35,508 nt of DNA from Polyangiaceae bacterium (GTDB taxonomy: Bacteria > Myxococcota_A > Polyangia > Polyangiales > Polyangiaceae). Location of the stretch: positions 1 to 35,508 of the forward strand of contig JAJDAH010000313.1 in the NCBI GenBank assembly GCA_029261965.1, given 5' to 3'. Shown in pieces: positions 1 through 35,508 of this stretch; position 1 is the first letter of the stretch, and every line of letters begins with the position of its first letter. The notes below the pieces were generated by a model, which saw nothing but the letters and a program-made list of their open reading frames with translations, ran no database searches and had not been told where the DNA came from. The translations under genes and the position numbers were made by a program.

Positions 1-234
1 AGCGAAGACGACGAGCCGGAAGGGATCGCGACTTTCGGCCAGGAGACCGGGGCCAAGTTCGCTCTGGCGTGGGACGAAGAGAAAACGCTAGCGAAGCAAT
101 ACGACCCCCCGACGATGCCGACGTCGTACATCGTCGACCGAAGCGGCATCGTTCGACTGGTACACGCCGGATTCCGCAAGGGCGATGACGAAGAAAAGAT
201 CGTCGCGGCCGTCGACATCCTGTTGAGCGAGTAG
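1..234 (+). CDS. Thioredoxin-fold (TlpA/ResA-like) protein, C-terminal part
   Basis: The open frame enters from the left edge in frame 1 and stops at TAG 232-234, leaving 77 residues. The segment PPTMPTSYIVDRSGIVR carries the cis-proline PTS motif, followed by a beta-strand and D-x-x-G turn, as in the second half of TlpA/ResA/AhpC-TSA thioredoxin-like proteins. The preceding stretch (GAKFALAWDEEKTLAKQY) matches the segment of these proteins that leads into PTS. Members are usually exported, membrane-anchored thiol-disulfide reductases. The CxxC active site and any signal peptide lie outside the window, so catalytic competence and location cannot be judged. Confidence 0.75.
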   Translation, partial: SEDDEPEGIATFGQETGAKFALAWDEEKTLAKQYDPPTMPTSYIVDRSGIVRLVHAGFRKGDDEEKIVAAVDILLSE

Positions 235-491
235 GCACGCACGGCGTTTTGTGGGCAGGTGTGCGCCGCCACCCGACATTGGGGTCGCGTGTGCGCTGCC
301 GCTTGGCGCCCGTTGCCGGGCAAAAGTGCATCGACAAGTGTGCTTGTCCCGTCAAACCCGGATCGCTCACGCGCCCGGCAATCACCCATCGAGGCCGTCG
401 GGTGAAACAGGACATGTTTCGCGCTTGATTCGAAAGCCCCATCCCGTGAAGGATCAGTTCACGGAGTCGCCACTTCGACCGCTAGACCATC
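235..491. other. Intergenic region without a supported gene
   Basis: This stretch of 257 bases lies between the thioredoxin-like gene and the HEAT-repeat gene. Open frames that cross it have no protein-like composition and no good ribosome binding site. A small 6-bp hairpin (GACAAG, TGTG loop, CTTGTC) lies at 333-348 but has no T-tract. The region must hold the promoter of the downstream gene if that gene is not co-transcribed. I could not pick a convincing -35/-10 pair. Confidence 0.5.
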
Positions 492-1316
492 GTGAACCGC
501 GTTTTCAGAGCCCTCGCGATCCTGCTCGTTGTCCTTTGGACGGGCTCGGCGGCGGCGCGCTCTACGCTCGAGCAACTCGTCGACCGTCTCGAGAATGGGG
601 CTGACTTTCGGGTGAGGGTGCAAGCCGCACTCGAGCTCGGCAAACGCAAGACCAGCGCGGCTCGAGAGCCACTCGAGCAGGCATTGGGTGACTCGAACGC
701 CGCCGTTCGGGCTTCGGCGGCGGCCGCGCTGAAAATGCTGGGCGACCCCCGCGCCATCCCAGCGCTGAAGAAACATCTCAAGGACTCGTCCGCCGCCGTT
801 CGCTCGCAGATCAAGAGCACCATCGAGGCGCTCGAGAAGAAGAATGCCAAGAAGACCACTTCGAAGCCGAGCGGGGCCAAGATCCTCATCGAAGTGGGAC
901 AGATGAGTAACGGCACCACGGGCTCGAAGACACTCGTCTGGCACTTCGAGCAGACGTCACGTTCGAAGCTCGGAGAGATCCCTGGAGTCGAGGTGCTCGA
1001 AGACGGCGTCGACTCGAAGGCTCAGAGCACCAAACGCCGCCTCCCCGTCGTGAAGGTCACCGGGAAGTTGCGCAAGCTCGTCCGAAGCAAAGAGGGCTCC
1101 GAGGTCGTCTACAGCGCCAAGGTCGAGTTCGTCGTGCACAAGATGCCGGGCAACGCCATCAAGGGGACCGTTAGCGGCACGGCACGGGCCAGCACGAGCG
1201 CGGCGGGTGCGCGGAACAAACGCAAGCTCGCGCAGCTCCGGCGCGAGGCCATCGCCGCCGCGGTGTCGAGCGCGCTGCGGCGAGCTCCCGAAGCGATTCG
1301 AGCGGCTGCCTTCTGA
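492..1316 (+). CDS. Exported HEAT-repeat protein
   Basis: This 274-aa protein starts at GTG 492; there is no strong Shine-Dalgarno sequence, but this start gives a coherent signal peptide. Residues 1-22 (MNRVFRALAILLVVLWTGSA) have the charged N-terminus and hydrophobic core of a Sec signal, so the product probably acts in the periplasm or envelope. Residues about 25-115 hold two to three HEAT/PBS-lyase-type helical repeats (VRVQAALELGKRK, VRASAAAALKMLGDPRAIPAL, VRSQIKSTIEALEKK). A Lys/Ser-rich linker follows. The C-terminal half (about 130-274) is beta/alpha-like and basic, and I do not recognise it. HEAT repeats are protein-interaction scaffolds; no enzyme motif is visible. It is probably transcribed alone or with the next gene 59 bases downstream. 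Confidence 0.8.
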   Translation: MNRVFRALAILLVVLWTGSAAARSTLEQLVDRLENGADFRVRVQAALELGKRKTSAAREPLEQALGDSNAAVRASAAAALKMLGDPRAIPALKKHLKDSSAAVRSQIKSTIEALEKKNAKKTTSKPSGAKILIEVGQMSNGTTGSKTLVWHFEQTSRSKLGEIPGVEVLEDGVDSKAQSTKRRLPVVKVTGKLRKLVRSKEGSEVVYSAKVEFVVHKMPGNAIKGTVSGTARASTSAAGARNKRKLAQLRREAIAAAVSSALRRAPEAIRAAAF

Positions 1317-1375
1317 GCGGTAACCTCCCGCCGCGGCTTCGTCACGGAACTAGCCAGACGTAGCCCTAAGCCCGT

Positions 1376-2500
1376 ATGACGTGCGGCGTGCGTCCGCGCG
1401 TGCTCTTTGTTTCGAAACCCGTCGCTCCGCCCTACCGCGACGGCACGAAATGCTTGGTGCGTGACTTGGCAACACACCTCGAGCGGAGCCAACCCATCGT
1501 GATGTCCACGAAAGGGGCGCCTCGACTCCAGAACACCAGCACCCGCGAAGCCGTGCAGACCGAACAGGTCTACGCCGACGCCGGGTCGTTCAGTCCGACG
1601 ATGGTCGCGAACGCCCGGGCTGCGCTCTGGCTGCTCACTCGCTCGCGCGCGGACTTGTGGCATTTCGTATTCGCGCCGAACCGTGCCTCGAGCCACGTCG
1701 GACGAGCGCTCAGCCGGATCCGTCGTGTCCCCGTCGTGCAAACCATCGCTTCGCCTCCGCGGAGCTTTCGCGGGATCGAAACGCTGCTCTTTGGCGACGT
1801 GGTGGTGGCCCAGAGTCTCTGGACACGGCAAAGCGTGCTCGCCCACGCTCCGGACTGCACCGTGGAGGTCGTCCCGCCGGTCGTCGGAGAGGTCAGAGTC
1901 CGCACGGCGGCCGAGCAGGACCGTGTTCGCGGTGAGCTCGAGATTTCCGGCGAGCAACCGATATTCGTTTACCCAGGCGATTTGGAAACGAGTCGCGGCG
2001 CCGAAGTCGTTGCGGCGAGCGTCGGCGCCATCGTGCGAGAGCTACCGGATGCCGTCGTGGTGTTCGCCTATCGGGCGAAGACCGAGGAGGCTCATCGTGT
2101 GCGGCGCGAGCTCGAAGCGCGTCTCGATTCCACGCACACGAGATTCGTCGCTGAGTCGTCGGACTTTCTCTCCCTGTTGGCGACTTCGCGGGCGGTGCTG
2201 TTCCCCGTCGATGATCTGACGGGCAAGGTCGACCTCCCCATCGCCTTGCTCGAGTCGATGGCGCTCGGTGTGCCGGTAGTGACTTGGGACTGGGGGCCAC
2301 TCCGCGATCTCGACGGCGCAGTCCGAGTGGGCGCCGACGATCGAGAGGCGTTTGTCGCGTCAGTCATCCGCGTAGCCCAAGACTCGGGGTACCGGCGTGA
2401 GGTCGTCGATCGGCAGCGGGTCGCCATCGCCGAGCGCTTCTCGGCCAAAGTCGTGGCTCGGGCCTACGAGGCGATCTATTCGCGACTCCTGGCCTTCTAG
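1376..2500 (+). CDS. Glycosyltransferase, GT4 family (group 1)
   Basis: This 374-aa protein starts at ATG 1376. It has the two-Rossmann (GT-B) layout. The N-terminal domain begins with PRVLFVSKPVAPPYRDG. The C-terminal domain starts near residue 190 (IFVYPGDLETSRG) and contains the GT4 donor-binding signature near residues 286-300 (DLPIALLESMALGVPVVTWD), with the family's glutamate in ALLESMALG. GT4 enzymes transfer sugars from nucleotide or lipid-linked donors with retention of configuration; donor and acceptor cannot be told from sequence. No signal or membrane segment is present, so it should be cytosolic or membrane-peripheral. There is no polysaccharide cluster around it, so its pathway is unknown. 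Confidence 0.85.
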   Translation: MTCGVRPRVLFVSKPVAPPYRDGTKCLVRDLATHLERSQPIVMSTKGAPRLQNTSTREAVQTEQVYADAGSFSPTMVANARAALWLLTRSRADLWHFVFAPNRASSHVGRALSRIRRVPVVQTIASPPRSFRGIETLLFGDVVVAQSLWTRQSVLAHAPDCTVEVVPPVVGEVRVRTAAEQDRVRGELEISGEQPIFVYPGDLETSRGAEVVAASVGAIVRELPDAVVVFAYRAKTEEAHRVRRELEARLDSTHTRFVAESSDFLSLLATSRAVLFPVDDLTGKVDLPIALLESMALGVPVVTWDWGPLRDLDGAVRVGADDREAFVASVIRVAQDSGYRREVVDRQRVAIAERFSAKVVARAYEAIYSRLLAF

Positions 2501-2558
2501 CCGACTGTCTTCGTTCCGACCCGAGCGCGCTCGACGGCACCAAGCCGTTACGGTAGTT

Positions 2559-2562
2559 GGAG
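2559..2562 (+). promoter_or_regulatory. Shine-Dalgarno of the RNase HI gene
   Basis: GGAG lies six bases before GTG 2569. This favours GTG 2569 over the in-frame TTG at 2557, which overlaps the motif. Confidence 0.6.
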
Positions 2563-2568
2563 TCCGAA

Positions 2569-2988
2569 GTGAGCTCGCCGGACGACGACCGCTACTCGAT
2601 CCTGTGGACCGACGGGGCCGCACGGGGCAATCCCGGACCGGCCGGGGCGGGAGCCCGCCTCGAAGATGGCCAGGGCCAAGTGCTCGGTGAGCGGAGCGCG
2701 TACCTCGGCGAGACGACGAACAACGTGGCCGAGTATCGAGCGCTGCTAGTCGGACTCGAGATGGCCCTCGAGGAAAAAGTTTCACGCATCGAAGTGCGCG
2801 CCGACTCCGAGTTGATGATTCGGCAGCTGAAAGGCGTGTACAAGGTGCGAAACGCGAATCTCAAGCCGCTGTTCCTCGAAGCACGAAAACTGCTCGGACA
2901 ATTCGCCATGACGCGACTCGTGCATGTGCGACGCGAGAACAACCAGGAAGCGGACCGCTTGGCGAACGAGGGGATCGACGCACGATGA
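2569..2988 (+). CDS. rnhA: Ribonuclease HI (RNase H-fold, bacterial/archaeal type)
   Basis: This 139-aa protein starts at GTG 2569, chosen for the GGAG six bases upstream. It has the complete RNase HI active site: D15 in TDGAARGNPGPAGAG, E55 in NNVAEYRALL, D79 in VRADSELMIRQLKG and D129 in NNQEADRLANE. The length and the GNPGPAG loop fit the compact RNase HI subclass that lacks the long basic protrusion of the E. coli enzyme. It would remove RNA from RNA-DNA hybrids in the cytoplasm. The stop overlaps the start of the next gene (ATGA, 2985-2988), so the two genes are translationally coupled, although their functions are unrelated. The gene symbol denotes the family; a second rnh gene elsewhere is likely. 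Confidence 0.88.
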   Translation: MSSPDDDRYSILWTDGAARGNPGPAGAGARLEDGQGQVLGERSAYLGETTNNVAEYRALLVGLEMALEEKVSRIEVRADSELMIRQLKGVYKVRNANLKPLFLEARKLLGQFAMTRLVHVRRENNQEADRLANEGIDAR

Positions 2989-3758
2989 GCGTGAACTACG
3001 AAGTCGACGACGCAGTTCGGATCTTGACGATCAATCGGCCGGAGCGACGAAATGCCGTCAACGGTCCGACCGCCAAGGCGTTGCTCGAGGCCTATCTACG
3101 ATTCGAGGACGACGCTGAGGCGCGCGTGCTCGTCGTAACCGGCGCCGGCGGCGAATCGTTCTGCGCCGGAGCGGACCTCAAAGACTTCAGCAATGATGCC
3201 AAGGCTGCGGAAGGGCCGATGGGTTTCACCCGCCTCACCGCGAAAAAACCCACCATCGCGGCTGTCGACGGGTGGTGCGTCGCCGGGGGGCTCGAGATCG
3301 CTCTGTGGTGCGACATTCGAGTCGCGGGCGATACCGCGAACTTCGGCTGTCTCGAGCGTCGGTGGGGCGTGCCCCTCATCGATGGTGGCACCCAACGGCT
3401 GCCGTTGGTCGTGGGATTGGGTCGCGCGCTCGACCTCGTTCTCAGCGGTCGGACAATCGATGCGGTCGAGGCCGAGCGAATCGGACTCGTCAACCGCGTC
3501 GTACCGGCCGGCCAGGCGCTCGCAACCACCGTGCAGCTCGCCAAGGAAATCGCATCGTTTCCGTGGCAATGCGTCCTGGCGGACCGCACGTCGATGTACG
3601 AAGGATTGGGCGATCCCATTGCTCGGGGTCTCGAGCTCGAAGCCGAGCGCGGTCTCGGCGTGCTCGAGGAGGCGAGTCGAGGTGCCGAGACCTTTGCTGG
3701 TGGGGCTGGCCGCCACGGCGTCGCGCGGGCCAAGGGATCCAAGCCTTCCGAGACGTAA
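2985..3758 (+). CDS. Enoyl-CoA hydratase/isomerase (crotonase) family protein
   Basis: This 257-aa protein starts at ATG 2985, overlapping the RNase HI stop by four bases. The crotonase oxyanion-hole motifs are present (SFCAGADLKDF near residue 60 and WCVAGGLEIAL near 100). Both acidic residues used by true hydratases are conserved: E104 in AGGLE and E124 in GCLERRWG, with the family's 20-residue spacing. The segment GVPLIDGGTQRLPLVVG is also canonical. It is therefore likely a genuine syn-hydratase acting on trans-2-enoyl-CoA in fatty-acid or branched-chain breakdown. The substrate cannot be assigned, because no acyl-CoA dehydrogenase or thiolase is nearby. Confidence 0.9.
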   Translation: MSVNYEVDDAVRILTINRPERRNAVNGPTAKALLEAYLRFEDDAEARVLVVTGAGGESFCAGADLKDFSNDAKAAEGPMGFTRLTAKKPTIAAVDGWCVAGGLEIALWCDIRVAGDTANFGCLERRWGVPLIDGGTQRLPLVVGLGRALDLVLSGRTIDAVEAERIGLVNRVVPAGQALATTVQLAKEIASFPWQCVLADRTSMYEGLGDPIARGLELEAERGLGVLEEASRGAETFAGGAGRHGVARAKGSKPSET

Positions 3759-3811
3759 ATCGGCCTGTCGAGCGGTTCCGCCCCAGTGAGATTGAGGCGA
3801 CGCTCGTCCGG

Positions 3812-5482
3812 ATGGTGGATGACCTCTTTCGCATCGTCGGCACGATGCAGGCTGGGGCCTACCACGTGGAGCAGGTGGTGGCCGAAGGTGGCTTTGCCGT
3901 CGTTTACAAGGCCGATCACAAGGCGTTTCGTGCCCCGGTCGCGCTCAAGTGCCTAAAGGTCCCCGGGCAGCTGTCGCAGGCGCATCAAGCGGAGTTTCTC
4001 GAGCGTTTTCGGGAAGAGGCGGAGCTCCTGTTTCGCCTCTCGGCGTCGATCCCGACGGTCGTGAGGCCGCTGCACGTCGGCGTACTCGAAACCGACACCG
4101 GAGCTTTCGCCCCGTTCATCGCGCTCGAGTGGCTCGACGGGAAGACGCTCGACAAGATTCTCGAGGATCGCCGAGCGGACCGACTCCGTCCCATGCCACT
4201 AAAGAAGGTCGTGCGGCTGCTCACGCCCGTCGCGCACGCGCTGGATCGAGCTCATCACTTTCCGGGCCCGGAGGGGGAGACCTCGATTCTGCATCGAGAT
4301 CTCAAGCCAGAAAACATTCTCATCGCCGACGTGCACGGAGAAGAGGTCGCCAAGATTCTCGATTTCGGCATCGGCAAGGTGAAGAGCGCCGCCACCCAAA
4401 TCGTCGGCAAGCAGAGCTCCCAGGTCGATGAGCTCTCGGCATTCACCCCCGCCTACGGCGCCCCCGAGCAATGGCTTCCGAAGCGCTACGGACAAACGGG
4501 ACCATGGACGGACGTGTGGGGTTTCGCCATCACCGTGGTCGAAGCGGTGTGTGGACACGCGCCTTTCGAGGGCGACTCCGTCGCCATCATGGGGTCGGCG
4601 GTGGACGAAACTCTGCGACCGACACCGCGAGCCGAGGGCGTCGAGACCGACGACGCGGTCGAGCGCGTGTTCTTGCGCGCGCTCGCGGTCGATCCAAAAA
4701 ATCGATACCACGATGTCAGGACGTTTTGGGGCGAGCTCGAGGCGGCGCTCGGTTTGAGTTCGACCCAGGTGGCGCGCGCCCGGCACGATCCTCGGATCGA
4801 AGCTGGTAGCTCGATCCCCGAAGGGGATGTGGTGGGCGTGCCGGGTTTCAACCTCGGCTCCGTCCCTCCCAGCCCGCTCGCGGACACCGACGCGGCCAAC
4901 GCGCGCAATCAGGCGACGGTCTCCACCCCAGAGGCGACAGTGCAACCCGCCGCTCCGCCAGCACCCATCGTACCTGACCTCGACATTGGTGCTCCCGCGC
5001 CACGTTCGAAACCGGAGAAGCAACCGGCGCCCCAGCACATCACGGTATCGCGCGGTGCAGACCCGGGCCGAATGTCGGCAGCAGGCAAGCCGTCGGCGCC
5101 CGTGCCGTTCATGGGCGCCAACATGTTCGAAGACCCGGACGACGACTTCAGCGGTAGTCAGGCGAATGCGGTCCCCACGCAGGTGGAGCTCGACGGGATC
5201 GGGGTTTCCCCGGCACCGGCGCCGATGTCACGGGCGCGAAACGCCGACGCGCCGCCACCATTCGTGTCACCGTTCGAGACCAGCAGCATCAAGGACAAGC
5301 TCAGGACTCCGGTCATGCTCGTCCTGGTCGCCGTCGTCATCATGGCGGGTGCTTTTGCCTACGCGGAGGTCATGCAGGAACGGCTCGCCCTGGGCCCCGT
5401 TCGTCCCTTTTGGCTGGCCGGCCCACTCATGCTCTGGGGAATCGTGTTGGGGATCGCGCGCCTGATGGGGTCCGAGCATTGA
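3812..5482 (+). CDS. Membrane-anchored Ser/Thr protein kinase
   Basis: I start this protein at ATG 3812 (556 aa). The frame is open further upstream but there runs through the crotonase gene. The kinase domain (about residues 14-290) has the Gly-rich loop AEGGFAVVYKA, K46 in VALKCLK, HRDLKPEN at 161-168, DFG at 184-186 and GAPEQW near 216. All catalytic elements are intact. A long Pro/Ala-rich disordered region follows. Near the C-terminus are two hydrophobic segments (VMLVLVAVVIMAGAFAYAEV and FWLAGPLMLWGIVLGIARLM), so the kinase domain should face the cytoplasm on a C-terminal hairpin anchor. Substrates are unknown. It lies 88 bases before a second, quite different kinase on the same strand. 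Confidence 0.88.
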   Translation: MVDDLFRIVGTMQAGAYHVEQVVAEGGFAVVYKADHKAFRAPVALKCLKVPGQLSQAHQAEFLERFREEAELLFRLSASIPTVVRPLHVGVLETDTGAFAPFIALEWLDGKTLDKILEDRRADRLRPMPLKKVVRLLTPVAHALDRAHHFPGPEGETSILHRDLKPENILIADVHGEEVAKILDFGIGKVKSAATQIVGKQSSQVDELSAFTPAYGAPEQWLPKRYGQTGPWTDVWGFAITVVEAVCGHAPFEGDSVAIMGSAVDETLRPTPRAEGVETDDAVERVFLRALAVDPKNRYHDVRTFWGELEAALGLSSTQVARARHDPRIEAGSSIPEGDVVGVPGFNLGSVPPSPLADTDAANARNQATVSTPEATVQPAAPPAPIVPDLDIGAPAPRSKPEKQPAPQHITVSRGADPGRMSAAGKPSAPVPFMGANMFEDPDDDFSGSQANAVPTQVELDGIGVSPAPAPMSRARNADAPPPFVSPFETSSIKDKLRTPVMLVLVAVVIMAGAFAYAEVMQERLALGPVRPFWLAGPLMLWGIVLGIARLMGSEH

Positions 5483-5558
5483 TTCGGCCTCGTTTCTCGA
5501 TTCGAGGAGTCGGTCTTGACCCCGGGCCCCTCCACCGGCACGTGTCTCGCTCAGGTCC

Positions 5559-5563
5559 AGGAG
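5559..5563 (+). promoter_or_regulatory. Strong Shine-Dalgarno supporting a TTG start
   Basis: AGGAG is placed seven bases before TTG 5571. This is the best-spaced ribosome binding site in the area and decides the unusual TTG start of the second kinase. Confidence 0.75.
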
Positions 5564-5570
5564 TGTTCGC

Positions 5571-7481
5571 TTGAGCCAAGAACCACCGCCCGGAGGCGCC
5601 GACGCGAGCCGCGGGCGTGTCGAAACGGCGCCGGATCTGGAGGAGCTCGACATCGTCGATGTCGGGCCGCCGAACGACCCTCTGGTCGGGACGATCCTCG
5701 CCGATCGATTTCGCATCGTGTCGAAGATCGGGATCGGCGGAATGGGGGCCGTGTATCGCGCCGAGCACATCCACATGCGCAAGCCGGTCGCGGTCAAGGT
5801 TCTGCACCGCGAAATGATGACGCACCCCGAGGTGGTCCAGCGCTTCGAGCGAGAAGCGGTTGCTGCCGGGCGCATCGAGCACCCGAACGTAGCGAAGGCA
5901 ACGGATTTCGGGCGGCTGGACGACGGGTCGTTCTATCTCGTTCTCGAATACGTCGAGGGCATCGATCTCGCTGATCTGCTCAACCGCGGGCCGGTGCCGC
6001 TGAACAAGGCCATCCACATCGCGCAGCAGGTATGCGAGGCGCTGACTGCGGCGCACGCCGCGGAGATCGTGCACCGCGATCTCAAACCCGAGAATGTGAT
6101 GTTGCTCGATCGCCCGGGCGAGCCCGAAATCGTCAAGGTGCTCGATTTCGGGATCGCGAAAGTCCAGATGGGCGAGAGCGGGAGCGAGCAGCTGACAAAA
6201 ATCGGTACGGTCTTCGGCACGCCGCAATACATGGCGCCGGAGCAGGCCGCAGGGCGCGCGGTCGACCATCGCGCAGACCTCTACACCGTCGGAACACTGC
6301 TCTACGAGATGCTCGTCGGCACGGTACCTTTCGACGACGACGACATGGTGCGCGTGCTCAGCATGCAAATCGACGACACCCCAGCGCCGCTGCCGGGGTG
6401 GGTCGACTCCGAGCTCAGCGAGCTCACCATGCAGTTGCTCGCGAAGGACCCAGACGCGCGTCCGCAGCCCGCCGAAAGGGTCGCCATGACTTTGGCTGCC
6501 ATCCTCGACCGCCTCGGCGGGCCGCCGCTTCCAGATGCTCCCGACGAGGCCCGCCAGATGCTCGAGTCCTACACCGAGCGGGTCATGGAGGACGAGCAGG
6601 CGGTGCTCGCTCGAGCGACGGCGTCGCGGTCGTTGCACGTCGGTAAGGTGAACGTTCCGGTTTGGGCACTCGTGCTCGGGGGACTCTCGCTGATCGCGGT
6701 GGCCGCGACCGCAACGACCTTCGCCGTGCTGACGGTGCAAAAGCAGGCCCAACCGACCAGCACGACGTCTCCCCCCGGACCCGAGGCCGACGGCGTGGAA
6801 CCGGCACCGCCGGCCAACGTCATGGTCGATCCGAAGGACGAGGCGATGGCCGCCCGCGCGGCGACGGGCGATGAAGATGCGATAGCGACGCTCGAAGCGC
6901 TGCCCGAAGACAAGCGTTCGGCGGGGATGTGGCTCGCCCTCGGACGCGGCTACATGAAAACGAAGAAAAAGGTGCAGGCGATTGCCGCCTACGATCGGGC
7001 GATCGACCTCGACGCCGCACTCGCCAAAGATCAGTCGCTGCTCATCCACGTGCGGGAGGCGGCGCGCTCGAAAGACGGCGCCAGCGACGCGGTCGCGCTT
7101 GCGGCGAAGCGACTCGGGCCGGCCGGCGCGGACATCTTGTACGACGTTTGGGTGGCGACTCGGGCGAAGACTCCGACCACTCAACTCGCCAAGGAGCTCG
7201 TGTACAGCGCAGAGTTGCGCAAGCAAGCGTCGCCCGCTTTGAACATCGTGCTCGATCTCCGCGACTCCGAAACGTGCCAGGACATCAAAGATCTGCTGCC
7301 GCGCACTACGCTCAAGGGAGACGCGCGCTCTCTCAGGGTGTTGATGCCACTGCTCGACAAGACCGGGTGCGGAGAGCGCAAAAAAGGCGATTGCTGGGAG
7401 TGCCTGCGCGAAGACTCCTCCCTCGAGGACGCGGTTGCAGCCGTCCGCGCGCGCCAGGTGCCGCCCTACGTGCTCAGGTGA
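5571..7481 (+). CDS. Ser/Thr protein kinase (PknB-like) with TM segment and TPR-like C-terminus
   Basis: This 636-aa protein starts at TTG 5571, backed by AGGAG seven bases upstream. The kinase domain (about residues 40-320) has GIGGMGAVYRA, K76 in VAVKVL, HRDLKPEN from 168, DFG at 192-194 and GTPQYMAPEQ. It should be active. One transmembrane helix lies near residues 362-388 (VWALVLGGLSLIAVAATATT). The extracytoplasmic part has a Pro/Thr linker and a TPR-like helix pair (WLALGRGYMKTKKKVQAIAA), then a helical region ending with several cysteines (CGERKKGDCWEC). This is a common myxobacterial receptor-kinase layout; the helical outside domain may sense a partner. Its end overlaps the convergent minus-strand gene by eight bases. 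Confidence 0.9.
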   Translation: MSQEPPPGGADASRGRVETAPDLEELDIVDVGPPNDPLVGTILADRFRIVSKIGIGGMGAVYRAEHIHMRKPVAVKVLHREMMTHPEVVQRFEREAVAAGRIEHPNVAKATDFGRLDDGSFYLVLEYVEGIDLADLLNRGPVPLNKAIHIAQQVCEALTAAHAAEIVHRDLKPENVMLLDRPGEPEIVKVLDFGIAKVQMGESGSEQLTKIGTVFGTPQYMAPEQAAGRAVDHRADLYTVGTLLYEMLVGTVPFDDDDMVRVLSMQIDDTPAPLPGWVDSELSELTMQLLAKDPDARPQPAERVAMTLAAILDRLGGPPLPDAPDEARQMLESYTERVMEDEQAVLARATASRSLHVGKVNVPVWALVLGGLSLIAVAATATTFAVLTVQKQAQPTSTTSPPGPEADGVEPAPPANVMVDPKDEAMAARAATGDEDAIATLEALPEDKRSAGMWLALGRGYMKTKKKVQAIAAYDRAIDLDAALAKDQSLLIHVREAARSKDGASDAVALAAKRLGPAGADILYDVWVATRAKTPTTQLAKELVYSAELRKQASPALNIVLDLRDSETCQDIKDLLPRTTLKGDARSLRVLMPLLDKTGCGERKKGDCWECLREDSSLEDAVAAVRARQVPPYVLR

Positions 7482-9915
7482 GCCGCTCTGATTCTCCCCG
7501 GAGCGCTGCGACGAGCTCGAGCCACTCCCTCGATAGGTAGAAGGCCGTGAGCGCGCTGATTCGAAGCGCCAGGTCGAGGTAGGCGATGTGTCCGTCGTCG
7601 GCGCGCCGCTTGAGTACCGAGGCGAGCGAGTCACGCTGCAGAGTCGCCATCTCGGTGGCGTACTCGGGTCGAACGAGCAGCATCGCGCGGGCTGCGGCCG
7701 CGAGATCCCCGCAGACGAGCAGCCCTGCGCGGTCCGCCGTGAGCTGCATCACTCGGTGTGCGGCGACGATGTCTTCGTTTCGAAGCGAAATCGCCGAGGG
7801 GTCTACTTCCGAGATGGGAATCGATTCGTCGATGGATTTCCTCACCGCATCGCTCGCTACCGCCGCTCCTCTCATGAACTTCCGAACGGCGGGGTCGCGC
7901 ACGCGGCCGAGCAGACGGTCCGCCGCGCGCCAACCCTTGAGCGCCGGGAGCACGGTGAGCGCGATGTCGATGCCCTGGCGGCTCTTGTCCCAAGCTCCGG
8001 CCCAGACGTCGCGCGACGTGACTCTCGAGTGCCCGAACTTGAGATGAGCCACTTCGGCGCCGACCGCGAAATCCAGCTCCCGCGGCCCCAGCACCAGGTC
8101 GGACTCGGGGTCGAGGTGACGACCGCCGATGAGTGCAAACGGAGGGGTGGCTTCGTAGCTGCGCAACCCGACCTCCTTCTGCCCCCGTGAAACGTACCCG
8201 GTGAGCCCGGAAACCCCGAGCACGCGCGCGGCGCGATCGAGCGAATGTTTGGCTCGGCTTCGGTTGTCGAGGCGCTCGCAGTAGTCCCGAAGCATTCCGT
8301 AGGGCGGGATCTCGACGGTGGCGAGCATCGACTGAAGCCAGCCGAGCGGATGTCCCTCGAGTGCCAGCGGATGCCGCACCAGGCCTTCGAGCAAGGCGTC
8401 GTCGAGCGGTTGCGCTTCGGTTTCCGCGGCATCGTCGATGTCTCGACTCAGCCCTCCGGCGGTGAACACGACGTCGAGCACGTCTTCGGCTCGCTCTCGT
8501 AGGCTACCTTTGGCGATCGCAGCGACTGCACGAATTCGACTCTCCACCAGCGGCTCGAGTGCTGCCAGCTCCGCGCAGGTCTCGGGATCATCGCTCCCGT
8601 CGCGGCCGCGCGCCCGCGCGAGCAGCTCGTGGAGTTGGATGCGAACCTTCCGAAGATCGCTGCTCGCCCCGACCGTGAGGTCCGCGTCTTCCGGGGGAAG
8701 AAGATCCTCCAACCCCTCGCGTGGAAGAGCACTCATGCGCGATGCGAGGAGCGACGCTGCTCGGTGAGCGTCGCCGACCGCCAGCAAGTGCTCCGCTAGA
8801 TCGAGGTCGGCTCGGGCAGAGTCGACGAGACCACTCTTCTTCGAGTCGTTCTCGCGGTTGAGCCGTCGATGAAGCTCGGCCGCCCACGGCTCACAGCTGG
8901 CCTCTCGCATCTTCCGAAGGAGCGAGAAGCCTGGTTCGAGCCGAAACCCCCAGTTGGACCATAGATCGGCGACGATCTCGCGGTTCATGTCCCTCCCGCC
9001 ACGCACGGCGAGCGCGCCGAGGGCAGCCGTGATGTCGGGCTTCGCGGGGTCGGGCTCTTCGAGCGCTTCACTTATCAGAAACGCCGTGAGGGTGGCTGTG
9101 GGGTGGCCGCCTCGTCGCGCGTCGTCGATCAACCACCGACAGAAACTCTGGGCCCCCTCGGATCGTTCTCGGGAGAGCCAATTGAGCCGAGCGATTTCGA
9201 GCACTCGCTCTGCGCCGTCGAGCTCGGCAGCCCGGCCGAGCTCGTCGAACAGCGCTGCGTTCTTGCGCGACGGCTCCCATTGCACGCCGCTCGCGCTCCG
9301 CACGGTCCGTCGTCGTCCTTTTCGGGTCCAGAGCCGTCCAGCCTCCAGCTCTTCGGTGCGAACGTCCCCCACGGCGGAGATCGCCACGAGCATCGAGCGT
9401 TTGTCGGTCAACGCGTATCGCCAAGCGCCCGTGGCGTCGGCGAGCACTGAGGACTCGATTGGCGTTTCGGTCTTGCTCACGAGCCAGGCGAGCAGTCGTT
9501 CTTTGCCGCGAAGGTAGCCTGCGACGAACGCCTCGTCGGTGCTTGTCATGGGTTCGAGGAACCTTCCGACCCGCAGCACGACTGGCGCGGTGCCGGGCCG
9601 TCGGAGTCGGCCGAGGGCCAACGCCTGGGCAACCGCGCGCGCCTTTCCGCGTGGAATGGTGAGTCGGTGACCAGCTACCTCGAGATGGTCGCGCCACGCC
9701 CCGGTTTCGTACCGCAGGCCGGGCTCGGTCGTGAGATCGATGACGGCTTGCTTTCCTGCCGCGTCGGCAGCAACGACGAAAAGCCCACGGTCGGTGAGCA
9801 ACAGCGCCGTGCGCTGGTTGTGCCCCGTTGCCGGCTCGACCCTCCCGCCTAGTCGCACCGAAATTTGCACGCGTCCGAGGTCGCGATCGCGAGCAGCGGC
9901 TTCGATGACCTCCAT
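7474..9915 (-). CDS. Large uncharacterised protein with a degenerate M48-peptidase-like region
   Basis: This 813-aa protein starts at ATG 9915 (minus strand). No signal peptide or membrane segment is seen. The N-terminal 300 residues are beta-rich (LLLTDRGLFVVAADAAGKQA) and unrecognised. The middle is helical and repeat-like (DLDLAEHLLAVGDAHRAASL). Residues about 590-750 resemble the M48 metallopeptidase core: LGPRELDFAVGAEVAHLKFG, and later QLTADRAGLLVCGD, which matches the ExxADRxGLL region of that family. However, the HExxH equivalent reads AEVAH (residues 620-624) and the ExxAD equivalent reads QLTAD (from 724), so two of three zinc ligands are missing. I infer a pseudo-peptidase or scaffold. 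The frame is well supported by codon use and length. It is divergent from alaS across 64 bases. Confidence 0.7.
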   Translation of the reverse strand: MEVIEAAARDRDLGRVQISVRLGGRVEPATGHNQRTALLLTDRGLFVVAADAAGKQAVIDLTTEPGLRYETGAWRDHLEVAGHRLTIPRGKARAVAQALALGRLRRPGTAPVVLRVGRFLEPMTSTDEAFVAGYLRGKERLLAWLVSKTETPIESSVLADATGAWRYALTDKRSMLVAISAVGDVRTEELEAGRLWTRKGRRRTVRSASGVQWEPSRKNAALFDELGRAAELDGAERVLEIARLNWLSRERSEGAQSFCRWLIDDARRGGHPTATLTAFLISEALEEPDPAKPDITAALGALAVRGGRDMNREIVADLWSNWGFRLEPGFSLLRKMREASCEPWAAELHRRLNRENDSKKSGLVDSARADLDLAEHLLAVGDAHRAASLLASRMSALPREGLEDLLPPEDADLTVGASSDLRKVRIQLHELLARARGRDGSDDPETCAELAALEPLVESRIRAVAAIAKGSLRERAEDVLDVVFTAGGLSRDIDDAAETEAQPLDDALLEGLVRHPLALEGHPLGWLQSMLATVEIPPYGMLRDYCERLDNRSRAKHSLDRAARVLGVSGLTGYVSRGQKEVGLRSYEATPPFALIGGRHLDPESDLVLGPRELDFAVGAEVAHLKFGHSRVTSRDVWAGAWDKSRQGIDIALTVLPALKGWRAADRLLGRVRDPAVRKFMRGAAVASDAVRKSIDESIPISEVDPSAISLRNEDIVAAHRVMQLTADRAGLLVCGDLAAAARAMLLVRPEYATEMATLQRDSLASVLKRRADDGHIAYLDLALRISALTAFYLSREWLELVAALRGESERLT

Positions 9916-9979
9916 GGTCGAAGCCCGATTAGAGCACGTTCACCACGCGCCGTGCCGTGCTAGAAGCCCGGTTCGCAAC

Positions 9980-12652
9980 ATGTCGTCGACGAGCAACCAG
10001 ATTCGGAAGGCGTTTACCGACTTCTTCGCGGGCAAGGACCACGAAGTGGTGAAAAGTGGTCCACTAATCCCGCCGAACGACGCCAGCCTGATGTTCGCCA
10101 ACGCCGGCATGGTGCAGTTCAAAGACGTCTTCACCGGTAGGGAGCAGCGCCCGTACAAGCGCGCGACGTCGAGCCAAAAGTGCATTCGCATTTCTGGAAA
10201 GCACAACGACCTCGAAGCTGTCGGGCCGTCACCGCGGCATCACACGTTCTTCGAGATGCTCGGCAACTTCAGTTTCGGCGACTACTTCAAGGAAGAAGCC
10301 ATCGTTTTTGCTTGGGAGTTTCTGAGCAAGACCCTCGACATGCCGACGGAGAACCTCGTTTGTACCTACTTCGCTGGAGAAGAGGGCGTCCCGGCCGACA
10401 TCGAGGCCCGTGACCTCTGGAAGAAGGTGACTGGTTTCAGCGACGAGCGCATCATTGGGTGCGGCAAGAACGAGAACTTTTGGCAGATGGGCGATTCGGG
10501 CCCCTGCGGTCCGTGCAGCGAGATCCACATTTTCAACGGCGGCGCGGCGGATTTCTCCACCTTTGGCGCGGAGCAGACTGCCGACGGCCAAGGTTGGATG
10601 GAGATCTGGAATCTCGTCTTCATGCAGTTCGAGCAGAGCCAAGTGGGCGGCAAAACCGTGCTCGAACCGCTCCCGGCACCCAGTATCGACACTGGGGCAG
10701 GCCTCGAGCGACTCGCCTGCGTCATGCAGGGCAAGTTGAACAATTACGATACCGACGTCATGCGTGCGCTCGTCGAGCGTGCTGCGGCGCTGAGCGGCAA
10801 GAAGTACGGCGGCACGATGAGCCCAGACGACGTTTCGATGCGCGTCATCGCGGACCACGCACGCCTCGCGGCGTTCCTGGTGTCGGAGAACGTCGTGCCC
10901 GGACGCACGAAACGGGAGTACGTGCTCCGTCGCATCATTCGTCGTGCAGTGCGCCATGGTCATCGCTTGGGGATCCAGCGCGGTTTCCTCCACGAGGTGG
11001 CTCTCGAGGTCGGGTCCGAGATGGGCGAGCACTACACGCAGCTCGTCGAGCGCAAGGATCTCATCTCCTCGGTCGTCGAAGCCGAGGAGGAGCGTTTCCG
11101 CGAAACGCTCGAACGAGGACTCGGTCTGATCGAAGAGCGGTTGTCGCGTCTCGACTCCAAGTTGTTGCCGGGGGCGGACGTGTTCGAACTCTACGATACC
11201 TACGGGTTTCCAGACGACTTGACCGAAGTCATCTGCGCGGAGCGCGGCTACTCGATCGATCGAGCGGCTTACGACAAGGCGCGGGAGGAAGCTCGGAACA
11301 AGAGTCGCTTCAAGAGCGATTCGAAGGCCGTCGAGCAAGTGTATCGCGAAGCCCTAGGCAAAGTGCGCGGGAGTGTCGTGACGTTCACGGGCTACGAAAA
11401 GAATCAGGGCCGTTCGAAGATCGTCGCCATCATCGTCGAGGGTGCGCTCGCCGAGCAGGCCGCAGAAGGGGATGCGGTGGAGATCGTCGTCGAGCAGACG
11501 CCCTTCTACGGAGAGGCGGGAGGGCAGGCGGGGGACGCGGGTGACATCGAAGCGTCGAGCGGACGGGTGCTCGTGACCGACGCACAACGTCCGGTCAACG
11601 GTCTCGTCGTTCACCGGGGCACCGTTGAAAAAGGGCACGTGAAGGTCGGCGACCGCGTCGACTTGCACATCGACGTCGGGCGACGGGAGCGGACGCGCCG
11701 AAACCATTCCGCCACTCATCTCTTGCACTTCGCCCTGAGAAAGGTGGTGGGTGAGCACGCGCAGCAGAAAGGCTCACTCGTTGCTGCCGACCGTCTACGG
11801 TTCGACTACACCCATACGGCGCCTCTCGGCGCCGAGCAGGTGGCTGAGATCGAACGACTCGTGAACGAGCGGGTGCTCTCGAACGCGCCGATTCAGACGG
11901 AGGTCCTCAGCATCGATGCCGCTCAGAAGCGCGGTGCGATGATGATCTTCGAGGAGAAGTACGGTGACGTGGTCCGGATGCTGACCATCACCCCGGATTC
12001 CGTGGAGTTGTGCGGCGGCACTCACGCCCGGGCGACGGGGGACATCGGGCTGTTCAAGATCCTCAGTGACGAGGGCGTTGCCGCCGGGGTCCGGCGCATC
12101 ATCGCGACCACTGGGGAGGGATCGCTCGCGTATGTCCGGGGGCTCGAGGGGCAATTGTCTCGCGCGTCCGAGATGGCGAAAACCGGCGGCATGGATCTCT
12201 CGTCGAAGATCGAGAAGATGGTCGCCGAGCAAAAAGCTCTGCAGAAGCAGGTGACCGAGCTTCAGCGCAAGCTCATGACCGGTGGGGGCGGCGGTGGCAT
12301 GGGGGACATGCTGGAGCGCGCCAAAGACGTGGCTGGCGTCAAAGTGCTCGGCGTCCGCACCGAGGTCGGCGATCGCTCGGCCATGCGCGAGCTCGCCGAG
12401 CAGCTTCGGGACAAGCTCGGTGAGAGTGTGGTGTTGGTCGGGTCGTCGGTCGATGGCAAGGCGCAGCTCGTGCTCACCGTGTCGAAGGGACTCACGGACC
12501 GCTTCCAAGCGGGGCGTCTCATCAAGGGCGTGGCGGAAATTGTCGGCGGCACCGGAGGCGGGCGACCCGACATGGCTCAGGCCGGCGGCACGGCAGTCGA
12601 GAAGCTCGATGACGCGATCGCCGCGGTGTACTCGAGCGTCGGCGAGGCTTGA
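9980..12652 (+). CDS. alaS: Alanine--tRNA ligase
   Basis: This is an 890-aa class II aminoacyl-tRNA synthetase that charges tRNA-Ala with alanine in the cytoplasm. I start it at ATG 9980; the open frame extends upstream into the divergent gene, but the family begins just before the segment NQIRKAFTDFFAGKDHEVV. The catalytic core has KCIRISGKHNDLEAVG and RHHTFFEMLGNFSFGDYFK. The editing domain has zinc-site motifs HSATHLLHFAL (H576 and H580) and CGGTHARATGD (C678 and H682), all intact. A coiled coil (KIEKMVAEQKALQKQVTELQ) leads through a Gly-rich linker (GGGGGGMGDM) to the C-Ala domain. The length is typical. It converges on murB with an eight-base gap. Confidence 0.97.
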   Translation: MSSTSNQIRKAFTDFFAGKDHEVVKSGPLIPPNDASLMFANAGMVQFKDVFTGREQRPYKRATSSQKCIRISGKHNDLEAVGPSPRHHTFFEMLGNFSFGDYFKEEAIVFAWEFLSKTLDMPTENLVCTYFAGEEGVPADIEARDLWKKVTGFSDERIIGCGKNENFWQMGDSGPCGPCSEIHIFNGGAADFSTFGAEQTADGQGWMEIWNLVFMQFEQSQVGGKTVLEPLPAPSIDTGAGLERLACVMQGKLNNYDTDVMRALVERAAALSGKKYGGTMSPDDVSMRVIADHARLAAFLVSENVVPGRTKREYVLRRIIRRAVRHGHRLGIQRGFLHEVALEVGSEMGEHYTQLVERKDLISSVVEAEEERFRETLERGLGLIEERLSRLDSKLLPGADVFELYDTYGFPDDLTEVICAERGYSIDRAAYDKAREEARNKSRFKSDSKAVEQVYREALGKVRGSVVTFTGYEKNQGRSKIVAIIVEGALAEQAAEGDAVEIVVEQTPFYGEAGGQAGDAGDIEASSGRVLVTDAQRPVNGLVVHRGTVEKGHVKVGDRVDLHIDVGRRERTRRNHSATHLLHFALRKVVGEHAQQKGSLVAADRLRFDYTHTAPLGAEQVAEIERLVNERVLSNAPIQTEVLSIDAAQKRGAMMIFEEKYGDVVRMLTITPDSVELCGGTHARATGDIGLFKILSDEGVAAGVRRIIATTGEGSLAYVRGLEGQLSRASEMAKTGGMDLSSKIEKMVAEQKALQKQVTELQRKLMTGGGGGGMGDMLERAKDVAGVKVLGVRTEVGDRSAMRELAEQLRDKLGESVVLVGSSVDGKAQLVLTVSKGLTDRFQAGRLIKGVAEIVGGTGGGRPDMAQAGGTAVEKLDDAIAAVYSSVGEA

Positions 12653-12660
12653 GCCGTCCT

Positions 12661-13734
12661 TCAGTCGCCTTCCGGAAGTCCGTCGTCGAGCTCCTCGAAA
12701 CCCCAGAATCTGGGCTCCGGCACCAGCCGCACGCCGAATTTCTCTTCGACACCGGTGCGGATCTCCCGGGCGAGCGCGACGACGTCGGTGGCGGTGGCCT
12801 CGCCATGGGCGACGATGGCCAACGCGTGTTTTTTCGACAGGCCTGCGGAGCCCCGACGTTCGCCCAACGAAAAACCCGCCGCCTGAATGAGCCATGCTGC
12901 ACTCAGCTTCGTTCGGGCTCCGACCGGCCACCGGGGCATGGACTCGCCGTCGAGTCGTTTCACGATTGCCTCGAGCAGGGTTCCGTCGACGATGGGGTTG
13001 ACAAAAAAGGACCCACAGCTTCTCGCGTCCGGGTCGAGCGGGTCGAGGACCATCGATTTGCGCTTTCTGACTGCGAGAACGGCGTCGCGGACGGATTGCA
13101 GTGTGGGTCTTTCGATGCCGAGCGCATTCAGATGTGTCTGGACGTCGGGGTGGCTCACCGTGACGGCCGTTCGCGTTTTGAGGATGAACGTGACGGCGGT
13201 GACGACGTATCTGTTCGGTTCGAGGCTCTTGAACAGACTGTCGCGATACGAGAATCGGCACGCTTCGGCTCCGAGCTCGACCACCGCACGTTGGGCGCGA
13301 TCGTAGGCCCGCACCGCCTTGATCGTCTCGCTGACGTCTTGACCGTAGGCGCCGACGTTTTGGATGGGCGATGCACCGACGAGTCCCGGGATCCCACTCA
13401 GGCACTCGAGCCCGGACCAACCGTTCTCCACCGAAAGCGCCACGAGATCGTCCCACGGTTCGCCGGCACTGGCCGTCACTTCTACGCCGGTATCGTGGGG
13501 CTGCACGTCGACTCCGCGGGAGCTCAACTTGATGACTAGGCCGTCGACGCCTCGATCGCTCACGACGAGGTTGCTGCCGCCGCCGAGGATGAGCGACTTT
13601 TCACGGTGACGCTCCGCCCATCCGAGGGCGTCGACGAGCTCGTCTTCGGAGCTCGCCTCGAAGAATTTCGCCGCGCTACCGCCCGCTCGGATGTTCGTTA
13701 GCGGGCCGAGCGCCATCGCCTCGGTGATCTTCAC
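12661..13734 (-). CDS. murB: UDP-N-acetylenolpyruvoylglucosamine reductase
   Basis: This 357-aa flavoprotein performs the NADPH-dependent reduction that yields UDP-MurNAc, the second committed step of peptidoglycan synthesis, in the cytoplasm. The FAD-binding region has SLILGGGSNLVVSD and the segment SGIPGLVGASPIQNVGAYGQ. The YRDSLFK loop marks a type I (E. coli-like) enzyme. SCGSFFVNPIV carries the catalytic serine, and the C-terminal glutamate is in VPEPRFWGF. I use GTG 13734 as the start. ATG at 13716, six codons in, is an alternative, with GAGG unusually close to it. No other mur gene is nearby. Confidence 0.95.
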   Translation of the reverse strand: MKITEAMALGPLTNIRAGGSAAKFFEASSEDELVDALGWAERHREKSLILGGGSNLVVSDRGVDGLVIKLSSRGVDVQPHDTGVEVTASAGEPWDDLVALSVENGWSGLECLSGIPGLVGASPIQNVGAYGQDVSETIKAVRAYDRAQRAVVELGAEACRFSYRDSLFKSLEPNRYVVTAVTFILKTRTAVTVSHPDVQTHLNALGIERPTLQSVRDAVLAVRKRKSMVLDPLDPDARSCGSFFVNPIVDGTLLEAIVKRLDGESMPRWPVGARTKLSAAWLIQAAGFSLGERRGSAGLSKKHALAIVAHGEATATDVVALAREIRTGVEEKFGVRLVPEPRFWGFEELDDGLPEGD

Positions 13735-13743
13735 GCTCTGAGC

Positions 13744-13758
13744 CTAGTGTCGCGTCTC
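13744..13758 (+). repeat. Repeat motif copy 1 (CTAGTGTCGCGTCTC)
   Basis: This is the first of three copies of a CGAGTGTCGCGTCTC-like motif in this intergenic block. The similarity to copy 3 (13958) continues for about 55 bases (13746-13799 against 13960-14013). About 42 of 54 positions match by eye, most strongly in the first 40. Confidence 0.65.
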
Positions 13759-13817
13759 GAAAGTCGCGAAGGGAAATCGCGCGGCGCGTATTCTCGCACA
13801 GCTCGGGATTTCGGCGA

Positions 13818-13832
13818 GAGACGCGGCACTCG
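13818..13832 (-). repeat. Repeat motif copy 2, inverted
   Basis: GAGACGCGGCACTCG is the reverse complement of the copy 1 and copy 3 motif with one or two differences. It could therefore pair with either neighbour in single-stranded DNA or RNA. Confidence 0.6.
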
Positions 13833-13848
13833 CGGTGCGAAGCACCGC
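13832..13848. repeat. Perfect 7-bp hairpin (GCGGTGC-GAA-GCACCGC)
   Basis: A short perfect inverted repeat with a three-base loop. There is no T-tract on either strand, so it does not look like an intrinsic terminator. Confidence 0.6.
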
Positions 13849-13867
13849 AAGGAAAACAGGGGAAGGG

Positions 13868-13954
13868 TCTGTCTAGAGAAGTAGCGACCCGTAACCGCTG
13901 GGGGCCCTCACCCGGGGGGCCGTCGGCGGTTACGATGGTTACTTTTGAGACAGA
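13868..13954. repeat. Long multi-segment palindrome (about 87 bp)
   Basis: Four stem segments nest symmetrically. TCTGTCT (13868) pairs with AGACAGA (13948), AGAAGTA (13877) with TACTTTT (13940, one G-T pair), CGTAACCGC (13890) with GCGGTTACG (13926), and GGCCC (13903) with GGGCC (13917). This gives about 28 paired positions with small internal loops. There is no coding frame with protein-like composition and no T-tract for termination. It could be a dispersed palindromic element (REP- or MITE-like) or a structured RNA. Only one full copy is in the window, so dispersal is inferred. Confidence 0.65.
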
Positions 13955-13957
13955 TCA

Positions 13958-14013
13958 CGAGTGTCGCGTCTCGAGAGTCGCAAAGGGAATTCGCGCAGCA
14001 CGCGCATTCGCAT
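13958..14013 (+). repeat. Repeat motif copy 3 with extended similarity to copy 1
   Basis: It begins CGAGTGTCGCGTCTCGAGAG and parallels 13744-13799. It ends ten bases before the stop of the small minus-strand gene, at its 3' side. Confidence 0.65.
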
Positions 14014-14023
14014 GATGTCGGCG

Positions 14024-14302
14024 TCAGTCTCGGGGCGGCAACGACTTGTGGCGATCGAGAAGGGCGCGAACGCGTGGGAGCGTGTGCACCGTCTCGACTT
14101 CGAGTCCCGCCAGCGCTTCGGCCAGGGCGCCGACCTGGTCCGGGACGCTCCCCCGTTCGTCGAGGATGACCAGGTCGCGACCGTGGATTCGACAAAGTCC
14201 GCCCGAGCGGACCGGCTCGGTGTCGAACGGCTCGACGCGAACGCGAATGCCGAGTCGCCGTGCGACGGCAAAAAGCTCGTCGAGCATTTCCTCCGAGGTC
14301 AC
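14024..14302 (-). CDS. Small uncharacterised protein (92 aa)
   Basis: It starts at ATG 14302 and ends at TGA 14024. The sequence is protein-like throughout: a helical start (SEEMLDELFAVARRLGIRVR), a strand-turn region with GGLCRIHGRDLVILDERG, then two helices (VGALAEALAGLEVETVHTLP). There is no signal peptide, membrane segment or known catalytic motif; the single cysteine is in GGLCRI. The small alpha/beta pattern with alternating hydrophobic residues and codon bias like its neighbours supports a real gene. I do not recognise the family. It is divergent from the HARE-HTH/Mrr-like gene across 272 bases and could share regulation with it. Confidence 0.7.
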   Translation of the reverse strand: MTSEEMLDELFAVARRLGIRVRVEPFDTEPVRSGGLCRIHGRDLVILDERGSVPDQVGALAEALAGLEVETVHTLPRVRALLDRHKSLPPRD

Positions 14303-14574
14303 GGACTCCGAGTATAAGACCTCCGGCCTCTGCTCGGTCCGCTGCGCTTATCGATTCGCCACCGCGATCGGTTGCAATCGGCTCGTTTTCGAGCCCCCCG
14401 GCGGGTGATGGCTCGGGTCGATTGGACTCGCTGCCGTGGCGTGTTATTCGTCCCGGCACGCAGGCGTTCTGCCGAAGGCGGGAGCCCGACCAAACGAGCT
14501 TCCCCGGTCCACGCCTTATCGAAAGAGAGAACAAACAAAAACCATGTTCTCCGTTACCCGAAAGACGAGTTTCC
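14303..14574. other. Divergent intergenic region upstream of the HARE/Mrr-like gene
   Basis: These 272 bases separate two divergent starts. They hold a 6-bp hairpin with a TTTT loop (GGCTCG/CGAGCC, 14380-14395) and an A-rich, purine-rich stretch (about 14518-14542) that suggests an untranslated leader. No confident promoter could be assigned, and short open frames here have no convincing composition. Confidence 0.45.
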
Positions 14575-16245
14575 ATGACGTTCACAGAAGCGGCGGCGCA
14601 GGTGTTGCGCCTTGTCGGCAAGCCACTGCATTACAAGGAAATTACTGACGTAGCGATCGAGAAGAATCTCCTCAGCCACGTGGGCAAGAGCCCCGAGGTC
14701 ACCATGGGTGCGCGCCTCGCGGCGGTCGTCCAGAAGGGTGAGAAGGAGGGAGCGCTCGTCCGCGTCAAACCCGGGGTTTTTGCTCTCAAGGATTGGGACA
14801 AGAAGACCATCGAGAAGGGGCTGAAGGATCGCACGCCTGCCCTCGAGCGCATCGCGAAGAGCGAGGCCGAGAAAGAAGGCGAGCCGGAAGCGATCCCGGC
14901 GGCCGAGAGCAATGGCGCCGCTGCGGAAAGCAGCCAACCCGATCCCGACGAGCCCGAGCCGGAGCTCGACGAGCACGAAAAGAAACGTGCAGAGATTGCC
15001 GCGAGCGCGACGGCGATCTTCGAGGCTGAAGACGACGACGACGAGCCGATTCTCGGTGGCTCGGACGACGATGGCGACGAGGACACCGAGGACCGCGGCG
15101 ACGGAAGTCGGCGACGGCGACGGCGACGCCGCCGCGGTGGCAGCGGTCGTTCCGGGGGCGGGGGAGACGAGCTTCCGTCCTACACGGTTTCGGAGGCGCC
15201 AACGGAGCTCGGTGCCGACGTGCAGCGCGAAGGTCGCGAAAGCAGTCGTGACAGTCGTGACAGTCGTGACAGTCGTGACGGTCGTGACGGTCGGGACAAC
15301 GGTCGTGACGGACGGGACAACGGTCGTGACGGACGGGACAACGGTCGTGACGGACGGGACAACGGTCGTGACGGACGGGACAACGGTCGTGACGGACGGG
15401 ACCGTGACCGCGATCGCGATCGCGATCGCGACAATCGCGATGCCGGAGGTCCGCCGCTCGAATCCCTGGCGGGTCCGAACCTGGCCGACGCCATCGTCGG
15501 CCTCCTCGACCGCCGTGGTCAGCTCTCGGGCTTGCGCCAAGTCGCGGACCAGGCTTCGCGGCGCGGCCGTGTTTCGGGAGATCCGCAGTCCGTACAGGCG
15601 CTCATCGGCGCCGCCGTGCGCGCCGACAACTTGCGTCGCGACGCCCGAGGGGAACGACCTCGATTTCGCGTGGTCGGAGGTCGGGTCGGCCTGAGCGATG
15701 GCCTGCTGGATGGCGAAGCGCTCTCGTTGGAGCGCCAGATCGTCTCGAGCGCGCACAAGTACCGCGAGCTGGTCCGTCGGCAGCTGGTCAAGCGCTTTCA
15801 GGATCTTCCGGTTCGCGCGTTCGGTGAGCTCGTTCTGCTCTTGCTCGAGCGTCTTCACATGCGCGACGTCAAGGTGCTCAAACGCCCCGGGGCGCACGGC
15901 GCGGAGCTTCACTTGTCCGCCCTCATGGGGGGGCCGGCGCACGAAGTGCGAACGGCGATTCTCATTCGTCGAGACTCGCGAGACGTCGGTCGGGAAAGAG
16001 TTACCGAGCTTCGGGGCGCTCTTCACCACTACGATGGCGCCGTGGCAGGCTGCATCGCCACCGCCGGCCAGGTCCTCAGCGGCGCTCGCGAGGAAGCTAA
16101 CGCGAGCGGCGCCGCTCCAGTCACCCTCCTCGACGGTGCGACACTCGCCGCCCTTTGCGAGGAGCACGGAGTCGCCGTCAACCGAACGAGCGTTCTCTTG
16201 CCAGTCATCGACGCCGATCTCATGGAGTCCCTGCGTTCCGGCTGA
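14575..16245 (+). CDS. HARE-HTH protein with disordered RD-repeat linker and Mrr-like C-terminal domain
   Basis: This 556-aa protein starts at ATG 14575. Residues 1-75 match the HARE-HTH winged-helix domain (TFTEAAAQVLRLVGKPLHYK, then VKPGVFALKDW), found in RNA polymerase delta subunits and in restriction-endonuclease fusions. Residues 76-220 are acidic and disordered, ending in a run of nine arginines. Residues about 223-287 are SRD and GRDGRDN repeats. A helical domain follows (LADAIVGLLDRRGQLSGLRQ). The last 150 residues resemble Mrr: LLLLERLHMRDVKVLKRPGA, VTELRGALHHYDGAVAGCIA, REEANASGAAPVTLLDGATL and AALCEEHGVAV. The nuclease residues look lost: the usual D-G-G-I-D is GAHGAEL and the Q-x-K is near LIRR. 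I infer a DNA-binding, probably non-cutting protein. Confidence 0.8.
   Translation: MTFTEAAAQVLRLVGKPLHYKEITDVAIEKNLLSHVGKSPEVTMGARLAAVVQKGEKEGALVRVKPGVFALKDWDKKTIEKGLKDRTPALERIAKSEAEKEGEPEAIPAAESNGAAAESSQPDPDEPEPELDEHEKKRAEIAASATAIFEAEDDDDEPILGGSDDDGDEDTEDRGDGSRRRRRRRRRGGSGRSGGGGDELPSYTVSEAPTELGADVQREGRESSRDSRDSRDSRDGRDGRDNGRDGRDNGRDGRDNGRDGRDNGRDGRDNGRDGRDRDRDRDRDRDNRDAGGPPLESLAGPNLADAIVGLLDRRGQLSGLRQVADQASRRGRVSGDPQSVQALIGAAVRADNLRRDARGERPRFRVVGGRVGLSDGLLDGEALSLERQIVSSAHKYRELVRRQLVKRFQDLPVRAFGELVLLLLERLHMRDVKVLKRPGAHGAELHLSALMGGPAHEVRTAILIRRDSRDVGRERVTELRGALHHYDGAVAGCIATAGQVLSGAREEANASGAAPVTLLDGATLAALCEEHGVAVNRTSVLLPVIDADLMESLRSG
15244..15402 (+). repeat. In-frame coding tandem repeats (9-bp and 21-bp units)
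   Basis: Four perfect copies of AGTCGTGAC (Ser-Arg-Asp) run from 15244 to 15279. A variant 21-bp unit follows (15280-15300), then four perfect 21-bp units encoding GRDGRDN (15301-15384) and a partial fifth (15385-15402). A short GATCGC run continues to about 15432. Both unit lengths are multiples of three, so copy-number change would keep the frame. Confidence 0.95.
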
Positions 16246-17132
16246 TGCGCCTGGCGTCGTCAGTCGTTGCTGCCGTCGCGCTTCTGTGCGGCTGCTACCG
16301 GAACCCGCCGCCGTCGCAGTTCCCCACGGGGGATGCCGCCCTCGATCGCATGCACGAGACGTTCTCGTGCAGTCGTGGCATTCAGAGCGATGGCAAGGTC
16401 GACTACTTTGGTGACGAGGGACGTCTCAGGGGAAACGTGCTTTTCATCGTGATGCGGCCGGAGCAACTCCGGTTCGATGTCTTCAGCCCGTTCGGAATCA
16501 CTCTCTCGACCTTGACTTCCGACGGCGAGGCTTTCGCGCTCTTCGACCTCAAGAACAAGCAATTTCTGCACGGCCCGGCGAGCCAATGCAACGTCGCTCG
16601 CTTCACGGGTGTTCCCGTACCGCCGCACGTGCTCGTTCAGCTGCTCACCGGAGAGGCGCCGGTCTTGAAGCACGAACCTGGTGGCGCCGCCATCGCGTGG
16701 GAAAAGGGCCGCTACGTCGTCAGGATCGCGAGCCGGCATGGCGCCGAACAGAAGATCTCGCTCGAGCCCCACCCGAAAGATTGGAGCAAACCCTGGGCGG
16801 AACAGCGCGTCCGAGTGACCGAGGTCGAGGTGGTCCAGCACGGATATCGCCACTATCGCGCCGAGCTCACCGACCACCGCACGGCTTCGCGGGCCGTGGT
16901 CGACGAGGACGAGGACGACTTCGACGCGCCTCCGCCGCCGAGCGGCCCCGAATGCTCGGCGGAGATCCCGAGACGGATGCGCATCGAAATGCCCGAAGTC
17001 GGCCGCGACGTGATTTTCCGCCACGACAAGGTGTTTCACAATCCCCCGCTCGACGTGGAGACGTTCCGCCAGAACATTCCGGGCGGCGTCGAAGTTCGCC
17101 GGTCGGAATGTCGCGCGGTGCCCGCACGTTGA
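16245..17132 (+). CDS. Lipoprotein, LolB/DUF4292-like
   Basis: This 295-aa protein starts at ATG 16245, sharing one base with the upstream stop (TGATG), so translation is coupled. The N-terminus MRLASSVVAAVALLCGC is a type II signal with cysteine 17 as the lipidation site. The next 130 residues have the strand pattern of LolA/LolB-fold DUF4292 proteins: SDGKVDYFGDEGRLRGNVLF, then PEQLRFDVFSPFGITLSTLT and GEAFALFDLKNKQFLHGPAS. These proteins bind lipid or lipoprotein acyl chains at the outer membrane. The C-terminal third contains an acidic linker (VVDEDEDDFDAPPPP) and a tail with unassigned function. A role in lipoprotein localisation is inferred from the fold only. Confidence 0.75.
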   Translation: MRLASSVVAAVALLCGCYRNPPPSQFPTGDAALDRMHETFSCSRGIQSDGKVDYFGDEGRLRGNVLFIVMRPEQLRFDVFSPFGITLSTLTSDGEAFALFDLKNKQFLHGPASQCNVARFTGVPVPPHVLVQLLTGEAPVLKHEPGGAAIAWEKGRYVVRIASRHGAEQKISLEPHPKDWSKPWAEQRVRVTEVEVVQHGYRHYRAELTDHRTASRAVVDEDEDDFDAPPPPSGPECSAEIPRRMRIEMPEVGRDVIFRHDKVFHNPPLDVETFRQNIPGGVEVRRSECRAVPAR

Positions 17133-17179
17133 TCGCAAGATTCTAGTATCCTCTCGGCTCCTCGATCGAGTGAGCAGCG

Positions 17180-18289
17180 ATGGCGGCCAAAAAGACTCGC
17201 AAGAAGAAGACGAAGAAGGTTTCCCGCGTCGCGCCCAAGCCCAAGTCGGACAAGGGCGAGCGCGTCGAAGCCAAACCGTCCTCGAAACGAGGCGCTGGTG
17301 GGTTCCAGCCCCAGTCATCCGCAGAGATGCCGCGTTTCGGGGGCATCCCGACGTTTCTGCGGCTGCCGATCCACGACCCGCGCGCGTCGTCCGTGGACGT
17401 AGTGCTCGTCGGCTGTCCCTACGACGGTGGCACGTGTTACCGCCCCGGCGCCAGATTCGGGCCCCGAGCCGTGCGCGAAGCGTCTGCGCTCGGCAAACGA
17501 TTCTCTGCGGCCCTCGGCATCGACATCTACGACGAGCTGCGCATCGCCGATGGTGGAGACATTCTCATGTCGCCGCACGACATGAGCCACGCGCTGTCGG
17601 CGGTGAGCTCCCGAGCCGAACAGTTGGCGCGTGGCGGCATCATCGGCGGCTTCGTCGGGGGGGATCAGACGATCACCCTGGGTGCGCTCCGGGGCGTGGC
17701 GCGAGCCAAGCTCAAGAGCGCGGGCCTGATCCACATCGATTCACATTGCAACACGTCTCCACCGGCGTGGGGCACCGACATTCACCACGGAAGCGCGATT
17801 CGGGTGGCGCTCGAAGAACGACTCATCCGCGCGGATCGAGTCATGCAGATTGGCGTGCGCGGACCCTACACGACGCACGAGGAGCCAGCGTTCTCCTTGG
17901 CCAAAGGCTTCGAGGTCGTCGACGTCGACTCGGTCAAGTGGGACCTCTACTCGGTCATCAGCGAGGTGCGGAAGCTGGTTCGCCACGGGCCCGTTTACTT
18001 GAGCGTCGACCTGTCCGCGCTCGATCCCGCGTACGCACCCGGAGTGAGCTTCCCCTCCGCCGGCGGCATGAGCACCTGGGAGCTACAGCAAATCCTTCGC
18101 TCGATGGTCGGCGCCGAAATCGTCGGCTTCGACGTCGTGGAGATGGTCCCGGCGTACGACCATGCCGGCATCACGGCCCTCGCGGCGGCGTCGGTGCTCC
18201 AAGAGATCCTGAGCGCCATCGCCGACACGAGACGAAGCGTTCGTCCCGCGCAGAGCTCGAAGACTAGGGGTGGTCGGCTGAGCCCGTGA
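17180..18289 (+). CDS. Agmatinase/arginase-family (ureohydrolase) protein with degenerate metal site
   Basis: This 369-aa protein starts at ATG 17180. Residues 1-45 are a Lys/Arg-rich tail absent from ordinary agmatinases. From residue 70 it follows the ureohydrolase fold closely: VGCPYDGGTCYRPGARFGPR, IGGFVGGDQTITLGALRG, LIHIDSHCNTSPPAWG, VYLSVDLSALDPAYAPG and GFDVVEMVPAYDHAGITA. Active enzymes bind two Mn/Ni ions with H, D-x-H-x-D and D-x-D. Here the first histidine is Q163, the third aspartate is N191 (D187 and H189 kept), and the last aspartate is S279 (D277 kept). Three of six ligands are therefore replaced. Either it is a non-hydrolytic paralogue or it binds one metal differently. It converges on the GDPD gene. 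Confidence 0.88.
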   Translation: MAAKKTRKKKTKKVSRVAPKPKSDKGERVEAKPSSKRGAGGFQPQSSAEMPRFGGIPTFLRLPIHDPRASSVDVVLVGCPYDGGTCYRPGARFGPRAVREASALGKRFSAALGIDIYDELRIADGGDILMSPHDMSHALSAVSSRAEQLARGGIIGGFVGGDQTITLGALRGVARAKLKSAGLIHIDSHCNTSPPAWGTDIHHGSAIRVALEERLIRADRVMQIGVRGPYTTHEEPAFSLAKGFEVVDVDSVKWDLYSVISEVRKLVRHGPVYLSVDLSALDPAYAPGVSFPSAGGMSTWELQQILRSMVGAEIVGFDVVEMVPAYDHAGITALAAASVLQEILSAIADTRRSVRPAQSSKTRGGRLSP

Positions 18290-18310
18290 ACCGCTCGAGC
18301 GAAGAGATTT

Positions 18311-19060
18311 CTAATCGAGGGCGTCGAGCACCAACGAAGGGTCGTCGCTGATGAGCGAATCGACGCCGAGGGCGGCGAGATCGCGGGCTTCGGTGGGGTC
18401 GTTGACGGTCCAAACGTTGACCATCGCGCCGGAGCTCTTCCACCGGCGAACCTGGTCCGGTGTGCACAACAGGCGCTCTGGGTGAACGGCGGTCGCGCCG
18501 AGCCAACGATGGCCCGGCGCGGTCTTGAGCACGCGTTGCGATCGGTGCACGAGCCAGCCCACGGGAACCTTCGGCACGAGCCGTCGGTGGAGTGCGACGA
18601 GTCGTGCGTCGAAGGAGGAAATCAAGACGTGCCGTTCGGCGTGGGGCATGCCCCCGACGAGCGCCGCCACGCGGCGGGTCAACCGTACCGGGTGCGAAAC
18701 GTCGCTCTTGATTTCGACGTTGATTCGCGTGCGGACTTCGCGAGCCCAAGACAGAACGGTCGTCAGCCGTGGCACACGTTCACCTTCGCCGACGTCGATG
18801 GCGTCGAGCGCCCGGCGGTCGAGGCTCTCGGCCCCACGAGAATCGGCGCCACCGGTCACTCGTTCGAGGGTCGCGTCGTGTAGCACGATGACCTCTCCAG
18901 CGCTGTCGAGGCGCACGTCGAGCTCGACGCCGTCGGCACCATCGTGGAGGGCGCAACGAAACGCCGCCATCGTGTTTTCTGGTGCTCGGGAGCGCGCTCC
19001 GCGATGGCCGAGAACGAGCGGGCGCCGACCATCTGGGCGGCGCCAGCGCGAGTGGCTCAA
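18311..19060 (-). CDS. Glycerophosphodiester phosphodiesterase family protein
   Basis: This 249-aa protein starts at TTG 19060, which overlaps the upstream stop as TTGA; there is no ATG or GTG in frame between that stop and the first motif. The GDPD signature is complete: LGHRGARSRAPENTMAAF, GADGVELDVRLDSAGEVIVL with the catalytic HD after it, and a central INVEIKSD strand. The end (VNVWTVNDPTEARDLAALGV, DSLISDDP) is the usual TIM-barrel closing. It would cleave glycerophosphodiesters to glycerol-3-phosphate and an alcohol. No signal peptide is seen, so it should be cytosolic. It is translationally coupled to the DHH gene. Confidence 0.9.
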   Translation of the reverse strand: MSHSRWRRPDGRRPLVLGHRGARSRAPENTMAAFRCALHDGADGVELDVRLDSAGEVIVLHDATLERVTGGADSRGAESLDRRALDAIDVGEGERVPRLTTVLSWAREVRTRINVEIKSDVSHPVRLTRRVAALVGGMPHAERHVLISSFDARLVALHRRLVPKVPVGWLVHRSQRVLKTAPGHRWLGATAVHPERLLCTPDQVRRWKSSGAMVNVWTVNDPTEARDLAALGVDSLISDDPSLVLDALD

Positions 19061-20016
19061 CCCCCGAGCTCCCGGGCGATTCCGTCGGCAACGCTGATGG
19101 CTTTTTCGAGCTCTTTGAGCGGGTAGGCGATTCCCCCGACGGCGGCGTGGCCGCCGCCGCCGTAGCGCTTGCAAATGGCGCTGATGTCCGTGTCGAGCGG
19201 GTGACCCGACCACGGATTGTACCCAACCGAAATCTTCGCGCCGCTCGACATGCGGCCGACGATGACCGAGTACGTGCTCTTCGGATAAAGCGCGTAGGTC
19301 ACGAATTTGCCGACGGTTTCTGCGACGGCGTCGGTCATGTCGACGTACACCACCCGTCCTCTCTCGACGGCGCATTCACGCACCCTCTCGATGAATCTCG
19401 CGTGCTTCTTCCCGAGCGGCTTGAAGCGAGACTCGATGAGGTCCGATGCGGCGATCTCTCTCAGCGGTTTCTCGTCGAGGTCGGCCACGAGTTGCTCGAG
19501 GAATCGCCCATGGCCGTGCTGCTCCACCACGCTGACCATACGCATGATGGGGTTTTTTCGATCGATCGCTTCTTCCGCGCTCGCGAAAGCGGCAGAGTCC
19601 ACGAGATCGGCCCAATCGATCAGCTCCTCGAGGCCCGCGGTCTCGAGATCGAAGTGCTCTCGTCCGATGTCGGCGATGAGCTTCGTGCAGGAGGTGTAGC
19701 CAGCGTCGAAAAAGAAACGGCCGCTATCGATTCGCTCGTGAAAATGCGCGTGATCCTCTTCGGTCAAAAAGGCCGTCTTGTGGTGATCGAAATACCAAGT
19801 GAGCGACGGTCCGGCGAAGTAGCGGTAGTCGAGGATGGCGTTGATTTCGCCACTGAGCATCGAAGCGTCGGGTTTGTGTTGCCCAGGGCCGTAGCCGCAC
19901 GCTCTGTAGCTGAGCTCGACCGAGGGGCCTTCGATGTGCCGAAGTAGCCGCGAAAAAAGCACGGCACTCGCCATGCCATCGAAGCAATGGCCGTGGGTGG
20001 CTACTACGGCGCGCAT
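19057..20016 (-). CDS. DHH-family phosphoesterase
   Basis: This 319-aa protein starts at ATG 20016. The N-terminal domain begins VVATHGHCFDGMASAVLF, the family's first metal motif, and has the name-giving YFDHHKTAF. The C-terminal DHHA1 domain ends with KRYGGGGHAAVGGIAYP, a phosphate/substrate-binding glycine loop. Such proteins hydrolyse phosphoanhydride or phosphodiester bonds (nanoRNA, cyclic dinucleotides, pAp); the exact substrate cannot be read here. The length matches stand-alone DHH-DHHA1 enzymes. Its stop overlaps the GDPD start, so both phosphodiesterases are probably made from one transcript. Confidence 0.88.
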   Translation of the reverse strand: MRAVVATHGHCFDGMASAVLFSRLLRHIEGPSVELSYRACGYGPGQHKPDASMLSGEINAILDYRYFAGPSLTWYFDHHKTAFLTEEDHAHFHERIDSGRFFFDAGYTSCTKLIADIGREHFDLETAGLEELIDWADLVDSAAFASAEEAIDRKNPIMRMVSVVEQHGHGRFLEQLVADLDEKPLREIAASDLIESRFKPLGKKHARFIERVRECAVERGRVVYVDMTDAVAETVGKFVTYALYPKSTYSVIVGRMSSGAKISVGYNPWSGHPLDTDISAICKRYGGGGHAAVGGIAYPLKELEKAISVADGIARELGG

Positions 20017-20051
20017 CCAGTGGTGTTAGCACACGCGCGATCGTCAGAACG

Positions 20052-20098
20052 GAGGGATCCCTCGAATCGGGAGGTGTAAGCTCGACCGACCGCGGTCG
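20052..20098. promoter_or_regulatory. Two 12-bp perfect palindromes in a divergent promoter region
   Basis: GAGGGATCCCTC lies at 20052-20063 and CGACCGCGGTCG at 20087-20098. They sit between the divergent DHH and lipoprotein genes (20017-20120). They could be operators for dimeric regulators, but they differ in sequence and this is inferred from symmetry alone. Confidence 0.35.
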
Positions 20099-20120
20099 TT
20101 TCCTTCCCGGAGAGGAATCA

Positions 20121-20807
20121 ATGATGAACGACACGGTGAAGCGATACACGATGGTGGCGATCACGGGTTTTTTGGTCGCTTGCGGCGGCGGGCGGGATCA
20201 ACCCCCGGACAGCGGTTTCGAGGCTGGCCAGACGGCGAGTCCCTATCCATCGCCAACGGCTTCCACCGCGCCCGCGCCGAGCACGCCACCCACGGCGACC
20301 CCCCCTGGGGCAGGCGGGTTCCCGGCCATTGGCGCCATCCTGTCCGATCCCGAAGGGCTGCAGAGGATTCTCTCCGGAGCCATGGCCGCAGCCCACGCGA
20401 CGGTCGGCCCGGTCGTCGGCGGCGACCAGGCGGTCTTGAAAGCCGGGATCGACGCGTCGGCGGCGCACCACGCCCAAGGCATGAAACCCGAGGGACAGCT
20501 CATGAGCGCCCAGCTCAGCCAAGGTGGGCACGCCGAAGCGAGCTTGATGCTTCAGCCGAACGCCTGCTACACGCTAGTCGGGTTTGGTGGTTTGGGTGTC
20601 ATGAAGTTTCAGGTCAATGTGCTCACGGCGCCGCCGCTGCCGCCCCAGGTCATCGCTCAGAGCGGCGGCGATGGGGTCACCCCGGTGGTAGGTTCAGCCG
20701 GCAATTGCCTTCGAAGCCCAGTGCCGGGTGCACCGTTCCCCGTAAAGGTCGACATGCACGTCCCCGAGGGTCAGGGCATCGTCGGAGTTCAAGCGTATAG
20801 GAAGTGA
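20121..20807 (+). CDS. Proline-rich lipoprotein, first of a paralogous pair
   Basis: This 228-aa protein starts at ATG 20121 (or ATG 20124), with GGAGAGGA just upstream. The signal ends in the lipobox LVAC (cysteine 21), so it is an envelope lipoprotein. Residues 25-65 are a Pro/Thr/Ser spacer. The remaining part contains GMKPEGQLMSAQLSQGGHAE and SLMLQPNACYTLVGFGGLGV, and ends with PVKVDMHVPEGQGIVGVQAY. The same order of motifs occurs in the next gene, so the two are paralogues. Two further cysteines (CYTLVGF and NCLRSP) could form a disulfide. The function is unknown. Confidence 0.82.
   Translation: MMNDTVKRYTMVAITGFLVACGGGRDQPPDSGFEAGQTASPYPSPTASTAPAPSTPPTATPPGAGGFPAIGAILSDPEGLQRILSGAMAAAHATVGPVVGGDQAVLKAGIDASAAHHAQGMKPEGQLMSAQLSQGGHAEASLMLQPNACYTLVGFGGLGVMKFQVNVLTAPPLPPQVIAQSGGDGVTPVVGSAGNCLRSPVPGAPFPVKVDMHVPEGQGIVGVQAYRK
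20799..20802 (+). promoter_or_regulatory. Shine-Dalgarno deciding the start of the second lipoprotein
   Basis: AGGA is seven bases before ATG 20810 but only one base before GTG 20804, which overlaps the upstream stop. ATG 20810 is therefore the better start. Confidence 0.6.
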
Positions 20808-20809
20808 CG

Positions 20810-21418
20810 ATGGTCGGTAGAACGCAGACAGTCGGTCGAACAGTGGCTCTCTTGACGGTGGTGATCGGTGCGGGGCTCGTCCTCGCGCCGGGCTGCAAGA
20901 AGGAAGAGCCCATCAAGTACCCCGAGCCCACAGCTCCGCCGCCACCGCCGCCTCCGCCCCCACCGCCCCCGGAGGACGCCGCCCCGCCGCCCATGGAGAC
21001 GGGCCCGGCGGGGCTGTCGACCGAGGTCGAGACGATGCTGATGGACGCCATCACCAACATCGCCCGCAAGAAAGCCAAGGGGATGAAAAAGGAGGGCGAC
21101 TTCATTCGAGGCGGCATTGCCGAGGGCGATACCCTCGAGGCGCAGATGATGCTCAACCCGAGCAAGTGCTACGCCGTGATCGGCATGGGTGGGCCGGTCG
21201 TGACCGAGCTCGATCTCGAGATACATGCGTCGAGCCCGCTGCCGGTCCCGATCCCGGGCATGCAAGGGCTCAAAGTTGCGGTGGACACGGGCCAGGGGCC
21301 CGAGGCAGCAATCAGCCCGTGTTGGAAGAACGCCACGCCCTTTCCGATCCCCGCCAAGATCATTGTGCGCGCCACCAAAGGCACGGGGCCCGTGGGCGCG
21401 CAGGTCTACGTCAAATAA
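20810..21418 (+). CDS. Proline-rich lipoprotein, second of a paralogous pair
   Basis: This 202-aa protein starts at ATG 20810, two bases after the upstream stop. The signal VALLTVVIGAGLVLAPGC ends in a lipobox. A run of twelve prolines follows the short KKEEPIKYPEP segment. The mature domain repeats the pattern of its neighbour: GMKKEGDFIRGGIAEGDTLE, AQMMLNPSKCYAVIGMGGPV, and the end PIPAKIIVRATKGTGPVGAQ. The matching cysteine pair (KCYAVIG and SPCWKN) is conserved. It probably arose by tandem duplication, with the upstream copy more diverged in the spacer. No catalytic motif is seen. An A-rich end (AAATAAAAAG) is not a terminator. Confidence 0.82.
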   Translation: MVGRTQTVGRTVALLTVVIGAGLVLAPGCKKEEPIKYPEPTAPPPPPPPPPPPPEDAAPPPMETGPAGLSTEVETMLMDAITNIARKKAKGMKKEGDFIRGGIAEGDTLEAQMMLNPSKCYAVIGMGGPVVTELDLEIHASSPLPVPIPGMQGLKVAVDTGQGPEAAISPCWKNATPFPIPAKIIVRATKGTGPVGAQVYVK

Positions 21419-21469
21419 AAAGTCGCACTTCGCGAGCAACTGACCGGCTCGACTGCCCGATGAGGGGGG

Positions 21470-22399
21470 GTGAGACCGAGCGAAAGCGTCCTTCGCGGGG
21501 CAGATCTGCCGCCGCGTCTGGCGGATCTGCCCGATCCGCCCCAGTTCCTTCGGCTTTGGGGCGATATGCCACGGGGCCCGGGAGTTGCGATCGTCGGAAC
21601 CCGTGCGCCAACGCCCGACGGGGCGGCGTTTGCGTTTTCACTCGCCGCCGAATTGGCATCAGCCGGTGTGGTGGTGTTTTCCGGCGGCGCCAAGGGCATC
21701 GATTCGCAGGCGCACCGCGGAGCGCTCGATGCTGGCGGCGCTACGGTCGTGGTCGCGCCGTCGGGATTGGACGAACCCTACCCGCGCGAGAATGCCGAGC
21801 TGTTCGAGCGCGTGGTTGGACGCGGCGGTGCCTACGTCACTTCGTTTCCGTCGGGAACCAAGGCGGCTTCGCCGAACTTCTTCGCCCGCAACGCCCAGCT
21901 GGTGGCGCTGGCGCATGCCGTGGTCGTCGTGGAGGCGGGGTTCCAGAGCGGGGCTCGGAACGCGGCCAAGCAGGCGCGCCGGCTCCGCCGACAGCTATTT
22001 GCGGTGCCAGGCGGTCCCTACAACGCCAAAGCCGTGGGCTGCATTCTCGAGCTCAAGCTCGGCGCGCGACCCCTCATGGGCGCCAAGGACGTTCTCGATG
22101 CCCTGGCATCGCTCAACCAGCACCCGGTTCCCGTCCCGCTGTGCGAGCGTAGGCCACAGCTTCCGAGAGAGGACCGCGTCACCAAACCGCGTTCGTCGGA
22201 CCGCGCCGCTGCTCTCGAGCCGGATGCTCGTCGGCTACTCGAGCTCGTGGCCGAGTCGCCACGACACGCCGACCAGCTTTGCGACAGAACCGGCCTGGCT
22301 CCCAGCCGAGTTCAGCAACTCGTGCTGGAGCTGAGAATGGCCGGTCTGGTCGAATGCGATCTCACCGGGCGCATTGCCATCTTGGACGGGCGGTCCTAG
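21470..22399 (+). CDS. dprA: DNA-processing protein DprA (Smf)
   Basis: This 309-aa protein starts at GTG 21470, after a G-rich stretch. The Rossmann-like DprA core runs from residue 38: [56 protein letters not shown] and [20 protein letters not shown], ending in FAVPGGPYN. DprA loads RecA onto incoming single-stranded DNA during transformation, and is also widespread in non-transformable bacteria. The C-terminal 60 residues ([20 protein letters not shown], then [14 protein letters not shown]) are the winged-helix DML1-type domain. The N-terminus is shorter than in species with an added SAM domain. trmFO follows 11 bases after the stop, so the two are likely co-transcribed. Confidence 0.93.
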
Positions 22400-22410
22400 A
22401 CCCGTGCCCC

Positions 22411-23766
22411 GTGACAGCTTCCGTGACCATCGTCGGCGCCGGCCTCGCCGGTTGTGAAGCCGCGCTCCAGCTCGCCAAGCGTGGCAAGAGGGTGGTGTTG
22501 CTCGAGCAAAAGCCTGAAAAGCGCACCCCCGCGCAGATCGGCGACGACCTCTGCGAGTTGGTGTGCTCGAACTCGTTCCGCGGGGCTTCGCTGATGAATG
22601 CCGTCGGACTCCTGAAAGAGGAAATGCGTCGCTTGGGCTCGTTCGTGATTGGGGCGGCCGATGCCACGCGAGTTCCCGCGGGTGGCGCGCTGGCCGTCGA
22701 CCGCGAGAGGTTTGCCAGTCACATGAGCGACCTGGTTCGAAAAAACGAGCTCATCGAGCTGGTCGTGGGCGAAGTGGCCGCCGTGCCGGATTCTCGTCCG
22801 GTTCTCGTCGCCACCGGACCCTTGACGGGTGACGCGCTGGCCAACGACATCGCCCAGCGCGTGGGAGCAGAGTCGCTCTACTACTACGACGCGATCGCGC
22901 CGATCGTCACCGCCGATTCCATCGACTGGCAGAAGGTGTTCAAGGCTTCGCGGTGGGACAAAGGAGAGACCGAAGACGACAAGAAGGCCTACGTCAACTG
23001 CCCGTTGACCGAGGCGGCCTACAAGGATCTCGTCCGGGACATACGCGCGGCGCGGAAGATCGAGGCTCGGGAGTTCGAAGACGCGAAATACTTCGAGGGT
23101 TGCCTGCCGATCGAGGCCATGGCGGAACGCGGCGAGCGGACTCTGGCGTTCGGGCCGATGAAACCCGTGGGTTTGGTGAATCCCCAGACAGGACGGCGGC
23201 CCCACGCCGTCGTCCAGTTGCGCACCGAGGACGAAGCCGCCACCGCGTATAACCTCGTCGGGTTCCAGACCCGAATGGCGTGGGACGACCAGAAGCGTGT
23301 CTTTCGCAAGATCCCGGGTCTCGAAGACGCGGAGTTTCAAAGGTTCGGCGCGGTTCATCGAAACACGTTCATCAACGCACCGAAGGTCTTGGACCCGTCG
23401 ATGCAGCTGTTGGCCGAGCCGGGGGTGTACTTTGCCGGTCAGATCACCGGAACCGAGGGCTACGTCGAGAGCGCCGCCGGGGGCCTCCTGGCTGCCCTGT
23501 TCATTTCGGACCGACTCGAGGGACGTGAGCCCGTGCCGCCTCCAGCCACGACTGCGCATGGCGGGCTGATCACGCAAATGGCGCGAAACCCCGACGCCTA
23601 CCAGCCGTCGAACATCACGTTCTCCCACATCACCCCGTGGGACGGTCCACGGCTCAAGAAGCGGGCGAAGTACGAAGCCATGAGTCGGCGAGCGCTCGCG
23701 GATCTCGACGTGTGGATGTCGGCGCGCGACGGCGGGCCAGCCGTCGGTGGTTACGCGACCGGCTGA
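22411..23766 (+). CDS. trmFO: tRNA (uracil-5-)-methyltransferase, folate/FAD-dependent
   Basis: This 451-aa flavoprotein makes 5-methyluridine at tRNA position 54 using methylenetetrahydrofolate and FADH2. I use GTG 22411; GTG 22423 is an alternative. The FAD-binding start is [20 protein letters not shown]. The family cysteine motif [20 protein letters not shown] has C52, and the second catalytic cysteine is C231 in [34 protein letters not shown] closes the FAD site. All features of active TrmFO are present at typical length. It follows dprA, an arrangement I consider plausible as an operon. Its 3' end overlaps the convergent regulator gene by 16 bases. Confidence 0.96.
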
Positions 23767-24335
23767 AACAGAACCACGGAGTAGCCGATGGCGGTTTTTC
23801 GGCCGCCATTCGAATACGAGTGCCGCTGGTCGCCGCGGAAAACCACGAGATCGCCCGGCTCTAACCGGTAAGTTTCTCCGGCGGCCACGAGCACGATCTG
23901 CCCGACCTCGCAGCTCAGATACTCACGCGTCCCAGGGGTATGTGGGACGCCGACGAGTCGGCCGTCCGACGGGATCTCGAGTCGCTCGATGGTCGTGCCG
24001 GGGATCTTGTCGGGGAGGAGCGAGCTCACGTGAACCTTTCCTCGGGTACGCATTGGCAGCGAGCCCTTGCTGTAGTGCTTCACGTCCGCGCGGGGAGTCG
24101 CGACAAGCTCTTCGAGCGGGACGTGAAGCGCCCGGGCGAGCCGGTGCAGCACCGAGAGTGTCGGGTTGGCGGCGCCCGATTCGATGTTCGACCAAGTGGC
24201 GCGAGGCAGCTCGCTCAGCTTGGCCATTTGTTGCTGGGTCAGGCCTCGGGCTTGCCGAAGCTGCTTGACGTTGGCGGCAAGGCGCCCGGCGAGCTCATCC
24301 GACATGGCGATGGCATCCTGCCAATCTGTTGTCAT
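23751..24335 (-). CDS. XRE-family regulator with C-terminal cupin domain
   Basis: I start this 194-aa protein at ATG 24335, which has AGGA ten bases upstream; ATG 24356 would add seven residues. The helix-turn-helix is [20 protein letters not shown] followed by [20 protein letters not shown]. The C-terminal half is a cupin barrel ([20 protein letters not shown] and [20 protein letters not shown]) that may bind a small ligand. Such HTH-cupin regulators usually respond to a metabolite and control nearby genes. It is divergent from the SDR gene, whose start is 55 bases away, so the SDR and QueA-like pair are the natural targets. This is inferred from position. Confidence 0.88.
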
Positions 24336-24374
24336 GTTTGCCAGTTCCTTGGACATCCCGCCGCATACTGTCCC

Positions 24375-24382
24375 GAGGAGGT
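24375..24382 (+). promoter_or_regulatory. Strong Shine-Dalgarno of the SDR gene
   Basis: GAGGAGGT lies seven bases before ATG 24390. It is one of the best matches to the anti-Shine-Dalgarno in the window and fixes the start. Confidence 0.8.
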
Positions 24383-24389
24383 AGGAAAC

Positions 24390-25112
24390 ATGCAGGAACA
24401 GGCAGTTCTGGTGACCGGCGGGAGTCGGGGGTTGGGCGCGGCGCTCGCCCGCAAGTTGGCGGCCCGGGGTGATCGAGTCGTTCTCGTCGGGCGCCACCTC
24501 GCGCCATTGCAGAAGGTGGCTCGGGGCATCCACGATGCCGGTGGCGAGGCGCATGTCCTGGCCGAGGACGTCGGTGACAAGGAGGCGGTGCATCGAATCG
24601 CGGGCGCCGCGGCGGCGTTGGTTGGGCCGATCGACCTGCTCGTTCACAACGCGAGCACACTCGGGGCGACCCCGCTGCGGTTGCTGCTCGATACCGAGTG
24701 CGAGGACCTCGAGCGCGTGCTGCAAGTCAACCTCGTCGGTCCGTTCCGGTTGTCGAAAGTGATCGCCGGGTCGATGGCGCTCCGTGGCCGAGGGACCATC
24801 GTCCACATCAGCTCGGACGCCGCGGTCGTGGCCTACCCGAGGTGGGGGGCCTACGGTGTGTCGAAAGCGGCGCTCGACCACCTCGGTCGGATCCTCGCCG
24901 CCGAGCTCGGGGAAGTGGGTGTGCGGGTCCTCAGCATCGATCCGGGAGAGATGAACACCGAGATGCACGCGCTCGCGATGCCCGACGCCGATCCGACCAC
25001 GCTCGCCGAGCCCGATGACGTCGCGGCCCGCATCGAGCAAATCCTCGCTAGCGGGGACGGCACGCTCGGCGGTGCTCGGATTGAAGCGATGAGCACGGAC
25101 GGTGCGGCGTGA
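24390..25112 (+). CDS. Short-chain dehydrogenase/reductase (SDR)
   Basis: This 240-aa protein starts at ATG 24390, behind GAGGAGGT. The classical SDR layout is complete: VTGGSRGLGAAL (cofactor loop), HNAST (NNAG equivalent), the catalytic serine in VHISSDAA and YGVSK for the catalytic pair. The residues after the second strand (VVLVGRHLAPL, with arginine) favour NADP(H), an inference. Length and the absence of a signal fit a cytosolic oxidoreductase. The substrate is unknown. Its stop overlaps the start of the QueA-like gene (GTGA, 25109-25112), so the two should act together or at least be made together. Confidence 0.92.
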   Translation: MQEQAVLVTGGSRGLGAALARKLAARGDRVVLVGRHLAPLQKVARGIHDAGGEAHVLAEDVGDKEAVHRIAGAAAALVGPIDLLVHNASTLGATPLRLLLDTECEDLERVLQVNLVGPFRLSKVIAGSMALRGRGTIVHISSDAAVVAYPRWGAYGVSKAALDHLGRILAAELGEVGVRVLSIDPGEMNTEMHALAMPDADPTTLAEPDDVAARIEQILASGDGTLGGARIEAMSTDGAA

Positions 25113-26239
25113 ACGCTGCGATCTGGCCACGCGACGAGAGGAGCCAGCAACGGCTCCTACTCGTGGGCGCCGATGGTGCACGGCTCGAGGACCACCGAAT
25201 CGCCGATCTGCCGAGCATTCTCGACCCGAGAGACCTCGTCGTTCTGAACGACGCGGCGACGCTCCCTGCGTCGCTCCGGGTGTGTGCTCCGTCTGGCGCA
25301 CCCGTCGAGCTTCGTTTCGTCGGCGTCGACGCCGAGAGCTTCGACGCAATCGCGCTTGGGGAGGGGGACTGGCGTGCCCCCACCGAGGAGCGTGGTAGGG
25401 CGCCCAGGTTGGCGTGCGGGCTTCGCCTGTCGGTGGTCGATTCGACGACGGGACGCGTGACCGACTTCGAGGCGACACCCATCTTGGTCGAAACCGTCGC
25501 AGCGAACGACGCGCCGATGCTCCTTCGTTTGCGGTTCAACCGTACGGGAGCGGCACTCTGGTCAGCGCTATACCGATATGGTCGACCCATCCAGTATTCG
25601 CACTTGTCGTCGCCACTGTCGCTCTGGCACGTGCAGAACGTTTTCGCTTCGCGCCCTTGGGCAGTCGAGCTCGCATCGGCGGCGCATGGCCTCAGCTGGG
25701 AGACACTGCTCCGGTTCAGAGCGCGTGGCGTCAGCCTCGCTTCGCTCACCCACGCCGCTGGGATCTCGTCGACGGGGTCGAGTGCGCTCGACGAGCTCCT
25801 GCCGCTTCCCGAGCGCTACGAGATTCCAGAGTCCACCGCCGACGCTGTTCGGGACTGTCGGCACAGGGGCGGGCGAGTAGTCGCGGTAGGCACTTCGGTG
25901 GTGCGTGCGCTCGAGTCGGCGGGGCAGAACGGCAAGCTCGAAGTCGGAAAAGGTGTGGCGACACGCGTTCTCGGGCCCGACTATCGTCCCCGCATCGCCG
26001 ACGCTGTGCTCAGCGGGATGCACGAGCGCGGTGGCTCGCACTTTCGGTTGCTCGAATCGTTCGTCCCGGACTCGGTGCTCGGGCGAGCCATCGAGCACGC
26101 GAGTCGCGAAGGGTACCTTCAGCACGAGTTCGGCGACGCCTGCCTCGTCTTCCGCGCCTCACATCAGCTCGCTGATCGTCCCATCGGCGAACAGCCAAGC
26201 GTGCTTCGGCAATCGCAGACGATTGCCGTCGCAGAGTAG
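25109..26239 (+). CDS. QueA-like S-adenosylmethionine:tRNA ribosyltransferase-isomerase family protein
   Basis: This 376-aa protein starts at GTG 25109, overlapping the SDR stop by four bases. It follows the QueA fold: RDLVVLNDAATLPASL at the front, RPIQYSHLSSPLSLWHVQNV centrally, GGRVVAVGTSVVRALESA, and the end EGYLQHEFGDACLVF. Real QueA converts preQ1-tRNA to epoxyqueuosine-tRNA with SAM. Here the QueA segment after the substrate loop (GLHFT and THVGxGTF) is replaced by GLSWETLLRF and LTHAAGISSTGSSALDELLP. I therefore treat it as the QueA-like subfamily, with an uncertain substrate. No other queuosine gene is in view. The last 27 residues overlap hemW on the other strand. Confidence 0.8.
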   Translation: MNAAIWPRDERSQQRLLLVGADGARLEDHRIADLPSILDPRDLVVLNDAATLPASLRVCAPSGAPVELRFVGVDAESFDAIALGEGDWRAPTEERGRAPRLACGLRLSVVDSTTGRVTDFEATPILVETVAANDAPMLLRLRFNRTGAALWSALYRYGRPIQYSHLSSPLSLWHVQNVFASRPWAVELASAAHGLSWETLLRFRARGVSLASLTHAAGISSTGSSALDELLPLPERYEIPESTADAVRDCRHRGGRVVAVGTSVVRALESAGQNGKLEVGKGVATRVLGPDYRPRIADAVLSGMHERGGSHFRLLESFVPDSVLGRAIEHASREGYLQHEFGDACLVFRASHQLADRPIGEQPSVLRQSQTIAVAE

Positions 26240-27412
26240 GCGACCCCGCTCCGCGAGAGCTTCGGCGGCGTCGAGGCGAGCTCGGGTCCACGCAACGACG
26301 TCGAGGTCTCGAGTGATCTCCTCGAAGTCGATCCCCTCGGCGAGCCTGAGGCCGAGCATGATGCGTTCAGAGAGGGCCGTCTCGTCGTCGATGTGTTCGC
26401 CGTGAGCGACGATCTCCTCCGAATCGATGTCTGGCGCCGTCGCCCACTCGTCGGTGAGTGCCAGATAGCGCTCCGGTGAGGGCGTGTTTCGGTAGCGAAA
26501 CCGCCGCTCCCGGGTCACTGTGCCCCAAGCTCCGCACCCGAGGCCGAGATAGTCTCGACCGCGCCAGTAGGACACGTTGTGTACGGCGACTTCACCGCGG
26601 CGCGCGTAATTGCTGATTTCGTAGTGCTCGAACCCGAGGGACGTGAGTCGCTCGTCGAGCCCGACGAAGCTCTCGGCGACGTGGCTTTCGTCGAGAAGCG
26701 GGAGTCTGCCCTTTTTCGCGAGCGCACCGAACGAAGTGCCGGGTTCGATCGTCAGGGCGTACACGCTGAGGTGCGTCAAACCCAGCGCTGCGACCCGCTC
26801 GGCTTCGTCGATGGCCTGCTCCGGCGGTTGAGCCGCAACTCCGAAGATCAAGTCGGCGTTGACTCTCGGCAAACCCACGTCGATGGCCGTCCGCACCGAA
26901 GCGAGCGCCCTCGGGCCGTCGTGCAGTCGTCCGAGAAAGCGCAAGCGTTCTTCGTCGAGACCCTGCACACCGATGCTGACGCGGTTGACACCGGCCGCGC
27001 GCAGGCTCGTTGCGCGGGCTCGGTCGAAGCTCGAAGGATTGCACTCGACCGTGACTTCGGCGCCGTCGCTCTCGAACCGCGCTTCGATGGCTTCGAGCAC
27101 TCTGCCGAGCTCGTCCGGCTCCCAGAGAGACGGCGTTCCACCGCCGAAAAAAATGCTCCGCACCGGGCGGTCGGTGAGCCCGCGAGCGCGTCGGTCGAGC
27201 TCGCGAATCACGGCGGTGGCGTAGGCCGCGTGCGGGATCTCGGGGCGCTCGGCCGCGACGCTCAAGAAGTCGCAATACGGGCACTTATTGAGGCACCACG
27301 GGAAATGCACATAGATTCCCAACGGTTCAGGCGTGCAGGTGTCTGAGGACTCGTGAGCGGTCCGTTTATCGGAAGTCTGCACCTTTTTCGGCTCGGCGGT
27401 GGGGTTGGACAC
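26159..27412 (-). CDS. hemW: Radical SAM protein HemW (coproporphyrinogen III oxidase-like)
   Basis: This 417-aa protein has the radical SAM cluster motif CLNKCPYCDF (C40, C44, C47) in IYVHFPWCLNKCPYC, then RSIFFGGGTPS, VECNPSSF, and VSIGVQGLDEERLRFLGR. The motif CxxxCxYCxF, and the absence of the extra cysteine of HemN (CxxxCxxCxC), fit HemW, a haem chaperone rather than the oxygen-independent oxidase. I use GTG 27412, but the 30 residues before the barrel are unusual and the true start could be further in. The gene is divergent from the relA/spoT gene across 68 bases. Its 3' end overlaps the QueA-like gene by 81 bases. Confidence 0.93.
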   Translation of the reverse strand: MSNPTAEPKKVQTSDKRTAHESSDTCTPEPLGIYVHFPWCLNKCPYCDFLSVAAERPEIPHAAYATAVIRELDRRARGLTDRPVRSIFFGGGTPSLWEPDELGRVLEAIEARFESDGAEVTVECNPSSFDRARATSLRAAGVNRVSIGVQGLDEERLRFLGRLHDGPRALASVRTAIDVGLPRVNADLIFGVAAQPPEQAIDEAERVAALGLTHLSVYALTIEPGTSFGALAKKGRLPLLDESHVAESFVGLDERLTSLGFEHYEISNYARRGEVAVHNVSYWRGRDYLGLGCGAWGTVTRERRFRYRNTPSPERYLALTDEWATAPDIDSEEIVAHGEHIDDETALSERIMLGLRLAEGIDFEEITRDLDVVAWTRARLDAAEALAERGRLLCDGNRLRLPKHAWLFADGTISELM

Positions 27413-27444
27413 CTCCGAACGACGATTTACGTTTGTAGCCTAAT

Positions 27445-27473
27445 AGGACAATCACCCTAACCGTCGATACAAT
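27445..27473 (+). promoter_or_regulatory. Predicted sigma-70-type promoter of the relA/spoT gene
   Basis: AGGACA (27445-27450) and TACAAT (27468-27473) have a 17-base spacer and match the -35 and -10 consensus at four and five of six positions. The predicted transcript start, about seven bases on, falls at or next to GTG 27481. No ribosome binding site precedes that GTG, so the message may be leaderless. Confidence 0.5.
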
Positions 27474-27480
27474 TTAGAAA

Positions 27481-29640
27481 GTGCTTCCCGTCGCGGAGCT
27501 GGTCGGAAGCGTCCAGCACTATCAAAACGGCGCAGACACCGCGCTCATCGAGCGCGCCTATACCTATTCGGAGTGGGCGCATCGCGAGCAAACACGTCGA
27601 AGCGGTGATCCGTACTTCGTCCACCCGGCCGCGGTGGCCGAAATCCTCGCCGGCCTCAAGCTCGACACCGCGAGCGTGTGCGCAGGACTCCTGCACGATG
27701 TCGTCGAAGACACCCTCGCCACCACCGAGGACATCAAGCGGGAGTTCGGGCCGGAGATCGCCCAGCTCGTCGATGGCGTCACCAAGCTCTCCAAGATCAA
27801 CTTCACCTCGAAAGAGGACCGTCAGGCCGAGAGTTTCCGCAAGATGGTCGTCGCGATGGCTGAAGACATCCGTGTCCTCATCATCAAGCTCTGCGATCGC
27901 CTCGACAACATGCGCACGCTGGAGCACATGAAACCGGAGTCTCGGGAGCGGATCTCCCGAGAGACGATGGAAATCTACGCCCCGCTCGCTGGACGGCTCG
28001 GCATCAACAAGATCAAGAGCGAGCTCGAAGATCTCGCTTTCATGCATCTGGACGGCGACGCGTTCCGCGATATCTCGTCGAAGCTCACCAAGAGCAAGAT
28101 CGAGCGCGAGCGATACATCGAGGGGGTTTGCCGAACCCTCCTGTCTCGGCTCGCCGAGAGCGGTTTCGCTGCGGACGTCAGCGGCCGCGCGAAACACGCG
28201 TTCTCGATCTGCCGGAAGATGAAGGAGCGCGAGAGCGAATTCGAGCAGATCCACGACCTCATCGCGTTTCGAGTCATCGTCGAAACCGTGGCGGACTGCT
28301 ACGCGACCCTCGGCGTCGTGCACTCGAGGTGGACACCGATTCCGGGGCGCTTCAAAGACTACATCGCGCTACCGAAGCCCAACCGCTATCAATCACTGCA
28401 CACGACGGTGATCGGTCCCGGACGCCAGCGGATCGAGATTCAGATCCGCACCCACGAAATGCATCGAGTGGCCGAGCACGGTGTCGCGGCCCACTGGCAG
28501 TACAAGGAGCGAATCAGCGGCGGCATCTCTCCGGAGGACGCCAAGAAGTTCACGTGGCTTCGTGAGATCGCGGACTACCAGAGCGAGCTCAAAGATCCCG
28601 CCGAGTTCCTCGAGAGCGTCAAGCTCGACCTCTTTCCCGACGAGGTCTACGTCTTCACGCCCAAGGGTGACGTACGGGTGTTCCCCCGAGGCTCGACGCC
28701 AATCGATTTTGCGTACTCGATCCACTCCGAGATCGGCCACCGCTGCTCTGGAGCCAGGGCCAACGGCCAGATCGTGCCGCTCCGGTACAAGTTGCACAGC
28801 GGCGACCTGATCGAAGTCATGACGTCGCCCTCGCAAACTCCGAGCAAGGACTGGCTCGACTTCGTCGTGACGAGTCGCGGCCGAAACCGCATCCGCCAGT
28901 TCCTGCGCAGCGAGGACCGGCAGAAGAGTCTGAATCTCGGGCGAGAGTTGCTCGAAACCGAGATGCACGCCGCGGGGATGAGCATCAACAAGTTCCTCAA
29001 ACAGGACGCGGCCGTGCGACGAGCGGTGGAAAAACACCGGGTCGGCACCAAGGACGAGCTGTTGTTGGCGATTGGGTTCGGCAAGCTACAGGCTCAGGAC
29101 GTCGCGCGCACGATTCGCGCTGATGGATCCACTCCGAGCGACCGGCCGCCGCCCAGTCTCAAGCCGGGACCCATCGAGTCGTTGGTCCGGCGTGTCAGAC
29201 GCCGCGAGGCCGGGATCCGCGTTAGCGGGATCGACGACGTTCTCGTCCGGTATGCAAAGTGCTGCAACCCGCTGCCGGGCGATCCGGTCATCGGGTTCAT
29301 CACTCGAGGCCGGGGCGTGACGGTTCACCGGCGAGAGTGCCAAAAGGCGTTCGACACGGATCCCGAACGTCGGATCGACGTTTCGTGGGACTCGAAGAGC
29401 AAGATCAACCGGCCGGTCCAGCTCAAGGTGAACACCACCAACGAGCCGGGGATTCTGGCCACGGTCAGTCAGACCTTCAGCCAGCACAAGATCAACATCA
29501 GTGAAGCCAACTGCCGAGCGAGTGATGACGGCCGTGCGTGCAACGTGTTCACCTTTCCGTGCACCGATCTCGGCCAGCTGCGCACCATCATGAAGGCTCT
29601 CGGTCGCATTCACGGCGTCGTCACGGTCGACCGGGTTTAG
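27481..29640 (+). CDS. Bifunctional (p)ppGpp synthetase/hydrolase (Rel/SpoT family)
   Basis: This 719-aa protein starts at GTG 27481. The hydrolase domain has intact HD ligands: H48 in YFVHPAAV, H72/D73 in LLHDVVEDT and D142 in CDRLDNMRTL. The synthetase domain has RFKDYIALPKPNRYQSLHTT near residue 290 and EIQIRTHEMHRVAEHGVAAH. A TGS domain follows (VYVFTPKGDVRVFPRGSTPI), then a helical and zinc-finger-like region (YAKCCNPLPGD), and a C-terminal ACT domain (NTTNEPGILATVSQTF). Both activities should be present, so it both makes and degrades (p)ppGpp and so balances the stringent response. I leave the symbol blank, as rel and spoT naming is not settled here. Confidence 0.95.
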   Translation: MLPVAELVGSVQHYQNGADTALIERAYTYSEWAHREQTRRSGDPYFVHPAAVAEILAGLKLDTASVCAGLLHDVVEDTLATTEDIKREFGPEIAQLVDGVTKLSKINFTSKEDRQAESFRKMVVAMAEDIRVLIIKLCDRLDNMRTLEHMKPESRERISRETMEIYAPLAGRLGINKIKSELEDLAFMHLDGDAFRDISSKLTKSKIERERYIEGVCRTLLSRLAESGFAADVSGRAKHAFSICRKMKERESEFEQIHDLIAFRVIVETVADCYATLGVVHSRWTPIPGRFKDYIALPKPNRYQSLHTTVIGPGRQRIEIQIRTHEMHRVAEHGVAAHWQYKERISGGISPEDAKKFTWLREIADYQSELKDPAEFLESVKLDLFPDEVYVFTPKGDVRVFPRGSTPIDFAYSIHSEIGHRCSGARANGQIVPLRYKLHSGDLIEVMTSPSQTPSKDWLDFVVTSRGRNRIRQFLRSEDRQKSLNLGRELLETEMHAAGMSINKFLKQDAAVRRAVEKHRVGTKDELLLAIGFGKLQAQDVARTIRADGSTPSDRPPPSLKPGPIESLVRRVRRREAGIRVSGIDDVLVRYAKCCNPLPGDPVIGFITRGRGVTVHRRECQKAFDTDPERRIDVSWDSKSKINRPVQLKVNTTNEPGILATVSQTFSQHKINISEANCRASDDGRACNVFTFPCTDLGQLRTIMKALGRIHGVVTVDRV

Positions 29641-29661
29641 ACAGGGTTCCGGAGACAGGTT

Positions 29662-29685
29662 CCGGAGGCCTTCGGGCCGCTTTTC
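29662..29685 (+). terminator. Weak intrinsic terminator-like hairpin after relA/spoT
   Basis: GGCC-TTCG-GGCC forms a stem with a UUCG tetraloop, extended by a G-C and a G-T pair past one mismatch, and is followed by TTTTC at 29681. It lies 22 bases after the stop of the relA/spoT gene. The stem is short, so efficiency is uncertain. Confidence 0.4.
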
Positions 29686-29724
29686 TGGCTCAAGACACCC
29701 GAGAAGGCGCCGTCCAGGTCGCGT

Positions 29725-31161
29725 ATGAGCGCTGCCGCTGACGCCCATGGTTGCGAACCCCTGACCCTCTCCGCCCCGCCCGAAGCGTGGCGGCCAGCGA
29801 GGAAGGCCGTCCTGTGGCTCCGGCGACCCATCGACGACTTTCTGCGCATCCAGGCGGCGAGCGGGATCCTTCTGCTTCTCGCCGCCGCGGCCGCGCTGTT
29901 CTGGGCGAATTCGTCCTGGCAGGACAGCTACCACCACCTCTGGCACTCGAAAATCAGCTTCGGCGCCGGGGCGTGGCACTTCGAGCAGACTCTGCACTTT
30001 TGGATCAACGAATTCTTGATGACGGTGTTCTTTCTCGTCGTTGGACTCGAAGTAAAGCGGGAGATTGTCGAGGGCGAGCTCAGCGAGCTCCGGCGAGCGG
30101 CGCTACCGATAGCCGCAGCGATTGGTGGCATGGTGGTGCCTGCCCTGGTCTACGTGTCCGTCACTGTCGGCGGCGCGGCGAGCTCGGGTTGGGGTGTGCC
30201 GATGGCGACGGACATCGCCTTCGCCGTCGGAGTCGTCGCCTTGCTCGGAAAGCGCGTTCCCGCCGCGTTGCGTGTCTTGTTGCTCGCGTTGGCGATCATC
30301 GACGACATCGGCGCGATCATCGTCATCGCCATCTTCTATTCGAGCGGAGTTCAGCCGATCGGCTTTCTCTTCGTCGGCGCTGGCATCGCCGTGCTGCTCG
30401 GCTTTCGTTGGATCGGCGTCCGACCAGGCCTGAGCTACATCGCGCCGACGCTCGTGATTTGGGCGGGCCTCTACAGGATGGGCGTCCACCCGACGCTCGC
30501 CGGTGTGCTCGTCGGCATGTGCGCTCCAGCCAAGGCCTGGATCTCGCCAGCCAAGTTCCTCCGCCATGCGGAGAAGGCCGTCGAAGAGGTCCGAGAAATG
30601 GCGAAGGATGGTGTGCCCGACTCTCACGCTCTGCTGGCGCCGCTCGCCAAGCTCGAGGTCGTGCAACGAGAGGCGGTGCCGGCGGCGCTTCGAGGTGCCG
30701 AAAAGTTTCATGGCGTCACGGCGTTTTTCATCATGCCGCTATTCGCGTTCGCCAACGCCGGCGTATCGCTCGGTGGGCTCGACCTGGAGCTCGCGGGCGC
30801 TACGGCTTGTTTCATGGGCATCACCTTCGGCCTCGCCGTGGGAAAACCGGCCGGAATTTTCGGCTTGAGCTGGCTCGCCACGAAGCTCGGGCTGTGCGAG
30901 CTCCCGCGCGGGGTGGACTGGCGCGGCATCGCGCTGGTCGGAGCTGTCGGAGGAATCGGTTTCACCATGGCGATTTTCATCGCCGAGCTCGCTTTTGCCG
31001 GAAGCCCGCTATTGCCAGTGGCCAAGGCGGCGGTGCTCGCTGGCACTTTTCTGGCGGCCACGATGGGCCTCGCCATCGGGCATTTCTTGTTGTCGCGAGA
31101 GCTGGATCCCGAAGTCGCACACCTGACCCCTGGCGCCTGCGAGCAGAGCACCGAGTACTGA
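29725..31161 (+). CDS. nhaA: Na+/H+ antiporter NhaA
   Basis: This 478-aa inner-membrane protein exchanges sodium for protons. It starts at ATG 29725, with CCAGG seven bases upstream. Ion-binding residues are kept: D163 in PMATDIAFAVGVVALLGKR and D193/D194 in LALAIIDDIGAIIVIAIFY, each at a constant offset of 30 from the E. coli D133, D163 and D164. INEFLMTVFFLVVGLEVKRE is the usual early signature. The N-terminus has about 30 extra residues compared with E. coli, and there is a hydrophilic loop (HAEKAVEEVREMAKDGVPDS) in mid-protein, as in many delta-proteobacterial homologues. It appears monocistronic. Confidence 0.95.
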   Translation: MSAAADAHGCEPLTLSAPPEAWRPARKAVLWLRRPIDDFLRIQAASGILLLLAAAAALFWANSSWQDSYHHLWHSKISFGAGAWHFEQTLHFWINEFLMTVFFLVVGLEVKREIVEGELSELRRAALPIAAAIGGMVVPALVYVSVTVGGAASSGWGVPMATDIAFAVGVVALLGKRVPAALRVLLLALAIIDDIGAIIVIAIFYSSGVQPIGFLFVGAGIAVLLGFRWIGVRPGLSYIAPTLVIWAGLYRMGVHPTLAGVLVGMCAPAKAWISPAKFLRHAEKAVEEVREMAKDGVPDSHALLAPLAKLEVVQREAVPAALRGAEKFHGVTAFFIMPLFAFANAGVSLGGLDLELAGATACFMGITFGLAVGKPAGIFGLSWLATKLGLCELPRGVDWRGIALVGAVGGIGFTMAIFIAELAFAGSPLLPVAKAAVLAGTFLAATMGLAIGHFLLSRELDPEVAHLTPGACEQSTEY

Positions 31162-31206
31162 TCGAGTCGGGTTGACGCGCCGGCGTTGAACCGGCACTCG
31201 AAGCCG

Positions 31207-32130
31207 ATGCCATCGGGGTCCACCTCGTCCGAGGCGACGCGTCTCGTCGTGAGCCGGCTCCTCATCGCGGTCGCGATCGTTCCATGGGTCGACGTTGCAC
31301 ATGCTCAACGGCTCCCGCTCACCAACGTGAGCTACGAGACGGTATTCGAGGCGCCGCTCGAGAACCCCGAGAACGACTTCCAGCGTGCGCTTCGCATCCG
31401 GGTCTCGATGTTCAACGCCGCGCTCATGCTCCCTTCGGTGATCGAAGAGGACTCGACGTTGATCCTGACGGGGTTGTCTTACCGTTTGACCGACTTCGAC
31501 GTGTCGGGTTGGGACTCCTCGGCGCGTCCGGCGCGGATAGACCGAGTCCACGAGCTTCGGCATCTCGTGGTTCTGCGTCAGCGGTTGGCCGAGCGCTGGA
31601 ATCTCGTTGGCCAGTTTCGACCCGGGCTCTTCAGCGATTTGGTCAGCGTGCAGCGAACGCACTTTCGCGTCGAAGGCGGTGGCTCGGCCGAGCTCGAAAT
31701 AGGCAAAGCGCATAAAGCAGCGCTCGGGGTAGTCTTCTCCAGCAACTTCGGTGAGCCTCTCGTTCTCCCGTTGGCCCAGTACGTGCTCGTGCGCCCTCGG
31801 TTCCGAATCCAGGCCATCGTGCCATCGAAAGTCGAGGGATTCTACATCCCGACGGAGCGAGTCGAGCTCGGGGTCGTCGGCGAGCTCGTAGGGGCGCAGT
31901 ACCGGATCGGCAATCGGTTGAGCGAGTTCGACAAGCTCAAGTTCAACACGTTCACCGTCGGACCGACTCTTCGGTACAATCCGAAAGCCGGTTTGTGGGC
32001 GACCGCTGCCTTCGGGTACACCCTCTCTCGCAGATTCGAGGTGCATCGCGGGAGCACGAAGCTCGAGGAGTTCGCGCTCGAGAAACGACCGGCCATTCGC
32101 CTCGGCCTGAGCTACGAAGTCGGCCCCTGA
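31207..32130 (+). CDS. Probable outer-membrane beta-barrel protein (DUF6268-like)
   Basis: I start this 307-aa protein at ATG 31207; TTG 31186 is an alternative with no ribosome binding site either. Residues 13-33 ([20 protein letters not shown]) are a Sec signal, with cleavage likely after AHA. The mature part has regular amphipathic strands: [60 protein letters not shown] and [20 protein letters not shown]. It ends in RLGLSYEV, an outer-membrane-protein type end. The pattern fits the DUF6268 family as I remember it. Function is unknown. Confidence 0.68.
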
Positions 32131-32188
32131 GCTGCGGCGTCGTCGCTCCAGGTTGACGCATCGCCCGTGTGCTTTCAGGGTTCGCGCC

Positions 32189-33364
32189 ATGTCGTCGCCC
32201 TATCCGCCGCTCGTTCCTACGCCACGTGTGCTCATGGGTCCGGGGCCTTCGCCGGTCGCCCCATCGGTGCTTGGTGCTCTGGCCATGCCGACCATCGGGC
32301 ATCTCGATCCTCAGTTCCTCGAAGTGATGGATCAAACGCGGGACATGTTGCGCCAGGTTCTGGAGACGAAAAACGCATTGACCTTCCCGATGTCGGGCAC
32401 GGGCTCGTCGGGGATGGAAACGGTCCTCGTCAATCTCATCGAGCCGGGCGATCGGGTGCTGGTCGGCGTAAACGGGGTGTTCGGCACCCGGATGGCGGAG
32501 GTGTCGAAGCGCGCGGGTGCTGAAGTGACCGTGGTGGCTGGCGAGTGGGGCAGAGCGCTCGACGCCGAGGCGTTCACCCGCGCGGCGAGTGGAAAGAAGT
32601 TCCAGTTGTTGTGCGCCGTACACGCGGAGACGTCGACGGGTGTCCTCCAACCGCTCGACCCCCTGCGCGAAGTGGCCGACGGTCTCGGCGCGCTTCTGCT
32701 CGTGGACACCGTCACCTCGCTCGGTGGCGTGCCAGTTCGCGCGGACGAGCGCCGAATCGATGCGCTGTACTCCGGCACTCAAAAGTGTTTGTCGTGTCCC
32801 CCGGGACTCTCACCAGTGAGCCTCAGCGAGGCCGCGGAGAAGAGTCTGGCGAAGCGCGAGCGCCCGGTTCAGAGCTGGTACCTCGATCTGTCGCTCATCC
32901 GAAACTACTGGGGCGCGGACCGCGCGTACCACCACACCGCCCCCATCAACATGATCTACGGCCTGCACGAAGCTCTGCGGCTCGTTCTGGAAGAGCGGTT
33001 GGAACCGCGATTTGCTCGCCATGAGAAGAACACGCGCGCGCTTTGGGGCGGTCTCGAGGCCATGGGACTCGAGCTCATCGTTCCCAAGGCCGAGCGGCTC
33101 GTCCCGCTGACGACCGTGCGCATTCCCGATGGCGTCGACGACGCGGCGGTTCGACGATTTCTGCTCGACGAGTTGAGTCTGGAGATCGGCGGGGGCCTCG
33201 GGCCCATGAAAGGCAAAGCGTGGCGAATCGGGCTCATGGGGCACGGGTCGACGCGTCAGAACGTGACGCTCTGCCTTTCCGGTCTCTCTGCGGCGCTGGC
33301 GGCACAAGGAAGAACGTCGCGCGTTGGGGACGCTCTCGCCGCCGTCGCCGCCGTCTACGACTGA
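32189..33364 (+). CDS. Class V aminotransferase, alanine--glyoxylate/serine--pyruvate type
   Basis: This 391-aa PLP enzyme starts at ATG 32189, with CAGGG nine bases upstream. The family start is [20 protein letters not shown], which precedes IGHLDPQF. The glycine-rich phosphate loop is [20 protein letters not shown]. The PLP aspartate is in [13 protein letters not shown] and the Schiff-base lysine is K199 in [14 protein letters not shown]. Relatives transfer an amino group from alanine or serine to glyoxylate, giving glycine. Its position opposite glcF supports a glyoxylate role, since GlcEF would supply glyoxylate. It overlaps the convergent glcF gene by ten bases. Confidence 0.9.
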
Positions 33365-34635
33365 GGCGGCGTTCGGTCGTAGGCCCGGTCGAGAATCTCG
33401 ACGGGGTGCAGCACCTCGATGTCGAGCCCACGCCGCTCCGCACCCGCGCGGATTTGCAGCAGGCACCCCGGATTCCCCGTGGCGACGATTTCGGCACGGC
33501 TCCGCTCGATGTTGCGCATCTTCTCGTCGAGAACCGCGAGCGAGCTCGTGACCTCGCTCAGGTTGTACGTGCCGGCGGAGCCGCAACACGTCTCGGCGTC
33601 GGGGATTTCGACGAGCCTGAGGCCGGGCACGCGGCGGAGCAGGTTCTTGGGCGCCGAGCTGATCTGTTGCCCGTGAAGGAGGTGGCACGGGTCATCGTAT
33701 CCGACACGCTCGACCATCTCGGCGTCGGGCGGCTCGATGCCCAACTCGTCGAGCAACTCGCACACGTCGCGGACCTTCGCGCTGAACTCCGCGGCAAGGC
33801 GGTGCTCTCGGCTGCCGCGCTCGAAGAGCGCGGGGTACTCTTTGAGCGTGGCGCCGCAGCCCGCGGCGTTGCTGACGATGAAGTCCACCTCCGTTGGCGT
33901 GCTCTCGATGAGCTCGAGCGCGAGTCGCTTGCCGAGGTCGCCGAGCCCGCCATGTAGAGCGAGCGCGCCGCAACAACCTTGGCGGCGGGGCATTAGCGTT
34001 TCGCATCCGTTCCGGACGAGCACGCGCGCCGTGGCGCGGTTGAGCTCGGGCAGAACGCGCTCGGTGACGCAACCGGTCAGAACGGCGACCCGAGCGCGGG
34101 GCTCGCCCGGCGGAGCGAGTCGCTCGGGCTGGGGTTCCGCAGGGGCACCCTGAGGGAGCAGCCGAAGCAACTGGCTCGAGGCGTCGCCGAAAGCCCAGCG
34201 GCTGAGCCCGACGCGGTCCGCTAGGCGCACGAGGCCCGCTCGGTCGGCCTGACGGACGAGCCAGGTGGCTGCGTCGAGCAGCCAGGGTCTGGGGACGATG
34301 AGCTCGAGCCCGAGCCACCGCCAGAGCCGCCCGCGGATCGAGCGCGGAGCGTCTCGGGTGACACGCTCCCGAGCCCATTCGATGGCCCGGCCGTATTCGA
34401 CGCCCGAAGGGCACGCGGTCTCGCACGCCCTGCAACCGAGACAGCGATCGATGTGCTCGGCAGACTCCGCGTCCACACCCAGCCGACCGGTGGTCATCTG
34501 GCGCATCAGGTAGATCCTTCCGCGCGGTCCGTCCGGCTCGAGGTGTGTCTGACGGTAGGTGGGGCACGCGTCCAAGCAGAGGCCGCAATGGATGCACTTG
34601 TCGAGCACGCGTTCGATAGACGCTCCGGCCGTCAT
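33355..34635 (-). CDS. glcF: Glycolate oxidase iron-sulfur subunit
   Basis: This 426-aa protein starts at ATG 34635, two bases after the glcE stop. Two [4Fe-4S] motifs are intact: [14 protein letters not shown] (C14, C17, C20, C24) and [14 protein letters not shown] (C65, C68, C71, C75). The two CCG-type domains follow: [20 protein letters not shown] with [12 protein letters not shown], and [12 protein letters not shown] with [11 protein letters not shown]. This matches GlcF, which passes electrons from the flavin subunits of glycolate dehydrogenase to the membrane quinone pool. Glycolate oxidation yields glyoxylate. The pair with glcE confirms the assignment. Confidence 0.94.
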
Positions 34636-34637
34636 GC

Positions 34638-35508
34638 TCAGATCCCCCCCGCGAACCGCCCGGGGTTGAGCACCGACTTCGGATCGAGCTGGCGCTTGAG
34701 CTCGCGCATCAATCCGAGGGCGGGCCCCGGGTTTGGCCAGACGCCAACATCGCGCTTGAGGCTCGTCGGCAACACCTCCCAGGTCGTCAGCGTGTCGTGG
34801 CCGACCAAGAGCCGTCGAACCTTCGTAGCAACGCGGGCCAGTCCGAGCTCGTCCTCCGCAGTCAAATGGAGCGCGCCCTCTGAACCCGCGCCAAAGGTCC
34901 AGAGCGCGGCCACGCCGGCCGGCTCGGCGAGACGTTCGACCGCGCGGACCAGGCTGCCCCACGCGCCGGGCGGTGAGCTCAACCGGGCTCGGGCGTAGCG
35001 GTCCCCCCGTCGGGCGCCGAGTGCGGCGACGCCCTCGTCGATGCCTCGGACGTCCCCGGCACTAACGGCGTGGAGGTCGCAGGCGCCGTGGGCTTTGGCC
35101 AGCTCTTCGAGGTGCCGCTGGATGCGCGCTCTCGTTGGTGCTCGTCCTTCGAGAGCTGCCAGGACCCAGAATTCTCCACCGAGCGAGAGCGGGATCTCGG
35201 TGCTAGCGGCGCCCGGACCGACCGCGAGCGCGTAGCTCACGGGCAGTGCGCCCTTGAACAGCTCGTGGCACAGACTGGCCGCACCGCCCACGTCTCGGAA
35301 GCCAGCGGCGAACCCCTCTTCGTCGCGCGCCAGGGGTTTGAGCCGGAGAGAGACCTCCGTGATCACGCCGAGCGTGCCGAGCGCCCCGGTGTGCAGCTTC
35401 ATCAGATCATAGCCCTGGACGTTCTTGACGACTCGCCCACCGGCTCGGCAAACGCTGCCGTCGGGCAGCGCGAACTGTATGCCGAGCACGAGGTCGCGCA
35501 CCGCGCCG
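34638..35508 (-). CDS. glcE: Glycolate oxidase FAD-binding subunit, N-terminus missing
   Basis: The frame runs off the right edge; 290 residues remain of a protein usually about 350 long. It starts inside the FAD-binding PCMH domain (AVRDLVLGIQFALPDGSVCR, then GGRVVKNVQGYDLMKLHTGA, GTLGVITEVSLRLKP). This is the GlcE signature of flavin-linked oxidases. The C-terminal domain closes with MRELKRQLDPKSVLNPGRFA. It would bind FAD next to GlcD in the glycolate dehydrogenase complex. Upstream, glcD probably follows just outside. The TGA at 34638-34640 and the glcF start are two bases apart, so the two genes are one operon. Confidence 0.92.
   Translation of the reverse strand, partial: GAVRDLVLGIQFALPDGSVCRAGGRVVKNVQGYDLMKLHTGALGTLGVITEVSLRLKPLARDEEGFAAGFRDVGGAASLCHELFKGALPVSYALAVGPGAASTEIPLSLGGEFWVLAALEGRAPTRARIQRHLEELAKAHGACDLHAVSAGDVRGIDEGVAALGARRGDRYARARLSSPPGAWGSLVRAVERLAEPAGVAALWTFGAGSEGALHLTAEDELGLARVATKVRRLLVGHDTLTTWEVLPTSLKRDVGVWPNPGPALGLMRELKRQLDPKSVLNPGRFAGGI

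Follow-up and report, generated by a model that had tools for sequence, protein, structure and literature searches.

The window, by which we mean the whole 35,508-nt stretch of contig JAJDAH010000313.1 analyzed here, carries a ureohydrolase-like gene with an ATG start codon; its coordinates and those of the residues and neighboring genes discussed below are collected in Table 1. The gene order around it runs alaS, murB, a HARE-HTH/Mrr_cat gene, a lipoprotein gene, the ureohydrolase gene, a GDPD gene, a DHH-like gene (a sub-threshold match), dprA and gidA. The lipoprotein is possibly a LolB-like component of this group, and the HARE-HTH/Mrr_cat gene adjoins it in most neighborhoods examined. 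The HARE-HTH/Mrr_cat protein has its HARE-HTH domain at the N-terminus and its Mrr_cat nuclease-like domain at the C-terminus, separated by a long, charged stretch of low complexity; within its gene, a tandem repeat at 15243-15402 (period 21, 6 copies, 99% match, preceded by period-9 units) encodes a (DGRDNGR)n-like charged linker between the two domains. Further downstream, two adjoining ORFs at 20121-21418 match the same place in several relatives, which suggests a tandem duplication.

Table 1. Features of the pseudo-ureohydrolase locus, in positions of the window
Feature	Positions	Strand	Remarks and evidence
HARE-HTH + Mrr_cat protein	14557..16245	+	probably the same operon, judging from strand and spacing
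Lipoprotein gene, upstream synteny anchor	16245..17132	+	weak LolB similarity (E=0.033, below cut-off)
Pseudo-ureohydrolase gene	17180..18289	+	369 aa, arginase fold, PF00491
Lys/Arg-rich N-terminal extension, residues 1-49	17180..17326	+	net +12, predicted disordered (pLDDT about 40-50)
Q163 (CAG), metal-A His position (E. coli agmatinase H126)	17666..17668	+	codon check, alignment
D187-S-H189-C-N191	17738..17752	+	bridging Asp and metal-B His retained; Asn in place of the metal-A Asp (SpeB D153)
H203, catalytic/substrate His equivalent (SpeB H163)	17786..17788	+	kept in the 7 less decayed members
D277-L-S279	18008..18016	+	bridging Asp kept; metal-B Asp replaced by Ser (Thr/Ala/Gly/Cys in relatives)
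E321, SpeB E274 equivalent	18140..18142	+	kept across the whole clade
Clade-specific conserved basic C-terminal tail (AIADTRRSVRPAQSSKTRGGRLSP)	18215..18286	+	conservation, synonymous/replacement comparison
GDPD phosphodiesterase ORF, downstream synteny anchor	18311..19375	-	profile match, synteny

Metal-ligand positions in the encoded arginase domain

The encoded protein matches the Arginase profile PF00491 at 236.7 bits (E=4.7e-70, against a cut-off of 22 bits) over profile positions 2-277 of 280, and scores below the curated cut-offs of two agmatinase models (168.1 versus 174.3 bits for TIGR01230, 224.2 versus 302 bits for NF002564). Alignment to 3nio, 1gq6 and 3nip places GGDQ against GGDH, DSHCN against DAHxD and VDLS against [FV]DID, and the six ligand columns read Q163, D187, H189, N191, D277 and S279, against H, D, H, D, D and D in active enzymes. 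The preliminary description had named exactly these three replacements and the retention of D187, H189 and D277, and it was right to the codon: Q163 is CAG, N191 is AAC (17750-17752) and S279 is TCC (18014-18016), with GAT, CAT and GAC for the three retained residues. In E. coli agmatinase (SpeB) the metal ligands are H126, D149, H151, D153, D230 and D232, and H163 has the catalytic/substrate His role; in ureohydrolases the two-metal cluster activates water (PMC8049259). With both the His and the Asp of metal A gone, along with one Asp of metal B, a two-metal cluster cannot be held, which makes ordinary ureohydrolase activity very unlikely; judging from these residues, we infer that the window protein has most likely lost it.

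Structure prediction, proposed as a check in the preliminary description, returned an intact arginase fold: the AlphaFold2 model of the window protein has a mean pLDDT of 86.7 and a pTM of 0.82, with best PDB matches at Z about 44, and that of a fully decayed relative (L065, described below) has a pLDDT of 88.7 and a pTM of 0.88, the input alignments of both containing canonical relatives, so that the models indicate fold compatibility rather than proof. By fold and descent, then, the protein belongs among the ureohydrolases/arginases, with a whole-domain PF00491 match and an arginase-fold model. As a binuclear metalloenzyme it does not, given ligand columns of Q/D/H/N/D/S and three to four replaced ligands in the other members of its clade.

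A single clade at one chromosomal address

The window protein and nine relatives from the same family, all encoded at the same chromosomal address, form a clade in which every member (10/10) has lost three or four of the six ligands. The pattern Q..D.H.N..D.[T/A] is common to six of the nine relatives, reading QDHNDT in G032/L012, which is 62% identical to the window protein, and QDHNDA in G020/L014, G012/L015, G116/L063, G117/L062 and G112 (same contig as L031). The other three members show different losses, with QDFDDC in G127/L067, RGHGDG in G150/L065 and RAHGDG in G151/L066; the latter two lack the AWG..HHGS active-site loop, and their pocket is eroded (GGDR; I/L-G/A-AHPGAS). The lineages thus display stages of active-site loss, from HDHDDD through QDHND[AST] to QDFDDC and R[GA]HGDG. 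Since the pattern recurs in independently assembled relatives, chance and sequencing error are excluded.

In a tree built without the ligand columns, all ten proteins fell into one group (support 100/100) whose sister group consists of 15 canonical (HDHDDD) sequences belonging to other families in the same order, and G127, G150 and G151 clustered inside the clade (support 100/96). The simplest reading of these sequences would be one origin of ligand loss, with further change later in one branch. The Q/N/S clade for which the preliminary description proposed to look was borne out as to its single, fully supported grouping and not as to the letters, as the last position is S, T or A and three members depart from the pattern altogether. 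Of the two observations that the preliminary description had named as refuting it, neither turned up: we found no homologue known to be active that carries Q/N/S, and no close relative has the full ligand set, which occurs only in sister families at greater distance. Within the window's family, G122, G128 and a second G127 copy gave more distant arginase-family matches with canonical HDHDDD. Outside the family, no clade member was recognized at E<=1e-75 in samples of 193 genomes from the class and 141 from the phylum, where all matches whose ligands were read were canonical, two weak phylum matches (G386 and G407) having been left unread.

In sister families (L094, L095 and L096) a canonical HDHDDD ureohydrolase lies directly behind the same lipoprotein gene, which makes the active and inactive versions positional orthologues and shows that an active enzyme was converted in place. 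Of 108 genomes in the window's family, 104 carry the lipoprotein gene and only 10 the pseudo-ureohydrolase; in several family genomes (e.g. G118, G148 and G154) the lipoprotein gene is followed directly by GDPD with no detectable ureohydrolase remnant. At the level of the family, the role is dispensable.

Constraint on the gene, the pocket and the terminal tails

We estimated dN/dS by the Nei-Gojobori method for close pairs. Values for QDHNDA pairs were 0.024, 0.065, 0.063 and 0.132, that for the fully decayed G150/G151 pair (RGHGDG/RAHGDG) was 0.169, and the window protein gave 0.27 with its nearest relative, G032 (L012), at a dS near 1; for comparison, canonical pairs ranged from 0.10 to 0.30 and neighboring genes from 0.06 to 0.29. 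The pseudo-ureohydrolase gene is under purifying selection, the most decayed lineage included. The proposal that selection for a new role, rather than decay, explains the replacements is supported by this result, by the monophyly of the clade, its fixed locus and the intact predicted fold. The narrower idea that the exact altered ligand set is the selected feature was not supported: S, T and A are interchangeable at the last position, the set differs in three members that nevertheless keep the gene, and in two of those three the whole pocket is eroded.

Constraint within the protein has shifted. Outside the pocket, mean column identity is nearly the same in the clade and the canonical orthologues (0.646 versus 0.650), whereas in the pocket loops it is 0.638 versus 0.814; when the pocket mask was shifted circularly, 9 of 271 shifts gave an equally strong contrast, the pocket regions having been picked by us from motif positions and the contrast leaning on G127, G150 and G151, the members that diverge most. 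In the other seven, the pocket stands at 0.765 and the rest at 0.712, and in these proteins, which keep D187, H189, D277, H203 and E321, the pocket may still do something.

The unusual basic N-terminal tail, first put at about 45 residues, is real and slightly longer (Table 1). All 10 members carry a basic, poorly aligning extension of 35-76 aa, depending on start choice, with a net charge of +8 to +15, whereas in syntenic canonical orthologues, if the most domain-proximal start is used, 9-28 aa with a net charge of -3 to +4 precede the same point; longer alternative starts exist in a few of them. M50 is a possible tail-less start in the window protein, and most relatives have no start at that position; dN/dS of the extension in five pairs was 0.10-0.54, which suggests that it is probably translated and loosely constrained. 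The N-termini of L065 and L066 (MARRGRPGAR and MVRRGRPSAR) contain an AT-hook-like RGRP core, which may be due to chance.

A second, C-terminal tail, which went unmentioned in the preliminary description, has the motif ADTRRSARPAPS..RGGRxSA. Its pairwise identity is 81% in the clade versus 36% at the same columns in canonical orthologues, a conservation equaled by only 6 of 251 same-length windows inside the clade domain, and in genus g13 its last 24 codons show 38-58% synonymous-site differences with 0 replacement changes. By sequence conservation, this tail is the best-conserved new feature of the protein, now ahead of the former active site. A whole-genome search found no second copy of its DTRRS[AV]RPA motif in the window's genome, and no shared docking motif was found.

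Competing readings and comparison with known systems

Plain pseudogenization or faulty assembly might account for a gene that is missing from most of the family, often with the lipoprotein gene then directly followed by GDPD, and whose ligand loss is more advanced in one sub-lineage. We consider this the least probable account, given that the frame is open in all 10 genomes, that dN/dS lies well below 1, that the g13 tail shows no replacements and that the loss has a single origin; recent decay and sequencing error were rejected on the single clade, the dN/dS values and the independent assemblies. Only slightly less improbable is a helper role like that of MetCb in metformin hydrolase, in which the protein, itself inactive, would switch on a catalytic ureohydrolase (MetCa in that system). 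In proteins of the MetCb type, 3-5 of the 6 ligands are mutated and extended N- and C-termini are used at the interface (PMC11271267), and the clade likewise has three to four ligands lost in all ten members; a co-encoded catalytic arginase-fold partner, however, was not found. The window's genome (9.59 Mb, 96.4% complete) contains a single PF00491 protein, and another is absent from eight of the ten clade genomes including this one, seven of those eight being at least 90% complete; the exceptions, G032 and G127, encode a second PF00491 protein elsewhere in the genome. In addition, no nickel-chaperone genes were recognized nearby and identity to metformin hydrolase is only 21-22%. A MetCaCb-type partnership was thus largely rejected as far as ureohydrolase partners are concerned, on the eight of ten clade genomes that have no second ureohydrolase.

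Two further readings leave a role to the old pocket. The protein could be a one-metal enzyme, with D187, H189 and D277 forming a mononuclear, HDAC-like site at which a new substrate is hydrolyzed or deacetylated: the retained D-H-D triad falls exactly at the metal-B site, H203 and E321 in the second shell persist in the seven QDHND members, and the Mn2+B site of arginases is the conserved counterpart of the Zn2+ site of HDACs (PMC5454378). The triad is nevertheless kept in only 7 of 10 members and broken in three (H189F; D187G or D187A) that are still under selection where this could be tested, inspection revealed no equivalent of the HDAC active-site His pair, and comparison with PF00850 proteins from the same group gave no usable profile alignment; we regard this reading as rather unlikely. 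Unlikely too, by a shade less, is that the old pocket works without metal to sense or bind a polyamine or small guanidino compound, which would fit the moderate pocket-loop conservation in the seven less decayed members and the uncharged Q and N replacements, by which hydrogen bonding is preserved. Here the pocket is eroded in G150 and G151 and altered in G127, yet the gene is retained, and the conserved neighbors are largely housekeeping genes, no regulator or transporter being recognized among them. Both the one-metal HDAC-like reading and the sensor reading could apply only to the seven less decayed members. Across the clade, the gene, fold and C-terminal tail are kept even without D187 and H203, and a clade-wide function can hardly be metal chemistry.

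We favor conversion, in place, of an active ureohydrolase into a non-catalytic, tail-bearing oligomeric scaffold and putative binder, with a probability of roughly 0.55. Synteny, tree and alignment show that the ancestor of these myxobacterial families had an active two-metal ureohydrolase behind the lipoprotein gene, and that its ligands were lost in place in one family. The resulting pseudo-ureohydrolase has been inherited vertically; it retained the fold and gained two basic tails, with guanidino hydrolysis most likely gone. The arginase-fold core is a hexamer in many relatives, and by analogy with them the pseudo-ureohydrolase would be oligomeric as well. Its core could display the disordered Lys/Arg-rich N-terminal tails together with a sequence-specific basic C-terminal tail, and these tails, multiplied by oligomerization, might bind a polyanion (DNA, RNA or polyphosphate) or a protein partner multivalently. 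The nearby HARE-HTH/Mrr_cat gene is a weak hint at nucleic acids. Counting against the scaffold are the fairly well-conserved pocket of the seven less decayed members, the absence of the gene from most of the family, and the fact that basic tail composition can arise by drift in GC-rich genomes. More tentative, and in our judgment somewhat doubtful, is the fuller proposal of a fixed-position conversion into a partner-free scaffold, for instance a candidate organizer of nucleic acids or other polyanions, with graded loss of the site and a highly constrained tail.

Arginase-fold pseudoenzymes in general are an already known kind. To our knowledge few have been described, and the bacterial example that is best understood depends on an active sister subunit to work. 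In a literature search of partial coverage, we found no paper on a myxobacterial pseudo-ureohydrolase, nor a clade combining its own conserved tails, no sister enzyme, positional orthology and graded loss. The closest solved relatives, guanidinobutyrase (3nio), guanidinopropionase (3nip) and proclavaminate amidinohydrolase (1gq6), are all PF00491 proteins that resemble the window protein in fold, in overall length and in the sequence around most motifs, at about 37% identity and Z 34-44, but they have all six ligands and neither a basic N-terminal extension nor a conserved C-terminal tail. We know of no tail or synteny resemblance between the clade and the Trypanosoma brucei arginase-like protein (Hai et al. 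2015, cited in PMC11271267), which, unlike the myxobacterial clade, is eukaryotic and of the arginase branch, and which reportedly evolved with an arginase fold but without a binuclear metal cluster.

As for HDACs and acetylpolyamine amidohydrolases (PF00850), the leftover D-H-D triad of the window protein would lie where HDACs bind one zinc, an equivalence of position taken from PMC5454378; our profile comparison detected no sequence similarity, and the triad is not clade-wide. MetCb/MfmB (PMC11271267) is likewise a pseudoenzyme of the arginase fold that has extended termini and has lost several of its metal ligands; it works with a dedicated, active partner of the same fold and with nickel chaperones, whereas genomes with the pseudo-ureohydrolase usually encode no other ureohydrolase. 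The clade described here usually has no sister enzyme, sits at a locus whose orthologues in related families encode active versions, and has lost the site by degrees. It offers a clean natural series for following the change from enzyme to binding protein and for seeing which newly gained parts selection then protects.
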